Shown here in pieces: positions 1 to 64,000 of a stretch of DNA of 64,000 bases. The notes under the pieces were generated by a model. The model was not told the DNA's origin and did not search any database. It was given only the letters and a program-made list of their open reading frames with translations. The position numbers were made by a program, and so were the translations under genes. Each line of letters begins with the position of its first letter. Within the stretch, counting starts at the first letter, position 1. This DNA comes from Salipiger pentaromativorans (GTDB taxonomy: Bacteria; Pseudomonadota; Alphaproteobacteria; Rhodobacterales; Rhodobacteraceae): assembly GCF_024721115.1 (NCBI RefSeq), contig NZ_JAMDHK010000002.1:248001-312000 (forward strand). Reading direction: 5' to 3'.

Positions 1-1526
1 GTCTTGTCGATCAGCGCGATGGGGCCGTGCTTGAGTTCTCCTGATGCATAAGCCTCGGCGTGTATATAGCTGATTTCTTTCAGCTTTAGGGCGCCCTCAA
101 GCGCGAGAGGATACATCATCCCGCGCCCCAGGAACAGCACGTCGCGCGCCTCGGAGATCTTTTGCGCCGCGGTTTCGATCGTCGTATCGCGATCCAGCGC
201 GGCATTGAACACGCCGGGCAGCGCGCGGAGCTGATCGAGCAGCCCGGCGATGTCGGAATCGGCCATTGTGCCGCGTTCCTTCGCGGCCTTGATCGCCAGT
301 AAAAGCAAGACGTTGAGCTGGCATGTGAAGGCTTTGGTCGAGGCGACGCCCACTTCGATCCCGGCGTGGATCGGCAGCGCCAGATCGCTTTCCCGGGCGA
401 TGGAACTGGTTTCGACATTGACCACCGACACGATCTTGTCGGCCTTTTCCTGGCAATAGCGCAGGGCGGCCAGCGTGTCGGCGGTTTCGCCCGACTGGCT
501 GACGAACAGCGCCACGGTGCCGGGCAGCACGGGCGGTTCGCGGTAGCGGAACTCCGAGGCGATATCGACCTCGACGGGCAGGTGGGCCAGCCGCTCGAAC
601 CAGTATTTCGCCGTCAGGCAGGCATAAAACGCCGTGCCGCAGGCGACCATGGTCAGCCGGTCGATCTTGGTGAAATCGAGATCGGCGCCGGGCAGCGTGA
701 TCTTGTTGCCGTCGAGATAGGCGCCCAGCGCATCGGCCAGCACCGTGGGCTGCTCGGCGATCTCCTTGGCCATGAAATGCTTGTAGCCGGCCTTGTCGAT
801 GCGGGTGGCATCCATGCGGATCGCCTTGGCCTCGCGGTTCACCCGGCGGTTCTGCATATCGAAGATCTCGGCGCCCTGGCGGGTGATCACCGCCCAATCG
901 CCCTCTTCGAGATAGGTGATCGTATCGGTGAGCGGCGCCAGCGCGATGGCGTCCGAGCCCACGAACATCTCGCCGTCGCCATGGCCGATGGCCAGCGGAG
1001 AGCCCTTGCGCGCGGCGATCATCAGGTCTTCTTCGCCATCGAAGAGGAAGGCGAGCGCAAAGGCGCCTTCGAGCCGCGCCACGGTTTCGCGCGCGGCCTC
1101 GGCCGGGCTCTTGCCGCTGTCGAGATAGTAGCTCGCCAGCATCGCCACGGTTTCGGAATCGGTCTCGGTTTCGGGAACGACCCCCTTGGCGGCGAGCTCG
1201 GCGCGCAGCTCGCGGAAATTCTCGATGATTCCGTTATGCACCATCGCCACCGAACCCGTGCGATGGGGATGGGCGTTCTTTTCGCTGGGCGCGCCATGGG
1301 TGGCCCAGCGGGTGTGGCCGATGCCGGATTTGCCCGCCAGCGGTTCATGTACCAGCCGGTCGGAGAGGTTCACCAGCTTGCCAACCGCGCGGCGGCGGTC
1401 GAGATGGCCGTTGTTCACCGTGGCGATGCCGGCGCTGTCGTAGCCGCGATATTCCAGCCGTTTCAGCGCTTCGACCAGGATCGGCGCGACCTCATGCGTG
1501 CCGAGCACGCCAACGATTCCACACAT
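1..1526 (-). CDS. glmS: Glutamine-fructose-6-phosphate aminotransferase (isomerizing), 3' end outside window
   Basis: GlmS makes glucosamine-6-phosphate from fructose-6-phosphate and glutamine, the first step to UDP-GlcNAc for cell wall and lipopolysaccharide. The frame begins MCGIVGVLGT, with Cys2 as the N-terminal nucleophile of a class II glutaminase domain (about residues 1-220). Two SIS sugar-isomerase domains follow, with the motifs SQSGETADT and STKAFTCQ in the first. About 508 codons are present; the family is about 606 residues, so roughly the last 100 lie beyond the left edge. The start is five bases after the glmU stop, and an AAGGG in the end of glmU serves as its ribosome site. 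The two genes therefore form a glmU-glmS operon. No glmS ribozyme is possible in so short a gap. Confidence 0.96.
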   Translation of the reverse strand, partial: MCGIVGVLGTHEVAPILVEALKRLEYRGYDSAGIATVNNGHLDRRRAVGKLVNLSDRLVHEPLAGKSGIGHTRWATHGAPSEKNAHPHRTGSVAMVHNGIIENFRELRAELAAKGVVPETETDSETVAMLASYYLDSGKSPAEAARETVARLEGAFALAFLFDGEEDLMIAARKGSPLAIGHGDGEMFVGSDAIALAPLTDTITYLEEGDWAVITRQGAEIFDMQNRRVNREAKAIRMDATRIDKAGYKHFMAKEIAEQPTVLADALGAYLDGNKITLPGADLDFTKIDRLTMVACGTAFYACLTAKYWFERLAHLPVEVDIASEFRYREPPVLPGTVALFVSQSGETADTLAALRYCQEKADKIVSVVNVETSSIARESDLALPIHAGIEVGVASTKAFTCQLNVLLLLAIKAAKERGTMADSDIAGLLDQLRALPGVFNAALDRDTTIETAAQKISEARDVLFLGRGMMYPLALEGALKLKEISYIHAEAYASGELKHGPIALIDK

Positions 1527-1531
1527 CTCGA

Positions 1532-2881
1532 TTAGCCCTTGTTCTGTTTCGCTTTTTTCGCGCGCAGCATGTTGAAGAGCCGCGTCGCGAAGCCGGGTTT
1601 GTCCACTTGCTTGGCCCGTCCCAGCGCCAGCGCGCCGGGGGCCACATCCGAGGTGATGACCGAGCCCGAGCCGGTCATGGCGCCGTCGCCCACGGTCACC
1701 GGCGCCACCAGCATGGTGTCCGAGCCGATGAAGGCGTTGCGCCCGATGGTGGTGCGGTGCTTGAATACCCCATCATAATTGCAGGTGATGGTGCCGGCGC
1801 CGATATTGGTGCCTTCGCCGATCTCCGCATCGCCCAGATAGGTCAGGTGGTTGGCCTTGGCGCCTTCGCCCAGATATGCGTTCTTGATCTCGACGAAATT
1901 GCCCACATGGGTGTCCTCGGCCAGTTCGGCCCCGGGCCGCAGCCGCGCGAAGGGGCCGACGATGGCGCCGCGGCTGACGTGACAGCCTTCGAGATGGGAA
2001 AAGGCGCGGATGCGGGCGCCGGTCTCGATGGTGACGCCGGGGCCGAAGATGACGTTGGGCTCGATTTCGGCGTCGCGGCCGATCACCGTGTCCCAGGCCA
2101 GATAGACGGTTTCCGGCGCATGCAGGGTGACGCCGTCCGCCAGCAGCCGCGCCCGCGTTGCGGCCTGAAAGGCGGCTTCGGCGGCCGCCAGTTCGGCGCG
2201 GGAGTTCACCCCCAGAGTCTCGGCCTCGGCGCAATGCACGACCCCGGCCGTCAGGCCGCGGGCCCGGGCAAGGGCGACGATGTCGGGGAGGTAGTATTCG
2301 CCGGCGGCATTGTCGTTGCCGACCTCCGAGATCAGCGTCAGAAGCGTTTGCGCATCGGCGGCGACCACGCCGGAGTTGCACAGGGTGATGTCGCGCTCTT
2401 CCGGGCTGGCATCCTTGTATTCCACGATGCGGAGCAGCGCGTCGCCCTCGGTCACCAGACGGCCGTAACGGCCGGGATCGGCGGCGTCGAAGCCCAGCAC
2501 CACCACATCGTGGCTGGCGCGCGCGCGCGCCATGGCTTCGAGCGTGTCCTGGCTGATGAAGGGGGTGTCGCCGTAAAGCACGATGGCATCGCCCTCGAAG
2601 CCTTCGAGCTCGGGCGCCGCCTGGGCCACCGCATGGGCGGTGCCGAGCTGCTCGGCCTGGATCACCACGCGCGCCTCGGGATCATACTCCTGCGCCGCGG
2701 CGGCGACCGCCTCGGCCTCGTGGCCCGCGACCACGACGGTGCGGGCGGGTTCCAGCGCCTGACCCGCGCGCATGGCGTGCCACAGCATCGGCGCATGGGC
2801 GATGCGGTGCAGCACTTTGGGAAGGTCGGACTCCATGCGGGTGCCCTTGCCCGCGGCGAGGATGATCAGGGCGATGCTCAT
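1532..2881 (-). CDS. glmU: Bifunctional UDP-N-acetylglucosamine pyrophosphorylase / glucosamine-1-phosphate N-acetyltransferase
   Basis: GlmU acetylates glucosamine-1-phosphate and then uridylates it to UDP-GlcNAc. The 449-residue product has the usual family length. The N-terminal nucleotidyltransferase domain starts MSIALIILAAGKGTRM, with the GxGTRM nucleotide-binding signature. The C-terminal half is a left-handed beta-helix of hexapeptide repeats (for example FGPGVTIETGARI and HLTYLGDAEIGEGTNIGAG) forming the acetyl-CoA site. The frame stays open far upstream, but the conserved N-terminus fixes the start at 2881; the extension is antisense to the neighbouring phosphatase and aminotransferase genes. 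It is transcribed divergently from the phosphatase gene and is the first gene of a two-gene operon with glmS. Confidence 0.97.
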   Translation of the reverse strand: MSIALIILAAGKGTRMESDLPKVLHRIAHAPMLWHAMRAGQALEPARTVVVAGHEAEAVAAAAQEYDPEARVVIQAEQLGTAHAVAQAAPELEGFEGDAIVLYGDTPFISQDTLEAMARARASHDVVVLGFDAADPGRYGRLVTEGDALLRIVEYKDASPEERDITLCNSGVVAADAQTLLTLISEVGNDNAAGEYYLPDIVALARARGLTAGVVHCAEAETLGVNSRAELAAAEAAFQAATRARLLADGVTLHAPETVYLAWDTVIGRDAEIEPNVIFGPGVTIETGARIRAFSHLEGCHVSRGAIVGPFARLRPGAELAEDTHVGNFVEIKNAYLGEGAKANHLTYLGDAEIGEGTNIGAGTITCNYDGVFKHRTTIGRNAFIGSDTMLVAPVTVGDGAMTGSGSVITSDVAPGALALGRAKQVDKPGFATRLFNMLRAKKAKQNKG

Positions 2882-2991
2882 ACCGGTTTCTCGTTTGTGT
2901 TCTGCCTGCGCCCGTTTTATCGGGTCCGGGGAAAGGGGCAAGGTGGCATGCATCACGTTGGATTTCGGCTTGTGACAGGAGGGCGCGCCCG

Positions 2992-3654
2992 ATGCGCACG
3001 GTGATCTTCGATCTCGACGGGACGCTGGCGGACACCAGCGGCGATCTGATCGCGGCGGCCAATTTCTGCTTCGAGGCCATGGGGGCTGCGGTACGGCTCG
3101 ATCCGGCGGCGGATGCGGCGACGGCCTTTCGCGGCGGGCGCGCGATGTTGCGGCTGGGGCTGGAGCGGGCGGGCGCGTTGGACGAGGCGACCGTGGAGCG
3201 CTGGTTTCCGGACCTGCTGAGCGCCTATGGCGCGTCGATCGACCGGCACACGCGGCTTTATCCCGGCGCGGTGGCGGCGGTCGAGGCGCTGCGCGCGGAG
3301 GATGTGCGTGTGGGGATCTGCACCAACAAGCCCGAGGGGCTGGCCGAGGATCTGCTGCGCCGGCTCGGGGTGCGCGATCTGTTCGGGGCGCTGGTGGGGG
3401 CGGATACGCTGCCGGTGCGCAAGCCCGATCCGGCACCTTACCGCGAGGCCGTGGCACGGTTGGGCGGTGCGGTGGCGCGCAGCTGCCTGGTGGGCGATAC
3501 CGAGACCGATCGCAAGACTGCGGCGGCGGCGGGGGTGCCCTGCATCCTAGTGACCTTCGGCCCGGATGGCGAGGCGGTGCGGGCGTTGCAGCCGGAAGGG
3601 CTGATCGGTCATTTCGGAACGCTCGGGAGCGAGGTCCGGCGGCTGCTGGGCTGA
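2992..3654 (+). CDS. gph: HAD-superfamily phosphatase, phosphoglycolate phosphatase-like
   Basis: A 220-residue HAD hydrolase of the phosphoglycolate phosphatase (Gph) type, cytoplasmic. Motif I is FDLDGTLADT, with the nucleophile and acid Asp7/Asp9. Motif II is the ICTNK segment near residue 106. The conserved lysine lies in RKPDPAPY, and the final acidic motif is LVGDTETDRKTA. The alpha-helical cap lies between motifs I and II. An AGGAGGG sits 5-8 bases upstream of the ATG. It is divergent from glmU. Phosphoglycolate is the likeliest substrate, but related family members act on other small phosphate esters, so the symbol is provisional. Confidence 0.8.
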   Translation: MRTVIFDLDGTLADTSGDLIAAANFCFEAMGAAVRLDPAADAATAFRGGRAMLRLGLERAGALDEATVERWFPDLLSAYGASIDRHTRLYPGAVAAVEALRAEDVRVGICTNKPEGLAEDLLRRLGVRDLFGALVGADTLPVRKPDPAPYREAVARLGGAVARSCLVGDTETDRKTAAAAGVPCILVTFGPDGEAVRALQPEGLIGHFGTLGSEVRRLLG

Positions 3655-3656
3655 GC

Positions 3657-3727
3657 GATAAAATCTTTCTAAGGAAAGATTTTATCGGCCCCTGACGGGC
3701 GAAGAGATTTTTCGGACGAAAAATCTC
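3657..3727. terminator. Two consecutive perfect hairpins after the phosphatase gene
   Basis: Two AT-rich inverted repeats lie back to back. The first has 13-bp arms (GATAAAATCTTTC / GAAAGATTTTATC) around TAAG at 3657-3686. The second has 11-bp arms (GAGATTTTTCG / CGAAAAATCTC) at 3704-3727. Each arm carries an A- or T-run, so the pair may end transcription in either direction. Their AT content stands out in a GC-rich window. Confidence 0.6.
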
Positions 3728-3775
3728 CCAGGCGGGTGCATTGACGCCGTCTCTGCGGGGGCGCATGAAAGACGC

Positions 3776-4969
3776 ATGAGCGAGCGGTTTACCGGCAGTT
3801 TCACCCAGCAGGAGCCGATCCCCGAAGAGGGGATCGCGGCGGCGCTGGAGGTTTTGCGCCACGGGCGCCTGCACCGCTACAATGTCGCCGAGGGCGAGCT
3901 GTCGCAGACCGCTCTGCTCGAGCAGGAGTTCGCCGCGATGACCGGCGCGCGCTATGCGCTGGCGGTGGCCTCGGGGGGCTATGCCTTGGGCTGTGCGCTG
4001 CGCGCGGTCGGTGTCGGCCCCGGTGACAGGGTTCTGACCAATGCCTTCACGCTGGCGCCGGTGCCCGGGGCGATCGCCGCACTCGGCGCCGTGCCGGTCT
4101 TTGTCGGCGTGACCGAAGATCTGGTCATCGACCTCGACGATCTGGCGGCGCGGATCGGCGAGGCGCGGGTGCTCCTGCTGAGTCACATGCGCGGCCATAT
4201 CTGCGACATGGACCGGCTGATGGCGCTTTGTTCGGAGGCGGGCGTCACGGTGATCGAGGATTGCGCCCATACGATGGGGGCGGCCTGGAACGGCGTGCCC
4301 TCCGGGCGGCATGGCGCCGTGGGCTGCTATTCCACCCAGACCTACAAGCATATGAACTCCGGCGAGGGCGGTCTGCTGATCACCGACGACGCCGATATCG
4401 CTGCGCGGGCGGTGCTTCTGTCCGGCTCCTACATGCTTTACGAGCGGCATCTCGCGGCGCCGGGGCCCGAGGTCTTCGAGCGGGTGAAATACCAGACACC
4501 GAATGTCTCGGGCCGCATGGACAACCTGCGCGCGGCGATCCTGCGCCCGCAGCTCCAGGCGCTGCCGCAGCAGGTGGCGCGCTGGAACGACCGTTACCGC
4601 ATCGTCGAAGAGGGGCTGCGCGACACGCCGGGCCTGAGGCTCATCGACCGCGACCCGCGCGAGGCCTATGCCGGTTCGTCCTTCCAGTTCCTGCTGCTCG
4701 ACTGGGCACCCGAGGCGGTTCAGGAGGTGCTGGCGCGCTGCGCCGCCCGCGGGGTCGAGCTGAAATGGTTCGGCGGCGCCGAGCCCGTGGCATTTACCTC
4801 GCGCTACGATTCATGGCGCTACGCCCCCAGCGCGCCGATGCCGGCGAGCGACCGGGTGCTGGCGGGCATCGTCGATATGCGCCTGCCGCTGACCTTCAGC
4901 CTCGAAGACTGCGCGCAGATCGCCCGGATCCTGCGCGCCGAGGTGTCGGCGGTGTTTCAGCAGGGCTGA
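3776..4969 (+). CDS. DegT/DnrJ/EryC1/StrS family PLP-dependent aminotransferase
   Basis: A 397-residue type I-fold PLP enzyme of the sugar-aminotransferase (DegT/DnrJ) family. The cofactor region is clear: VASGGYALGCAL binds phosphate, VIEDCAHTMGA carries the Asp that contacts the pyridine nitrogen, and YSTQTYKHMNSGEGG holds the Schiff-base lysine. Family members usually act on nucleotide-linked keto-sugars. No nucleotide-sugar genes lie beside it, so substrate and pathway are unknown. It is preceded by the double hairpin and appears to be transcribed alone. Placement beside glmU may be coincidental. Confidence 0.85.
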   Translation: MSERFTGSFTQQEPIPEEGIAAALEVLRHGRLHRYNVAEGELSQTALLEQEFAAMTGARYALAVASGGYALGCALRAVGVGPGDRVLTNAFTLAPVPGAIAALGAVPVFVGVTEDLVIDLDDLAARIGEARVLLLSHMRGHICDMDRLMALCSEAGVTVIEDCAHTMGAAWNGVPSGRHGAVGCYSTQTYKHMNSGEGGLLITDDADIAARAVLLSGSYMLYERHLAAPGPEVFERVKYQTPNVSGRMDNLRAAILRPQLQALPQQVARWNDRYRIVEEGLRDTPGLRLIDRDPREAYAGSSFQFLLLDWAPEAVQEVLARCAARGVELKWFGGAEPVAFTSRYDSWRYAPSAPMPASDRVLAGIVDMRLPLTFSLEDCAQIARILRAEVSAVFQQG

Positions 4970-5071
4970 GGCGTGGGGCGCGCCGTCTTGGCGGGCCGCC
5001 CGGGCATGGGATCTTTGGAGCGGCGCTCCGGCCCGCGCGATGTGATGGAAAGATGAGGGAGGATGGTCTCA

Positions 5072-6040
5072 ATGAGCAGCTTTGACAGCATACCGGAAAC
5101 CGCGCTGGCCTGGCATCGCGACGGCAGGGGCGCGGTGCTGGCCACGGTGATCGAGACCTGGGGCTCGGCGCCCCGGCGGGTTGGTGCCCAGCTGGCGATT
5201 TCCGGCAAGGGCGAGATCGAGGGCTCGGTCTCGGGTGGCTGCGTCGAGGGCGCGGTGATCGTCGAGGCGCTCGAGGCGCTTGAGGAAGGTGCTGTGCGCG
5301 AGCTGGAATTCGGGGTGTCGGATCAGGATGCCTTTGCCGTCGGGCTGGCCTGCGGCGGCACCATCCGGGTGCTGGTCGAGCCGGTGGGCGCGGTGCTGCC
5401 CGAGGCATTGCTCGACGGGCTCTGCGCCGCCCGGGCGGCGCGGCGGGCGGTGGCCTATGTGGTCGATCTCGACAGCGGCGACCGCCGGCTGGACGAGCGC
5501 GGCCACGAGACGCGGTTCCGCATGGACCGCTCGGGATTCGAGGAGGACAGCCGGACTTTCGTGGCCATTCACAACCCGCCGCTGCGGCTGATCGTGGTGG
5601 GCGCGGTGCATATCGCCCAGGCGCTGGTGCCGATGGCCAAGATCGCCGGCTACGACCCCGCCATCGTCGACCCGCGCGAGACCTTCGGCGCCGAATCCCG
5701 TTTTCCCGGCGAGACATTGCTCAACGACTGGCCTGACGAGGCGGTGGCAAAGCTCGGGCTCGACGGGCGGACCGCGCTGGTGCTGCTGACCCACGATCCC
5801 AAGCTCGACGACCCCGCGCTGGAGCTGGCGCTGCGCTCGGGCTGTTTCTATATCGGCGCGCTGGGGTCGAGCCGAACCCAGGCCAAGCGCGTGGCGCGGA
5901 TGCAGGCGGCGGGGTTCACCGAGGCCGAGATCGGGCGGATCCACGGGCCCGTGGGGCTCGACATCGGTGCCTCGGGCCCGGCGGAGATTGCCGTCTCCAT
6001 CTTGGCGGAGATGACCCGGGTGCTGAGGACCGGCGGATGA
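5072..6040 (+). CDS. XdhC/CoxI family protein (molybdenum cofactor maturation)
   Basis: XdhC/CoxI proteins bind molybdenum cofactor, promote its sulfuration and insert it into xanthine dehydrogenase-type enzymes. The N-terminal XdhC domain contains ETWGSAPRRVGAQLAIS and GSVSGGCVEGAV, and a later LACGGTIRVLVEP. A C-terminal Rossmann-like domain follows (LIVVGAVHIAQAL, then YIGALGSSRTQAKR). An ATG at 5063 is in frame, but GAGGGAGG (5055-5062) abuts it and lies 9 bases from the ATG at 5072, so the latter is preferred (322 residues). It overlaps the molybdopterin-binding gene by ATGA. No molybdenum hydroxylase subunits are in the window, so the client enzyme is encoded elsewhere. Confidence 0.88.
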   Translation: MSSFDSIPETALAWHRDGRGAVLATVIETWGSAPRRVGAQLAISGKGEIEGSVSGGCVEGAVIVEALEALEEGAVRELEFGVSDQDAFAVGLACGGTIRVLVEPVGAVLPEALLDGLCAARAARRAVAYVVDLDSGDRRLDERGHETRFRMDRSGFEEDSRTFVAIHNPPLRLIVVGAVHIAQALVPMAKIAGYDPAIVDPRETFGAESRFPGETLLNDWPDEAVAKLGLDGRTALVLLTHDPKLDDPALELALRSGCFYIGALGSSRTQAKRVARMQAAGFTEAEIGRIHGPVGLDIGASGPAEIAVSILAEMTRVLRTGG

Positions 6041-7026
6041 AATTCGGCGCCGTGCCTCTGGCCGAGGCGGTGGGCGGCGTGCTGGCGCATTCCGTGGCGC
6101 TGCCCGACGGGCGGCTGCGCAAGGGCCGGGTCATCGCGCCCGAGGATCTGGCGCCGCTCGAGGCGGCGGGCATCGCCGAGCTTGTGGTGGCGCGGCTGGA
6201 AGCCGGCGATGTGGGCGAGGATGCCGCCGCCGCGCGGCTCGCGCAGGCGCTGGTGCCCGATCCGGACGGGGCCGGCCTGCGCCTTGGCCGGGCGGCGACC
6301 GGCCGGGTGAACATTCACAGCACCGACGCCGGCGTGATCGAGATCGACGCCGCGCGCATCGACGCGGTGAACGCGGTGCATCCGATGATCACCGTCGCCA
6401 CCGTGCCGCCCTGGAAGAGCCTGCCGGCGCGGGGCATGGCCGCGACGATCAAGATCATCTCCTATGCGGTGCCCGGGACGGCGCTGGAGGCGGCCTGCGC
6501 CGCCGCGCCGGGCGCGCTGCGCCTGCGGCCGGTGCGCCTGGGCAGGGCGGCGCTGATCGAGACTTCGATCGGCGGTGAGGTGCCGGCCAAGGGCCGCCGC
6601 GCCATCCGGGCCCGGCTCGAGCGGTTCGGCGTGACCCTCACGGCGCCGGTGGTGGTGCCGCACGAGACCGCGCCGCTTGCCGCCGCCATCGCCGCGAGCG
6701 ATGCGGAGATCGTGCTGATCCTGACCGGCTCGGCCACCTCCGACAGCCTCGACACGGCGCCCGAGGCGCTGCGCGCCGCAGGCGGCACGGTCACCCATTT
6801 CGGGATGCCGGTGGACCCGGGCAATCTGCTGTTCTTCGGCGCGCTCGGCGATAAGCCGGTCATCGGTCTGCCGGGCTGCGCGCGCTCTCCGGCGCTGAAC
6901 GGCGCCGACTGGGTGCTCGAGCGCATCCTCTGCGGGGTCGAGGTGAGCGCGCGCGACATCATGGGCATGGGGGTGGGCGGTTTGCTCAAGGAACCGCCGT
7001 CGCGCCCGCGTCCGCGCGAAAGCTGA
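6037..7026 (+). CDS. Molybdopterin-binding protein (MoCF-type domain), stand-alone
   Basis: A 329-residue protein with an N-terminal domain (MKFGAVPLAEAVGGVLAHSV, then LRKGRVIAPEDL) and a C-terminal MoaB/Mog-like molybdopterin-binding fold. The signatures VLILTGSATSD and FGMPVDPGNLLFFG are visible, and the protein ends GCARSPALNGADWVLERI..DIMGMGVGGLLKE. In many alphaproteobacteria this region is followed in the same polypeptide by a MobA/MocA-like nucleotidyltransferase that makes cytosine- or guanine-dinucleotide cofactor. Here the gene stops soon after the binding domain, so that activity is absent or separate. Start overlaps the xdhC stop, implying translational coupling and a shared role in cofactor handling. 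Confidence 0.8.
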   Translation: MKFGAVPLAEAVGGVLAHSVALPDGRLRKGRVIAPEDLAPLEAAGIAELVVARLEAGDVGEDAAAARLAQALVPDPDGAGLRLGRAATGRVNIHSTDAGVIEIDAARIDAVNAVHPMITVATVPPWKSLPARGMAATIKIISYAVPGTALEAACAAAPGALRLRPVRLGRAALIETSIGGEVPAKGRRAIRARLERFGVTLTAPVVVPHETAPLAAAIAASDAEIVLILTGSATSDSLDTAPEALRAAGGTVTHFGMPVDPGNLLFFGALGDKPVIGLPGCARSPALNGADWVLERILCGVEVSARDIMGMGVGGLLKEPPSRPRPRES

Positions 7027-7169
7027 GACCGGCTCGGGCGGCTGCCGCATCACGCTGCGGGCCCCGGACACCGCTCCGCAGCGATGAGTCGCCCTTGCAG
7101 ACCGCGCGCATCGCTGGCGTGCTCGCGCTCTGCACCGCAGGATGTGCGGCACTGCCTTGGGCGGGCAAG

Positions 7170-7196
7170 AAAAAACCCGCCGTTGGCGCGGCGGGT
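7170..7196 (-). terminator. Intrinsic terminator of infC
   Basis: On the minus strand, ACCCGCCG (7189-7196) pairs with CGGCGGGT (7175-7182) across a six-base loop. It is followed by a short T-run (plus-strand A-run at 7170-7175). It lies just beyond the infC stop. Confidence 0.75.
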
Positions 7197-7228
7197 CGTT
7201 TCTGGCAAGGAGGCTGTGCTTACTTGGC

Positions 7229-7774
7229 TTACTTGCTCAGCGGGCCGATCATCATGATCATCTGACGGCCTTCCATCTTGGGCATGTTCTCGACCTTGCC
7301 CAGATCCTTGACGTCCTCGGCCACCCGTTCCAGCAATTCGCGGCCCAGGTTCTGGTGCGCCATCTCGCGGCCGCGGAACCGCAGCGTGACCTTCACCTTG
7401 TCGCCATTCTCGAGGAACTTGAACACGTTGCGCATCTTGACATCATAGTCATGCACATCCGTTCCGGGGCGGAACTTGACCTCTTTGACCTCGATGATCT
7501 TCTGCTTCTTGCGCGCTTCGGATTCGCGCTTCTGCTGTTCGTATTTGAACTTGCCGAAATCCATGATCTTGCAGACCGGCGGGGTGGCGTTGGGCGAAAT
7601 CTCGACAAGATCCAGCCCAGCCTGCTCGGCCAGCTCCATGGCGCGGCGCGGCGGCTGAACACCAAGATTTTCGCCCTCTGCGCCAATCAGGCGGATTTCA
7701 GGGGCCCGGATACGGTCGTTGACGCGGGGGCCGGTGTCGCGCGTGGGCGGCGCGTTGTGAGGTCTGCGGGCTAT
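7229..7774 (-). CDS. infC: Translation initiation factor IF-3, probable AUA start
   Basis: IF-3 binds the 30S subunit, prevents premature 50S joining and proofreads the start codon. Conserved segments are [16 protein letters not shown] at the N-terminus, [21 protein letters not shown] at the linker, and [14 protein letters not shown] plus [12 protein letters not shown] in the C-terminal domain. No ATG, GTG or suitable TTG lies at the expected N-terminus. An AAAAGGA (7783-7789) lies 8 bases upstream of an in-frame ATA at 7772-7774, giving a 181-residue protein of normal length. E. coli infC starts at AUU, which permits autoregulation by IF-3, so the AUA is plausible. A TTG and other near-cognate codons further upstream have no such ribosome site. 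Confidence 0.9.
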
Positions 7775-7980
7775 GGTATCGGTCCTTTTGCCGTGGATAC
7801 TTTGGTCGCGCAAAATAAGCCCGAGCCGGCGGCGTTTCAAGCGCCAAATCCGCGGAGATGCGCCGAAGCCGCAAGAGTTCCCCTTGTAGTTCACCCGACC
7901 CTGGCGCACATCGGGGCGCACCAAGCGCGGGCGCGGGGTCCGATCCTGTTGCCCGCCACATAAAAGAGGATGCCAAGGAT

Positions 7981-8751
7981 ATGAAAAAACTGATTCTCGT
8001 CGTGATCGGCCTGGTCGCTCTGGGCGGCGTCGCCTGGATGATGAAAGGTGTTCCGGGCGTCGAGCAGACGCCGACGGCGGAGGCGGCCGATGACGCGGCA
8101 GCGACGGTGACCGAAACCGCCGATGAGGCGGCGCAAGCGGCCGAAGAGGTTGCCGATACGGCGGCGGAGACCGCCACCGAGGCGACCGAGGGGGCGGCCG
8201 AGGCCGTGACCGAGGCCGCAGAGGCTGCAACCGAAGCCGCGCAGGAGGCCGTCGAAAGCGCCGGCGAGGCGGCAGAGGCCGCCGTGGACGCCGCCACCGA
8301 GGCAGCGCAGGACGCGGTGGACACTGCGACCGAGGCCGCCGGCGAAGCGATGGAGGCGGTGACCGACGCCGCTGGCGATGCTGCCGCTGCGGCGGATGAG
8401 GCGGTGGAGGCGGCCACCGAAAGCGCCGCGGAGGCCGTGGAAGCCGCAACCGAGACCGCGAATGAGGCGGCAGAGGCTGCGAGCGAGGCTGCCGGCGAGG
8501 CGATGGATGCGGCGCAAGGCGCATTGGAGAGCGTGACCGGCGCCTCCGAGGCGGCAACCGACGGCTCCGGGATCGGCGAGCTTCTGACCGTCGACGGCTT
8601 CGATTACGACAAGGTCATCGACTACGTGGACCAGTCCGAGCTGAGCCCGATGATCAAGACCACCACCAAGGCCACGCTGCAACAGGTCCGCGACAATCCC
8701 GAGCTGCTGAAAGCGACGCTCGACAAGCTGCGCGAGCAGCTCGGCCTCTAG
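7981..8751 (+). CDS. Alanine/glutamate-rich repeat protein with N-terminal membrane segment
   Basis: Not recognised as a named family. The 256-residue product starts [19 protein letters not shown], a signal peptide or membrane anchor. Residues about 35-195 are a low-complexity run of Ala, Glu, Thr and Asp ([16 protein letters not shown] units, roughly 11-residue periodicity), expected to form long amphipathic helices like apolipoprotein or LEA proteins. A short C-terminal region (about 200-256) is not low complexity: [22 protein letters not shown], then a helical [20 protein letters not shown]. The frame is open further upstream, but the Met-Lys-Lys start has GAGG about 10 bases before it. 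An envelope or stress role is a guess from composition only. Confidence 0.75.
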
Positions 8752-8770
8752 GGGCTGCGTCAAAAAAATA

Positions 8771-8800
8771 CCGCCGCGCAAGGGATTGCGCGGCGGTTTT
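8771..8800. terminator. Bidirectional intrinsic terminator
   Basis: CCGCCGCGCAA (8771-8781) pairs perfectly with TTGCGCGGCGG (8786-8796) across GGGA, followed by TTTT. The opposite strand also ends in T's (A-run at 8762-8768). It separates the convergent Ala/Glu-rich gene and fpr. Confidence 0.9.
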
Positions 8801-8831
8801 GATTCGACATCTCAGCTTGAAAGCGGTGGGA

Positions 8832-9695
8832 TCAGTCGAGGAAGGCTTTTTCCACCACATATTGTTTGGGGTCGGAATTGGCGCCTTCCTCAAGGCCCCA
8901 GTCTTCCAGCATCGCCTTGAGTTCCAAGTTGAAGGCCAGGTTGCCGCAGATCATCGCCCGGTCTGTCTCGGGGTTGATCGGCGCCACGCCGAGATCTGCA
9001 AAAGCCTCGCCCGAGCGCATCAGATCGGTGATGCGGCCCATCTTGGCACTCTCTTCGCGGGTGGTGGTCGGGTAATATTTGATCTTCTTCCAGAAGCCCT
9101 CGCCGATCACCTCGTTCAGCAGCTCGTCGGTCTTCAGGTTTTCGACCAGCGCCGCCCCGTAGTGCAGCTCATCCGCCTCGCGGCAGGTGTGGGTAATGAC
9201 GACCTCGTCGTAATCCTCATAGGTCTGCGGCTCGCGCAGCAGCGAGGCGAAGGGCGCGAATCCGGTGCCGGTGGCGAAGAACCAGATGCGCTTGCCGGGC
9301 AGCAGCGCGTCATGCACCAGCGTGCCCACGGGCTTGGGCCGCAGGATGATCTCGTCGCCGGGCTCGATATGCTGCAGCTTCGAGGTCAGCGGGCCGTCCT
9401 GCACCTTGATCGAATAGAACTCCAGCTCCTCGTCCCAGGAGGGCGAGGCGATGGAATAGGCGCGCAGCAGCGGTTTCTGCTTGCCGGTCTTGGGATCGGG
9501 GTCGCCCATGAGGCCGATCATCACGAACTCGCCCGAGCGGAAGCGCAGCGAGGCGGGGCGCGTCACGCGGAAGGAAAACAGGCGGTCCGTCCAGTGCTTG
9601 ACCTCGGTCACGGTCTGGGCGTCGGGCAGCACCATTTTTTTCGGCGCGTCTGCTGCGGTGGCATTGGTATCGGTCACGGGCGTCATCTCGGTCAT
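8832..9695 (-). CDS. fpr: Ferredoxin--NADP(+) reductase
   Basis: A 287-residue flavoprotein exchanging electrons between NADPH and ferredoxin or flavodoxin. FAD-binding signature LLRAYSIASPSWDEELEFYS contains the RxYS motif. The NAD(P) half shows FFATGTGFAPFASLLR and MICGNLAFNLELKAML. The C-terminus YVVEKAFLD is typical of the bacterial subclass. An ATG 12 bases downstream is possible, but the first is preceded by GAGAGA at normal spacing. It lies downstream of the sulfate-assimilation cluster on the same strand, separated by 82 bases. It could supply reduced ferredoxin for CysI, but it is also a general stress and Fe-S enzyme. Confidence 0.93.
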   Translation of the reverse strand: MTEMTPVTDTNATAADAPKKMVLPDAQTVTEVKHWTDRLFSFRVTRPASLRFRSGEFVMIGLMGDPDPKTGKQKPLLRAYSIASPSWDEELEFYSIKVQDGPLTSKLQHIEPGDEIILRPKPVGTLVHDALLPGKRIWFFATGTGFAPFASLLREPQTYEDYDEVVITHTCREADELHYGAALVENLKTDELLNEVIGEGFWKKIKYYPTTTREESAKMGRITDLMRSGEAFADLGVAPINPETDRAMICGNLAFNLELKAMLEDWGLEEGANSDPKQYVVEKAFLD

Positions 9696-9777
9696 GGCTG
9701 ATCTCTCGGATTTCGTTTGCGTGCAAACAAAATCCGAGTCCTTTTCTAAGGTGTATTACATGATTTTGAAAGGTGGC

Positions 9778-10161
9778 TTAACCGCGCAGGCGGCTTTGAT
9801 AGTCGTGCTGTTGCCAATTTGAGCGAAAGCGCCAGTCTTCCTCGGGCTGGCGGGCGGCCAGATCGTCGGAAATCTCCACCTCGTCAAAGCCCGCGCGGCG
9901 CGCCATGGCATATTGATCCGAGATCACATGCCCCTCGGCGCGCAGCCGGCCCTTGTAGCCGCGCAGCCGCAGCAGCCGCGCCAGGGTAAAGCCGCGCCCG
10001 TCGGCGAAGCTGGGGAAATGGATGCGGATCATCTCCACCTCCGGCGCGATCTCCAGGGTGGCGGGATCGGTCTCGGGGGCAAGCTCCAGCGCGGCTGCGC
10101 CGTCGAAGCCGCGGGTCCAGTCGTCGGGGCCGAAGCCCGCATCGGTCACCAGAATGCTCAT
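9778..10161 (-). CDS. DUF934 family protein, sulfite-reduction accessory
   Basis: A 127-residue small acidic protein (MSILVTDAGFGPDDW..), recognised as DUF934 from the segments IHFPSFADGRGFTLARLLR and LRAEGHVISDQYAMARRAGFDEVE and from its constant position after cysH/cysI. The family is described as probably assisting sulfite reduction; no catalytic motif is evident. Its ATG overlaps the cysH stop (ATGA), so it is the last, translationally coupled gene of the operon. Confidence 0.85.
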   Translation of the reverse strand: MSILVTDAGFGPDDWTRGFDGAAALELAPETDPATLEIAPEVEMIRIHFPSFADGRGFTLARLLRLRGYKGRLRAEGHVISDQYAMARRAGFDEVEISDDLAARQPEEDWRFRSNWQQHDYQSRLRG

Positions 10162-10949
10162 GTGCTCGGTCCTTGTCTCACCATGCGGCCATTCACGAAA
10201 TGGATGCCGCATTCGTCCTTGGTTGCGCCGCGCCAGCGTCCGGCGCGCGGGTCTTCGCCTTCGGCCACCGGCGAGGTGCAGGGGGCGCAGCCGATCGAGG
10301 GGTAGCCCCTGGCCACCAACGGGTGCCGGGGCAGGCGGTTTTCGTCCATATAGGCGCGCACGTCCTCGGGCGCCCAATGCGCCAGCGGGTTGACCTTGAT
10401 GCGGCCGGTGTCCTCTTCGAGCTCGAAGAAATCCAGCGCCGCGCGGGTCTGCGACTGAAAGCGCTTGCGCCCGGTGATCCAGCCGTCGAACCCCGTCAGC
10501 GCGGCCTCCAGCGGCACGGTCTTGCGCAGCGCGCAGCAGGCGTCGGTGTCGGAAAGGCGCAGCGCACCGTGGGGATCGCTGTCGGCAAGCTGCGCCTCGG
10601 AGGTGCGCAGGATGCGCACGTCCTGCAGGTGCAGCCGTTCGGCCACCTCCTGCTGATAGGCAAGGGTCTCGGCAAAGAGCAGCCGGGTGTCGATGAAGAG
10701 CACCGGCGTGCGCCGGTCGATCAGCGCCACCAGATGCAAGAGCACCACCGATTCCGCCCCGAAGGAGGAAACCAGCGCGATCTTGCCCGCCTCGGGATCG
10801 CGCAGCGCGCCCTCGAGCACCGACACCGCGCCATGATGGCGGTAGCGCGCGTTCAGCGCCGCCACCCGCTCGCGCAGGTCCCGCAACTCCGCGAGGCTGC
10901 GCGCCGGGGCGCCTCCGGCGGGAGTATTTGCAGAAAGATGAACGGTCAT
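10158..10949 (-). CDS. cysH: Phosphoadenylyl/adenylyl-sulfate reductase, Fe-S (APS reductase) type
   Basis: The enzyme reduces activated sulfate to sulfite using thioredoxin or glutaredoxin. The 263-residue protein has the P-loop-like SSFGAESVVLLHLV segment, the paired cysteines DACCALRK (Cys138-139), GCAPCTSP (Cys221, Cys224) and the redox-active KDECGIH (Cys247). The CC..CxxC set binds a [4Fe-4S] cluster and marks the adenylyl-sulfate (APS) type rather than the cluster-free PAPS type of E. coli. The first residues, MTVHLSANTPAGGAPARS, are encoded by a copy of the dispersed intergenic repeat at 10910-10942; no alternative start follows before the conserved domain. Five bases separate it from cysI. 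Confidence 0.93.
   Translation of the reverse strand: MTVHLSANTPAGGAPARSLAELRDLRERVAALNARYRHHGAVSVLEGALRDPEAGKIALVSSFGAESVVLLHLVALIDRRTPVLFIDTRLLFAETLAYQQEVAERLHLQDVRILRTSEAQLADSDPHGALRLSDTDACCALRKTVPLEAALTGFDGWITGRKRFQSQTRAALDFFELEEDTGRIKVNPLAHWAPEDVRAYMDENRLPRHPLVARGYPSIGCAPCTSPVAEGEDPRAGRWRGATKDECGIHFVNGRMVRQGPST
10910..10942 (+). repeat. Dispersed repeat A, copy inside the 5' end of cysH
   Basis: The plus strand reads GCCTCCGGCGGGAGTATTT followed by GCAGAAAGATGAA. The same unit recurs with small changes at 18636, 22846, 23824, 31421, 31499 (inverted) and 38834. This is the only copy lying in a coding region; read in reverse it encodes the first residues of CysH. Confidence 0.8.
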
Positions 10950-10954
10950 GGTGT

Positions 10955-12628
10955 TCAGGCCGCCTTTGCCTTCTTGCCGGTTTCCGCGCCGTAGAGCGCG
11001 GTCTTGAAGGGCGCCATGCCGAGGCGGCGATAGGCCTGGAGGAAGCTTTCCTCGCGGCTCTCGCGATGCTCCAGATAGGCCTCCACGATGCGTTCGATGG
11101 CGGGCACGATCTCGTCGGCGGGAAAGCCCGGCCCGGTGCGCTCGCCGAGCGCGGCGGTTTCGGTGGCATCCCCCCCGAGGGTGATCTGGTAGTTCTCCAC
11201 GCCTGCGCGGTCGAGCCCGAGAATGCCGATATGGCCGACATGGTGGTGGCCGCAGGCATTGATGCAGCCGGAGATCTTGATTTTCAGATCGCCGATCTCG
11301 TGCTCGATCTTCAATGCGTCGAAGCGGGTGGCGATCTCCTGCGCGATGGGGATCGAGCGCGCGGTCGCCAGCGCGCAGTAATCCATGCCGGGGCAGGCGA
11401 TGATGTCGGAGATCTTGCCGATATTGGCGGTGCCGAGCCCGTGCGCCTTCAGGATCGCGTGGACCTGCGGCAGGTCGGATTTGTGCACATGCGGCAGCAC
11501 GACGTTCTGTTCGTGGCTGATGCGCAGCTCGTCATGGCCGAAGCGGCGGGCGATGTCGGCCATGACGCGCATCTGCGCGGCCGAAGCGTCGCCCGGCGTT
11601 TGCCCGTGCGGTTTCAGACTGATCTGCGCGATGGCATAGCCCGGCGCCTTGTGGGCGGAGAGGTTGGTGTCGGCCCAGGCGCGGAACACCGGGTCGCTCT
11701 CGTAGGCGCGGTCATAGGCCTCGGCCGGCGCGTTGCGGAAGGCGGGCGGCAGGAACTGCGCCGCGATCTCGTCGAAGAGTTCCAGATCGGCGCCGTTGAA
11801 GGCGGCCTTGGTTTCGGCGAAGCGGGTTTCGACCAGATCGCGGATCTCGTCGATGCCATGCTCGTGCACGGTGATCTTGATGCGCGCCTTGTATTTGTTG
11901 TCGCGGCGGCCCAGCAGGTTCCAGACCGAGACCGTGGCCTCGACGTAGGGCAGCAGGTCGGGCAGCGGCACGAATTCCGCCAGCTCCTTGCCGATCATCG
12001 GGGTGCGGCCAAGCCCGCCGCCCACCAGAATGCGGTAGCCGATGCGGCCGTCGCGCTGGACGATCTGGATGCCGATGTCATGCGCCTTGATCACCGCGCG
12101 GTCGTTGGGGCTGCCTGTGACGGCGATCTTGAACTTGCGCGGCAGGAACTGGAATTCCGGGTGATCGGTGGACCATTGCCGCAGCAGTTCGGCCACCGGG
12201 CGCGGATCGGCGATCTCGTCGGCGGCAGCGCCCGCGAAATGATCGGCGGTCACGTTGCGGATGGTGTTGCCCGAGGTCTGGATGGCGTGCAGCCCGACCT
12301 CGGCCAGCGCGTCGAGCATATCCGGCACGTCCGACAGCTTCGGCCAGTTGTACTGGATGTTCTGCCGGGTGGTGAAATGGCCGTAGCCCTTGTCCCATTT
12401 CTCGGCCAGCAGGGCGAGCCGGTCCATCTGCGCGCCGTTCAGCGTGCCATAGGGGATGGCGACACGCAGCATATAGGCGTGCAGCTGGAGGTAGAGCCCG
12501 TTCATCAGGCGCAGCGGTTTGAACTCGTCCTCGGTCAGCGCGCCGGAAATGCGGCGTTCCACCTGGGCGCGGAACTGGCGGTTGCGCTCGGCGAGGAAGG
12601 CGGTGTCGAACTCGGTGTAGCGGTACAT
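10955..12628 (-). CDS. cysI: Siroheme-dependent nitrite/sulfite reductase
   Basis: A 557-residue reductase carrying out the six-electron reduction of sulfite to sulfide. Two ferrite-reductase halves are visible. HFTTRQNIQYNWPKL lies in the siroheme site of the first. The coupled [4Fe-4S]/siroheme cysteines are CPGMDYC (Cys412, Cys418) and CINAC (Cys455, Cys459), in IIACPGMDYCALATARS and ISGCINACGHHHVGHIG. No flavoprotein subunit is nearby, which suggests ferredoxin as electron donor. Neighbouring cysH and cobA favour sulfite over nitrite as substrate. The start at 12628 gives the conserved MYRYTEFD N-terminus. Confidence 0.93.
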   Translation of the reverse strand: MYRYTEFDTAFLAERNRQFRAQVERRISGALTEDEFKPLRLMNGLYLQLHAYMLRVAIPYGTLNGAQMDRLALLAEKWDKGYGHFTTRQNIQYNWPKLSDVPDMLDALAEVGLHAIQTSGNTIRNVTADHFAGAAADEIADPRPVAELLRQWSTDHPEFQFLPRKFKIAVTGSPNDRAVIKAHDIGIQIVQRDGRIGYRILVGGGLGRTPMIGKELAEFVPLPDLLPYVEATVSVWNLLGRRDNKYKARIKITVHEHGIDEIRDLVETRFAETKAAFNGADLELFDEIAAQFLPPAFRNAPAEAYDRAYESDPVFRAWADTNLSAHKAPGYAIAQISLKPHGQTPGDASAAQMRVMADIARRFGHDELRISHEQNVVLPHVHKSDLPQVHAILKAHGLGTANIGKISDIIACPGMDYCALATARSIPIAQEIATRFDALKIEHEIGDLKIKISGCINACGHHHVGHIGILGLDRAGVENYQITLGGDATETAALGERTGPGFPADEIVPAIERIVEAYLEHRESREESFLQAYRRLGMAPFKTALYGAETGKKAKAA

Positions 12629-12695
12629 CTGTCAGGTCTCCGGCAGCGTCCTTTGCGGAGGCTGCATCCTTTTGAGGGAAGGTCCGGTGGGGGGT

Positions 12696-12995
12696 TCAGC
12701 CTTCGGCCTGTTTGCCGTGCGGGTAATTCGAGGGGCCGGTGGCGCGGAACGCCTCGCGGAAATGCGTGGTCTGCGGGCCCTCGGCGCCAAGTGAGACATC
12801 GGCGAGGTAGACGCCGACCGCCTCGGCATGGCGCGACGAGGCGTCGAGCAGGCGGACCTGGGCCACGGCCTCGTCGGTCAGCACTTCGGCTTCGGTCAGC
12901 GTGCGGACCCAGCTGTCATCGGCGGCGAGATAGATCACGTCGCCTTCGAGCAGCGCGTTGGCGGTGATCACTTTCGGGGTGAAGGCTTTGGACAT
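12696..12995 (-). CDS. DUF2849 family protein in the sulfite-reduction operon
   Basis: A 99-residue protein, MSKAFTPKVITANALLEGDVIYL.., recognised as DUF2849. The family is almost always found between the siroheme methyltransferase and sulfite reductase genes in alphaproteobacteria. No catalytic residues are obvious; it may help cofactor handling or assembly. The ATG shares one base with the cobA stop codon (TGATG), so translation is coupled. A 67-base gap follows before cysI. Confidence 0.85.
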   Translation of the reverse strand: MSKAFTPKVITANALLEGDVIYLAADDSWVRTLTEAEVLTDEAVAQVRLLDASSRHAEAVGVYLADVSLGAEGPQTTHFREAFRATGPSNYPHGKQAEG

Positions 12996-13768
12996 CAGGA
13001 GACCTCCTGTCTTGCGATTGCGGTGGCGCGCGCGGCCTGCGGGGCGAGCCCCAGCAGCAGCACGGCGGGGCCGTCGAGCCGGGCCGCCTCGAGCGTGGCG
13101 GCGAGGGTGGCGAGGGTGGCGGGCATCTGGCGCTCATGGGCGCGCGAGGCGTTCTCGACCACGGTGACCGGGGTCATCGGGTCGGCGCCATGCATGAGCA
13201 GCCGTCCCTGAAGAAAGCGCGCGGCGCGTTTGCCCATGTAGATGGCGGCGACGGCACCGGGGCGGGCCAGCGTGCGCCAGTCCTGCTCGGCAAAGCCTTT
13301 CACGTCATGGCCGGTGAGCAGGCGCAGATCGCTGTTGCGCCCGCGCTTGGTCATCGACACGCCGAGGCTGGCGGCGGCGGCGGTCGCGGCGGTGAGGCCG
13401 GGTGTCACCCGATAGGGGATGCCGGCGGCGTCGAGCGCCTCGGTTTCCTCGTCAAGCCGACCGAAGACGCCGGGATCGCCGGCTTTCAGCCGCACCACGC
13501 GGGCGCCCGAGCGGGCGTGGCCGATGATCAGCGCATTGATCGCGTCCTGTTTCATCGAGGGGCCAAAGCCCTTCTTGCCGACCGGCACCAGCGTGGCATT
13601 CTCGGCGGCGAGGTCGAGGATCTCCTGCGGCACGAGCTGGTCGTGCAGCAGCACCTCGGCGGCGCCGATCAGCCGCATGGCGCGCAGGGTCAGCAGCTCG
13701 GGGTCGCCGGGTCCGGCGCCGACAAAGGCCACGTGCCCCTGGGGCAGAAGAGTCTGTGCAGGTGCCAT
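12995..13768 (-). CDS. cobA: Uroporphyrinogen-III C-methyltransferase
   Basis: The enzyme methylates uroporphyrinogen III twice to precorrin-2, the precursor of siroheme needed by CysI. The 257-residue length matches the single-domain SUMT enzyme rather than trifunctional CysG. Motifs are the N-terminal VGAGPGDPELLTLRA, the VVRLKAGDPGVFGR loop, the VTPGLTAATAAAASLG segment and YMGKRAA. The oxidase/ferrochelatase that completes siroheme is not in the window. It is the first gene of the cluster and faces the Lrp-type regulator across a 151-base intergenic region. Confidence 0.93.
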   Translation of the reverse strand: MAPAQTLLPQGHVAFVGAGPGDPELLTLRAMRLIGAAEVLLHDQLVPQEILDLAAENATLVPVGKKGFGPSMKQDAINALIIGHARSGARVVRLKAGDPGVFGRLDEETEALDAAGIPYRVTPGLTAATAAAASLGVSMTKRGRNSDLRLLTGHDVKGFAEQDWRTLARPGAVAAIYMGKRAARFLQGRLLMHGADPMTPVTVVENASRAHERQMPATLATLAATLEAARLDGPAVLLLGLAPQAARATAIARQEVS

Positions 13769-13919
13769 GGTGCGGGCTCCGGGTTCGGGAAAACTTGCGC
13801 CTAGAATAGAATATTTTCCCTCATTTCCGCTAGGAGGGGGCGATTGATAAGGATTTTGTTCTTCTGTCGCGTTGTGCTAGAAGAAATCGTCTTGCTGCGG
13901 CGCAAAAGGGAGAAAACCG

Positions 13920-14375
13920 ATGCAGATCGACGCGACCGACCGGAAAATCCTTCGCGAGCTGCAAAGCGACGCGGGCCGCTCTCTGGATGAAATCGCCCGC
14001 GCTGTGGGGGCTTCGAAGACGCCGGTCTGGAACCGGATTCGCAAGCTGCGCGAGGCGGGGGTGATCGGCCCGCAGGTGGTGATCGCCGACCCCGACAAGC
14101 TGGGGTTCGAGGCCTGTTTCTTTGTGCTGATCCGCACGTCCGAACATGACGCGGAGTGGCAGCGGCGCTTTCTCGGCGCGGTGCGTGCCCGGCCCGAGGT
14201 GATGGAGGCGCACCGGCTGGCGGGCGACATCGACTATATTCTCAAGGTGCGGGTGCCGAACCCGCGCGCCTATGACGTGTTCTATCAGGCGCTGATTTCC
14301 GAGGTGAAGGTGCACAACGTCACGGCGCTTCTGTCGATGGAGGAGATCAAGGCGACCACGGCGCTGCCGGTGTAG
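13920..14375 (+). CDS. Lrp/AsnC family transcriptional regulator
   Basis: A 151-residue regulator. The N-terminal winged helix-turn-helix is MQIDATDRKILRELQSD..SLDEIARAVGASKTPVWNRIRKLREAGVI. The C-terminal RAM/ligand-binding domain shows HRLAGDIDYILKVRVPNPRAYDVFYQAL. The LAGDIDYILKV segment resembles the effector-binding turn of amino-acid-responsive members. It is divergent from the sulfate-assimilation operon, and by position it probably controls that operon in response to cysteine or a related compound; this is inference. The shared region 13769-13919 is AT-rich around 13805-13875 but shows no clear palindrome. Confidence 0.9.
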   Translation: MQIDATDRKILRELQSDAGRSLDEIARAVGASKTPVWNRIRKLREAGVIGPQVVIADPDKLGFEACFFVLIRTSEHDAEWQRRFLGAVRARPEVMEAHRLAGDIDYILKVRVPNPRAYDVFYQALISEVKVHNVTALLSMEEIKATTALPV

Positions 14376-14384
14376 CCTTCGGGA

Positions 14385-15557
14385 TCAGCCCGTCTCGACC
14401 AGCAGCCGCTCCAGCCCGTGGAAATGATAAAGATCGGCATAGCGCGGCGGGTCGGCCAGGCGCAGGCCGGGCAGGCGGGCGAAGAGGATCGGCAGGGCGG
14501 TTTGCAGCTCCAGCCGGGCGAGCGGCGCGCCGACGCAGAAATGCAGCCCGCCGCCGAAGGCGTGATGCGCCGACGCGCGGCGGGCGGGATCGAAGCGCGC
14601 CGGATCGGGATAGACCGCTGGGTCGCGGTTGGCGGCGCCCAGCAACAGCGCGACCTTATCGCCGCGCCGGAATCTGTGGCCGAAAAGCTCGGCCTCTTCA
14701 TAGGCGTAGCGGGTGAAGAGATGCAGCGGCGGGTCGTGGCGCAGGATCTCTTCCGCGACCTGCGCGGCGCTGTTCTTGTCGATCCAGTGGCCGGTTTCCA
14801 GCAGCGTCTTGAGGCCGTTGCCCATCGTGTGGACGGTGGCTTCGTGCCCGGCGTTCAGCAGCAGGATGCAGGTCGCCGTCAGTTCCTCGGTCGAGAGCCG
14901 GTCGCCCGCCTCCTCGGCGGCGATGAGATGCGACAGCAGATCGTCGCGCGGGCTTTTGCGGCGCTCGGCGATATAGCCTGTCAGGAAGGCGGTGAAGTCG
15001 GCCGAGGCACGGGCGGCGGCGTCCTCGATGGCGCGGGTGCGGCGCGCCTGATACATCGCCACCATGGCGTTGGACCAGTCCAGAAGCTGCGGCGCCATGG
15101 CGTCGGGCACGCCCAGCAGGCGCGCGATCACGATCACCGGGATCGGCTGGCAGAAGGCGGGCAGCAGGTCGACGGGACAGTCCGGGAAGGCGTCGATCAG
15201 CTTATGTGACAGCGCGGCGATCTCCGGCCCCAGCGCGGCGATGCGGCGGGTGGTGAAGGCGCGCAGCACCAGCCCGCGCAGCCTTGTGTGGCGCGGCGGC
15301 TCCAGCTCCAGCATGGAATGCGCCTCGATCGCGTAGAAGGGCGCCAGATGCTCCGGCACCGGCGTGGCCTGCTCGGCGGGGATCTCGCGCCCGAAGCGGC
15401 GGTCGCGCAGCAGCGCATGCACCGCGCGGTGCGAGACGGCACAGAGGCCGTAGGCATCCCAAAAAGCGAGATCTCCGGCGGCGCGCAGCCGGTCGTAGAA
15501 CGGATAGGGGTTCTGCACGAAGGCGGGATCGGTGGGGGATTGCGAAAAGCGCATCAT
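14385..15557 (-). CDS. Cytochrome P450
   Basis: A 390-residue soluble bacterial P450 without membrane anchor. The I-helix oxygen-activation motif is LLNAGHEATVH (AGHEAT, residues 236-241). The ExxR salt bridge is EEILRHDPP (Glu270, Arg273). The heme ligand is Cys341 in FGGGLHFCVGAPLARLE. Substrate is unknown; there is no adjacent ferredoxin. Two adjacent ATGs (15557 and 15554) both fit. It faces the Lrp-type gene tail to tail (nine bases apart) and is divergent from dctB across 60 bases. The open frame runs well beyond 15557 but only antisense to dctB. Confidence 0.93.
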   Translation of the reverse strand: MMRFSQSPTDPAFVQNPYPFYDRLRAAGDLAFWDAYGLCAVSHRAVHALLRDRRFGREIPAEQATPVPEHLAPFYAIEAHSMLELEPPRHTRLRGLVLRAFTTRRIAALGPEIAALSHKLIDAFPDCPVDLLPAFCQPIPVIVIARLLGVPDAMAPQLLDWSNAMVAMYQARRTRAIEDAAARASADFTAFLTGYIAERRKSPRDDLLSHLIAAEEAGDRLSTEELTATCILLLNAGHEATVHTMGNGLKTLLETGHWIDKNSAAQVAEEILRHDPPLHLFTRYAYEEAELFGHRFRRGDKVALLLGAANRDPAVYPDPARFDPARRASAHHAFGGGLHFCVGAPLARLELQTALPILFARLPGLRLADPPRYADLYHFHGLERLLVETG

Positions 15558-15617
15558 GCGCGCGACCCTGCCTTTGCGTGGCTTTCCTGACAAGGTGCGG
15601 ATTGCTATGTCTTTGCC

Positions 15618-17372
15618 ATGAAGAGAGGTTTTCTGCACAGCCGCGCGGCGCTCCTGGCGCTGGCGCTTGCCGCCATCGCCCTGCTGGCGGCGGGGGTCTG
15701 GCGCTCGGCCTATGTGCAGGCGCTGGGGCCGGTGGCGGCGCGCGGGCAGAGCGATCTGGAACTCGCCTCGGACCGGCTGGTCACGCAGCTTCAGCGGTTC
15801 CGCGAATTCGCCGTGCTGACCGCCGATCACCCGGCGCTGGCGGCGCTGCACGAGGGCGGCGCGCGGGCCGAGGCCGACGCCATGCTGCTGCGCGCCGCCG
15901 ACCGCTCCGGCGCGGCGCTGGCGGTTTATGTAGATGCAACGGGCCGGGTGCTGGCGGAATCGGCGCCGGGTCTGCCCGGCTGGGAACTGCATGAGGAGCC
16001 GCTGGACCGTGCCCTCGACGGCGCGCTCGGCGTGGCGCATGGCGCCGGGCCGGAGGGGATCGCGCGGGCGTTTTACTTCGCCGCGCCCAGTTTTTCCGCC
16101 AACGGGCAGGTGCGTGGTGCGCTGATCGTCGCGGTCGACGTGGCGCGGCTGGAACGGGACTGGCGCGGCTCTCTGCCGGCGGTGCTGTTCGTGGATCGCC
16201 AGGGCGAGGTCTTTGCCACAAACCGCTCCGAACTGCTGGGCTGGCGCCGCGAAGGCGGGGGCGCGACGCTGATCTCCGCCGAGGGCGCGCCGCGCGACGT
16301 GGCGGTGCGCAGCCCAGGCGGCTACACCGTCTGGGATCAGCGGTTTTCGCCCTATATCCCGGCGCGGGCGCTGAAGCTCGAGGCGGATCTGCCGGTGATC
16401 GGCATGACCGGCGTTTTGCTGGTGGATGTGGCCCCGGCTGCGGGGCTTGCCGCGCTGCAGGCGGCGGTGGTGGCCGCCGGGGTGCTGTTTTTCGGCACCC
16501 TGCTCTGGGTGGCACTGGAGCGCCGCCGGGCGCTGGCCGAGGTCAATCAGGTGCTGGAGGCGCGGGTCTCGGCCCGCACAAGGGCGCTGGAGCAGAGCAA
16601 CGTCGCGTTGCGCCGCGAGATCGCCGAGCGGCAGGAGGCGGAGGCGGCGCTGAAACGCGCGCAGGCGGAGCTGGTGCAGGCCTCCAAGCTTTCCGCACTC
16701 GGGAAGATGAGCGCGGGCATCAGCCATGAACTGAACCAGCCCTTGATGGCGATCCGCAGCTTTGCCGAGAACGGCGCGGCCTTTCTCGAACGCGGTAAGG
16801 CCGAGCGCGCCGCCGAGAACCTCGGGCGGATCTCGGACATGGCGCAGCGCATGGGGCGGATCATCAAGAACCTGCGCGCCTTCGCCAAGGCCGAGCCGGA
16901 ACCCGCGCGCCGGATCGGCCTTGCCGCCGTGGTGGAAGGCGCGCTCGAGGTGCTGGCGGGGCGCATCGAGGCCACGGGCACCGAGATCGTCTGGCAGCGC
17001 CCGAACCGCGCCACGGTGGTGATGGCGGGCGAGGTGCGGCTGGGGCAGGTGGTGGTGAACCTTCTGTCGAACGCGATGGAGGCCATGGCGGGCTCGGACA
17101 CAAGGCGCATCTTCATCCGCATCTCGCAGGATGACGATGCCGGGCTGGTGCGGCTCACGGTGCGCGACACCGGGCCGGGCATCGCCGACCCGTCGCGCAT
17201 CTTCGATCCGTTCTATTCCACCAAGGAGGTGGGCGCCGAGGAGGGCATGGGGCTGGGCCTCTCGATCTCCTATGGCATCGTCGAGGGGTTTGGCGGAAAG
17301 CTGCGCGGCGAGAATGTGGAGGGCGGCGCGCTTTTCACCATCGAGCTGCAACAGGCGAGGGAAATCGCATGA
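15618..17372 (+). CDS. dctB: C4-dicarboxylate sensor histidine kinase DctB-like
   Basis: A 584-residue membrane sensor kinase. Membrane segments are near residues 10-28 and 280-300, enclosing a periplasmic double-PAS-like sensor (about 30-275). A coiled-coil linker (about 300-355) leads to the HisKA domain, with the phospho-acceptor His370 in SAGISHELNQPLMAI. The ATPase shows the N box LLSNAMEAM (Asn485), DTGPGI and GMGLGLSIS. The GISHELNQPL form is typical of DctB. It overlaps the response-regulator gene by ATGA, and a TRAP transporter operon follows within 1 kb. Confidence 0.9.
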   Translation: MKRGFLHSRAALLALALAAIALLAAGVWRSAYVQALGPVAARGQSDLELASDRLVTQLQRFREFAVLTADHPALAALHEGGARAEADAMLLRAADRSGAALAVYVDATGRVLAESAPGLPGWELHEEPLDRALDGALGVAHGAGPEGIARAFYFAAPSFSANGQVRGALIVAVDVARLERDWRGSLPAVLFVDRQGEVFATNRSELLGWRREGGGATLISAEGAPRDVAVRSPGGYTVWDQRFSPYIPARALKLEADLPVIGMTGVLLVDVAPAAGLAALQAAVVAAGVLFFGTLLWVALERRRALAEVNQVLEARVSARTRALEQSNVALRREIAERQEAEAALKRAQAELVQASKLSALGKMSAGISHELNQPLMAIRSFAENGAAFLERGKAERAAENLGRISDMAQRMGRIIKNLRAFAKAEPEPARRIGLAAVVEGALEVLAGRIEATGTEIVWQRPNRATVVMAGEVRLGQVVVNLLSNAMEAMAGSDTRRIFIRISQDDDAGLVRLTVRDTGPGIADPSRIFDPFYSTKEVGAEEGMGLGLSISYGIVEGFGGKLRGENVEGGALFTIELQQAREIA

Positions 17373-18595
17373 GCGTGCGCAGGGTGCTTCTGGTCGATGA
17401 CGACGCCGCGGTGCGCGAGGCTTTGGGCCAGACGCTGGAGCTGGCGGAGTTCGACGCGGTCACGGCGGGCAGTTTCGTCGAGGCGAAGGACCTGATCGGG
17501 CCGCGCTTCGAAGGGGTGATCGTCTCGGACATCCGCATGCCGGGGCGCGACGGGTTTTACCTGCTGGATTATGCGCATGAGCAGGATGCGGAGCTTCCGG
17601 TGATCCTGCTGACCGGCGAGGGCGACATTCCCATGGCGGTGCGGGCGATGTCGGCGGGGGCGTTCGATTTTCTGGAAAAGCCCTGCGCGCCGACGGATCT
17701 GATCTCGGTCATCGAGCGGGCGCTGCGCACGCGCGGGCTGGTGCTGGAGAACCGCCGCCTGAAGGCGCAGCTTGAAACCGGCGACCCGGCGGCGCGGATG
17801 CTGGCGGGCAATTCCGAACTGGCCGAGGCGATGCGGGCACAGGCGCGCGCGGCGGCGCGGGCGGGCACCGATGTGCTGGTGCGGGGCGCGCGGGGCTCGG
17901 GGATCTCGAAAGTGGCCGAGGTGGTGCATCTCTGCTCGGCGCGCGCCAAGGGGCCGTTCGAGAAGCGCTCGGCGGCGGAACTCGGGCGCGAGGATCTGGC
18001 GGCGCTTTGGCAGAGCTGCGCCGGGGGGACGCTGTTTCTGGACGAGATCGGGCAATTGCCGATGGACACGCAACTGGCGCTACAGGACGCGCTGGAGGCG
18101 GGCGGTGCGCGGCTGATCGCGGGTACGGTGGAGGATCTGTCGCGCGCGGTGGAGGAGGGGCGGTTTTCCTCCGAGCTCTTCTATCGGCTGGAGGTGATGC
18201 AGCTGCGCATTCCGGCGCTGGCGGAGCGGCCGCAGGACATTCCGGTGTTGTTCCGCCATTATGTGGCGCAGGCGGCGGAGCAGGCGGGGCTGCCCGAACC
18301 CGAGATCGGCGAGGAGATGATCGCGGGGCTGATGGCGCGCGACTGGCCGGGCAATGCACGCTCGCTCATGTCGGCGGCGATGCGCTTTGTGCTGGGGCTG
18401 GGCGAGGGCGGCACCGGTGGCGAGGGCCTGGGGCTGGCGGAGCGGCTGGCGCAGGTTGAGCGATCGCTGCTGGCGGATGCGCTGAAACGCACTGGCGGGC
18501 AGGCGAGTGCGGCGGCGGAGACACTGAAGCTGCCGCGCAAGACCTTCTACGACAAGCTGGCGAAATACGGGTTGAAGCCGGAGGCGTTTCGGTAG
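17369..18595 (+). CDS. dctD: NtrC-family response regulator, DctD-like, with degenerate AAA+ domain
   Basis: A 408-residue response regulator. The receiver domain (1-120) is intact: acidic pocket near Asp10-12, phospho-acceptor Asp54 in VIVSDIRMPGRDG, Lys104 in FLEKPCAP. The sigma-54-type AAA+ domain keeps Walker B (GGTLFLDEIGQLP, Asp225-Glu226) and the FYRLEVMQLRIPALAERPQDI segment. Its Walker A reads GARGSGISK, with Ile179 where the P-loop lysine belongs, and the stretch that should hold the GAFTGA loop is missing between KRSAAELG and LFLDEIG. The C-terminal Fis-type helix-turn-helix (GGQASAAAETLKLPRKTFYDKL) is intact. It should bind DNA and be phosphorylated but not open sigma-54 promoters. 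Confidence 0.88.
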   Translation: MSVRRVLLVDDDAAVREALGQTLELAEFDAVTAGSFVEAKDLIGPRFEGVIVSDIRMPGRDGFYLLDYAHEQDAELPVILLTGEGDIPMAVRAMSAGAFDFLEKPCAPTDLISVIERALRTRGLVLENRRLKAQLETGDPAARMLAGNSELAEAMRAQARAAARAGTDVLVRGARGSGISKVAEVVHLCSARAKGPFEKRSAAELGREDLAALWQSCAGGTLFLDEIGQLPMDTQLALQDALEAGGARLIAGTVEDLSRAVEEGRFSSELFYRLEVMQLRIPALAERPQDIPVLFRHYVAQAAEQAGLPEPEIGEEMIAGLMARDWPGNARSLMSAAMRFVLGLGEGGTGGEGLGLAERLAQVERSLLADALKRTGGQASAAAETLKLPRKTFYDKLAKYGLKPEAFR

Positions 18596-18635
18596 CGGCC
18601 TCATCGGCCCCTTGCGGGGCCTTTTCGGCGGGGCT

Positions 18636-18665
18636 GGCGGTGCGTATTTGGCGGAAAGATGAAAG
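18636..18665 (+). repeat. Dispersed repeat A, intergenic copy
   Basis: GGCGGTGCGTATTTGGCGG followed by AAAGATGAAA, between dctD and the HD-domain gene. The upstream CCTCCGGCGGG part is degenerate in this copy. Confidence 0.65.
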
Positions 18666-18673
18666 GGCCGGGG

Positions 18674-19234
18674 TCAGGAAGCGGCGTTGCGGGTGCGCGC
18701 GTCGACCTTTGTCCGCAGGCTGCGCAGCAGGTCGGTGGTCGCCGTCCATTTTGTGCCGTAGCCGAGATTCCAGCCGTAATCGAACGCCGCGTGCTGCGGG
18801 CCGGTCAGGTGCTGCATCATCGTTTCCAGCTTGTCGAGCCCCTTGGCCATGCGCGCCTCGGGGCTCTCGCCGGCCTCGTATTCCTCCCAGAGCGCGCGGA
18901 GGCGGCTGCGCAGATCGTCGGGCAGGATTTCGGTCAACGTGGCGAGATCGGCGCGTTCGCGGGCGGTCTTGTCGTCCTCGGGGGACTGGTGGATGGCCGG
19001 CACGTCGCCCGAGATCGCCTCGCCCAGATCGTGCACGATGCAGAGCCGCAGGAGCTGCGCGATATCGACACCGCTTTCGGGCTCGGTGAGCAGGGCGAGC
19101 AGGCAGAGGCTCCAGCTATGCTCGGCCACGCTTTCGGGGCGCCCGGCACTGGTCTGCCCCGAGCGGAAGGTGGCCTTGAGGCGCTCGGCCTTGGCCATGA
19201 AGGCCAGGATACGGTCGTGGCGATCGGGTTCCAT
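18674..19234 (-). CDS. HD-domain protein, HDDC2/YfbR-type 5'-deoxynucleotidase-like
   Basis: A 186-residue HD-superfamily phosphohydrolase. The metal-binding residues are in RPESVAEHSWSL (His) and LCIVHDLGEAISGD (His-Asp and Glu). The following ALWEEYEAGESPEARMAKGLDKLETM matches the HDDC2/YGK1 and YfbR nucleotidase group, which dephosphorylates deoxynucleoside 5'-monophosphates. The frame is open up to 19381, but that extension spans two operator-like palindromes and has no ribosome site. The Met at 19234 (MEPDRHDRIL) leads straight into the domain. No strong Shine-Dalgarno is visible at 19234 either, so the start is likely but not certain. Confidence 0.8.
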   Translation of the reverse strand: MEPDRHDRILAFMAKAERLKATFRSGQTSAGRPESVAEHSWSLCLLALLTEPESGVDIAQLLRLCIVHDLGEAISGDVPAIHQSPEDDKTARERADLATLTEILPDDLRSRLRALWEEYEAGESPEARMAKGLDKLETMMQHLTGPQHAAFDYGWNLGYGTKWTATTDLLRSLRTKVDARTRNAAS

Positions 19235-19281
19235 ATCGCGATCGTGACCGTTCGGCGAGGGATTCGCCAGAGGCTGGAAAT

Positions 19282-19332
19282 TGTGCGGAAATCCGCACAG
19301 CGCGCCGAAGGGCTTGTGCGGAATTTCGCACA
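19282..19332. promoter_or_regulatory. Pair of 18-bp operator-like palindromes between the HD gene and dctP
   Basis: TGTGCGGAAATCCGCACA (19282-19299) and TGTGCGGAATTTCGCACA (19315-19332) are near-perfect palindromes with the same outer half sites. Their centres are 33 bp apart, about three helical turns, so two dimers would bind the same DNA face. They lie upstream of the HD-domain gene (minus) and 190 bp upstream of dctP (plus), and could control either. Confidence 0.65.
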
Positions 19333-19522
19333 GGTGGTGCGGCGCAGCATGAGGTGAAGCTTGAGGATTTAGGATTATCATTTTGATTTTAAAACTGAAA
19401 GCTAGATTTCATAACGCGCCTCTCACGCAGACTTGATGCGTTTGGCGCATGGCTGTCTTGTGTCCGACGAAGGGTTCCGCAGGGGAGCGGGCCCTCTTTC
19501 TTTTACTCTCGGGAGGATACCG

Positions 19523-20536
19523 ATGAAAAAGTTTCTGATGACCGCCTGCGCCGTGGCCGCGCTTTCGGCAACCGGCGCAACCGGCGCCATGGCCGCCTGT
19601 GACGACGGCGAGATCGTGATCAAGTTCAGCCATGTCACCAACACCGACAAGCACCCCAAGGGCATCGCCGCGACGCTGCTGCAGAGCCGCGTCAACGAAG
19701 AGATGAACGGCGTGGCCTGCATGGAGGTCTATCCGAACTCGACGCTTTACAACGACGATCAGGTGCTGGAGGCGATGCTGAACGGCGACGTGCAGCTGGC
19801 CGCGCCCTCGCTGTCGAAATTCGAGCAGTTCACCAAGGTGTTCCGCATCTTCGATCTGCCCTTCATGTTCGTGAACATGGACGCGGTGGACAAGTTCCAG
19901 AACTCCGAGACCGGCCAGGCGATGAAGGAATCGATGCTGCGCCGCGGCCTGCTGGGGCTCGATTTCTGGCACAACGGCCTGACCCAGTTCTCGGCCAACA
20001 AGCCGCTGATCTCGCCCGAGGACGCCCGCGGCCTCAAGTTCCGCGTGCAGCCCTCGGAAGTGCTGAAGGCCAATATGGAGCAGCTTGGCGCCAGCCCGCA
20101 GCCGATGGCGTTCTCGGAGGTTTACGGCGCGCTTCAGACCGGCGTTGTCGACGGTCAGGACAACACCTGGTCGAACATCTACGGCCAGAAGTTCTTTGAG
20201 GTGCAGGACGGCATCACCGAGACCAATCACGGCCTGCTCGACTACATGGTCGTGACCTCCGCCGACTGGTGGGACAGTCTCGACGAGGACGTGCGGACCC
20301 AGCTCGAAACCATCATCCACGAGGTGACCGCCGAGCGCAATGCGGCCATCGCCGAGGTGGATGCGGCCAACCGTCAGGCGATCCTCGATGCCGGTGGCAC
20401 CATCCGCGAGCTGACGCCCGAGCAGCGTCAGGAATGGGTCGATGCGATGAAGCCGGTCTGGGAGAGGTTCGAGGGCGATGTCGGCCAGGAGAACATCGAC
20501 GCGGCACAGGCGATCAACGCCGAGGTGCAGGGCTAA
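19523..20536 (+). CDS. dctP: TRAP transporter substrate-binding protein DctP
   Basis: The periplasmic receptor of a TRAP transporter, 337 residues. Residues 1-24 (MKKFLMTACAVAALSATG..AMA) form a signal peptide, cleaved probably before ACDDGEIVIKFSHV. The family core shows KFRVQPSEVLKANMEQLGASPQPMAFSEVY, carrying the arginine that binds carboxylate, and LQTGVVDGQDNTWSNIYGQKF. GGGAGGA lies 6 bases upstream of the ATG. The frame is open to 19433, but the signal peptide fixes the start. A terminator-like hairpin follows, so the receptor is probably made in excess over the permease. The nearby dctB/dctD genes suggest C4-dicarboxylates; the ligand is not proven. Confidence 0.95.
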   Translation: MKKFLMTACAVAALSATGATGAMAACDDGEIVIKFSHVTNTDKHPKGIAATLLQSRVNEEMNGVACMEVYPNSTLYNDDQVLEAMLNGDVQLAAPSLSKFEQFTKVFRIFDLPFMFVNMDAVDKFQNSETGQAMKESMLRRGLLGLDFWHNGLTQFSANKPLISPEDARGLKFRVQPSEVLKANMEQLGASPQPMAFSEVYGALQTGVVDGQDNTWSNIYGQKFFEVQDGITETNHGLLDYMVVTSADWWDSLDEDVRTQLETIIHEVTAERNAAIAEVDAANRQAILDAGGTIRELTPEQRQEWVDAMKPVWERFEGDVGQENIDAAQAINAEVQG

Positions 20537-20589
20537 GCGCCCGCGCCTCTCTGGTCCGGCCCTCGGGGACAGGGGCCGGCCGACCTGAG

Positions 20590-20616
20590 GGGGACGGTCC
20601 CGCCGTCCCCTTTTTT
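20590..20616 (+). terminator. Attenuating terminator between dctP and dctQ
   Basis: GGGGACGG (20590-20597) pairs with CCGTCCCC (20603-20610) across a five-base loop, followed by TTTTTT. It lies inside the dctPQM operon and would reduce read-through into the permease genes. Confidence 0.88.
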
Positions 20617-20680
20617 GTACCGAGACATCACAAAGGACAGGCCGCCGGGGACGCGACCCGGAGGCTCGAGGGGGAACCGC

Positions 20681-21370
20681 ATGTCCAGTCACAGCCAAGG
20701 CCAGAGCGCGCTCGGCCGTTTCGTCAACGAGTTCGAGGAGACCGCCATCGCGGTGATTCTCGGGCTCATGACGCTTATCACCTTCGTCAATGTCGTGCTG
20801 CGCTACGGCTTCAATACCGGGCTGATCTGGGGGCTGGAGGCGGTGACGATCCTCTTTGCCTGGCTGGTGCTGTTCGGGATCAGCTACGCGGTCAAGACGA
20901 CCTCGCATCTGGGCGTCGATGCGGTGATCAACCTGGTGCCGCCGGCCGCGCGGCGGGTGCTGGCGGTGATCGCGGCGCTGGCCTGCCTCTTCTACGCGGT
21001 GCTGCTGCTCAAGGGCGCCTGGGACTACTGGGCGAATTTCGCCAACCTGCCGCAGACCACCGGGCGCTGGCTGCCGACCGGGTTCGAGGAGATGAAACGC
21101 ACCTCCTACCGGTCCTGGTACGAGGTCGTGGATATTCCGATGCCCGACTGGCTTCGGTTCATCGAACCCTGGATCAATGAGGGCGAGCATTACGAGAAAC
21201 TGCCGCGCTTCATCCCCTATGCCATCCTGCCCATCGGCGCCGCGTTGCTGCTGTTCCGCTTTCTCCAGGCGGGCTGGCATATCTGGACCGGCGAGAAAAC
21301 CAGCCTGATCGTGAGCCACGAGGCGGAAGACGCCGTCGAAGACGTGGCCCATCTGAACCGCGAGGACTGA
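20681..21370 (+). CDS. dctQ: TRAP transporter small permease DctQ
   Basis: A 229-residue inner-membrane protein with four hydrophobic segments (about residues 25-45, 55-75, 95-115 and 185-205). The family signature ITFVNVVLRYGFNTGLIWGLEAVTILFAWLVLFG runs through the first two. The connecting region between segments three and four is longer than in short DctQ proteins and contains many aromatic residues. GAGGGGG lies upstream of the ATG at 20681. It pairs with DctM, the large permease, whose gene starts five bases after this stop. Confidence 0.92.
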   Translation: MSSHSQGQSALGRFVNEFEETAIAVILGLMTLITFVNVVLRYGFNTGLIWGLEAVTILFAWLVLFGISYAVKTTSHLGVDAVINLVPPAARRVLAVIAALACLFYAVLLLKGAWDYWANFANLPQTTGRWLPTGFEEMKRTSYRSWYEVVDIPMPDWLRFIEPWINEGEHYEKLPRFIPYAILPIGAALLLFRFLQAGWHIWTGEKTSLIVSHEAEDAVEDVAHLNRED

Positions 21371-21374
21371 GCCC

Positions 21375-22751
21375 ATGGAAGTCGTTCTTCTTTTTGCCTC
21401 GGTCGTGGGGCTGATGCTGATCGGTGTGCCGATTGCCGTGTCGCTGGGCCTGTCGTCGATCTTCTTCCTGCTGGTGCTGTCGGACACCTCGCTGGCCTCG
21501 GTGGCGCAGAGCTTTTTCCAGGCGATGGCGGGGCATTACACGCTGCTGGCGATCCCGTTCTTCATCTTGGCCTCGTCCTTCATGTCGACGGGCGGCGTGG
21601 CGCGGCGGATCATCCGCTTTTCCATCGCGCTGGTGGGGCATTTCCACGGCGGTCTGGCCATAGCGGGGGTCTTTGCCTGCATGCTCTTTGCGGCGCTGTC
21701 GGGCTCGTCGCCCGCGACCGTGGTCGCCATCGGCTCCATCGTCATCGCCGGCATGCGGCAGGTGGGCTATTCCAAGGATTTCGCGGCGGGTGTCATTGCC
21801 AACGCGGGCACCTTGGGCATCCTCATCCCGCCGTCGATCGTGATGGTGGTCTATGCCTCGGCCACCGATGTCTCGGTGGGTCGGATGTTCCTTGCGGGGG
21901 TCATTCCGGGGCTTCTCGCGGGCAGCATGCTGATGGTGACGATCTATCTCATCGCGCGGTTCCGGGGCCTGCCGAAAGGCGAGTGGCTGGGCTGGGGCGA
22001 GGTGTTCCGTTCCGGCCGCGAGGCGCTCTGGGGGCTGTTCCTGATCGTGATCATCCTCGGCGGGATCTATGGCGGGATTTTCACCCCGACCGAGGCCGCC
22101 GCCGTGGCTGCTGTCTATGCCTTCCTGATCGCGAATTTCGTCTATTGCGACATGGGGCCGCTGGCCGGGCGCGACGGGGCGCCGAACCTGCCGCTCATCC
22201 GCAAGCCCATCGCGCTGGTGACGGCCTTCTTTCACCGCGACACCCGAGATACGCTGTTTGACGCGGGCAAGCTGACGATCACGCTGATGTTCATCATCGC
22301 CAACGCGCTCATCCTCAAACATGTGCTGACCGACGAGCAGATCCCGCAGCAGATCGCCGCGGCGATGCTGAACGCGGGCTTCGGGCCGGTGATGTTCCTG
22401 GTGATCGTGAACGTGATCCTGCTGATCGGCGGGCAGTTCATGGAGCCCTCGGGCCTCATCGTGATCGTGGCGCCGCTGGTCTTTCCCATCGCCATCGAAC
22501 TGGGGATCGACCCCATTCACCTCGGCATCATCATGGTGGTGAACATGGAGATCGGGATGATCACGCCGCCGGTGGGTCTGAACCTCTTCGTGACCTCGGG
22601 TGTGGCGGGCATGCCGATGATGTCGGTGGTGCGCGCGGCGCTGCCCTTCCTCGCGGTGCTCTTCGTGTTCCTGATCATGGTGACCTATATCCCGGTGCTC
22701 TCGACCTGGCTGCCGACCACCTTCATGGGGCCGGAGATCATCACGAATTAA
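21375..22751 (+). CDS. dctM: TRAP transporter large permease DctM
   Basis: A 458-residue integral membrane protein with about 12-13 hydrophobic segments; it catalyses sodium-driven uptake of the substrate delivered by DctP. Family motifs include LFAALSGSSPATVVAIGSIVIAGM, ANAGTLGILIPPSIVMVVYA and IFTPTEAAAVAAVYAF near the middle, and MITPPVGLNLFVTSG near the C-terminus. Length is slightly above the usual 425-430 because of an insertion after the central region (residues about 260-295). Last gene of the dctPQM operon. Confidence 0.95.
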   Translation: MEVVLLFASVVGLMLIGVPIAVSLGLSSIFFLLVLSDTSLASVAQSFFQAMAGHYTLLAIPFFILASSFMSTGGVARRIIRFSIALVGHFHGGLAIAGVFACMLFAALSGSSPATVVAIGSIVIAGMRQVGYSKDFAAGVIANAGTLGILIPPSIVMVVYASATDVSVGRMFLAGVIPGLLAGSMLMVTIYLIARFRGLPKGEWLGWGEVFRSGREALWGLFLIVIILGGIYGGIFTPTEAAAVAAVYAFLIANFVYCDMGPLAGRDGAPNLPLIRKPIALVTAFFHRDTRDTLFDAGKLTITLMFIIANALILKHVLTDEQIPQQIAAAMLNAGFGPVMFLVIVNVILLIGGQFMEPSGLIVIVAPLVFPIAIELGIDPIHLGIIMVVNMEIGMITPPVGLNLFVTSGVAGMPMMSVVRAALPFLAVLFVFLIMVTYIPVLSTWLPTTFMGPEIITN

Positions 22752-22762
22752 GCGGTGTGCGT

Positions 22763-22787
22763 GCGGTGGGCAGATTGCCCACCCTAC
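22763..22787 (+). repeat. Dispersed palindromic repeat B, single copy
   Basis: GCGGTGGGCAGATTGCCCAC followed by CCTAC just after dctM. The core GGTGGGCARATTGCCCACC is a near-perfect palindrome. Two further copies, in opposite orientations, lie between proB and proA. Confidence 0.75.
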
Positions 22788-22845
22788 GCAGGTGTGGAGG
22801 CGGCGCTCCGGGGTCGGGGCGCCGCTTTCTATGGCGGGGCGGGAG

Positions 22846-22880
22846 GCCTCCGGCGGGAGTATTTTGCGGAAAGATGAAAG
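22846..22880 (+). repeat. Dispersed repeat A, intergenic copy
   Basis: GCCTCCGGCGGGAGTATTTT followed by GCGGAAAGATGAAAG, the best-preserved copy of repeat A, between dctM and the acfC-like gene. Confidence 0.8.
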
Positions 22881-22924
22881 AAGAGGCCCGCGCCGTTCTG
22901 GAGAGGGTGGCGCGGGCCGGGTCG

Positions 22925-23686
22925 TCAGAAATCGTGCTGCCAGCCATGGGCCGCGAAGATCGCGGCGGCGGCGTCGGATTGCACGTAATCGAGGAAGGCC
23001 GAGGCGACCGGGTTTTCCGCGCCGCGCGTGGTGAGGCCGATGCCGGTGTCGCGGTAGATCGCCAGCTCGGGCTCCACGGCGACGAGATCGGCGAGATCGG
23101 GGTTGTCGATCTGCCAGTGGTTCCAGATCAGCCAGGCGTCGAGCTCGCCATCTTCCTTCCAGCGCTCGCGGGCGGCGCCGCTGTTCGGCGCGCGGTAGGC
23201 GATATTGTCGCGGAAGGCGCGCAGATCGGCGATGCTGCGCATCCGGCCGACCGCGTCCTCCCACATGCCGACCTGGCCCGCGCCCTGCACGACCATGATC
23301 TTCATCCCCGGTTCCAGCAGGCTTTTCAGCCCGGCAATCCCGTCCGGATTGCCCTTGCGCACGAGGATGGCGGAGGGGCGCATGTAAAGCGGGACGACGC
23401 TTTCCTGCACGATGTCGCCATGGGCTGCGAAAAACGCCGTCATCATGTTTTCCGAGCCGCTGTAGATCAGATCGGCATCGGCCTTGGCGTCGTCCATCCA
23501 GCGCGAGGCGGGACCGGCGGTCACTTGCACGTCATGGCCGGTTTCCGCCTCGAAGGCGGCGGCGACCTCTTTCATCGCCGGGGTGGGGCCGCCGGGGCCG
23601 TAGAGTTTCAGCGTGTCGGCCTGCGCGCCAAGCGCGGTGGCGGCGGCGAGCAGCGCCCCCGAGATCCAGGCAATCGGGTTGGGCAT
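22925..23686 (-). CDS. acfC: AcfC-like periplasmic solute-binding protein
   Basis: A 253-residue secreted binding protein with an N-terminal signal peptide (about residues 1-23, ending ALGAQA) and a mature start DTLKLYGPGGPTPAMKEVAAAFE. The order of motifs (LYGPGGP, DADLIYSGSENMM, RPSAILVRKGNPDGIAGL, GAGQVGMWEDAVGR, FRDNIAYRAPNSGAARERW, AIYRDTG, AIFAAHGW) matches AcfC, an orphan relative of molybdate/sulfate ABC receptors named in Vibrio colonization work. There are no permease or ATPase genes beside it, and the ligand is unknown. Repeat A copies flank it on both sides. Confidence 0.75.
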   Translation of the reverse strand: MPNPIAWISGALLAAATALGAQADTLKLYGPGGPTPAMKEVAAAFEAETGHDVQVTAGPASRWMDDAKADADLIYSGSENMMTAFFAAHGDIVQESVVPLYMRPSAILVRKGNPDGIAGLKSLLEPGMKIMVVQGAGQVGMWEDAVGRMRSIADLRAFRDNIAYRAPNSGAARERWKEDGELDAWLIWNHWQIDNPDLADLVAVEPELAIYRDTGIGLTTRGAENPVASAFLDYVQSDAAAAIFAAHGWQHDF

Positions 23687-23823
23687 GGGATCGGTTCCTT
23701 TCGGTTGTGAGATCGCTGTCGCCCGGAAGGAGCGACAGAAGAGCTACACCGGGAGGACCGGAATTATTCCCGAAGGAGAGCGGGCTGGACGGAATGCCGC
23801 AGGTGGAGGCGGGGCAGGGCGGC

Positions 23824-23860
23824 GCGCCTCCGGCGGGCGTATTGGTCCAAGAGAAGAAAA
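23824..23860 (+). repeat. Dispersed repeat A, intergenic copy
   Basis: GCGCCTCCGGCGGGCGTATT followed by GGTCCAAGAGAAGAAAA. The second half is the 'AAGAGAAGAA' variant also seen at 31421 and 31499. Confidence 0.7.
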
Positions 23861-23922
23861 ACAGGGGCCCCGAAGGACCCCTGTGCCAGTTCTTGCGGGC
23901 GGAAAGCCCTCCGCCGTCCGGA

Positions 23923-25218
23923 TCAGTGGAGCTGTACGACGAAATCGCCTTCCTGAAGCGCCACGCCTTCGACACGGACGATGAATTCGCGCGTGAAGGT
24001 GCCTTCGAGCGTCGATCCCGTGCCGCTGAGGACGATGTCGGTATAGGCATCGTCGGGGCCGATCTCGAGCGCGCTGACCTCGAGCGACTCGTTCAGGGTC
24101 GGCGCGCCGATGTCGCCCAGCTCGCCCGAGGAGAGCAGGCGGTCGTAATCCTGGGCGAAATCGCCCGCCGTCACGCTGTTCACCTGGAGATTGAGCATCA
24201 GCACGTCCTCGGCCGGATCGAAATCGGTGATCCGGGCCACGACCATCGGGTCCTCGTTCTGGCTGTCCACATGGTCGAGGGTCAGCCACATGTCGAACTC
24301 GTCCTCGCCCTCGCCGCCGGTCAGCTCGACCGCGTAATCGGTCTCGGTGGCATAGATGTTCGCATTTAATGTCTCGCTCGGCCCGAGCTCGAGCGTGGCC
24401 CAGATGGTATCGTTGCCCTCGCCCCCGTCGATGGTGGTGTCCTTGTCCAGCACCCTGAGATAGTCGTCGCCTTCGCCGCCGGACACGGTGGAGAAATGCC
24501 CGGCCGCGACATAATCGTCGCCGGTGCCGCCGTCGATATCGGCCAGGCCTTCGAGCGCATTGATCGTATCGTTCCCCGCACCGCCCTCGACGGTCTGGAT
24601 GCCGAATTCCTCGCCGCTGAACGGGGTGCTTTCGAGGTAATCGTTGCCATCGTCGCCGTAGAGTGCGACGCCCTCGCCGATGAGCTGGTCGTCGCCGTCA
24701 CCGCCCCGCAGCGAAACTCTGGACTCGTAGCTGACCGCGCGCAGCGTGTCGTCGCCGCCTTCGCCGTCGGCGGTAAACCCGTCGCTCGACGATGCCAGGA
24801 AAGAGCCGTTGTCGTGGATGTTGATCCAGTCGTCGCCGTCGCCGCCGAGAAGGCTAGAGGCGCTGCCGCGCAGCTCCTCATGCGCGAGGTCGCTGTATTC
24901 CACCAGCGTATCGTCGCCATCGGTACCGAGCAGCACGCTTTCGCCGTCGATCTGGGCCGGCTGGAAACTGTCGCCATAGGTGGCGGGCGTGCCGCCTTCT
25001 TCTCTGGGCTCTTCGGGCTCTTCCGGCGACCCTCCCGGTTCCTCGGGGGTCTCTTCCGGTTCTTCGGGAGTCCCTTCCGGCTCCTCCGGAGCGCCCTCCA
25101 GCTCGTCCGGGCTCTCCTCGCCGTCCGGGATCTCATCGTCGTCGTCGCTGGACGAATCGCCCGCACTAAAAACAGTGGCGCCCAACAGAGACGCCATCAG
25201 AAGAATCATCCATTCCAT
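23923..25218 (-). CDS. RTX-type calcium-binding repeat protein with PEEP-rich linker
   Basis: A 431-residue acidic protein. Residues 1-19 (MEWMILLMASLLGATVFSA) are hydrophobic, a signal or anchor. Residues 20-75 are an acidic linker with PEEPEGTPEEPEETPEEP-like repeats. Residues 98-308 contain ten RTX nonapeptide-like motifs, such as GTDGDDTL (98), GGDGDDWI (125), GGDGDDQL (172), GGAGNDTI (212), GGEGDDYL (247) and GGEGNDTI (265), which bind calcium in a beta-roll. The C-terminal part has ITDFDPAEDVLMLNL, common at the end of RTX proteins. GGGGG lies 7 bases upstream of the start. No type I secretion genes are nearby, and the N-terminal hydrophobic segment suggests Sec export or anchoring instead. 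Function unknown. Confidence 0.8.
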   Translation of the reverse strand: MEWMILLMASLLGATVFSAGDSSSDDDDEIPDGEESPDELEGAPEEPEGTPEEPEETPEEPGGSPEEPEEPREEGGTPATYGDSFQPAQIDGESVLLGTDGDDTLVEYSDLAHEELRGSASSLLGGDGDDWINIHDNGSFLASSSDGFTADGEGGDDTLRAVSYESRVSLRGGDGDDQLIGEGVALYGDDGNDYLESTPFSGEEFGIQTVEGGAGNDTINALEGLADIDGGTGDDYVAAGHFSTVSGGEGDDYLRVLDKDTTIDGGEGNDTIWATLELGPSETLNANIYATETDYAVELTGGEGEDEFDMWLTLDHVDSQNEDPMVVARITDFDPAEDVLMLNLQVNSVTAGDFAQDYDRLLSSGELGDIGAPTLNESLEVSALEIGPDDAYTDIVLSGTGSTLEGTFTREFIVRVEGVALQEGDFVVQLH

Positions 25219-25307
25219 CGTTTTACCCCCGAAAACAACCAACGATTGCAACAGTATCGGAATGTTGCACCGCAGCAAGTCGACAGGGAAAAATAGGTGA
25301 TTCTGGT

Positions 25308-25338
25308 AAACGATAACCGCGCTCGGCGGTTATCGTTT
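25308..25338 (-). terminator. Hairpin after tpiA
   Basis: AAACGATAACCGC (25308-25320) and GCGGTTATCGTTT (25326-25338) form a perfect 13-bp stem with a five-base loop, 22 bp beyond the tpiA stop. There is no long T-run, but the 3' arm ends in TCGTTT. Confidence 0.7.
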
Positions 25339-25360
25339 CGATTTCACGGATAGTGCGCGG

Positions 25361-26107
25361 TCAGCCCGCGCTGGCGTTCAGGGCCTCGATGATCGGCACG
25401 AAATCCGCGGCTTTCAGCGAGGCGCCGCCGACCAGCGCGCCATCGACATTGGAGACCGCGAAGATCTCGGTCGCGTTGCCGGGTTTCACCGAGCCGCCGT
25501 AAAGCAGCCGGACCGACCGGCCCACGCCTTCGCCGAAGCGGCGTTCGAGACGGGCCCGGATGAAATCATGCACCTCGCCGATCTGGTCGGTGGTGGGGAT
25601 CTTGCCGGTGCCGATGGCCCAGATCGGCTCGTAGGCGACCACCAGATTGTGGCCGGTGGCGCCATCGGGGATCGAGCCGGCAAGCTGGCCGCCGATGATG
25701 TCGAGCGTGTTCTGCGCCTCGCGCTCCTCGAGGCTTTCGCCGACGCAGAGCACGACCTTCAGCCCGGCCTCCCAGGCGGATTTGCACTTGGCGCGCACGT
25801 CCTCGTCGCGTTCCTCGTGGTCGGTGCGGCGTTCGGAATGGCCGAGGATCACATAGGCCGCGCCGGCATCGGCCAGCATCGGCGCCGAGATGTCGCCGGT
25901 ATGGGCGCCCGAGGCCGCCACATGGCAATCCTGCCCGCCGATGGCGATCCCTTCGGCGGCCTCGGCCGCCGCGGCGACCAGCGTCGCGGGCGGGCAGATC
26001 AGCACTTCCGAGGCGCCCTTGGCGGCCGCTTCCATCCCCGCGAGTTCCGAAAGCGCCGCTTTCAGCCCGTTCATCTTCCAGTTGCCGGCGGCAAGTTTCG
26101 TGCGCAT
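25361..26107 (-). CDS. tpiA: Triose-phosphate isomerase
   Basis: Interconverts dihydroxyacetone phosphate and glyceraldehyde-3-phosphate in glycolysis and gluconeogenesis. The 248-residue TIM barrel has all catalytic elements: AGNWKMNG (lysine at position 12), VILGHSERR (His electrophile), [12 protein letters not shown] (Glu base and flexible loop) and [12 protein letters not shown] (phosphate loop). It is a monocistronic gene with the hairpin just downstream. Confidence 0.97.
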
Positions 26108-26240
26108 GGTCTCTCCCTATCTTCGCGTCGCGCCCATCATCGGGGGACGGGCGCCCGCGTCAAGGGCGTGCGGCCATGAGAAATGCCGCAGAGGGAAGGG
26201 TTATCGCTATCCCCGGAAGACCGCGCGCGGCGGCGCGAGG

Positions 26241-26621
26241 TCACTTGCCGGCGCGTTCGGCCTGCAATGCCTCGACATCCTTGAATTTGATCGATTCGCC
26301 GCAGCCGCAGGCATCGGCCACGTTGGGGTTGTTGAAGCGGAACCCCGATTCCAGCAGCGAGGTCTCGTAGTCGATCTCGGTGCCGAAGAGGAACATCTGC
26401 GCCATGGGGGCGATCAGCACCCGCGCGCCCTCCTGCTCGACCACCTCATCGTTGGTCTCGGGCGCATCGACGAATTCCATGGTGTATTCCATGCCCGCGC
26501 AGCCGCCTTTCTTGACGCCGATGCGCAGCCCGGCGCGCCCGTCGCGCTCCATGAGCTTGCGGACCTGTACGATAGCGGCGGGGGTCATGGTGACCGCCTG
26601 TTTTCCCGGAATGCCGAACAT
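26241..26621 (-). CDS. A-type iron-sulfur carrier protein (HesB/IscA/SufA family)
   Basis: A 126-residue Fe-S carrier. The three conserved cysteines are in GVKKGGCAGMEYTMEF and DACGCGESIKF (CGCGES). An A-type protein accepts clusters from the SUF scaffold and passes them to apo-targets. A second, differently diverged A-type protein lies at 60238-60561. Its C-terminal extension (KDVEALQAERAGK) and SufA-like sequence suggest SufA rather than ErpA, but the suf operon is not adjacent. Confidence 0.9.
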   Translation of the reverse strand: MFGIPGKQAVTMTPAAIVQVRKLMERDGRAGLRIGVKKGGCAGMEYTMEFVDAPETNDEVVEQEGARVLIAPMAQMFLFGTEIDYETSLLESGFRFNNPNVADACGCGESIKFKDVEALQAERAGK

Positions 26622-26701
26622 TGAGCATGTCTCCTTTGCCGTCTGAATCTAGGGGGCCTGGCGGGCGGTGACAAGCGGGCGGGGCGGTTTCGAAGCAGGA
26701 T

Positions 26702-27406
26702 TTACGGGATTGCGGCGAGCAGCGCCATGGTCGCATGCGCCGCAGCCAGCGCCCAGGCGAAAGAGGCGAGCGTACCGATGATCACGTATTCGCCGGCTTT
26801 CTGCTCTTTCGTGGCGGTGTCGAAGCGCAGCACCGATTTCGCGGCGATGAGAAAGCCGATGCCCGCGGGTTCGCCGATCATCACCAGCAGCAGGATCATC
26901 GCCCGCTCGAGCTGGCCGATCAGGCGGCCGGCGTCGGGCAGGCCCTGCGGCACCTCTTCGGCGCTGTAGCGCGACATCAGCAGGCCCACCGCGTGGCCGC
27001 CGGCAAGCACGGTGGCGATGGTGCCGGCCACGCCGATGGCGGGGGCGGTGAGCATGGCAAGCCAGGGCGCCCAGATCCCCGCCGCCGCCGCGCCGGGCCA
27101 GAGCAGGGCTGCCGCGGCGAGCGTGGTCAGATGCGCCGCCTGATCGGCGAGAAAGGTGGCGAGGCTCGTGCGCAGGCGGTCGGGCAGGGCCCATGTCTTG
27201 AGCGCGTCGATGACCAGATGCGCGACGGTCACGAAAAGCGCCACCTGCCAGCCGCCGCCAAGCGCGCCGAAGCTGAGCGCAAAGACCAGCACGCCGTGCA
27301 GCGCCATCACGCCGGGATGGCGCTTGTGCTGCACCATCCAGCGGGTCTGGAGCACGAAATCCGCCAGCATATGCGCCAGCAGAAGGGCGGCGAAGCTGTG
27401 GATCAT
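26702..27406 (-). CDS. DUF3307 family membrane protein
   Basis: A 234-residue membrane protein recognised as DUF3307. The N-terminal MIHSFAALLLAHMLADFVLQTRWMVQHKR contains the typical HxxADFxxQ. The next segments include ALHGVLVFALSF and HLVIDALK, with conserved histidine and aspartate in the membrane. About six to seven hydrophobic segments are visible. The family is unassigned but repeatedly sits next to satD, as here (58-base gap, same strand). A Met at 27406 begins the conserved region; the open frame upstream is antisense noise and overlap with satD. Confidence 0.8.
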   Translation of the reverse strand: MIHSFAALLLAHMLADFVLQTRWMVQHKRHPGVMALHGVLVFALSFGALGGGWQVALFVTVAHLVIDALKTWALPDRLRTSLATFLADQAAHLTTLAAAALLWPGAAAAGIWAPWLAMLTAPAIGVAGTIATVLAGGHAVGLLMSRYSAEEVPQGLPDAGRLIGQLERAMILLLVMIGEPAGIGFLIAAKSVLRFDTATKEQKAGEYVIIGTLASFAWALAAAHATMALLAAIP

Positions 27407-27464
27407 GGCGTATCTGGCAAGCCGGTTCGCTTGCTCTTGCCGAAAGAAAGCGGATCTGCCTGCG

Positions 27465-28085
27465 TCATGCGACGGTCTCGAGATAGGAGAGCGCCTCGTC
27501 CAGCGCCGGAAAACCCGCGCTCCAGAGCGCCTGATTGACCGCCTGCCGGGTGATTCCCAGCCGCTCCGCCGCCTCGGCCCGGGGGCCGGTACCGGGGGGC
27601 AGCATCTCGCAGAGCGCGCGGGCCTGTGCCGGGGTCCAGCCCTGGCTGATATGGTCGGCCAGCCGCAGCGCCGCCGCTTCGGCGCCACCGCTGGCATGGG
27701 CCATCAGCCGGTGGCCCGAGAGCGACTCGAGCAGGCGTCCGGAGGTGGTGAAGACGGGACCATGCGCGCTGTTGGGATCGTCGAGATCGGTCGGGGACAG
27801 GCTTCCCGCGCCGACGGCCAGCGCAATGCGCGTCGCGCGGCTGCGGTCGAGCCGCCGCAGGCTGGCCTGAAGATAAAGCGCCGCGCGCATGGCCCGTTCG
27901 GGCCGGTCGCAGGCCATCTGCCAGCCATCGCCGCCCCGCCGGGCAAAACCCGCCGCCACCGGGCCGGGCCAGGTGGAGATATCCTGTACCGCGACGCGCA
28001 GCGCGGCCATGGTCGCATCGAGCGCGCTGGCGCTCAGCTCGGACGAGTCGACGATGTCTCCGGTCAGGACGGCAATGCGCTGCAT
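27465..28085 (-). CDS. satD: SatD family protein
   Basis: A 206-residue SatD-like protein: MQRIAVLTGDIVDSSELSA at the N-terminus resembles the start of nucleotide-cyclase-like and SatD proteins (GDIVxS). The C-terminus (EAAERLGITRQAVNQALWSAGFPALDEALSYLE) reads as a helix-turn-helix, so it may bind DNA. SatD was named in a Streptococcus stress operon, and its biochemical role is unknown. The ATG lies 6 bases after a -10-like TATTAC with no Shine-Dalgarno between, so the mRNA may be leaderless. Two palindromes cover the promoter. The DUF3307 gene follows. Confidence 0.72.
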   Translation of the reverse strand: MQRIAVLTGDIVDSSELSASALDATMAALRVAVQDISTWPGPVAAGFARRGGDGWQMACDRPERAMRAALYLQASLRRLDRSRATRIALAVGAGSLSPTDLDDPNSAHGPVFTTSGRLLESLSGHRLMAHASGGAEAAALRLADHISQGWTPAQARALCEMLPPGTGPRAEAAERLGITRQAVNQALWSAGFPALDEALSYLETVA

Positions 28086-28134
28086 GAGAAAGTAATATCA
28101 CTTTCTTTGCGAAAAAGCAAGTGAAAGCGCTTTC
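28086..28134 (-). promoter_or_regulatory. satD promoter with two palindromic operators
   Basis: On the minus strand, TTGCTT and TATTAC are 17 bp apart, and TATTAC is followed six bases later by the satD ATG. The palindrome GAAAGTAATATCACTTTC (28088-28105, one mismatched pair) covers the -10, and the perfect GAAAGCGCTTTC (28123-28134) lies upstream of the -35. The centres are 32 bp apart, about three turns. The whole region fits in the 51 bp between satD and the upstream gene. Confidence 0.65.
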
Positions 28135-28136
28135 TC

Positions 28137-28493
28137 TTACATGAAGCCCAGTTCGAGCCGCGCCTCGTCGGACATCATGTCCATGCCCCAGGGCGGATCG
28201 AAGACCATATCGACATCCACGTCCTTGACCCCGGGCACCGCGCCCACCGCGTCCTGCACCCAGCCGGGCATTTCGCCGGCCACCGGGCAGCCCGGCGCGG
28301 TCAGGGTCATGATCACATTGACCAGATTCTCGGCGTCGATCTCGATCGTGTAGATCAGACCCAGATCGTAGATGTTCACCGGAATTTCCGGATCGTAGAC
28401 CGAGCGGCACGCCTCGACCACCGCATCGTAAAGCGGGTGCTCGGTGCTGGAGGGCGCAATCAGCGGCGCGCCTTCGAGCGGTGCATCATCCAT
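28137..28493 (-). CDS. sufT: SufT/PaaD-like Fe-S assembly protein (MIP18/DUF59 family)
   Basis: A 118-residue DUF59 protein. The N-terminal extension (about 20 residues) is followed by LYDAVVEACRSVYDPEIPVNIYDLGLIY, the DPE..DLGL signature, and by MTLTAPGCPVAGEMPGWV with the reactive cysteine. SufT-type proteins support Fe-S cluster maturation, and PaaD-type paralogues serve phenylacetyl-CoA epoxidase; no paa genes are nearby, so the SUF-related role is preferred. Its stop codon is immediately upstream of the satD operator region. Confidence 0.85.
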   Translation of the reverse strand: MDDAPLEGAPLIAPSSTEHPLYDAVVEACRSVYDPEIPVNIYDLGLIYTIEIDAENLVNVIMTLTAPGCPVAGEMPGWVQDAVGAVPGVKDVDVDMVFDPPWGMDMMSDEARLELGFM

Positions 28494-28568
28494 GGTCTGT
28501 CCTTTGCCGTCGTTTCCTGACGGAATATATAGGAAATGCGGCGGCAGGGGTAAAGGCCGCAGGCACGA

Positions 28569-29501
28569 TCAGCCGAGATAGGTGTCGATCCAGTCCCGCA
28601 CCTCGCTCAGCCGCCCGCGCGCGACGGGCACGAGGCTGTCGTCGGTGAGTTCCAGAACCGGCTTGCCGGCGTCGCGCCCGAGCCCGCGCACCGCTGCCCG
28701 CGCCACCCACCACGAGCGGTGCGGCTGGACACCGTCCTCGGGCCGGGTCTGGGCGACGATGTCGGAGAGCCGCGCGCGCTGCGTCAGCGCCCGGTCTTTG
28801 AGATGCACATGAACGTGGTGTTCGCGGGCCTCGATCATCCGGACCTCCTCCAGCCCGATCGGCTGGCCGCCGATATGCAGCAGGCGTTCGGCCCCATCCT
28901 CGGTGGCGGGCGCCGGGGCAGGGGCGGCCTCGACCGTGATGTCGGCCTCGGCCTCGGCCTCGGCGGTCCCGAGCCGTGGCAGGACAAAGCGCATGTAGAT
29001 GGTCTCGAAGACGATGATCGTGATCGCCACATAGACCATCCGCTCGAACAGCAGCGGGTGCAGCGCGTCGCCGACCAGCAGGGACAGCGCGGTTTCGACC
29101 ACCATCAGCGTGGGGGCGAAGCTGCACAGGCTGATGACCGGCCAGTAGACCGCCGGCCGCGCCCAGATCTGCCGCAACGCCGCCAGCGCCAGGATCAGCA
29201 CGCTTTGCAGGCTGAGATAGAGCGCGAAGGCCAGAAGCCATGTCACGAAGAACAGACCGAAGGGCAATTGCCCGGCCAGCCCGCTCGGATCGGCGGCGAT
29301 GAGAATCACCAGAACGAGACTCATGTAGCGCCAGGTCAGACGATGCCGGAACAGACCCAGAAACTGCTGTGCGGACAGGTCGATGGGTTCGAACAGCGTG
29401 GCGCGCAAATTGAGTTTCTGGCGAAGAAAATCGGGCAATGTGGCAGCACTCGGCTCTGACGCTCGTCCGCAACAAGTGCCTTCTATCTGCTTGGGATTCA
29501 A
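28569..29501 (-). CDS. Membrane protein with C-terminal LytTR DNA-binding domain
   Basis: A 310-residue regulator with no receiver domain. Four hydrophobic segments lie around residues 58-75, 82-108, 120-145 and 153-170. A Pro/Ala/Glu-rich linker follows (about 178-203). The LytTR domain is LLHIGGQPIGLEEVRMIEAREHHVHVHLKD, then QPHRSWWVARAAV and a final DSLVPVARGRLSEVRDWI. Membrane-bound LytTR proteins are one-component regulators that sense from the membrane and often control competence, secretion or toxin genes. The longest frame starts at a TTG (29501) without a clear ribosome site; a later TTG at 29438 is also possible, so the N-terminus is uncertain. Confidence 0.82.
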   Translation of the reverse strand: MNPKQIEGTCCGRASEPSAATLPDFLRQKLNLRATLFEPIDLSAQQFLGLFRHRLTWRYMSLVLVILIAADPSGLAGQLPFGLFFVTWLLAFALYLSLQSVLILALAALRQIWARPAVYWPVISLCSFAPTLMVVETALSLLVGDALHPLLFERMVYVAITIIVFETIYMRFVLPRLGTAEAEAEADITVEAAPAPAPATEDGAERLLHIGGQPIGLEEVRMIEAREHHVHVHLKDRALTQRARLSDIVAQTRPEDGVQPHRSWWVARAAVRGLGRDAGKPVLELTDDSLVPVARGRLSEVRDWIDTYLG

Positions 29502-29920
29502 GAGCTTCGGTCACATATTGTGTCGGTTTGGGCGGTATTTGACGCGCATTCGCTTCAGGGTGGCAAGGGCCGATTCGTTTAAAGCTATATCCGTTTTATC
29601 AATTTTGACGTGTTGTGCTATGGTTCCAGTACCGGATCGGGTGATCCGGCCGGCACGCAGGGCGCTTTCGGGGAGGCTCCTTCGGGAACGGAAGGCGCGT
29701 TGCAGAAGGCCGGAAGACGAGTGCCGCGCCATGTATTTCCGGCGCGGAAAATCGGTTGGGACCGGCATCTTGCGGCCGCTGGACGGGGCGGGGCGCCCGG
29801 GGAACGGGGCGACGCCAAGGACCGCGCAGCCTGTGTCGGCACCACCGCAGAGGTTGGACTGGGGAATTTGTGATCCGGGTGGCCAGTGGTGAGGATTGAA
29901 TAGGGGTTGGAGTAAGAATT
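29502..29920. other. Intergenic region without a convincing gene
   Basis: The first ~110 bases are AT-rich and contain TTGACG near 29600, a possible plus-strand promoter element. The remainder is GC-rich. An open frame of 87 codons (29610-29873, plus) exists but has biased low-complexity composition and no ribosome site. It could be the leader of the small gene at 29921 or an unrecognised RNA. Confidence 0.4.
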
Positions 29921-30187
29921 GTGGCTCAGGGAGAGAGAGACATTCTCGCGGCATTGTTGCGCGAGATTCCAAGGGTGTCGGGCGGTGATTCCATTCCGCG
30001 CCTGTTGCGGGCGGCGGCGGTGCTGGTCGAACATGCCGGCTACGAGATCGCGCGCTCCGACACATCGGTGCGGGTAACGCAGATCATCCTGATCGCGGCG
30101 GAACTGGAGCGTCTGGGCGAGACGTTCGAACGGGCGCGGCCCCGGCCGGGGTTCTCGATGGGCCGGAGTCAGCCGGAAGGCGGTTAG
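29921..30187 (+). CDS. Small helical protein of unknown function
   Basis: An 88-residue product starting at GTG with GGAG about 8 bases upstream. The sequence RDILAALLREIPRVSGGDSIPRLLRAAAVLVEHAGYEIAR..QIILIAAELERLGETF looks like a real globular helical protein. The last 20 residues are basic and Pro/Arg-rich. No family is recognised. It is convergent with, and overlaps by four bases, the polysaccharide deacetylase gene, which is common for genuine gene ends. Confidence 0.5.
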   Translation: MAQGERDILAALLREIPRVSGGDSIPRLLRAAAVLVEHAGYEIARSDTSVRVTQIILIAAELERLGETFERARPRPGFSMGRSQPEGG

Positions 30188-30954
30188 CCTGCGCTGACCC
30201 GCCGGAAGCGGCGCGACTGCCAGAGCGGCCAGCCCATCATCTGCGACATGGTGCCAAAGCTCATGCCGCGCGCCGCCAGCCCGTCGAGCGTTTGCGGCAT
30301 GGCCTGAACGGTGCCTTTCTGGATGTCGTGGCTGAGGATGATCGCACCGGGGCGCGAGCCCTTGAGGATTCGGCTGGCCACCACATTGGCGCCGGGCCGG
30401 CGCCAGTCCTGCGGATCGACCGACCACAGAATCGTCGGCAGGTTCCGCTGTTGGTACAGCATCATCCGCTGGCGCCGGGTGAAGGCGCCATAGGGCGGGC
30501 GGAAGGTGACCGGCGGGCGCCCGGTGACGCGGAAGATCGCATCGGTGGTGCGGTCGATCTCGTCGATGACCTGCGCGTCCGAGCGGCGCGACAGGTCGGG
30601 ATGGCTCCAGGAATGGTTGCCGATCTCGTGCCCTTCGGCGACGATGCGGCGCACGATGTCGGGCCAGGTCACCACCCGGTTGCCGATGAGATAGAAGGTC
30701 GCGCGCAGCCCGCGCGCCTTCAGCAGATCGAGCAGCCGTGGCGTAAGCGTCGGGTGCGGCCCGTCGTCGAAAGTCATGGCGACCACCGGCGTGGGGGTGC
30801 GGATGGCGGTGATGGTGGCGGCGTCCCGGGTCGCGATGTCGGGCGGCAGCGCGATCACGGGGGCGGCTTGGGCCGGCCGGGCGGCGAAGGCGCAGGCGGC
30901 AGCGCCCGCGGACAGAAAGGTCCGGCGATCGAAAACGGTCATTTTACTCAGCAT
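30184..30954 (-). CDS. Polysaccharide deacetylase (NodB domain) with Tat-like signal
   Basis: A 256-residue exported carbohydrate esterase family 4 protein. FDRRTFLSAGAAACAFAARPAQA at the N-terminus reads as a twin-arginine signal. The NodB motifs are clear: MTFDDGPHPT (motif 1, catalytic base Asp and metal Asp), HEIGNHSWSHPDL (motif 2, HxxxH metal ligands), RPPYGAF (motif 3), then WSVDPQDWRRPG (motif 4) and ILSHDIQKG (motif 5). It probably removes acetyl groups from peptidoglycan or another amino-sugar polymer. A start four codons later (MTVFDRRTF, 30942) is equally possible. Confidence 0.88.
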   Translation of the reverse strand: MLSKMTVFDRRTFLSAGAAACAFAARPAQAAPVIALPPDIATRDAATITAIRTPTPVVAMTFDDGPHPTLTPRLLDLLKARGLRATFYLIGNRVVTWPDIVRRIVAEGHEIGNHSWSHPDLSRRSDAQVIDEIDRTTDAIFRVTGRPPVTFRPPYGAFTRRQRMMLYQQRNLPTILWSVDPQDWRRPGANVVASRILKGSRPGAIILSHDIQKGTVQAMPQTLDGLAARGMSFGTMSQMMGWPLWQSRRFRRVSAG

Positions 30955-31119
30955 TCAGGCAGTGGAAATCAAGCAGACCTGCCGACAGAAGCCGCTCAGC
31001 CCCTTGTCAGGCAAGGATAATTTCCTTCGGCGGATTTTCGCGCAGCGGCAACGTGTCCTTCCGGTCACGGTTTTGCGAGGATTTCCGCGAAAATGCCGCG
31101 CGGCGGGTGCCAAAAGCGC

Positions 31120-31148
31120 TTGACGGGGCAAAGAGGCCCGCCTAGAAG
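31120..31148 (+). promoter_or_regulatory. Promoter of the tRNA-Asp genes
   Basis: TTGACG (31120-31125) and TAGAAG (31143-31148) are 17 bp apart, ending 39 bp before the first tRNA. This is a good sigma-70-type promoter for the tandem tRNA unit. Confidence 0.75.
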
Positions 31149-31187
31149 GGCCTCCACGTTCGGGGGTGCACCCCTCGGAGGCAGTGA

Positions 31188-31264
31188 GCGGTTGTAGCTC
31201 AGTTGGTTAGAGTACCGGCCTGTCACGCCGGGGGTCGCGGGTTCGAGCCCCGTCAACCGCGCCA
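31188..31264 (+). tRNA. tRNA-Asp (GTC), first copy
   Basis: A complete cloverleaf: acceptor stem GCGGTTG/CAACCGC, D-arm GCTC..GAGT, anticodon stem CCGGC/GCCGG with loop CTGTCAC (anticodon GTC at 31222-31224), T-arm GCGGG TTCGAGC CCCGT and discriminator G. CCA is encoded, as expected for many alphaproteobacterial tRNAs. 77 bases. Confidence 0.97.
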
Positions 31265-31297
31265 CCACTGCCCCGAAGAAAGCACCCCGTGCGATGC

Positions 31298-31374
31298 GCG
31301 GTTGTAGCTCAGTTGGTTAGAGTACCGGCCTGTCACGCCGGGGGTCGCGGGTTCGAGCCCCGTCAACCGCGCCA
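31298..31374 (+). tRNA. tRNA-Asp (GTC), second identical copy
   Basis: Identical over all 77 bases to the copy at 31188, 33 bp downstream of it; the spacer between them is unrelated to tRNA. Probably co-transcribed from the promoter at 31120. Confidence 0.97.
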
Positions 31375-31420
31375 CTTTCTCCCTCTTCTCCGGCAGTCCG
31401 GCGGCGTCACCGTCGCGCCG

Positions 31421-31524
31421 TTCGCGTATTTTGCAAAGAGAAGAAGGGCAGATGGTCGGCCAAGGGGGCAGCTCCGCGACAGAGACACTCCCCCTGATCT
31501 TCTTCTCTTCGGCAAATACGCGGG
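31421..31524. repeat. Inverted pair of repeat A copies between tRNA-Asp and obgE
   Basis: TTCGCGTATTTTGCAAAGAG plus AAGAAG (31421-31446) and its inverse, CTTCTTCTCTTCGGCAAATA plus CGCGGG (31499-31524), face each other across about 52 bases and could fold into a long hairpin downstream of the tRNAs. The region 31375-31639 holds no gene. Confidence 0.65.
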
Positions 31525-31600
31525 GGAAGCGCGCCCCGGCGCGCGAGGGGCAACGCCCCCGCAAACCGCGCCGCTTGAGAAGCGCCGGGACTCGCTGTAA

Positions 31601-33765
<2,165 letters not shown>

Positions 33766-33781
33766 GCGGATCGCGCCGGGG

Positions 33782-33880
33782 GCGGTGGGCAAATTGCCCA
33801 CCCTACCTCTTCGCAAACGCCGCGCCCTTGGCGCCGCTCTTCCGGGAAAGCTCCTGTAGGGTGGGCAATTTGCCCACCGC
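33782..33880. repeat. Inverted pair of palindromic repeat B copies between proB and proA
   Basis: GCGGTGGGCAAATTGCCCAC plus CCTAC (33782-33806) and its exact inverse (33856-33880) enclose about 49 bases. Each copy is itself palindromic (GGTGGGCAAATTGCCCACC), so the unit can form small hairpins or one large one in the proB-proA transcript. Confidence 0.8.
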
Positions 33881-33978
33881 GCACCGCCTTGAGGTCACGG
33901 CTGCATGCGCCCACTGTCCTCCGTTGCAAGGCGGCGCTATAAGGGGGCTCCTGACAACGCACCACAAGGGTGAAAGCG

Positions 33979-35244
33979 ATGAAAGACATGAGCGATATTC
34001 CCGCGATCATGACCGAAATCGGCCGCCGCGCCAAGGCGGCCGCAGCCGAGCTCGCCTTCACCCCGCCAGCCCGCAAGACCGAAGCGCTGGAGGCTGCGGC
34101 AGACGCGGTCTGGGCGCGCCGGGCCGAGATTGTCGAGGCCAACAAGAAAGACCTCGAATTCGGTCGCGAGAAGGGGCTGACCGAGGCGATGATGGACCGG
34201 CTGCTTCTGAACGAGGAGCGGATCAAGGGCATCGTCGGCGGGCTCCGTGCCATCGCCGCGCAGAAGGATCCCGTGGGCGAGGTCATCGCCGAATGGGATC
34301 AGCCCTCGGGGCTGCATATCAAGCGCGTGCGCACGCCGCTGGGGGTCGTGGGGGTGATCTATGAATCGCGCCCCAACGTCACCGCCGATGCCGGGGCGCT
34401 CTGCCTCAAGGCGGGCAATGCGGTGATCCTGCGCGGCGGCTCGGAGAGCTTTCATTCCTCGCGCGCGATCCACGATTGCCTGATCGCGGGTCTGCAAAAG
34501 GCGGGGCTGCCGGAGGACGCGATCCAGCTCGTGCCGACGCGCGACCGTGCCGCCGTGAGCGAGCTGCTGACCATGACCGATTATGTGGACGTGATCGTGC
34601 CGCGCGGCGGCAAGGGGCTCGTTGGGCTGGTGCAGCGCGAGGCGCGGGTGCCGGTCTTCGCGCATCTCGAAGGCATCGTGCATATCTATATCGATCCGTC
34701 GGCGGATCCGGTGAAGGCGCTGAGCGTGGTGCTGAACGCCAAGACCCGCCGCACCGGCATCTGTGGCGCGGCAGAATGCCTGCTGATTCACGAGGATGCG
34801 GTCGATACCATCGGTCAGGGCGTGATCCGCGCGCTGATCGAGGCGGGGGTCGAGGTGCGCGCCGACGAGACGCTGCAAGCCATCGCCGGCACTGCCCAGG
34901 CCACCGAAGAGGACTGGGGGCGCGAGTATCTCGACAAGATCATCGCCGCCAAGGTGGTGGCGGACGAGGATGCGGCCATCGCCCATATCCGGCGCTACGG
35001 GTCCAATCACACCGACTGCATTCTGGCCGAGGACGAGGCGGCCATCGAGCGCTTTGTCGAGCGGGTGGACAGCGCCATCGTGATGGTCAACGCCTCGACG
35101 CAATTCGCCGATGGCGGCGAATTCGGGATGGGGGCCGAGATCGGCATCGCCACCGGCAAGATGCATGCGCGCGGCCCGGTGGGGGCCGAGCAGCTCACCT
35201 CGTTCAAATACGTGGTGCAGGCGGATGGCGCGCTGCGCCCGTAA
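33979..35244 (+). CDS. proA: Gamma-glutamyl phosphate reductase
   Basis: Second step of proline synthesis, NADPH-dependent reduction of glutamyl phosphate to the semialdehyde. The 421-residue aldehyde dehydrogenase-like protein contains [39 protein letters not shown], the catalytic cysteine in [15 protein letters not shown], and the terminal [29 protein letters not shown] nine bases upstream is in frame, but AAGGG is placed correctly (8 bases) for the ATG at 33979. Together with proB it forms the proline pathway, interrupted by the repeat B pair. Confidence 0.95.
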
Positions 35245-35256
35245 TGCGGGGCGCGG

Positions 35257-35859
35257 TCAGGCGATCTCGATCGTGACCGCCGCGTCGCCGGCATGAACCG
35301 TGAGCTTGCGCCCGCGTTCGGGCGCAAGCCGCGCCAGACAGGCGAATTGCACGCGCGCCGGGGTCAGATCGGCCCCGAGCCGCCGGCTCGAAAGCTGCTC
35401 CCACAGCGCGGGCTCGACGGCAAGCCGGGCGCCGGTGCCGCTGATCCGCCAGATCCCGGATTCTTGCGTGATCTGCACCCGCCCGCCCTGCGGCAGCGCG
35501 CTTTCGCAGCAGAGCATGGCGAGATAGGCAAGCTGCACCTCGGTGCGTTGCGAGTCGGTCTGCGGCAGCCAGTCCACCGATAGCCGGGTGCCGTTGCAAT
35601 AGTTGCGCAGCACCTTCGCGGCCTCGCGCGGGCCGATCTTCTGATCGTCCGAGGCGCTGCCAAAGGCCACGCGGAAGAAACTGATCCGCGCGGCGGCCGA
35701 GGCGCAGCTCTGTTCGATGAGCGACATCTCTTCCGGGCCGGGCGTGCCGGCCAGCGCAATCAGTTCGAGCCCGTTCGAGATGGCGCCCACCGGGCTGACC
35801 AGATCGTGGCACAGGCGCGACCCTACCAGGGTGGCGATTCTGGCGGTATCGTCGGGCAT
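35257..35859 (-). CDS. chpT: Histidine phosphotransferase ChpT
   Basis: ChpT relays phosphate from the hybrid kinase CckA to CtrA and CpdR, a relay controlling cell cycle, motility and gene transfer agents in alphaproteobacteria. The 200-residue protein has the phospho-acceptor His18 in GSRLCHDLVSPVGAISNGLEL and a degenerate histidine-kinase-like C-terminal domain without functional ATP motifs, as in known ChpT. It is single-copy and convergent with proA (12 bases apart). Confidence 0.9.
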   Translation of the reverse strand: MPDDTARIATLVGSRLCHDLVSPVGAISNGLELIALAGTPGPEEMSLIEQSCASAAARISFFRVAFGSASDDQKIGPREAAKVLRNYCNGTRLSVDWLPQTDSQRTEVQLAYLAMLCCESALPQGGRVQITQESGIWRISGTGARLAVEPALWEQLSSRRLGADLTPARVQFACLARLAPERGRKLTVHAGDAAVTIEIA

Positions 35860-35886
35860 CGGTGGCTCCTTCAGAACGGAACGGCA

Positions 35887-36069
35887 ATGGAAGACCTTAA
35901 CGCATTACTCGAACCCGGCATGCTGGTGTCGCATCCCGACCGTCCCGAATGGGGGATCGGGCAGGTGCAGTCCAACATTGGCGGGCGCATCACCGTCAAT
36001 TTCCGCGAACAGGGCAAGGTGGTGATCGACGGCCGGCATGTCACCCTCCTGCCGGTGTTCGACGACTAA
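35887..36069 (+). CDS. DUF3553 family small protein
   Basis: A 60-residue protein, MEDLNALLEPGMLVSHPDRPEWGIGQVQS.., with a predicted small beta-barrel like the CarD/UvrD C-terminal Tudor-like domain (GMLVxHPxxPEWGxGxVxS). DUF3553 proteins are common in Rhodobacterales and unassigned. The frame is open back to 35806, antisense to chpT, but the conserved domain begins at this Met. It is divergent from chpT across 27 bases, with a weak GGA ribosome site. Confidence 0.85.
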   Translation: MEDLNALLEPGMLVSHPDRPEWGIGQVQSNIGGRITVNFREQGKVVIDGRHVTLLPVFDD

Positions 36070-36191
36070 CCTAGGCGCCGAGGTGTTTCGGAAAGGTTAA
36101 CCCTCATCCCGCAACGAGGCGAGGACCGAAATCGGTTTCCCTCGGGCCCGGGGCGCATTATGAACCCGCGCAGGCGGGGCAAGAGGCAGGG

Positions 36192-36950
36192 ATGGCGCTG
36201 GACGAGACGGATTTCACGGTGCGGCTTGCACGCGACGCGGCGGATATCGCGGCGGCCCAGCGGCTGCGCTACGAGGTCTTCGTCGAGGAGCTGGGCGGCA
36301 GCGGCGCGCTGGTCGATCACGAGAACCGGCTGGAGCGCGACCGGTTCGATCCGTTCTTCGATCATCTTCTGCTGACCGATGCCCGGCGCGGCGGCGCCGT
36401 GGTGGGGGTCTACCGGCTGCTGCGCGACGACCAGGCCGCGGCGGCGGGACAGTTTTATTCCGAGGACGAATACGATTTGACCCTGCTGCGCCGCTCGGGG
36501 CGGCGGCTGCTGGAGCTGGGGCGATCCTGCCTGCATCCCGATTACCGGGGCGGCACGGCGATGATGCATCTGTGGCAGGCGCTGGCCGAGTATGTGCGCG
36601 ACCACGGGATCGAGCTGTTGTTCGGCACCGCCTCGTTCCACGGCACCGATGTGGCGCAACTGGCGCAGCCGCTGTCGCTGCTGCATCACCGCCATCTGGC
36701 GCCGCCGGCGCTGCGGGTGCGCTCGCGCCGGTTCCAGCGTATGGATCTGGTCCCCGAGGCCGAGATCGACCGGCGGCAGGCGATGCTCGAGGTGCCGGCG
36801 CTGATCAAGGGCTATCTGCGGCTTGGCGGCGTGGTGGGCGAGGGCGCCTATGTGGATCACGATTTCAACACCACCGACATCTGCCTGATCATGGATACCG
36901 CGCGGCTCAACGCCAAGGCGGCGGGGCTCTACACGCGGGGGCGCGGGTGA
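36192..36950 (+). CDS. olsB: L-ornithine N(alpha)-acyltransferase
   Basis: OlsB transfers a 3-hydroxyacyl chain from acyl carrier protein to ornithine, giving lyso-ornithine lipid. The 252-residue GNAT-fold protein shows the family N-terminus (QRLRYEVFVEELG), the acyl-donor region LLELGRSCLHPDYRGGTAMMHLWQAL and LLFGTASFHGTD. GAGG lies upstream of the ATG. The next gene (olsA) overlaps its stop by GTGA. Ornithine lipids are phosphate-free membrane lipids used by marine Rhodobacterales under phosphate limitation. Confidence 0.9.
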   Translation: MALDETDFTVRLARDAADIAAAQRLRYEVFVEELGGSGALVDHENRLERDRFDPFFDHLLLTDARRGGAVVGVYRLLRDDQAAAAGQFYSEDEYDLTLLRRSGRRLLELGRSCLHPDYRGGTAMMHLWQALAEYVRDHGIELLFGTASFHGTDVAQLAQPLSLLHHRHLAPPALRVRSRRFQRMDLVPEAEIDRRQAMLEVPALIKGYLRLGGVVGEGAYVDHDFNTTDICLIMDTARLNAKAAGLYTRGRG

Positions 36951-37771
36951 GCGGCCCGACCTGGCGCGGCGCGGCGCCGCCGGAAACGCGGCTTCGCGCT
37001 GCCGACTGGGGGCGGGTGATCTGGCGCGGCGGGTTGTTGGCGGGGGTGATCCTGCTGGGGCTGGCGCTGAAGCTGCTGCTGCGGCTCGTGGAGGCGCCGC
37101 TTTTCGGTCGGCGCCGTCCGGTGACGCCGTGGATCACCCAGGGCGTCTGCCGCGCGGCCTTTGTCATCCTGCGGATCCCGCTCGAGACGCGCGGGCCGCG
37201 TCTGGCCGGGCCGGGAGCGCTGGTGGCGAACCATTCCTCCTGGCTCGATATTTTCGCGCTGAACGCGCGGCGCAATGTCTATTTCGTTTCCAAGGCCGAG
37301 GTGGCGCGCTGGCCCCTGATCGGCTGGCTGGCGCGGGCCACGGGGACGGTGTTCATCACCCGTGACCCGCGCGAGGCCGCGGCCCAGAAGCGCGTCTTCG
37401 AGGAGCGGCTGCTGCACGGGCACCGCCTGCTGTTCTTCCCCGAGGGAACCTCGACGGACGGACAGAGGGTTCTTCCATTTAAGTCAACGCTTTTCGCGGC
37501 GTTCTTCACAGATAACTTGAAGCATGAAACGCAGCTTCAAGCGGTGACGGTGCTGTATCACGCGCCGCCGGGAGAGGATCCGCGCTACTATGGCTGGTGG
37601 GGCGATATGGATTTCGGCCCGCATCTGCTCAAGCTGCTGGGCGCGCGGCAGCGGGGCCGTGTGGAGCTGATCTATCATCCGCCGGTGCGGGTGGACGAAC
37701 ATCCCAACCGCAAGACTCTGGCGGCGCATCTGGAAGCGCAGGTGCGCGCGGCGCATCCCTACGGCAGCTAG
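36947..37771 (+). CDS. olsA: Lyso-ornithine lipid O-acyltransferase
   Basis: OlsA adds the second acyl chain to lyso-ornithine lipid. Translation probably begins at GTG 36947, overlapping the olsB stop (GTGA), giving 274 residues, the usual family length; the longer frame from 36572 is antisense-type reading of olsB. The acyltransferase motifs are NHSSWLD (His96, Asp101 of HxxxxD) and FPEGTSTDG. A hydrophobic segment near residues 25-45 anchors it to the inner membrane. Translational coupling with olsB supports the pathway assignment. Confidence 0.9.
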   Translation: MSGPTWRGAAPPETRLRAADWGRVIWRGGLLAGVILLGLALKLLLRLVEAPLFGRRRPVTPWITQGVCRAAFVILRIPLETRGPRLAGPGALVANHSSWLDIFALNARRNVYFVSKAEVARWPLIGWLARATGTVFITRDPREAAAQKRVFEERLLHGHRLLFFPEGTSTDGQRVLPFKSTLFAAFFTDNLKHETQLQAVTVLYHAPPGEDPRYYGWWGDMDFGPHLLKLLGARQRGRVELIYHPPVRVDEHPNRKTLAAHLEAQVRAAHPYGS

Positions 37772-37778
37772 CCGGGTC

Positions 37779-38399
37779 TCAGCCCATCGCGGCGATGAGG
37801 GTCTTCAATGCCGCCGCGGCGTCGTCCTCGGCCCAGATCTCCTCGCCGATGCCGAAGAAATCGGTGACCGGGGTGAGCGCGGTCACAAGCTCGGGGGTCA
37901 GCCCGCCCTCGGCGACCACGGGCAGTTCGATCATCTGCGACCACCACTCGAAGAGCTCGGGCGCGGCCAGCGTGCCATCGCCCAGCGAGGCGCCGCCCAC
38001 GGGGCCGAAGGACACGTAATCGGCGCCGTTCTCGCCGGCGGTCATGCCGTCATGTTTCGAGGCGCCGCAGAAGGCGCCGACGATGGCATCGGCGCCCAGC
38101 TCCTTGCGCGCATGGCGCACCGAGCGCGACCCGTCGGTCAGATGCACCCCGTCGAGCCCCAGCCGCTGCGCCAGCACCACATGGGTGTCGATCACCAGCG
38201 CCACGTCATGGGCATGGGCCACCTCGCGCACCGCATCCGCCGCGCGCAGCAGCTTGTCTTCGTCGCGTGTGGCGAGCGCCAGGCGGATGCAGGCGATCTC
38301 GGCCGTGTCGAGCACCGCGGAGAGCCGCGCAGGAAAGGCGCTGAGATCGAACTCCGGCGGGGTGATGAGATAGAGCTGGGGCAGGTCGGTTTCGGCCAT
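37779..38399 (-). CDS. Thiamine phosphate synthase family protein
   Basis: A 206-residue TIM-barrel protein of the ThiE/TenI superfamily. LYLITPPEF at the N-terminus, DGVHLTDGSRSVRHARKELG, VGAFCGASKHDGMTAGENGADYVSFGPV and VVAEGGLTPE follow the ThiE order. ThiE joins the pyrimidine and thiazole parts of thiamine. Typical substrate-binding residues of ThiE (the pyrimidine-binding region) are not all recognisable and no thi genes are nearby, so an atypical or TenI-like role is possible. It is tail-to-tail with olsA. Confidence 0.75.
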   Translation of the reverse strand: MAETDLPQLYLITPPEFDLSAFPARLSAVLDTAEIACIRLALATRDEDKLLRAADAVREVAHAHDVALVIDTHVVLAQRLGLDGVHLTDGSRSVRHARKELGADAIVGAFCGASKHDGMTAGENGADYVSFGPVGGASLGDGTLAAPELFEWWSQMIELPVVAEGGLTPELVTALTPVTDFFGIGEEIWAEDDAAAALKTLIAAMG

Positions 38400-38461
38400 G
38401 GCGGGGCTCCTCGGGCGTGGTCCGGCCCCTATATCGCGTTAAACGGCGCGGTGCCAAGGGG

Positions 38462-38791
38462 TTACTTGGGCGGCAGGGTTGCCGTGAAATCCAGCGCCAT
38501 GGTCAGAAGGCCGTCGCGGATCGCGTCGTCGGCCATGGCGTCTTTGCCGGCCTCGATAAAGCCGCCCATGCGCCGCCCGCCCATGATCGCGGGACCGACG
38601 CCGGGCAATGCCTGGGCCACGTCCTGCGCCGCCTTGCCGACCCGAAAGAGCCCGCCGGCGTTCCGGACGCCGCAGATCATATTGCCGTCGCGCAGAAAGC
38701 AGAGCGCGCCGAACATGCGTTTCTCGTCAAGCCCCGGAAGCCCGTCGAGCGCGTCGCGCAGGGTTTCGGCCAGCCCTTCGTCATAGGCCAT
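38462..38791 (-). CDS. TfoX/Sxy N-terminal domain protein
   Basis: A 109-residue protein with the TfoX-N domain: DALDGLPGLDEKRMFGALCFLRDGNMICGV is diagnostic. The C-terminal TfoX domain is absent. Full-length TfoX activates competence genes in gammaproteobacteria; isolated N domains have unknown roles. An AGGAG stands five bases before the Met at 38791, making it better than the Met 15 bases upstream. Confidence 0.85.
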   Translation of the reverse strand: MAYDEGLAETLRDALDGLPGLDEKRMFGALCFLRDGNMICGVRNAGGLFRVGKAAQDVAQALPGVGPAIMGGRRMGGFIEAGKDAMADDAIRDGLLTMALDFTATLPPK

Positions 38792-38833
38792 AGGCGCTCC
38801 TGTCATCCGTTTGCACCGAGCTTAGCCGCCGGA

Positions 38834-38867
38834 TGCCTCCGGCGGGGATATTTTCAGGCCAATGGAA
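38834..38867 (+). repeat. Dispersed repeat A, intergenic copy
   Basis: GCCTCCGGCGGGGATATTTT followed by CAGGCCAATGGAA between the TfoX-N gene and the methyltransferase gene; the 3' half has the variant 'CCAATGGAA'. Confidence 0.65.
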
Positions 38868-38926
38868 GCGGGCTTGCCCTCGTTTTGCGGGGCCTTTACT
38901 CAGGCGGCGTTGATCATGGAGGGGCG

Positions 38927-39670
38927 ATGCCCGGCGAACAGAGACAGCCTGCCTTTGTGCTGGTGCGGCCCCAGATGGGCGAGAATATCGGCGCGGCGGC
39001 GCGGGCGATGTGGAATTTCGGCCTCGACCGCATGCGGCTGGTGAGCCCGCGCGACGGCTGGCCCAACCCGTCCTCGGTGGCCATGGCCTCGGGCGCGGGG
39101 CGGTTGCTGGACGCTGCGGTGCTGAGCGAAGACGTGGCGGGCGCCCTGGGCGATTGCGATCTGGTCTTCGCCACCACGGCCCGGCAGCGCGGCATGACCA
39201 AGCCGGTCTATTCTCCGGAAGAGGCGATGCGCGAAGCGGCGGCGCGGATCGCTGCCGGAGGCCGGGTTGCGGTGATGTTCGGGCCCGAGCGCGCGGGGCT
39301 CGAAAACGCCGATGTGGCGCAGGCGAATGCGATCATCTCGGTGCCGGTGAACCCGGAATTCCCCTCGCTGAACCTTGCGCAATGCGTGCTGCTTTGCGCC
39401 TATGAGTGGCGCCGGGCGAGCACCGAGGTCGCCGCGCGGCGCGACGAGATGGCCGGGGCGGAATGGGCCAGCGGCATCGAGGTCGAGAAGCTCGCCGAGC
39501 ATTACGAAGAGCGGCTGGAGGAGGCGGGGTTCTTTTTCCCCGACCACAAGGCGCCGGCGATGAAGCTGACGCTGCGCAACCTCTGGAGCCGCATGCCGCT
39601 GACGCGCGAGGATGTGCGCACGCTCCACGGGATCATGCGCCAGATGGTGCGCTGGAAGGAGCGCGGCTGA
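38927..39670 (+). CDS. trmJ: TrmJ-like RNA 2'-O-methyltransferase (SpoU/TrmH superfamily)
   Basis: A 247-residue SPOUT methyltransferase. The knot motifs are LVRPQMGENIGAAARAMWNFGLDRMRLVSPRDGWP (motif 1 with NIGAAAR), VMFGPERAGLENADVAQAN (motif 2) and PEFPSLNLAQCVLLCAYEW (motif 3). This arrangement is that of TrmJ, which methylates position 32 of several tRNAs. GGAGGGG precedes the ATG. The frame open back to 38417 is antisense to the TfoX-N and ThiE genes and is not real. Confidence 0.88.
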   Translation: MPGEQRQPAFVLVRPQMGENIGAAARAMWNFGLDRMRLVSPRDGWPNPSSVAMASGAGRLLDAAVLSEDVAGALGDCDLVFATTARQRGMTKPVYSPEEAMREAAARIAAGGRVAVMFGPERAGLENADVAQANAIISVPVNPEFPSLNLAQCVLLCAYEWRRASTEVAARRDEMAGAEWASGIEVEKLAEHYEERLEEAGFFFPDHKAPAMKLTLRNLWSRMPLTREDVRTLHGIMRQMVRWKERG

Positions 39671-39811
39671 GCCTCTGGCCCCGGACCGCACTCCGGGGCG
39701 GGTTTCATCGCCGGGCCTGCGGCGATGCGGCCCCGGTGCGACGGCCGGGGCGGGGTTGAAGCGCCACGGGGGCGGCCCTATCGTCCGCCTTGGATCAAGG
39801 AGAGGGACATC

Positions 39812-40957
39812 ATGGCCGAAAAGCGCAAGCTCTTCGAGGAGGTCGGCGCCGAGGCGCCCAGGGCACAGCCTGCGGGCGGCATGATCGACAAGGGCCGGGG
39901 CGGCGCGCGTGGCGCCATCCGGCTTTGGCTAATGGCGATCTTTGCGCTGGTCATGGCGATGATCGTGGTGGGCGGGCTGACCCGGCTCACCGATAGCGGG
40001 CTGTCGATCACCGAGTGGAAGCCCTTTACCGGGGCCCTGCCGCCGATGACCCAGACCGACTGGGAGGCGGAATTCGCGCTGTATCAGGAGATCCCGGAAT
40101 TCCAGTTGCAGAACAACCAGATGACCCTGTCCGAGTTCAAGGGAATCTACTGGTGGGAATGGGGCCACCGGCAGCTTGGCCGGGTGATCGGGCTGGTCTG
40201 GGCCCTGGGCTTTTTCGGCTTTCTGGCGGCGCGCAAGATCCCCACGGGCTGGGCGGGGCGGCTGTTCGGCATCGGCGTGCTGGGCGGGGTGCAGGGCGCC
40301 ATCGGCTGGTGGATGGTCTCCTCGGGGCTGCAAGGCGAGATGCTCGACGTGGCCTCTTACCGGCTGGCGACGCATCTGGGGCTCGCCTTCGTGATCCTCG
40401 GGCTCATTGCCTGGTATGTCTTCGCGCTTGGCCGCGAGGAACGCGATCTGATGCAGGCGCGGCGCGGGCGCGAGGCCAAGCTGTTCTCGATGGGCACGGG
40501 GCTGATGCATTTCGCCTTCTTGCAGATTCTGCTGGGCGCGCTGGTGGCGGGGATCGACGCCGGGCGCAGCTATACCGACTGGCCGCTGATGGCGGGCGGG
40601 GTCTTTCCGCCGCAGCCCTTCGATCTGGTGCCGCTCTGGCGCAACTTCTTCGAGGATCCGGGTCTGGTGCAGTTCATGCACCGCATGGCGGGTTATCTGC
40701 TGTTCATCTTCGGCCTCGTGACCTGGCTCAGGGCGCGCAAATCGCCCAATGCCGACACGCGGTTCCGCTTCAACGCGGTGATGGCGATGCTGGCGCTTCA
40801 AGTGGTGCTGGGCGTGGTCACCGTGCTCTATGTGGCGCAGATGCATATCGCCATCACCCACCAGATCGGCGCGATCGCGCTTTGGGTGCTGATCATCCGC
40901 GCGCGGTTCGGCGCGCAATATCCCAAGACCCAATCCATCCGGGGGAGTGTGAAATGA
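39812..40957 (+). CDS. ctaA: Heme A synthase
   Basis: Heme A synthase oxidises heme O to heme A for cytochrome c oxidase. The 381-residue membrane protein has eight hydrophobic segments and the alphaproteobacterial COX15 motifs: GGLTRLTDSGLSITEWKP at the first helix, EFKGIYWWEWGHRQLGR, ATHLGLAFVILG, VAGIDAGRSYTDWPLMAG, FMHRMAGY and ITHQIGAIAL, which include the heme-ligating histidines. GGAGAGGGA precedes the start. The carboxypeptidase gene overlaps its stop by ATGA; other ctaB/coxI genes are not here. Confidence 0.95.
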   Translation: MAEKRKLFEEVGAEAPRAQPAGGMIDKGRGGARGAIRLWLMAIFALVMAMIVVGGLTRLTDSGLSITEWKPFTGALPPMTQTDWEAEFALYQEIPEFQLQNNQMTLSEFKGIYWWEWGHRQLGRVIGLVWALGFFGFLAARKIPTGWAGRLFGIGVLGGVQGAIGWWMVSSGLQGEMLDVASYRLATHLGLAFVILGLIAWYVFALGREERDLMQARRGREAKLFSMGTGLMHFAFLQILLGALVAGIDAGRSYTDWPLMAGGVFPPQPFDLVPLWRNFFEDPGLVQFMHRMAGYLLFIFGLVTWLRARKSPNADTRFRFNAVMAMLALQVVLGVVTVLYVAQMHIAITHQIGAIALWVLIIRARFGAQYPKTQSIRGSVK

Positions 40958-42429
40958 GTGCTTTTGATGCGTTGATGAGCTTTCAGCGGGAAACCGGCGC
41001 GCTGGCGCAGGTCGCTGGACGGCTGGGCTGGGATCAGGAGACGATGATGCCGCGCGGCGCCGCGGATCAGCGCGCCGAGGAGATGGCGGCGCTGGAATCG
41101 GTGCTGCACGCGCGCCGGACCGATCCGCGCGTGGGGCAGTGGCTGGAGGCCATCGACCCGGCGGCGCTGGACGCGGACGGGGCGGCGCAGATCCGGCACA
41201 TCCGGCGGTCCTTCGAACGGGCGAACCGGGTGCCGGCCAGGCTCGCCGCCGATCTCGCGCGGCTCACCAGCCGGGCGCACCGGATCTGGGCGGAAGCCCG
41301 GGCCGACGACGATTTTGCCGCCTTCGCGCCGGTGCTCAAGGAGGTGGTGCAGCTCAAGCGCGAGGAAGGCGCGGCGCTGGCGGCGGGGGGCGATGTCTAT
41401 GACGCGATGCTCGACGATTACGAGCCGGGCGCCACGGCCGCACAGCTTGAGGAGATGTTCGGGGCCCTGCGCCCGCGTCTCGTCGCGCTGCGGCAGGCGG
41501 TGCTGGAAAGGCCGCAGCCCAAGCCGCTGAGCGGGACTTTCGACGAGCAGGCGCAGATGAAGCTGGCGCGGCTGGTGGCCAAGACCTTCGGCTATGAGAT
41601 GGCGCGCGGGCGGCTCGACAAATCGGTGCACCCCTTCACCTCGGGCTCTGGCGACGACGTGCGGATCACCACGCGGACCAATGCGCTCGACCCGTTCAAC
41701 TGCCTGTATTCGACCATCCACGAGGTCGGCCACGGCTGTTACGAGCTGGCGATCCGCGGCGATTATCGCTTCACGCCGCTGGGGCAAGGCGTGTCCATGG
41801 GCGTGCATGAAAGCCAGAGCCGGATCTACGAGAACCAGCTTGGCCGTTCGCGCGCCTTCACCGCCTGGCTGTACGACCGGATGACCGAGCTTTTCGGCGA
41901 TCTCGGTCTGGACGGGCCCGGGGCGTTCTATGCGGCGGTGAACCGGGTGCAGAACGGCTTTATCCGCACCGAGGCGGACGAGGTGCAGTACAACCTGCAT
42001 GTTCTGCTGCGCTTCGATCTGGAGCGGGCGCTGATTTCGGGCGATCTCGAGGTGACCGATCTCGAAGCCGCCTGGAACGAGCGGTTCCTCAAGGATTTCG
42101 GCTTTGCGGTGGACAGGCCCTCGGACGGGGTGTTGCAGGATGTGCACTGGTCGGCGGGGCTGTTCGGCTATTTCCCGACCTACTCGCTGGGCAATGTCTA
42201 TGCCGGCTGTCTGCACAAGGCGCTGCGCGCGGCGCAGCCCGATCTGGATGCGCAGATGGCGGCGGGCACGCTGTCCGGAGCGACGGACTGGCTGCGCGAC
42301 CATGTGCAGCAATTCGGCGGGCTTTACGAGCCGCGCAGCGTGATCGAGATGGCTTGCGGCGAAGCGCCGACCGAGGCGCCGCTGCTCGATTATCTCGAAG
42401 AGAAGTTCGGCGCGATCTACAGCCTGTGA
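40954..42429 (+). CDS. M32 family metallocarboxypeptidase
   Basis: A 491-residue zinc carboxypeptidase of the M32 (thermostable carboxypeptidase Taq) family. The zinc site HEVGH is at His256-His260 in STIHEVGHGCYE, with the third ligand in the downstream GVHESQSRIYENQLGRS. The substrate-side motif HPFTSGSGDDVRITTR and the late QYNLHVLLRFDLERALISGDLEVTDLEAAWN are also typical. Cytoplasmic, no signal peptide. Its ATG overlaps the ctaA stop. Confidence 0.94.
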   Translation: MSAFDALMSFQRETGALAQVAGRLGWDQETMMPRGAADQRAEEMAALESVLHARRTDPRVGQWLEAIDPAALDADGAAQIRHIRRSFERANRVPARLAADLARLTSRAHRIWAEARADDDFAAFAPVLKEVVQLKREEGAALAAGGDVYDAMLDDYEPGATAAQLEEMFGALRPRLVALRQAVLERPQPKPLSGTFDEQAQMKLARLVAKTFGYEMARGRLDKSVHPFTSGSGDDVRITTRTNALDPFNCLYSTIHEVGHGCYELAIRGDYRFTPLGQGVSMGVHESQSRIYENQLGRSRAFTAWLYDRMTELFGDLGLDGPGAFYAAVNRVQNGFIRTEADEVQYNLHVLLRFDLERALISGDLEVTDLEAAWNERFLKDFGFAVDRPSDGVLQDVHWSAGLFGYFPTYSLGNVYAGCLHKALRAAQPDLDAQMAAGTLSGATDWLRDHVQQFGGLYEPRSVIEMACGEAPTEAPLLDYLEEKFGAIYSL

Positions 42430-42507
42430 CGGCGGTGCCCCGGCTCTTCCGGGGTGCGTCCTTTGTTCAACGCATCAGGAAGGTGGCGCAAGAGGTCATT
42501 TCAAAAC

Positions 42508-42538
42508 AAAAAAAGGGCGGCCCAAAACACGGCCGCCC
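42508..42538 (-). terminator. Intrinsic terminator of the downstream membrane-protein gene
   Basis: On the minus strand GGGCGGCC (42531-42538) pairs with GGCCGCCC (42515-42522) with an eight-base loop and is followed by seven T's (plus-strand A-run 42508-42514). Confidence 0.85.
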
Positions 42539-42597
42539 AGTCTTCGGGTGTTATCCGATTTTTGCTGCCGCGGGTGGCAGGGACGCAGATGGGGGCA

Positions 42598-42990
42598 TCA
42601 GATCGCCCCGCGCCATCCCGCGCGCAGCATGCTGAACTTGCCGCCGCCAAAGATCACCAGAGGCAGGGCAAGCAGAACCACGAAGGCACTGTTGAGCAAC
42701 GTGTCGGTGCTGGCCTGGTTCAGACCCGGGTTGACCACCTCGAGTCCGATATAGAGCGCCAGCCCCATGAGAGCGACAATGCGGGTGCGCACGCCGAACA
42801 ACAGCCAGATGCTGACGGTTGCGAGAAGCGTGCAGAGCAGAGCGGTGGTCAGGCCGACATGGCGAGGAGAGATATACCAGCCGATCTGCATGGCGTCGGT
42901 GCGAAAGAATTCGCCCGCGACGGTATAGCCGAGGATCGCGGCCAACGCGACGCGCAGCGCGCACTGAAGCACGGAGAGTGTTTTGGTCAT
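42598..42990 (-). CDS. Small integral membrane protein, DoxX-like
   Basis: A 130-residue membrane protein with four hydrophobic segments (around residues 5-20, 48-66, 72-90 and 100-118). The overall shape and the LNSAFVVLLALPLVIFGGG segment resemble DoxX-type proteins, but no diagnostic residue pattern is certain. A Met 15 codons upstream is in frame; MTKTLSVLQ at 42990 is preferred because the hydrophobic region follows directly. It ends in its own terminator. Confidence 0.65.
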   Translation of the reverse strand: MTKTLSVLQCALRVALAAILGYTVAGEFFRTDAMQIGWYISPRHVGLTTALLCTLLATVSIWLLFGVRTRIVALMGLALYIGLEVVNPGLNQASTDTLLNSAFVVLLALPLVIFGGGKFSMLRAGWRGAI

Positions 42991-43089
42991 TGCCTGCTCG
43001 AATTTCTTCTTTTGGTTGTAGGCAACCTGTGCCAAAGCGTCGCAAGAGCCAAGATCGAATTCCGAAACGCTGCGCTTGCAAAAATGGAA

Positions 43090-43950
43090 CTACTCGTTTG
43101 CGGCGCTCGCGGCGGTTGAATCCGCCAGATCCTCGAAACAGCAGACGATCCAATCCAGCGCGCGGCGGATGCCCGGATCGTTGCGGCGGCTTTCGTGGTA
43201 GAACAGCCAGAAATCCGAGATCCACGGCGCCATATCGGGGTCGAGCGGAACCATGCCGGGGATTTTCGCCGCCAGCAGATCGGGCAGCGGGCCGGGCAGG
43301 CGGGTCTCCTGCACGATTCTGGACAGGGCGACCAGGCTATCGACGCGAAGCTGGGGCGGGCAGCCAAAGGCTTCGTGTCCGAAGCGCATCTGCGGCGAGG
43401 CATCATGCGCCTCGCTGAGCCCGGCCCAGTCCGTCGTCAGTTCACGATCACGAAAGCGGTAGAAACGCGAGGCCATGCTGCCGATCTTGCGCGTGACGAT
43501 CCGGCCCTGATCGGGGCGAGTTGTCTGGATCACCAGATCGTTTTCGCCCAGCCCCTCCTTGAACATCCGGTCGGAGAAGGTCAGCCGGACGCCCTCGAGC
43601 ATCTTGTGATGCCGGGTCAGCCCGGGAAACAGGATGGCAGCGGTGACGACCGGCAGGCTGCCGATATTGATCGTGACCGGTTCCGAGGCGTTGTCCACCG
43701 CCTGGCTGTTCAGGGTCGCCTGAAGCTGGCCGTCGAAATGCTGGGCAAGCTGGATCAGCGACGAGACTGCGTCCGAGGGGCGCCAGCCGTCGCCGGTTTT
43801 GACGAAGGCAGGTTTGCCCAGTGTCTCCGACAGGCGGTCGATCCGGCGCGACACGGTGGCCGTGTTGGTGCCGAGGATCTTCGCGGCAGCGGTCATGGTT
43901 CCGGTTTTGGACAGCGCCACCAGAAAGCGCAGATCGTCCCAGTTGTTCAT
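43090..43950 (-). CDS. LysR family transcriptional regulator
   Basis: A 286-residue LysR-type regulator. The helix-turn-helix is at residues 5-45 (DDLRFLVALSKTGTMTAAAKILGTNTATVSRRIDRL). The effector domain (about 90-280) has the usual LTRHHKMLEGVRLTF and VQETRLPGPLPDLLAAKIPGMVPLDPDMAPW segments. The target is not indicated; LysR proteins usually act on a neighbouring gene, here possibly the membrane protein 99 bases away on the same strand. Confidence 0.88.
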   Translation of the reverse strand: MNNWDDLRFLVALSKTGTMTAAAKILGTNTATVSRRIDRLSETLGKPAFVKTGDGWRPSDAVSSLIQLAQHFDGQLQATLNSQAVDNASEPVTINIGSLPVVTAAILFPGLTRHHKMLEGVRLTFSDRMFKEGLGENDLVIQTTRPDQGRIVTRKIGSMASRFYRFRDRELTTDWAGLSEAHDASPQMRFGHEAFGCPPQLRVDSLVALSRIVQETRLPGPLPDLLAAKIPGMVPLDPDMAPWISDFWLFYHESRRNDPGIRRALDWIVCCFEDLADSTAASAANE

Positions 43951-44282
43951 GTCTCGCGGTCGTTTTCATACGGTGAGAGGAGGCACACACAGAACACAGA
44001 CCGCGCAACAGAGCGCGGCGAACGGAAAAACGCTTTTAAAGGGAGGGTCGGGGAGGGTTTTCCCCTAAAAGATGTTCCACTCGTAAACGTTTAGAGTGGG
44101 GTCGGCATTTTTGCAATCACGTTTTTTCGCATCTGCAAACAGGCGAAAACACGCCCTCGCCACGGCCTTGCGACCGGTGACTATTTTATCGGCAATGCGG
44201 GTGGCAGGAGGCAAGGGTGACGTGGCTGCCACCCCGCCGCCGCGGCGCGGGGTGTTGCAAGTCAGACCCGCCTGGTGGGATC
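43951..44282. other. Gene-free interval between the LysR gene and purL
   Basis: No open frame with a ribosome site is convincing. Features seen are the GGGGAGGGTTTTCCCC stretch near 44050, a 23-bp imperfect palindrome at 44077-44099 (CCACTC-G-TAAACGTTTA-GAGTGG), a T-run at 44107, and a GC stem (CACCCCGC 44230-44237 / GCGGGGTG 44247-44254) beyond purL. The palindrome may be an operator. Confidence 0.45.
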
Positions 44283-46442
<2,160 letters not shown>

Positions 46443-46536
46443 GATCTTCCCCTCTGGCAGACTTGGCCGCTCTTTAAGCCATGGCCGGGGCAGGGGGAAG
46501 GGGGCGCGGGCGATCAGACGGCCATGGCGCCGAAGA

Positions 46537-47400
46537 TCAGGGGCGCGTGGCGCTGAAAAGGTTCACCCGGGCGGGGATATGGCAGCCGTTTCCGTCGTCG
46601 AAGCGGCGGAACGCCTCTTTGACGCCCCGGTGAATCGCCGCGCGGTCGGCATCGGTGCCGCCCTTGTCGCGCAGATGGCGCGAGATCGGGCCGACGAACT
46701 GCGTCAGCTCCGCCGCCGCCTTATAGCCTTCGGGCACCTCCAGCGTCGTGTCGACGGTCTGTGCCGAGATATCCTTTGCCCCGGCCTCGGTCAGCAGGTC
46801 GATCACCCGGGCGGTATCGGCAAAGGCGGTGGGGCCGGGGCCGTGCGGATCGCCCGGGGCGGCCGGGCCCAGTCGCGCGACGGCAAGCTCCATGGGGATT
46901 CGGAACCAGGCGTTGTGCTCGGACGCGGCCCAGGCCGCAAAGACCAGCCGTCCGCCGGGGCGCAGATGCGCCAGGATGTTGCGGAAACCGGCGATGGGAT
47001 CGGCAAAGAACATCAGACCGATGCGCGACACGCAAAGATCGAAGGGCGCGCCCTCATGCGCCCAGGTCTGGGCGTCCGCCACCAGGAAATCGGGGGCGCA
47101 GATCTGCACCGCCTCGGCGCGGTCACGCCCGACCCCGATGAGCGGCGCCGAGATGTCGAGCCCCAGCACATAGCCCGCTTCGCCCACATGCTGCCCCGCC
47201 GCGATGGCCACCGCGCCGGCCCCGCAACCGATGTCGACCACCCGCTCGCCGGGCTGCGGCTGCGCGGCCTCCAGAACGATCCGGGTGAGGTTGTCGTGCA
47301 GCGTGTCCAGCTCGCGATGAAGCCGCACCCAGTGCTGCCCGGGGCCGCTGCTCCAGAAGGCTTCCTGCGCGGCATTCGGGGCGGTGTCTGTCTCAGCCAT
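46537..47400 (-). CDS. Class I SAM-dependent methyltransferase
   Basis: A 287-residue methyltransferase. Motif I is [18 protein letters not shown], with [16 protein letters not shown] as the acidic loop and [19 protein letters not shown] as motif II. Substrate is unknown. Its start at 47400 has GGGAG seven bases upstream, and the ribosome site reads CCAACAGGGAG, the exact complement of a segment of the candidate small RNA upstream. The frame extends 54 bases further but without a ribosome site. Confidence 0.85.
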
Positions 47401-47452
47401 GGCGAGTCTCCCTGTTGGCGCCAAGTCTACCCACGAATCCGGAGCCCGGCGC

Positions 47453-47545
47453 AAAAAAAAAGGCCGAGCACAAAGCTCGGCCGTAGTCCAACAGGGAGGT
47501 ATGAAGATGATGCGCGCTAGGGCGCTTCAACCTTCATCTGCCGAA
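47453..47545 (-). ncRNA. Candidate small RNA with anti-Shine-Dalgarno motif
   Basis: On the minus strand, a stem GATGAAG/CTTCATC-like hairpin (containing GCGC..GCGC) is followed by an unpaired ACCTCCCTGTTGGACTA and a strong intrinsic terminator: GGCCGAGC (47475-47482) pairs with GCTCGGCC (47462-47469), then nine T's. The 5' end near 47545 is a guess; TTGATC..ATATTC about 17 bp apart lies upstream. CUCCCUGUUGG is perfectly complementary (11 bases) to the ribosome site of the methyltransferase gene just downstream. The 3' end of a LysR mRNA or leader of a plus-strand peptide are alternatives. Confidence 0.45.
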
Positions 47546-47578
47546 TATGTTATCAGTTATGAGTCGATCAAGGACTAA
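47507..47578 (+). CDS. Possible 23-residue peptide, opposite strand of the small RNA candidate
   Basis: The plus strand has GGGAGG 7 bases before an ATG at 47507, followed by 23 codons (MMRARALQPSSAEYV and ISYESIKD) and TAA. An in-frame ATG at 47501 is too close to the ribosome site. The good ribosome site is the only support, and the same bases are explained by the small RNA on the other strand. Confidence 0.25.
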   Translation: MMRARALQPSSAEYVISYESIKD

Positions 47579-47641
47579 GATGCCGCAACCGCAGCATTTC
47601 CGGTATGCGTGTGGCGCATGCCCCACACTTTTTGCGCGAAA

Positions 47642-48547
47642 TCAGTCCGCGCCCATCGCCCGAAGTTGCCGGCGATGGGCAAAGATCTCGTCCTGCACGA
47701 AGTCGCGGAAGGCGGCCACGCGCTTGGAATGACGCAATTCTTCCGGGTAGGCGAGAAAGACCGGCACCTCGGTGCTTTCGACATCGGGCAGCACCCGGAT
47801 CATCGAGGGGAAGTCCTCGATGATGTAATCGGGCAGCACGCCGATCCCGAGATTTGCGATCACCGACTGGAGCACACCGAAGTAATTGTTCACCGTCAGC
47901 GCGGTCTTGATGTCGTAGGTCAGCAGCTCCTGCACCAGCAGCTTGCCGGCGCTGACCTGGGCCGAGGCGGGATTCTGGCAGATCAGCCGGTGCTCCGAGA
48001 GCTCGTCCAGCGTCTGCGGCTCGCCGCGCTGCGCGATATAGTCGGGCGCGGCATACATGCGCATCTTGACCGACATCAGCCGCTTGCGGATCAGGTCCGC
48101 TTGGCTGGGTTCCTTCATGCGGATCGCCACATCGGCCTCGCGCATGGGCAGGTCGAGCACGCGCTCTTCCAGCATCAGGTCGATCTTGAGATCGGGGTAT
48201 TTCTCGTAGAGCTTGGTCAGGCGGGGGGCCAGCCACAGCACGCCGAACCCGTGGGTGGTGGTGACCTTGAGCTCGCCGAACACCTCCTCCTCGCTGTCGC
48301 GGATGCGCGCGGTGGCGGCGTCGATGCGTTTGACCATGGCGGCGGTGGCGTCGAACAGCAGCTCGCCCTGTTCGGTGAGAATCAGCCCGCGGGCATGACG
48401 GTGGAACAGCGTCGTGTTGAGCGATTCCTCCAGCGAGCGGATCTGCCGTGACACGGCCGATTGCGACAGATGCAGGGCGTCGCCCGCATGGGTCAGACTG
48501 CCGGCATCGGCCACCGCGTGAAAGATTCTTAGCTTGTCCCAGTCCAT
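47642..48547 (-). CDS. LysR family transcriptional regulator
   Basis: A 301-residue LysR-type regulator: helix-turn-helix MDWDKLRIFHAVADAGSLTHAGDALHLSQSAVSRQIRSLEE, and effector domain with FGELKVTTTHGFGVLWLAPRL and LIRKRLMSVKMRMYAAPDYI. It is divergent from the indolepyruvate oxidoreductase gene with 165 bases between, the classic LysR arrangement, so it may control that gene. An ATG 14 codons upstream is in frame, but MDWDKLR is the canonical start. The terminator 160 bases beyond its stop belongs to the small RNA candidate. Confidence 0.9.
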   Translation of the reverse strand: MDWDKLRIFHAVADAGSLTHAGDALHLSQSAVSRQIRSLEESLNTTLFHRHARGLILTEQGELLFDATAAMVKRIDAATARIRDSEEEVFGELKVTTTHGFGVLWLAPRLTKLYEKYPDLKIDLMLEERVLDLPMREADVAIRMKEPSQADLIRKRLMSVKMRMYAAPDYIAQRGEPQTLDELSEHRLICQNPASAQVSAGKLLVQELLTYDIKTALTVNNYFGVLQSVIANLGIGVLPDYIIEDFPSMIRVLPDVESTEVPVFLAYPEELRHSKRVAAFRDFVQDEIFAHRRQLRAMGAD

Positions 48548-48712
48548 AGCTTTACCAATTCCGGATTGCGGGCCCTGTATACGACACAATGCACTAATGG
48601 GAACCTATGGTTTCGTAAGCGGGCAAATTCACGAAAAATTCCCTGTTATGGTCAGCTATTTTGACCTATTCTTGCGCTATACTGCCCAAGTGATGAGCGT
48701 TGGGAGGCGCAC

Positions 48713-51700
48713 ATGACCAAGCAAGACATCTCACTCGACGACCGCTTCAACCTTGAGAAGAGCCCGGTGCTGCTGAACGGCACCCAGGCCCTGGTCCGGC
48801 TGATGTTGATCCAGAAGGCGCGCGACCGCGCGGCGGGGCTCAACACCGCGGGGTTCGTGACCGGCTATCGCGGTTCGCCGCTGGGCGCGGTGGATATCCA
48901 GATGCACCGCGCGGAAAAGTCTTTGAAGGCCAATGACATTCTCTTTCAGGAAGGGCTGAACGAGGATCTGGCGGCCACCGCGCTCTGGGGCTCGCAGCAG
49001 GCCGAGCTGCGTGGCGAAGGCAGGTTCGACGGGGTCTTCGGGCTCTGGTACGGCAAGGGGCCGGGGGTGGACCGTTCGGGCGATGTGATGCGCCACGCCA
49101 ATATGGCGGGCACGTCGAAACATGGCGGCGTGCTGATGGCGATGGGCGACGACCATACCGGCGAAAGCTCGACGGTGCTGCACCAGTCGGAATGGGCGCT
49201 GGTCGATGCCTATATGCCGGTGGTCTCGCCGGCGGGCGTTCAGGAGGTGCTGGATTACGGCGTCTACGGCTATGCGCTGTCGCGGTTCGCCGGGGTCTGG
49301 GTCGGGCTGAAGACCATGAAGGACACGGTCGAGGCCACGGCGGTGGTCGATGGCCGCGCCGACCGGATGTCCCTGGTCGTGCCCGAGTTCGACATGCCGC
49401 CGGGCGGGCTGAACATCCGGCTTGGCGACACGCCGCACACGCAGGAAGCGCGGATCATCGACTACAAGCGCTTTGCGGCAGAGGCGTTTTCGCATGCCAA
49501 CCGCATGGACAGGCGCGTCTGGGGCAAGCCCGGCGCCAAGATCGGCTTTGTCGCGGCGGGCAAGAACTGGCTCGATCTGCAACATGCGCTGGCGCTTCTG
49601 GGCATCGACGAGGCCGAGGCCGAGCGGCTGGGCATCACCACCTACAAGGTCGGGCAGGTCTTTCCGCTGGACATGCGCGGCTTTCACGACTGGGCCGAGG
49701 GGCTCGACCTCATCGTGGTGGTCGAGGAAAAGCGCAAGCTCATCGAGGTGCAGGTCAAGGAGGCGATCTTTGACGACCGCCGGGGCCGGCGGGTCTATGG
49801 CTGGCACAAGGGCGGCGGCGCGGGCTCGATGCACGGGCCGGAGCTGTTCCAGACCAAATCGGCGCTCGACCCGATCATGATCGCCGAGCGGCTGGGCACC
49901 ATTCTCATCGAGGAAGGCCGCAGCACCGACCGCATCAAGGCGGCGATGCAATCGCTTGACGAGGCCCGGAAATCGGACAACGCCGAGGACATCGCGGCGC
50001 GGCTTCCCTATTTCTGTTCCGGCTGCCCGCACAACAGCTCGACCAAGGTGCCCGAGGGCAGCCGCGCCTATGCGGGGATCGGCTGTCACTACATGGTGCA
50101 GTGGATGGATCGCGAGACCACGGGCTTCACCCATATGGGCGGCGAAGGGGCGAACTGGATCGGCGAGGCACCGTTTTCGACCCGCAAGCATGTGTTCCAG
50201 AACCTCGGCGACGGCACGTACAACCATTCCGGCGTGCAGGCGATCCGCGCGGCGCTCGCTGCGGGCACCACCATCACCTACAAGATCCTCTTCAACGATG
50301 CCGTGGCGATGACCGGCGGACAGGCGAATGAAGGCGGGCTCACCGCCGACCGCATCGCCCATGAGCTGACCGCCATGGGGGTCAAAAACCTCGCCGTGGT
50401 CTATGACGAGAAGGAAGAGATCGACTTCGGGAAGTTCCCGCAGGGTATTGAAAAGCATGAGCGTTCCGAGATGGACGCGGTGCAGAAGCGCTTTGCCGGG
50501 ATCGAGGGCGTGTCGGCCATCGTCTATATCCAGACCTGTGCCGCCGAAAAGCGCCGCCGCCGCAAGCGCGGCACCTTTCCCGACCCGGACAAGCGGGTGT
50601 TCATCAACACCGATGTCTGCGAGGGCTGCGGCGATTGCGGGGTGCAGTCGAACTGCGTCTCCATCGTGCCGGCGGAAACCGAACTGGGCCGCAAACGTGC
50701 CATCGACCAGTCGAGCTGCAACAAGGATTTCTCATGCCTGAAAGGGTTTTGCCCGTCCTTCGTCACGCTGGAGGGGGCAAAGATCCGCAAGGCGGAAACC
50801 GCGTCGCTGGATCTTCCGCACCTGCCGATGCCCAAGCTGCCGAAGATCGACGGCACCCATAACGTGGTGATCACCGGGGTCGGCGGCACCGGCGTGGTGA
50901 CCATCGGTGCGGTGCTGGCGCAGGCGGCGCAGATCGCCGGCCTGGGCGCGGGCATGATGGAGATGGCGGGGCTCGCGCAGAAGGGCGGCGCGGTGCATAT
51001 TCACCTGCGGCTGGCCAAACGCCCCGAGGACATCTCGGCGGTGCGCGTGGCCATCGGCGAGGCCGATGCGCTGATCGGCGGCGATCTGGTGGTGAGCGCC
51101 GGGGCCAAGACGCTGGGTCTGACCCGCGCGGGCCGCACCGGCGCGGTGGTCAACAGCCACGAGATCATCACCGGCGAGTTCACCCGCGACACCGAGTTCG
51201 CGCTGCCCTTCGACCGGCTGAAACTGGCGCTGGAGGCGCGTCTGCGCGCCCGTGTGATGCTGTTCGACGCGACCGAGCTGGCGCGCGCGACGCTGGGCGA
51301 CTCGATCTTTTCCAACATGATGATCCTTGGCGCCGCCTGGCAGCGGGGGCTCGTGCCGCTGCCACATGACGCGATCACCGAGGCGGTGCGCCTCAACGGC
51401 GCGGCGGTGGAGCGCAACCTGCGCGCCTTCGAGATCGGCCGCTGGGCGGTGCTGCACCCGGAAGAGGCGGCGCGGCTGGCCGCGCCGAAACTTGTCGAGA
51501 AACCCAGGACGCTGGAGCAGAAGATCGCCTTCCGCGAGAACCATCTGATCGCCTATCAGGGCAAGCGGCTGGCAAAGCGCTATCGTCGGATGCTTGACCG
51601 GATCGAGGATCCGCGACTCCGTGAGGCCGTGGCAAAAGGCTATCACAAGCTCTTGACCTACAAGGATGAATACGAGGTCGCGCGGCTGCATCTCGCAACC

Positions 51701-52135
51701 CGGGAGAAGGCGCGGGCGAGTTTCGAGGACGGGTTCCGGATGTCCTTTCACCTGGCGCCGCCGCTGCTTTCGAAGACCGGCGCCGACGGGCGTCCGGTGA
51801 AAAAGCAATATGGCGAAGGGATGCTGCGGGCCTTCCGCCTTCTGGCACGGATGAAGGGGCTGCGCGGCACGCCGCTCGACCCGTTCGGACGCACCGCCGA
51901 GCGCCGGATGGAGCGGGCGCTGATCGCGCAATACGAGCGCGACATGGACGAGATCCTGCCGCATGTGACGCCGGAAACCCTCGAACCCGCCGTGGCGCTG
52001 GCGGCGCTGCCGCTGAGCATCCGGGGCTTCGGCCCGGTCAAGGAGGCCAACGAACGCGAGGCCGCCAAGCGCCGCGAAGAGCTGCTGGCGGCGATCCGCG
52101 CCGGCGGGGCGCCTCTGGCGCGCGCGGCGGAATAG
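48713..52135 (+). CDS. Indolepyruvate ferredoxin oxidoreductase (fused alpha-beta, pyruvate ferredoxin oxidoreductase superfamily)
   Basis: A 1140-residue single-chain enzyme that oxidatively decarboxylates indolepyruvate and related 2-ketoacids with ferredoxin and thiamine diphosphate. The N-terminal pyrimidine-binding domain contains NTAGFVTGYRGSPLGAVD. The ThDP/Mg motif occurs in the middle (PYFCSGCPHNSST, then GGEGANWIGEAPF..NLGDGTYNHSGVQAIRAA). A ferredoxin-type cysteine cluster follows (NTDVCEGCGDCGVQSNCVS). The gamma-type region is GVGGTGVVTIGAVLAQAAQIAG. The C-terminal DUF6537-type extension (about residues 940-1140) is seen in proteobacterial fused enzymes. It is divergent from a LysR regulator and ends before murI. 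Confidence 0.9.
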   Translation: MTKQDISLDDRFNLEKSPVLLNGTQALVRLMLIQKARDRAAGLNTAGFVTGYRGSPLGAVDIQMHRAEKSLKANDILFQEGLNEDLAATALWGSQQAELRGEGRFDGVFGLWYGKGPGVDRSGDVMRHANMAGTSKHGGVLMAMGDDHTGESSTVLHQSEWALVDAYMPVVSPAGVQEVLDYGVYGYALSRFAGVWVGLKTMKDTVEATAVVDGRADRMSLVVPEFDMPPGGLNIRLGDTPHTQEARIIDYKRFAAEAFSHANRMDRRVWGKPGAKIGFVAAGKNWLDLQHALALLGIDEAEAERLGITTYKVGQVFPLDMRGFHDWAEGLDLIVVVEEKRKLIEVQVKEAIFDDRRGRRVYGWHKGGGAGSMHGPELFQTKSALDPIMIAERLGTILIEEGRSTDRIKAAMQSLDEARKSDNAEDIAARLPYFCSGCPHNSSTKVPEGSRAYAGIGCHYMVQWMDRETTGFTHMGGEGANWIGEAPFSTRKHVFQNLGDGTYNHSGVQAIRAALAAGTTITYKILFNDAVAMTGGQANEGGLTADRIAHELTAMGVKNLAVVYDEKEEIDFGKFPQGIEKHERSEMDAVQKRFAGIEGVSAIVYIQTCAAEKRRRRKRGTFPDPDKRVFINTDVCEGCGDCGVQSNCVSIVPAETELGRKRAIDQSSCNKDFSCLKGFCPSFVTLEGAKIRKAETASLDLPHLPMPKLPKIDGTHNVVITGVGGTGVVTIGAVLAQAAQIAGLGAGMMEMAGLAQKGGAVHIHLRLAKRPEDISAVRVAIGEADALIGGDLVVSAGAKTLGLTRAGRTGAVVNSHEIITGEFTRDTEFALPFDRLKLALEARLRARVMLFDATELARATLGDSIFSNMMILGAAWQRGLVPLPHDAITEAVRLNGAAVERNLRAFEIGRWAVLHPEEAARLAAPKLVEKPRTLEQKIAFRENHLIAYQGKRLAKRYRRMLDRIEDPRLREAVAKGYHKLLTYKDEYEVARLHLATREKARASFEDGFRMSFHLAPPLLSKTGADGRPVKKQYGEGMLRAFRLLARMKGLRGTPLDPFGRTAERRMERALIAQYERDMDEILPHVTPETLEPAVALAALPLSIRGFGPVKEANEREAAKRREELLAAIRAGGAPLARAAE

Positions 52136-52238
52136 ACCCGCGGCGTCTGTCGGAATGGATTTTTCCGGCAAAGCCCCGTAAGAGCAGACCACGCCGCGCC
52201 CGAGTCGTGCGGCGCAACGACCGGCAGGAGGCAGGCGC

Positions 52239-53051
52239 ATGGCGGTAGGTGTGTTCGATTCGGGGCTGGGCGGGCTCACGGTGCTGGATGCGGTGAGCAG
52301 GAAGCTCCCCGAGGTGCCCTTTGTGTATTTCGCCGACAGCGCCCATGCGCCCTATGGGGTGCGGGATGCGGATGACATCTACAACCTGACCACCGCCGCC
52401 GTCGAACGGCTGTGGGAGGCCGGCTGCGATCTGGTGATCCTCGCCTGCAACACCGCCAGCGCCGCCGCGCTGCGCCGGATGCAGGAAAGCTGGATCCCCC
52501 GTGACAAGCGCGTGCTGGGGGTCTTCGTGCCGCTGATCGAGGCGCTGACCGAACGGCAATGGGGCGACAACTCGCCCCCGCGCGAGGTGGGGGTGCAGCA
52601 TGTGGCGCTGTTTGCCACGCCCGCTACCGTGCGCAGCCGCGCCTTCCAGCGCGAGCTGGCGTTCCGCGCCATCGGCGTGGATGTCGAGGCGCAGGCCTGC
52701 GGCGGTCTGGTCGATGCCATCGAGGAAGGCGACATGATCCTCGCCGAAGCGCTGGTGCGCAGCCATGTGGACGCGCTCAAGCGCAAGATGCCGGAACCCG
52801 AGGCGGCGATCCTCGGTTGCACCCATTACCCGCTGATGCAGGAGGTGTTCCAGGAGGCGCTGGGGGCCGATGTGGCGGTTTATTCGCAGGCCAATCTGGT
52901 GGCGGATTCGCTGGCCGATTACCTGGTGCGCCATCCCGACATGCTGGGCCCGGGGACGGAAAGCCGGTTTCTGACCACCGGCGATCCGCGCAGGGTCTCG
53001 GGCCATGCCACCCGGTTTCTCAAGCGCGAGATCACCTTCGAGGCGGCCTGA
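52239..53051 (+). CDS. murI: Glutamate racemase
   Basis: Makes D-glutamate for peptidoglycan. The 270-residue protein has both catalytic cysteines: Cys70 in [13 protein letters not shown] and Cys194 in [10 protein letters not shown]. The N-terminal signature is [16 protein letters not shown], and [11 protein letters not shown] follows. The start has AGGAGG a few bases upstream. It stands between the oxidoreductase gene and ccmE, all on one strand, but with gaps of about 100 bases, so each may have its own promoter. Confidence 0.95.
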
Positions 53052-53173
53052 CCGGCGGGCAGCCGCGTCAGGGCGCCGCAATGTGATCTGTTTCACTTAC
53101 ATCCGCGCCGGCAAATGCCATATAGTAACGAACGATAAAGCCATGCCGCAGAGTCACGTCAGGAGGAGATGAC

Positions 53174-53623
53174 ATGTCGCTCAAGTCGCTGAAAAAGCAG
53201 CGCCGCATTCAGGTGGTCGCGCTGGCTGCGGTGGCGCTGGTGGTGTCCACCGCATTGATCGGTTACGCCATGCGCGACGGCATCAACTTTTTCCGCTCGC
53301 CGAGCCAGGTGATGGAGGAGCCGCCGCAGCCGACCGAGACCTTCCGCATCGGCGGTCTGGTCGAGGAGGGCTCGCTGATCCGGGGCGACGGGCACGAGAT
53401 CCGCTTCAACGTCACCGATGGCGGCGCCACGGTGCCGGTGGTCTTTGCCGGGGTGCTGCCGGACCTGTTTTCGGAAAACCAGGGCATGGTGGGCACCGGC
53501 CGCTACGAGGACGGGGTGTTCCGCGCCTCCGAGATTCTCGCCAAGCATGACGAGACCTATATGCCGAAAGAGGTCATGGACGCGCTGAAGGAGCAGGGGG
53601 TTTATAAGGATCCGAACAGCTAG
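53174..53623 (+). CDS. ccmE: Cytochrome c maturation protein CcmE
   Basis: The periplasmic heme chaperone of c-type cytochrome maturation. The 149-residue protein has a single N-terminal membrane anchor (about residues 14-32), an OB-fold (GGLVEEGSLIRGDGHEIRFNVTDGGATVPVVFAGVLPDLF) and the covalent heme-binding histidine in LAKHDETYMP. AGGAGGAG lies just upstream of the ATG. The other ccm genes are not in the window. Confidence 0.95.
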   Translation: MSLKSLKKQRRIQVVALAAVALVVSTALIGYAMRDGINFFRSPSQVMEEPPQPTETFRIGGLVEEGSLIRGDGHEIRFNVTDGGATVPVVFAGVLPDLFSENQGMVGTGRYEDGVFRASEILAKHDETYMPKEVMDALKEQGVYKDPNS

Positions 53624-53655
53624 GCGCGGGTTCGGACCCTCCTGAAGCGATGCGG

Positions 53656-53681
53656 GGCGCGCCGGTGCGGCGCGCCTTTTT
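53656..53681 (+). terminator. Intrinsic terminator of ccmE
   Basis: GGCGCGCCG (53656-53664) pairs with CGGCGCGCC (53668-53676) across GTG, followed by TTTTT. Confidence 0.9.
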
Positions 53682-53699
53682 GCGTTTTCCGCCCGCGGT

Positions 53700-54203
53700 T
53701 TACCTCAGCGGCATCTCGAAAAAGCACAGCGCCTCGGCCTCGCCCGGGGCGTAGGTCGCATAGGGGCCGCGTTCGCGGAACCCCATCGCGGCGTAAAGCG
53801 CGCGGGCGGCATGCAGCGTCTTCATCGTGTCGAGCAGGGCGCGGCTCTGGCCGCGTGCCCGGGCGCGCGTCAGAAGCTCCTGCACCAGCGCGCGGGCGGC
53901 GCCGCGCCCACGCCCCTCCGGCGCCACATAGACCCGCTTGATCTCGCAGCTTCCGTCGGCCAGCGCATGCGACATGGCGCAGCCCACGGGCCTGTCTCCG
54001 GCCAGCGCCAGAAGCACCGCGTCATGGCCTTCGGGCAGGCGGGCCAGGGTCTCGGCATAGGCGGCTTCAGGGTAGAAGCTGTCGACCAGCACACGCCCCA
54101 TCGGGTCGTGTTCGGCAAGGTGCCGGCGGTAGTCCATGCACAGGGCGCGTACCGCCGCGAGCTCTTCTGCCGTATGGGCGTCGCGAATCTCGATCCTGGC
54201 CAT
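53700..54203 (-). CDS. GNAT family N-acetyltransferase
   Basis: A 167-residue GNAT acetyltransferase. The acetyl-CoA-binding motif A is EIKRVYVAPEGRGRGAARALVQELL (RGRGxA), and the C-terminal LYAAMGFRERGPY is motif B. Substrate unknown. MARIEIRDAHTAEELAAVRAL begins at the ATG at 54203; the frame upstream is antisense to bolA/grxD. It faces ccmE tail to tail. Confidence 0.88.
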   Translation of the reverse strand: MARIEIRDAHTAEELAAVRALCMDYRRHLAEHDPMGRVLVDSFYPEAAYAETLARLPEGHDAVLLALAGDRPVGCAMSHALADGSCEIKRVYVAPEGRGRGAARALVQELLTRARARGQSRALLDTMKTLHAARALYAAMGFRERGPYATYAPGEAEALCFFEMPLR

Positions 54204-54243
54204 CCGATCGTCTTTCCCTGTCGTTTCGGCTGCGCCCAAACGG

Positions 54244-54269
54244 AAAAAAGCAGCCCTTGGGCTGCTTTT
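54244..54269. terminator. Bidirectional terminator between grxD and the GNAT gene
   Basis: AAAAGCAGCCC (54246-54256) and GGGCTGCTTTT (54259-54269) form a perfect stem with a two-base loop and A/T-rich ends, 27 bp beyond the grxD stop. Confidence 0.88.
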
Positions 54270-54295
54270 CCCGCGCGCCGGGGGCTTGGGAGCCC

Positions 54296-54658
54296 TCAGG
54301 CGTTGGCTTCGCGGATCTTCTCGGCGGCGTCCTTGTTGTAGCTGACGCCGTTCTCCTCGAAGAGCTGGTCCAGCTCGCCCGACAGCGTCATCTCGGTGAT
54401 GATGTCGCAGCCGCCGACAAATTCGCCCTTCACATAGAGCTGCGGGATGGTCGGCCAGTCGGAATAGTCCTTGATGCCCTGGCGGATCATGTCGTCTGCC
54501 AGCACGTTCACATCGAGGAAATCGACCCCCATGTAATTCAGCACCCCGGCAACGCGGCTCGAGAACCCGCATTGCGGCATGGTCTTGGTGCCCTTCATGT
54601 AGAGCACCACGTCATTGGCTTTCACCGTGTCTTCAATCGTCGTCTTCGCGTCGGTCAT
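54296..54658 (-). CDS. grxD: Monothiol glutaredoxin Grx4
   Basis: A 120-residue monothiol glutaredoxin with the CGFS active site in [18 protein letters not shown] and the glutathione-binding [23 protein letters not shown] glutaredoxins carry and sense [2Fe-2S] clusters in complex with BolA proteins. The bolA gene lies two genes upstream on the same strand, making a Grx4-BolA unit. A bidirectional terminator follows. Confidence 0.95.
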
Positions 54659-54688
54659 CTCTGTCTCGCTTTCATCGGAAAATCAGTC

Positions 54689-54868
54689 TCAATCGCCGCC
54701 GCCGTCCGAGCTGCCGCCGCCATCCGAGGCGATCCACCAACCCGGATCCCGCCCGTCCGCCGCGCTGCCACGCCGGCGGCGCGGCGCGCGGGGCCAGGAG
54801 ATCCAGACCGCAAGCCCCAGGATCAGCGCGGCAATGCCGATCCCGGAAAGGAGCTCGGCGGCGGACAT
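54689..54868 (-). CDS. Small single-pass membrane protein between bolA and grxD
   Basis: A 59-residue product reading MSAAELLSGIGIAALILGLA.. (one hydrophobic helix, residues about 5-24), then a basic cluster (PRAPRRRR), and a tail DGGGSSDGGGD rich in Gly, Ser and Asp. GGAG stands four bases upstream of the ATG, which lies one base after the bolA stop. The coupling to bolA and grxD is strong positional evidence. No family recognised. Confidence 0.72.
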   Translation of the reverse strand: MSAAELLSGIGIAALILGLAVWISWPRAPRRRRGSAADGRDPGWWIASDGGGSSDGGGD

Positions 54869-54869
54869 C

Positions 54870-55112
54870 TCACTCCGGCGCCTTGGTGGTCAGCGCCAGC
54901 GCGTGCAGGTCGCCGTGGTTGCCGTCCATCTTGCCCTTGAGCGCCGCATAGACGGCGCGTTGCTGCTGGACGCGGTTCTTGCCACGAAAACTCTCGTCGA
55001 TCACCTCGGCGGCATAGTGATTGCCGTCGCCCGCAAGGTCGGTGATGGTGATCTTTGCATCGGGAAAGGCGGCACGGATGAGCTGCTCGATCTCCGTCGC
55101 TTCGATGGCCAT
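54870..55112 (-). CDS. BolA family protein (IbaG/YrbA type)
   Basis: An 80-residue BolA-domain protein: IEQLIRAAFPDAKITITDLAGDGNHYAAEVIDESFRGKNRVQQQRAVYAALKGKM. The RxxxHRxVYxxL-type region with the conserved histidine appears in degenerate form (QQQRAVYAAL). The IbaG/YrbA-type member pairs with CGFS glutaredoxin to bind Fe-S clusters. It heads the bolA-small membrane protein-grxD transcription unit. Confidence 0.9.
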   Translation of the reverse strand: MAIEATEIEQLIRAAFPDAKITITDLAGDGNHYAAEVIDESFRGKNRVQQQRAVYAALKGKMDGNHGDLHALALTTKAPE

Positions 55113-55190
55113 GTGGCGAAACTCCGCTGTCTGTATCGTCTCAGACAGATGTAAGCCCGGTGCCGCGCAGGCGCAAGCGCGCCGCGCGGG

Positions 55191-55973
55191 TCAGCATGCC
55201 AGGTCGACCCAGACGGGAACGTGATCGGAGGGTTTGTCGCGGCCGCGAATGTCGCGGTCGATCTGCACATCGGTCATCAGATCGGCGGCCTGCGGCGACA
55301 GCAGGACATGGTCGATCCGGATGCCGTTGTTCCGCTGCCAGGCGCCGGCCTGGTAATCCCAGAACGAGTAATGCCCGGGGCCGGGGTGGCGGGTGCGGAA
55401 CGCCTCGGTGAAGCCGAGGTTCAGGATTCGGCGAAAGGCGTCGCGGGTCTGCGGCAGGTAGAGCGCGTCCTCGGTCCAGCTTTCGGGTTTGGCGGCATCC
55501 TCGGCCTGTGGGATCACATTGTAGTCGCCGGCCATGAGAAAGGGCATCTCCTCGGCCAGCAGCGCGCGGGCACGGGCTTCCATGCGGGCCATCCAGGCGA
55601 GCTTGTAATCGTATTTCGGCCCCGGTGCCGGGTTGCCGTTGGGCAGGTAGAGCCCGCAGAGCCGCAGCGCATGGCGGTCGCCCACCACCGTCGCCTCGAT
55701 CCAGCGCGCCTGTTCGTCGGTGTCGTCGCCGGGCAGCCCGCGGGTCACGTCCTCGAGCGGCAGTTTCGACAGGATGGCGACGCCGTTGAAGCCCTTCTGC
55801 CCGTGCGTCTCGACCTGATAGCCGCGCTCTTCCAGAAGCTCGCGGGGGAAAGCCTCATCGACCGACTTGATCTCTTGCAGCAGCGCCACGTCGGGCTGCG
55901 CCTCGTCGAGCCAGTCGGTCAGGGCGCCGATGCGCGCCTTGATGCCGTTGATGTTGAACGTGGCGATCTTCAT
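55191..55973 (-). CDS. xthA: Exodeoxyribonuclease III
   Basis: An AP endonuclease/exonuclease for base-excision repair, 260 residues. The endonuclease/exonuclease/phosphatase fold shows MKIATFNINGIKARI at the N-terminus, LLQEIKSVDEAFP (catalytic Glu), GLYLPNGNPAPGPKYDYKLAWM, AGDYNVIPQAEDAAKP (Asp and Asn), and IDHVLLSPQAADLMT plus KPSDHVPVWVDL (His pair). The frame continues 36 codons upstream but only through the AT-rich region. Confidence 0.94.
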   Translation of the reverse strand: MKIATFNINGIKARIGALTDWLDEAQPDVALLQEIKSVDEAFPRELLEERGYQVETHGQKGFNGVAILSKLPLEDVTRGLPGDDTDEQARWIEATVVGDRHALRLCGLYLPNGNPAPGPKYDYKLAWMARMEARARALLAEEMPFLMAGDYNVIPQAEDAAKPESWTEDALYLPQTRDAFRRILNLGFTEAFRTRHPGPGHYSFWDYQAGAWQRNNGIRIDHVLLSPQAADLMTDVQIDRDIRGRDKPSDHVPVWVDLAC

Positions 55974-56101
55974 GGGCCCCTCCGCTGCGCTGGCCAAGCT
56001 ATCGCCCAAGCACCGCCCATGGGCAAGCCCGCAGCCCGTTTTGAGGCAGCGATTCGAGGATTTCGCGGCGCGATTCGGCAAAATCGGCAGGCCGCAAAAA
56101 T

Positions 56102-56185
56102 TTATCCACAGAAATTATTCTTCTGTGGGTAAGCAGAATTTTGATTGTTTCAGGTCTTCTTAGCGGTGTCTTTGCATGTGGATAA
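56102..56185. promoter_or_regulatory. Cluster of DnaA boxes in an AT-rich intergenic region
   Basis: TTATCCACA at 56102-56110 and its inverse TGTGGATAA at 56177-56185 match the high-affinity DnaA box exactly. A third, inverted, TGTGGGTAA, at 56124-56132 differs at one base. The first two form an inverted repeat (TTATCCACAGAA / TTCTGTGGGTAA) with a seven-base spacer. The region between xthA and the repeat-protein gene (55974-56290) is markedly more AT-rich than its surroundings. Confidence 0.6.
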
Positions 56186-56290
56186 CTTATGTATTATTCA
56201 ACCTATGGCAGAAAGCATATTGTCAGAAACAAGCATCGGCGGAAACCCTGAAGTGGCAAAGACTGCACAATCACACACAGGGGAAGCCCA

Positions 56291-56878
56291 ATGACCGCTC
56301 AACTTAAGCACGTAATCTCTGAAGAAATTCTTGATGATCGCGGCGCCGATCTGTTCGGCGGCGACGCGGTGGAAATGTTCACCTCGGGCGCCGCGCCGAT
56401 GGCACAGGGCGATGCGCTTCTGGGCGATGCGGTCGAGATGTTCACCTCCGGTGCCGCACCGATCTCCAGCGCCACAGCCCTCGGCGACGCCACGGGTCTC
56501 TTCACCTCGGGTGCCGCACCCATGAGCACCGCCGCGCTGACCGGCGACGCCGTGGAAATGTTCACCTCGGGCGCCGCACCGGTGACCTCCGATGCCTCGC
56601 GCGGCGATGCGGTGGAAATGTTCACCTCGGGTGCCGCTCCGATGACCTCCGACGCCTCGCGCGGCGATGCGGTGGAGATGTTCACCTCCGGTGCCGCTCC
56701 GATGACCTCCGATGCCTCGCGCGGCGACGCGGTGGAAATGTTCACCTCGGGTGCCGCTCCGATGACCTCCGACGCCTCGCGTGGCGATGCGGTGGAGATG
56801 TTCACCTCGGGCGCAGCCCCCAAAGGCACCCGTGCCGCCGCCGGCGAGGCCACCGGTCTCTTCACCTCGGGCGCCTGA
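56291..56878 (+). CDS. Protein of nine 20-residue tandem repeats (GDAVEMFTSGAAP)
   Basis: A 195-residue product of unknown function. The first 23 residues (MTAQLKHVISEEILDDRGADLFG) form a leader. Nine copies of G[DE]A[VT][EG][ML]FTSGAAP follow at residues 24, 45, 65, 85, 105, 125, 145, 165 and 185, with spacers such as MTSDASR; the last copy ends in FTSGA at the stop codon. Spacing is 20 residues except 21 between the first two. Units five to eight are nearly identical, while synonymous differences separate their DNA. No signal peptide or membrane segment is visible. AGGGGA stands 8 bases upstream of the start. Precursor peptide, surface coat or protein scaffold are possible guesses. Confidence 0.8.
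   Translation: MTAQLKHVISEEILDDRGADLFGGDAVEMFTSGAAPMAQGDALLGDAVEMFTSGAAPISSATALGDATGLFTSGAAPMSTAALTGDAVEMFTSGAAPVTSDASRGDAVEMFTSGAAPMTSDASRGDAVEMFTSGAAPMTSDASRGDAVEMFTSGAAPMTSDASRGDAVEMFTSGAAPKGTRAAAGEATGLFTSGA
56360..56875 (+). repeat. 60-bp tandem coding repeat
   Basis: Nine units averaging 60 bp, best conserved between about 56585 and 56820. Differences between neighbouring copies are mostly at third codon positions. Confidence 0.9.
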
Positions 56879-56950
56879 TCGTCCGATGACCAAGCTGCGG
56901 GCGTCTTGGGGATGAGACGCCCGCCTGCGCAGAGAAGGGAAAGGCCCGCC

Positions 56951-58012
56951 ATGACCAATGTGATCGCGCTCCGCCCCAAGGCCCGTGTCGCGGCGCCCGA
57001 AACCGGCGCCGCCGCCTTGCTCTCGAGCTTTGCCGCCTGCCGCCGCCGCGAGGACGATGTCTTCTGGCTCAAGGAAAACGCCGAGCTGCTGAACATTCTC
57101 GAATGCACCGGCGCCGAGGTCGCCCCCGAAGCGCTTGCGGTGCTGCGGGGCTTTTACGACACGGTCGAGGACCGGCTGGCCTTCTTCCCGCAATACTATC
57201 GTTTCCTGATTTCGATCGCGCTCGATCTGGAAGACCTGGGCATGCCCGGCGACACCGGCGTGCGGCTGACCGAACGCGCGGCGCGCGAGGATTTCGCCGG
57301 CGCGGAGCTGTCGGACCTGCAACGCATGGAGGCGCGGCGTCTGCTGGCGCGGCGCGGGCAGGCGGGTCCGGCGGATACAGCGCTCGAGGACCGGCTGCGC
57401 GCCTTTTGCGCCCGGTCGCAGACCTTCGCTCTGCCAAACAAGAAAGCCGCCTATGAGCTGACCCATATTGTGTTCTACCTCAGCGAGTACGGGCGCCGCG
57501 ACCCCGGTCTTGACGAGAAGACGGTAACCAGCCTGCATTTCGCCGGCAACCTGGCATTTCTTGATCAGAATTCGGACCTTCTGGCCGAAATCTGCATCGC
57601 GCTGTGCTATGCGGGCGAGACGCCGCCGGCGCTCTGGACCGCCTGGCTCACGCGGGAGACTCACCTGTTCTCGGTGGAACAGGGCGAGGGACTCTCGGTG
57701 GCCGACGATTATCACGACTTCCTCGTCTGCAACTGGCACGCGGCGGTGAGCGGCGCCACGCCGTTCCGCAAGCCGCTTGCGGCCGAGCGGATGCGCTTTA
57801 CCCGGTCGCAACGCAGCGCGGCGCCGCTGCGCGAGCTGTCCGAGGCGCTGTTTGCCGAAGGCGCGGCGCGGCGTCCCGACTGGGCGGCGATGCGGGCGCG
57901 GATGGGCGCGCGGCTGTCGGCGCAGACGCTCGACGTGGTCGATACGCTGGCCGGGCAATCGGCCCATTTCGACGCCTTCTTCGAAGGCTTCGCCCGCGCG
58001 GGGCGGGGATGA
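56951..58012 (+). CDS. Unrecognised 353-residue protein next to the repeat protein
   Basis: A mostly helical, cytoplasmic-looking protein (MTNVIALRPKARVAAPETGAAALLSSF..). No signal, membrane helix or catalytic motif is recognised; segments such as EDDVFWLKENAELLNILECTG, FFPQYYRFLISIALDLEDLG and NKKAAYELTHIVFYLSEYGRRDPG are distinctive but unknown to me. A GAAAGG lies upstream of the ATG at 56951; the earlier ATG at 56906 gives an unlikely basic extension. It follows the repeat gene by 72 bases on the same strand and is translationally coupled to the exporter gene. Confidence 0.8.
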   Translation: MTNVIALRPKARVAAPETGAAALLSSFAACRRREDDVFWLKENAELLNILECTGAEVAPEALAVLRGFYDTVEDRLAFFPQYYRFLISIALDLEDLGMPGDTGVRLTERAAREDFAGAELSDLQRMEARRLLARRGQAGPADTALEDRLRAFCARSQTFALPNKKAAYELTHIVFYLSEYGRRDPGLDEKTVTSLHFAGNLAFLDQNSDLLAEICIALCYAGETPPALWTAWLTRETHLFSVEQGEGLSVADDYHDFLVCNWHAAVSGATPFRKPLAAERMRFTRSQRSAAPLRELSEALFAEGAARRPDWAAMRARMGARLSAQTLDVVDTLAGQSAHFDAFFEGFARAGRG

Positions 58013-58887
58013 GCGCGGCGCGCAGCGCTCTGGCCGGCGCCGGGCTGGTGGCGGTCTATACCGGCGCCATCGCCGCGGCGGACGGCATCACCAAGCTGAT
58101 CGCCGGCGGCTATGCCGCGCCGCAGCTCTTTGCGCTGTCTTCGGGGCTGGTGATCCTGCTCTCGCTCGTCGCCGCGCGCAAAAGCGGCGAGGGGCTGCGC
58201 ACGCGCTGCCGGGGCACGATGGCCTTGCGCAGCCTGCTGACGGTGCTGGCGGCCATCGGGTTTTTCCAGGCCTTCCGGCTGCTGCCCTTCGCCGATGTCT
58301 TCATCTTCATCGCGCTGATGCCGCTGATCGCGGCAGCGCTGTCCGGCCCCGCTCTGGGCGAGCCGGTGCGTCCGGCGGTCTGGCTGGCGCTGACGCTTGG
58401 CGCCGGCGGGCTGCTCTGCCTGATGCCGGCGGGGCATTTCGCGGTCGATCCCGGCCATCTCTGGGCGCTCTTCGCGGTCTCGACCGGGACCGGCTCGATG
58501 GTGGCCGCGCGCTATATCGCGCGGATCGAGCGGGTGCCGCTGGCCCAGGTCTTCTGGCCCAACCTTGCACTCATGCTTTGCATGGGCGTGGCACTGCCCT
58601 TTGTCTGGCAGCCCATGGGGCTGGCCGATCTGGGCTGGGTCGCGGGCTATGCGCTGTTCCTCTTCGCCGCGCGCTGGCTTTGTGCCGAGGCGCTGCGGCT
58701 GCTGCCCGCCTATGTGGCGACGCCGCTGATGAACCTGCAATTCGTCTGGATGGTCGCCATCGGCTGGTGGGGCTTTGGCGAACTGCCGGGGACGGGCACG
58801 ATGCTGGGCGTGGCGCTGGTGATCGGCTCGGGCCTGTGGCTGGTCGCCGACGAGGCGCTGCCCGAGCGCCGCGCCGCCCGCGCCTGA
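58009..58887 (+). CDS. EamA/DMT-family transporter
   Basis: A 292-residue protein of the drug/metabolite transporter superfamily, with about ten hydrophobic segments and two EamA repeats (first half FFQAFRLLPFADVFIFIALMPLIAAALSG; second half LRLLPAYVATPLMNLQFVWMVAIGWWGFGELP). Such proteins export small metabolites or amino acids. Its ATG overlaps the stop of the upstream unknown gene (ATGA), implying coupled translation and a functional link. Confidence 0.88.
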   Translation: MSAARSALAGAGLVAVYTGAIAAADGITKLIAGGYAAPQLFALSSGLVILLSLVAARKSGEGLRTRCRGTMALRSLLTVLAAIGFFQAFRLLPFADVFIFIALMPLIAAALSGPALGEPVRPAVWLALTLGAGGLLCLMPAGHFAVDPGHLWALFAVSTGTGSMVAARYIARIERVPLAQVFWPNLALMLCMGVALPFVWQPMGLADLGWVAGYALFLFAARWLCAEALRLLPAYVATPLMNLQFVWMVAIGWWGFGELPGTGTMLGVALVIGSGLWLVADEALPERRAARA

Positions 58888-58995
58888 CCGCGTTTCTCTG
58901 ACCACGATTCCGGCCCGGGACACCCCGGGTCGGCTCTTGCGCCCTGCGGGGCTTTGCGGTAGCTGCGGCGCCTTCCCCCGGAAAGGAGGCCGCCC

Positions 58996-60231
58996 ATGTC
59001 CGCCACGCTCGCTGTCGATTTCGGAACCTCGAACTCCGCTGCCGCGCTGCTGGAGCGCGGAGAGGTGCGGCGCATCCCGCTCGAACCCGGGGCCGAAACC
59101 CTGCCCACGGCGGTCTTCTTCCCGGCCGAGGGCGGCGCCATGCGCATCGGCTCCGCCGCCGCCGAGGCGCTGATCGCGGGCGAGGACGGACGTTATATGC
59201 GGGCGCTGAAAAGCGTGCTGGGCACGCCGCTCTTTCACGAAAAGCGGCTGATCGCCAAGCGCCGCCGCACCCTGGCCGAGATCGTCACCGCCTTTCTGAT
59301 CGAGGTGAAGACCCGCGCCGAGGCGCAGACAGGCACGCCGCTGCGCCGGGTGCTGTCGGGCCGCCCGGTGCATTTCCACACCTCCGACACCGAACGCGAC
59401 GCGGCGGCGATTGCCGATCTGCGCGGCTGCTACGAGGCGGCGGGGTTCGAGGAGGTGGATTTCCTCTTCGAGCCGGAGGCGGCGGCGCGCGCCTGTCAGG
59501 AGACCGACCGCCCCGGCGAACTGGGGCTGGTGGTCGATATCGGCGGCGGCACCTCGGATTTCTCGGTCTTCCGGGCCTCCGCGCAGGGCATCGAGATCCT
59601 GGCCTCGCACGGCATCCGCCTCGGCGGCACCGATTTCGACCGTTCCGTCTCGCTTGGCCACGCGATGCCGCTGCTGGGGCTGGGCGGGCAGTTGCGCCGC
59701 CCGCTGGGCGAAGGGCTGCTGCCGGTGCCGCGGGCGCTGTTCGTCGATCTGGCGACCTGGGCGATGATCCCGTTCCTTTATACCGCCGAAACCCGGCGTT
59801 CCGCCCGCGAGATGGAGCGGCTTGCGGTCGAGCCGCAAAAGCTCGGGCGGCTGGCGACGGTGCTCGAGGACGAGCTGGGCCACGAGCTGGCCTTTGCGGT
59901 CGAGCGCGGCAAGATCGCCGCCAATGGCGGTGCGGCGGGGGCGGTCATCGACATGGGGGTGATCGAGACGGGGCTGTCCGCGCCGGTGAGCCCCGGCTCG
60001 CTGGCCTCGGTGCTGGGCGAAGCGGGCGAGCAGTTGCGCCACGCGATGTTCGAGACGCTGTTCCGTGCCCAGGTGGCGCCGGCGCAGATCGGCGCGGTGG
60101 TGCTGGTGGGCGGGTCGAGCCTCATGCATCTGGTGGCGGACGAGGCGCGCGCGGTCTGCCCCGGTGCGCGGCTGCGCCGGTCAGAGGCGTTTACGGCGGT
60201 GATCGACGGTCTGGCGCTGGCCACCGCCTGA
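58996..60231 (+). CDS. Hsp70/DnaK-family ATPase without substrate-binding domain (YegD-like)
   Basis: A 411-residue actin-fold ATPase. Phosphate 1 loop is LAVDFGTSNSAAALLE; the second phosphate region is LGLVVDIGGGTSDFSVFR, and the adenosine motif VLVGGSSLMHLVADE occurs near the C-terminus. The protein ends soon after the nucleotide-binding domain, so the DnaK peptide-binding domain is absent. YegD is an E. coli relative of unknown role. AGGAGG stands before the ATG. It is 108 bases downstream of the EamA gene. Confidence 0.85.
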   Translation: MSATLAVDFGTSNSAAALLERGEVRRIPLEPGAETLPTAVFFPAEGGAMRIGSAAAEALIAGEDGRYMRALKSVLGTPLFHEKRLIAKRRRTLAEIVTAFLIEVKTRAEAQTGTPLRRVLSGRPVHFHTSDTERDAAAIADLRGCYEAAGFEEVDFLFEPEAAARACQETDRPGELGLVVDIGGGTSDFSVFRASAQGIEILASHGIRLGGTDFDRSVSLGHAMPLLGLGGQLRRPLGEGLLPVPRALFVDLATWAMIPFLYTAETRRSAREMERLAVEPQKLGRLATVLEDELGHELAFAVERGKIAANGGAAGAVIDMGVIETGLSAPVSPGSLASVLGEAGEQLRHAMFETLFRAQVAPAQIGAVVLVGGSSLMHLVADEARAVCPGARLRRSEAFTAVIDGLALATA

Positions 60232-60237
60232 GCGGCG

Positions 60238-60561
60238 TCACATCGAGAAGCTGGTGCCGCAGCCGCAGGAGCTGGTGGCGTTCGGGTTCTCGATGGTGAA
60301 GCGCGCGCCGATCAGCTCTTCGGAAAAGTCGATGGTGGCATTGGCGAGGAAGGGCAGGGAGATGGAATCCACCACCACCCGTTCGCCGGCGCCTTCCAGC
60401 ACCAGATCGTCCTCGGCGGGCTCGTCGAGCTTGATCTCGTATTGAAAGCCCGAACAGCCGCCGCCCTCGACGGCCACGCGCAGGGCCTTGCCCTGGGCGC
60501 CGGCGCCGATTTCGTTCAGGCGGGCAAAGGCGCGGTCGGTGACTTTCGGAGGCAGGTTCAT
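60238..60561 (-). CDS. erpA: ErpA-like A-type iron-sulfur carrier
   Basis: A 107-residue HesB/IscA family protein with the three cluster-binding cysteines in VEGGGCSGFQYEIKL and SSCGCGTSFSM. The CGCGTSFS ending is typical of ErpA, and the length matches. It passes clusters to apo-enzymes. It is convergent with the Hsp70-like gene and divergent from dgt. A different A-type protein is at 26241-26621. Confidence 0.9.
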   Translation of the reverse strand: MNLPPKVTDRAFARLNEIGAGAQGKALRVAVEGGGCSGFQYEIKLDEPAEDDLVLEGAGERVVVDSISLPFLANATIDFSEELIGARFTIENPNATSSCGCGTSFSM

Positions 60562-60673
60562 GGCAATGGGTCCAACGGTTTATCTTGGCTCGCAGCCGTA
60601 ATATAGGAAGGGCAGGGACAGGCGGCAACCGGGCGCGACGATCCGGCCCGCAGTAGCAAAAGGCATCAGGCGC

Positions 60674-61846
60674 ATGGCGATCTACGCTTGCGATCCGGTA
60701 CAGGCGCGCCCGCGGCGCGTGATCGAAGAGGAAAGCGCGTTCCGCTCCTGTTTTCAGCGCGATCGCGACCGGATCATTCACTCTTCGGCCTTCCGGCGGC
60801 TCAAGCACAAGACCCAGGTCTTCGTGGAGCACGAGGGCGATTTTTTCCGCACCAGGCTCACCCATTCCATCGAGGTGGCGCAGGTGGCGCGCACCATGGC
60901 GAATGCGCTGGGGCTCAACACCGATCTGACCGAGGCGGTGGCGCTGGCCCATGATCTTGGGCACACGCCCTTTGGCCATACCGGCGAGGATGCGCTGCAC
61001 GAGTTGATGGCGCCCTATGGCGGCTTCGATCACAACGCCCAGGCGCTGCGCATCGTCACCTCGCTGGAGCGGCATTACGCGGAATTCGACGGGCTCAACC
61101 TGACCTGGGACACGCTCGAAGGCATCGCCAAGCACAACGGCCCGCTCTTGCCTCTGGCTGAGGGCAAGGCGCTGCCGGTGACGCTGGCGGAATACAATGC
61201 CGGGCACGATCTGGAGCTGCACACCCATGCCAGCGGCGAGGCGCAGGTGGCGGCGCTGTCGGACGACATCGCCTATAACAACCACGATCTTCAGGACGGG
61301 CTGCGCGCCGGGCTTTTCACCGAGGCGGAAATCGCCGAGCTGGGGCTGATCGCCCCGGCCTATGCCGAGGTCGATGCGCTGTATCCCGGGCTCGATCCCT
61401 ATCGCCGCCGGCACGAGGCGCTGCGGCGGGTCTTTGGTTACATGGTGTCGGATGTGATCGACACCAGCCGCGCGCGGCTGGAGGCGGCGGCGCCCGACTC
61501 GGCCGAGGCGATCCGCCATCTCGGCCGCCCGGTCATCGCCTTTTCCGATGGGATGTGGGGGCAGCTCAAGGAGATCCGCAGCTTTCTCTTCCGCCGGATG
61601 TACCGGGCGCCCTCGGTCATGGAGATCCGCAGCAAGGTCACGCAGGTGGTGCGCGACCTGTTCCCGATCTACATGGATCGCCCAGAGCATTTGCCGCAGC
61701 GCTGGCGCGCCGAGATCGAGGCGGCGCGCGACGAGGCCGAGCTGGCGCGGCTGGTGGCCGATTACATCGCCGGCATGACCGACCGGTTCGCGCTTCAGGC
61801 GCATGAACGGCTGATGGGCGTGGACATCCTGCACGATCTGACCTGA
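60674..61846 (+). CDS. dgt: Deoxyguanosinetriphosphate triphosphohydrolase-like protein
   Basis: A 390-residue HD-domain dNTPase that splits dNTPs to nucleoside and triphosphate. RDRIIHSSAFRRLKHKTQVF is the N-terminal Dgt signature. Metal ligands are in RTRLTHSIEVAQ (His) and ALAHDLGHTPFGHTGEDAL (HD). The later ALSDDIAYNNHDLQDGL (Asp) completes the site. The conserved phenylalanine/tyrosine-rich substrate region follows. It is divergent from erpA. Confidence 0.93.
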   Translation: MAIYACDPVQARPRRVIEEESAFRSCFQRDRDRIIHSSAFRRLKHKTQVFVEHEGDFFRTRLTHSIEVAQVARTMANALGLNTDLTEAVALAHDLGHTPFGHTGEDALHELMAPYGGFDHNAQALRIVTSLERHYAEFDGLNLTWDTLEGIAKHNGPLLPLAEGKALPVTLAEYNAGHDLELHTHASGEAQVAALSDDIAYNNHDLQDGLRAGLFTEAEIAELGLIAPAYAEVDALYPGLDPYRRRHEALRRVFGYMVSDVIDTSRARLEAAAPDSAEAIRHLGRPVIAFSDGMWGQLKEIRSFLFRRMYRAPSVMEIRSKVTQVVRDLFPIYMDRPEHLPQRWRAEIEAARDEAELARLVADYIAGMTDRFALQAHERLMGVDILHDLT

Positions 61847-61953
61847 CGGTGCCGCATCGCGGCGGGTTGATTTGTCTTGCGAAAGATGCAGGAATTCCGG
61901 CAGTGGCAAGGGGCTCTATCTCTTTGCCGATGCTGGTGTTTCTGGGGTGAACG

Positions 61954-62601
61954 GTGCGAAGCCTGTTCGGAGTTTCGGCGTTTTCCGGAAAGGTCGCGGT
62001 GCTGTCCGGGGCATGCCACCCGCTGGGCCGCGCGCTGGCGCGGCGGCTGGCCGGGTTCGGCGCGCTGGTGGTGGCGATCGACCGCAGGGCCGAGCCGCTT
62101 TACGCGCTGGCGAAAGACGCGCCGCAGCGGATCGAGCCGCTGGCGCTGGATCTGTCGAGCGCCGCCGCGCGCGGCATTCTGGCCGAAGCCTGGGAGCGCG
62201 AACCGGTGCATGCGCTCTACGATCTCTCGGCGCTGGCGGGAGAGGCGCCGCTGTCGGTTGCGCTGGAGCGGTCGGCGGGGATTCTGGAGGCGCTGACGCC
62301 GGGGCTGCGCGCCGGGCGCGGACGCGCCGTTCTGGCGCTGCCCGGGGCCGGCAAACCGGCGCTGGCGGCGGCTCTGGCAGCGCTGCTGAAGGATCGGGAC
62401 GCGGCGCTGGCCCCGGCGCGGCTGCACGGTCTGCGCCTGCCCGCCGGAACCGAAGGCTGGACAGAGGCCCGCTGCATGTCATCTGGTGACCTCATGCTGG
62501 CCCTCACCCATCCGGTGACGCGCGGCCTCGCCGGAGGGCGCGTGCTGACGGAGCGGGCGGAGACCGGGACGACTGGAAAGGAACGTGATGGCGATGGCTG
62601 A
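61954..62601 (+). CDS. Rossmann-fold protein, degenerate short-chain dehydrogenase-like
   Basis: A 215-residue protein starting at GTG with GGGGTGA a few bases upstream. GKVAVLSGACHPLGRALARRLAGFGALVVAIDRRAE resembles the NAD(P)-binding start of a short-chain dehydrogenase (TGxxxGxG is changed to SGACHPLG). The usual NAG motif and the catalytic Ser-Tyr-Lys set are not recognisable, so it is unlikely to be an active dehydrogenase. It overlaps the antiporter gene by 14 bases and may act with it. Confidence 0.65.
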   Translation: MRSLFGVSAFSGKVAVLSGACHPLGRALARRLAGFGALVVAIDRRAEPLYALAKDAPQRIEPLALDLSSAAARGILAEAWEREPVHALYDLSALAGEAPLSVALERSAGILEALTPGLRAGRGRAVLALPGAGKPALAAALAALLKDRDAALAPARLHGLRLPAGTEGWTEARCMSSGDLMLALTHPVTRGLAGGRVLTERAETGTTGKERDGDG

Positions 62602-64000
62602 GACCGCCGGGCTCGACCCGGTGCTGGGATTTGCGCTGGTGGGCGTGCTGGGGGTGGGCTCGCAATGGCTGGCCTGGCGGCTGCACATGCCCGCCATCGT
62701 GCTGATGCTGGTGGCGGGCCTGGCGGTGGGGCCCGGGCTGGGCCTGCTCGACCCGTCGCGCGAATTCGGCGCCATGATGCAGCCGATGCTGGCCATCGCC
62801 GTGGCGATCATCCTCTTCGAGGGTGGGCTGACGCTGAACGTCCACTCGCTGAGCGATGCCGCCACCGGGGTCCGGCGTCTGGTGTTCCTGGGCGCGCCGC
62901 TGGGCTGGGCGGCGTCGAGCGCGGCGCTGCACTGGGGCGCGGGGCTGTCGTGGGAGGCCTCGGCGGTCTTCGGCGGTATCATGATTGTCACCGGCCCCAC
63001 GGTGATTGCCCCCTTGCTGCGGCAGGCGCGGCTGAAACGCCGCCCGGCAGCGCTGCTGCAATGGGAGGCGATCGTCAACGATCCGGTGGGGGCGCTGGCG
63101 GCGGTGCTGGCTTTCGAGGTGGTCGTGGTGCTGCACACCGCCTCCTCGCTGGGCGCGGCAGCGGGCGAGATGCTGCTGGGGATCGCCGTGGCCGTGGCGC
63201 TGGGGATCGCCGCCGGCTGGGGGTTGTCGCGCGCCTTCCGCAACGGGCTGGTGCCGGAATACATGAAGGTGCCGGTGCTGTTCGTGCTGCTGCTGGCGGT
63301 GTTCGCGCTGTCCGACGGGCTCTTGCACGAAAGCGGGCTTCTGGCGGTCACCGTCATGGGGCTCTGGATCGCCAATGCCGATCTGCCGAGCTATGTCGAA
63401 CTGCGCCGCTTCAAGGAACATGCGACGATCCTGCTGGTCTCGGGCGTGTTCATCCTGCTTGCCGCCAATATGGACCGCGCCACGCTGGCCTCGCTCGACT
63501 GGCGGGCGCTGGTCTTTGTGCTGGCGGTGGTGTTCCTCGCCCGGCCCCTGCCGGTGCTGGCGGCGCTGGCCTTTTCCAACGTGCCGTGGCGCGAGCGCCT
63601 GCTGGTGGCCTTCACCGGCCCGCGCGGCGTGGTGCTGGTGGCGGTGGCCGGCCTGTTCGGCGAGCGGCTGGCGCAGCTCGGCATCCCCGATGGCGACCGG
63701 GTGGCGCCGCTGGCCTTTGCGCTGGTGGCGGCGACGGTGGTGCTGCACGGTTTCACGCTCACCCCGCTGGCACGGCTGCTGGGGCAGACCGCCACGGCGA
63801 CGCCGGGGGTGATGATCGTCGGCGGTTCCCGCTGGGCGGCGGCGCTGGGGCTGGCGCTGAAAAAGCTCGATCTGCCGGTGATCGTGGCCGATCCGAACCA
63901 CGCGCATCTGCGCCACGCCCGCGAGGCGGGGCTCGAAACCTTCTGGGGCGACGTGCTGTCAGAGGCCGCCGAGCACAATCTCGACTTCGTCACCTATGAC
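62588..64000 (+). CDS. Cation:proton antiporter (CPA1 family) with TrkA-N domain, 3' end outside window
   Basis: A membrane antiporter, 471 codons present and open at the window edge. It begins MAMAETAGLDPVLGF and has about 12 hydrophobic segments, with IILFEGGLTLNV, MIVTGPTVIAPLLR and the conserved NDP motif in LLQWEAIVNDPVGA (ion-binding aspartate). FTGPRGVVLVAVAG lies in the C-terminal half. After the membrane domain a Rossmann TrkA-N domain begins (VMIVGGSRWAAALGLALKKLDLPVIVADPN), suggesting nucleotide control of sodium or potassium export. AAAGGA precedes the ATG at 62588; a second ATG 6 bases later is possible. Both overlap the end of the Rossmann-protein gene. Confidence 0.92.
   Translation, partial: MAMAETAGLDPVLGFALVGVLGVGSQWLAWRLHMPAIVLMLVAGLAVGPGLGLLDPSREFGAMMQPMLAIAVAIILFEGGLTLNVHSLSDAATGVRRLVFLGAPLGWAASSAALHWGAGLSWEASAVFGGIMIVTGPTVIAPLLRQARLKRRPAALLQWEAIVNDPVGALAAVLAFEVVVVLHTASSLGAAAGEMLLGIAVAVALGIAAGWGLSRAFRNGLVPEYMKVPVLFVLLLAVFALSDGLLHESGLLAVTVMGLWIANADLPSYVELRRFKEHATILLVSGVFILLAANMDRATLASLDWRALVFVLAVVFLARPLPVLAALAFSNVPWRERLLVAFTGPRGVVLVAVAGLFGERLAQLGIPDGDRVAPLAFALVAATVVLHGFTLTPLARLLGQTATATPGVMIVGGSRWAAALGLALKKLDLPVIVADPNHAHLRHAREAGLETFWGDVLSEAAEHNLDFVTYD

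Follow-up and report, generated by a model that had tools for sequence, protein, structure and literature searches.

The window, a stretch of 64,000 nucleotides of DNA from Salipiger pentaromativorans, contains an operon of three genes coding for a repeat protein, a protein of the DUF6902 family and an EamA transporter. Upstream of the operon, the 9-base sequence TTATCCACA, a putative DnaA box, occurs twice. The features are listed below.

56102..56110, + strand: perfect putative DnaA box, TTATCCACA, upstream of the operon
56177..56185, − strand: second perfect putative DnaA box, reading TGTGGATAA on the + strand
56291..56878, + strand: multi-core precursor candidate of 195 aa, with a leader of about residues 1-23 followed by nine units of 20-21 aa
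56291..56359, + strand: leader-like N-terminus; M1 and A3 do not vary in an 18-row alignment, and K6 is conserved at 90% or more
56378..56392, + strand: core 1, FTSGA
56441..56455, + strand: core 2, FTSGA
56501..56515, + strand: core 3, FTSGA, with the variant flank GDATGL
56561..56575, + strand: core 4, FTSGA
56621..56635, + strand: core 5, FTSGA
56681..56695, + strand: core 6, FTSGA
56741..56755, + strand: core 7, FTSGA
56801..56815, + strand: core 8, FTSGA
56861..56875, + strand: core 9, FTSGA, followed directly by the stop codon (56876-56878)
56951..58012, + strand: DUF6902 protein of 353 aa, a DUF6895 relative with a predicted (alpha/alpha)6 toroid fold; candidate peptide-modifying enzyme
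58009..58887, + strand: EamA-family transporter of 292 aa, whose start overlaps the DUF6902 stop codon (ATGA); an optional member of the operon

A first-pass annotation of this DNA had described nine GDAVEMFTSGAAP units behind a short leader. We find the leader of about 23 residues and the nine cores, but the exact GDAVEMFTSGAAP string is present in seven of the nine units. Unit 3 reads GDATGLFTSGAAP, and unit 9, GEATGLFTSGA, runs up to the stop codon exactly as the annotation had stated. The array scored 492 at a period of 60 and 532 at a period of 180 in TRF. The FTSGA core codons differ from each other at third positions only (pN = 0, pS 0.27-0.29) against a pN of 0.50 in the spacers, which bears out the earlier reading that the protein sequence is being kept. 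The repeat protein matches no Pfam or NCBIfam family above cut-off. Its protein search returned six matches among 1209 candidates, and those that carry a name are called hypothetical. The gene is single in its own genome, the second genome match being its own antisense strand.

The next gene had been called an unrecognised helical protein of 353 residues. The length and the predicted all-helical character hold, but the protein is recognised by Pfam as DUF6902 (PF21843), with 532.5 bits against a curated cut-off of 27, an E value of 5.5e-160, and coverage of profile positions 1-351 of 351. Its overlap with an EamA gene had been read correctly: the EamA gene starts at 58009 and the DUF6902 gene ends at 58012, sharing ATGA, and Pfam confirms the EamA identity in two stretches (PF00892, 45 bits; cut-off 28.2). 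Scanning 12 neighbouring ORFs of the window (48.7-62.6 kb), we detected no peptidase and no lasso precursor, B or C genes.

Co-occurrence and surroundings of the repeat and DUF6902 genes

The first-pass annotation had proposed a precursor with a dedicated partner and an exporter, and had suggested looking in relatives for co-occurrence and for changes in repeat number. Scanning species genomes, we obtained 336 DUF6902 relatives and retained the best 80 of the 336 as loci. A multi-core ORF lies directly upstream of DUF6902 in all 80 of these best loci, 75 by script and five by eye (L009, L040, L041, L052 and L056); masking affects part of L009, L014 and L019. Between the repeat-gene stop and DUF6902 lie 36-137 bases, except in L054 (342 bases) and in the masked L014.

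We also checked a sample of the order, comprising 292 genomes from 112 genera. DUF6902 matches were found in 81 genomes from 35 genera, 80 of them over the cut-off. The repeat-protein query matched 67 of the 292 genomes, all DUF6902-positive, and none of the 211 order genomes that lacked a DUF6902 match. This query recognises 80/80 extracted relatives locally, and the genome search with it missed 12 divergent ones. Of the other 13 over-cut-off genomes, 12 indeed carry a divergent small ORF with at least two cores by eye (among them TTGC, VSAS, TTSC, SSTC, TSSF and PTSN), and one, G117, has kept DUF6902 with no repeat gene upstream. The repeat gene thus stands beside DUF6902 in 79 of the 80 over-cut-off order genomes, in 12 of them by eye. 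The single sub-cut-off match (G177), where we saw no repeat ORF, was set aside. The 80-locus and 292-genome samples overlap, both being drawn from species collections, and related genomes in them are not independent. In one genome (G150) both genes look broken, the enzyme lying in five pieces and the repeat ORF being shortened, so that the two seem to decay together. The operon is patchy in the order and is absent from G159, a genome of the same genus as ours; we therefore regard it as an accessory trait.

The exporter is less constant. An EamA relative directly follows DUF6902 in 61 of the 80 loci, and L013 has a partial match slightly further on. It is absent from 18 loci, namely L007, L079, L082 and all 15 loci of the Marivita clade, in which an Fe-S gene directly follows DUF6902. 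EamA is therefore an optional partner, and the exporter is the weaker part of the earlier proposal. The xth gene lies on the upstream side in 76 of the 80 loci, and the other four loci end too soon. A PF01521 Fe-S gene occurs downstream in 65/80 loci; in L004-L014, the close loci of Salipiger type, none lies within reach.

Perfect DnaA boxes are concentrated in front of the repeat gene. Across 73 loci, the 260 bases before this gene hold 82 of them, and the rest of the loci hold two, giving 4.3 per kb in the upstream stretch versus 0.0017 per kb elsewhere. They cluster at about −110 and at −160 to −200 of the repeat gene. At least one is found in 53 of 74 loci, while L008 and L058 are examples of loci without any. 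The window genome (39 contigs, 5.28 Mb) contains 14 perfect boxes versus 18 copies of a backwards control pattern, and no other pair within 1 kb. We also took ten genomes in which DUF6902 has no match and looked at the surroundings of their xth orthologues, 11 loci reaching, as far as the contig permits, about 1.5 kb to either side. As none of the 11 holds a perfect box, we find no support for the boxes belonging to the neighbouring xth gene. Given the boxes, one may ask whether the timing of the product follows replication.

Core uniformity within genes and core switching between lineages

Unit counts were taken from 74 genes, seven of the 81 being left out (three masked and four with an incomplete start). 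The genes carry 4-20 units with a median of 8, so the repeat number does vary between relatives. The usual spacing of the units is 20 or 21 residues; spacings of 8 or 13 also occur.

We defined units by their flanks only, requiring G six residues before and P six residues after, and obtained 66 genes with at least three units (506 units). One 4-residue core runs throughout the gene in 64 of the 66 genes, and 22 different 4-mers are used between genes. Under the same uniformity test, the two flanking 4-mers gave 0/66 and 1/66. The exceptions were L042, which has one odd unit, and L059, which has two core types, as has L139. With flank-defined units, the first core equals the last core in 67 of 74 genes, compared with a shuffled mean of 9.1 and a maximum of 19. 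When read, six of the seven misses come from the pattern slipping out of register, and the seventh, L059, is genuine.

Between-unit pN/pS over 78 genes is 0.08 for the core (pS 0.48), 0.43 for the flank and 0.83 for the spacer. The core value is biased low because units were picked partly by their core, a bias from which the flank-only test is free. The core codons are under purifying selection and the spacers are nearly free. Gene conversion as the sole cause of the uniform cores was rejected, since the spacers of the same units are unlike each other and the core codons differ at synonymous sites; it may still contribute.

On a quick DUF6902 tree of the 81 genes we count a minimum of 30 changes of core label; of its 78 inner branches, 33 have weak support, and partly masked genes supply three of the 81 labels. 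The clearest switch is seen between L055 and L060, whose DUF6902 proteins are 96% identical and whose leaders are near-identical; L055 has FSSGS in all units, versus FTSGS in all units of L060. This pair weakens core-enzyme matching as the cause of uniformity. With the enzyme almost unchanged across a switch of every core, the cores are probably kept alike by the product and not by how they fit the enzyme.

The DUF6902 protein and its DUF6895 relatives

The DUF6902 protein also matches PF21836 (DUF6895) with 82.9 bits (curated cut-off 23.8; E 3.3e-23) over its residues 28-232, corresponding to profile positions 19-238 of 289. As the profile is covered in part and the score is far under that for DUF6902, we consider it a relative and not a typical member of DUF6895. 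Residues Y168, H172, D209 and E213 are invariant, distant DUF6895 proteins included, and the motif Yxx[T/S]H...DxxxE is present in all 92 sequences examined, 11 of which are of the distant DUF6895 type.

The fold is predicted to be an (alpha/alpha)6 toroid with conserved alternate helices, the even helices being 77-95% and the odd ones 51-69% conserved. Profile comparison with PDB sequences gave no convincing relative, the one row being a MarR protein at E 0.64. Foldseek returned nothing at E ≤ 0.001, its weak matches including armadillo and TPR-like proteins. The window protein has no match among PLSDB plasmids, and Pfam assigns it to no ATP-grasp family. Known alpha/alpha toroids include LanC-type cyclases, protein prenyltransferase beta subunits and class II terpene cyclases. 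These are 5-15% identical to DUF6902 in the rows shown, and a toroid fold in common would not establish a function.

Looking for DUF6895 more widely, we found matches in 13 of 398 genomes of the phylum; seven of these are DUF6902 genes and two fell below the cut-off and were set aside (L104 and L105). A second order gave three of 145 genomes, one already among the earlier matches, and the order of G395 gave one of 150, G395 itself. DUF6895 also occurs on four plasmid records, where the annotated genes name no lasso gene. Outside DUF6902, a small ORF is seen by eye directly upstream in nine of ten DUF6895 loci. Four of the nine (G395, G470, G624 and G878) visibly carry a core-like stretch twice, either within the ORF or as two paralogous ORFs. 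Several of these small ORFs show, by eye, a leader like SGLID...TLxQL followed by a W- or Y-rich stretch. The small ORF of Streptomyces fungicidicus does not appear adjacent to the DUF6895 gene, and in G018 and G800 the ORF beside it has no clear core by eye. Eight of the DUF6895-linked small ORFs were scanned and match no Pfam or NCBIfam family above cut-off. A Kitasatospora candidate precursor has seven homologues, hypothetical where named, one of which is also labelled FAS1 domain-containing.

A DUF6895-family lasso-peptide epimerase (Shi et al., ACS Catal 2026) is entered in the reference list of PMC13352647, and this is the one function that we met for DUF6895. Going by this entry, the 82.9-bit match would link DUF6902 to an epimerase family. 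DUF6902 keeps the Yxx[T/S]H...DxxxE motif of the DUF6895 genes read here. Unlike the epimerase as the entry presents it, DUF6902 forms its own Pfam family and has a partner with 4-20 cores in the genes counted, and among the neighbours of the DUF6902 and DUF6895 genes read, mostly by eye, we recognised no lasso-peptide gene.

A candidate RiPP-type pair

Taken together, we propose that the repeat gene and DUF6902 form a RiPP-type pair, whose cores would be modified, cleaved and exported as a peptide product; we give this reading a probability of roughly 0.65. Judged from the sequences, the loci show what marks a RiPP system, a leader-core gene adjoining a putative modifying enzyme and conserved together with it, with DUF6902 as the presumed modifier. 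The earlier proposal of a precursor and a dedicated partner thus gains from the conserved pairing, the varying unit number, the lineage-specific uniform cores and the DUF6895-related partner; its exporter becomes optional. What we observe are the pairing, the uniformity of the cores, the purifying selection on them and the residues that never vary; the fold is a prediction, and modification, epimerisation, cleavage, export and signalling are inferences.

In the proposed mechanism, the repeat gene would yield a cytosolic precursor with a short leader and nine near-identical core units. DUF6902 would bind it and modify each core within the cavity of the helical toroid. Proteolysis would next yield multiple copies of a single small peptide from each precursor, presumably through an enzyme encoded elsewhere in the genome; no peptidase was found among the 12 neighbouring ORFs scanned. 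Where an EamA gene is present, the product may leave the cell through its transporter. Because all cores of a gene change together and the enzyme can stay nearly the same, the peptide set free is likely to work as a single defined molecule, such as a signal or a recognition peptide.

The likeliest chemistry would be L to D epimerisation, with His172 (together with His255) and Asp209/Glu213 serving as acid and base. We hold this tentatively, at somewhat less than even odds. It is favoured by the DUF6895 link, by the cores of the wider family having no single side chain in common, and by the invariant His, Asp and Glu, which suit acid/base catalysis. A similar logic is described for MslH, the metal-dependent epimerase of the lasso peptide MS-271 (PMC10406935), in which His and Asp would act on a ribosomal peptide as we propose for DUF6902. 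MslH has a calcineurin-like fold, whereas DUF6902 is predicted to be all-helical, and we claim no homology. Several cores handled by one enzyme are likewise known, and are called rare in PMC5934393. There, the microviridin precursor AMdnA carries three cores that the ATP-grasp ligase AMdnC closes into macrolactones. As in our pair, one leader, several cores per polypeptide and one dedicated enzyme (here putative) come together; DUF6902 differs in matching no ATP-grasp family, and AMdnA in having three cores.

A different chemistry is a clear minority possibility, and its odds lie partly inside those of the RiPP-type reading. DUF6902 would then be a toroid enzyme like LanC or a prenyltransferase beta subunit, which modifies Ser, Thr or Cys of the core by dehydration, cyclisation, prenylation or another side-chain change.

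That the repeat protein is structural or self-assembling, a beta-solenoid or functional-amyloid-like array with one rung per 20-residue unit and DUF6902 as its chaperone, binder or modifier, is the main rival reading, which we consider unlikely. Curli and other functional-amyloid repeat proteins have tandem units of about 20 residues, and the repeat protein resembles them in this but matches no Pfam family above cut-off. Core residues that stack on each other must match, and stacking ladders would also demand identical cores changing together. The prevailing spacing of 20 or 21 residues fits as well, and AF2 draws regular strands at the cores, albeit at low confidence (pLDDT 55, pTM 0.48). The units that lie 8 or 13 residues apart and the genes with just 2-4 units speak against such a ladder, and by eye the partners of distant DUF6895 proteins appear to carry one or two cores, not enough to build a solenoid. 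In addition, W, C or P is tolerated in the core between lineages, and on reading the N-terminus of the repeat protein we saw no secretion signal.

It is quite improbable that the repeats serve to titrate DUF6902, acting as its multivalent binding scaffold, decoy or regulator, and that DUF6902 is a helical peptide binder and no enzyme: toroid and helical-repeat folds also bind peptides, the weak Foldseek matches include proteins of that kind and the pairing is nearly strict, but the Y, H, D and E residues that never vary sit on alternate helices and have the look of a catalytic or metal-binding set, and matching fails to explain the uniformity when DUF6902 barely changes as all cores switch (L055/L060).

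The RiPP-like logic of the candidate pair is known; what is unusual is its enzyme family, the number of cores and their switching as a block. Searches of an open-access library, judged by their listings, brought up no paper on the pair, and four core strings had no match there. If the RiPP-type reading is right, the operon would represent a so far undescribed Rhodobacterales family of multi-core peptide products, modified by DUF6902/DUF6895 proteins as predicted all-helical toroid enzymes. The genes are a clear case of repeats that are held identical and yet switch as a block, and their core variants, at least 22 on related leaders and enzymes, offer a natural series for learning the requirements of a peptide-modifying enzyme. 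A more speculative reading, which we regard as doubtful, is lineage-specific peptide recognition, in which DnaA-linked expression would supply up to 20 copies of a modified peptide, possibly bearing a D-residue, whose 4-residue identity switches as a block from species to species. Such a block-switching, multi-copy precursor may be likened to fungal pheromone precursors. If true, the recognition system would give related bacteria private chemical identities.

DnaA boxes upstream of the operon

Checking the upstream region of the operon (repeat gene, DUF6902 gene and EamA gene) in the window, we noticed two perfect matches to the DnaA box, which are putative DnaA-binding sites:
56102-56110, predicted DnaA box, upstream of the operon
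56177-56185, predicted DnaA box, upstream of the operon

This pair is the sole one within 1 kb across the genome of the window. Across 73 loci, perfect boxes appear at similar positions in the operon upstream region, and the 260 bp 5′ of the repeat gene hold 82 copies, compared with 2 in the remainder of these loci. At least one perfect box occurs in 53 of 74 loci.

The repeat gene, its partner and the neighbouring genes

The pairing of the repeat gene with DUF6902 has a single exception, the L134 locus of genome G117, in which DUF6902 is present. Here we looked for an upstream repeat ORF and found none, and a search of the whole G117 genome gave no repeat-gene match. In genome G150 (loci L115 and L141), DUF6902 is fragmented and the repeat ORF is truncated; thus, the two genes seem to be decaying together.

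Three repeat genes each carry two core types, namely FCSWS and FSSLS (L059), FVSGL and FCCSI (L139), and FTSGS and FTTSA (L074). The title of the L069 record names the actinobacterium Enemella evansiae, but the record holds the rhodobacterial xth/repeat/DUF6902/EamA/Fe-S/dgt block and is therefore probably mislabelled.

Two further features were recorded in the window:
8193-8468, tandem arrays with 21- and 33-base units
58996-60231, Hsp70-like protein of 411 aa, between the EamA and Fe-S genes

The Hsp70-like protein has a match in L003 only, among the 80 loci representing the best 80 of 336 DUF6902 relatives.

Loci of the distant family DUF6895

In L093 (genome G395, 751-2388), the DUF6895 gene is preceded by two paralogous small ORFs with the core-like stretches VGRWYVYVG and VGPWFVLAG, a candidate two-peptide system outside Rhodobacterales, the order to which the window belongs. 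The Kitasatospora and Streptomyces plasmids (L126 and L128) carry DUF6895 genes of about 580 aa, each adjoined by a small ORF with the leader SGL[IV]D and the core-like GYVLAW[DE][KR]YVLVV. At a distance of 3-6 kb there is a gene for a polyketide synthase. On the Pseudalkalibacillus plasmid (L127, 6670-7317), a second protein downstream of DUF6895 contains a QQPDGTFG stretch, which resembles the QW motif of terpene cyclases. This QW-like stretch is in line with the predicted toroid fold.
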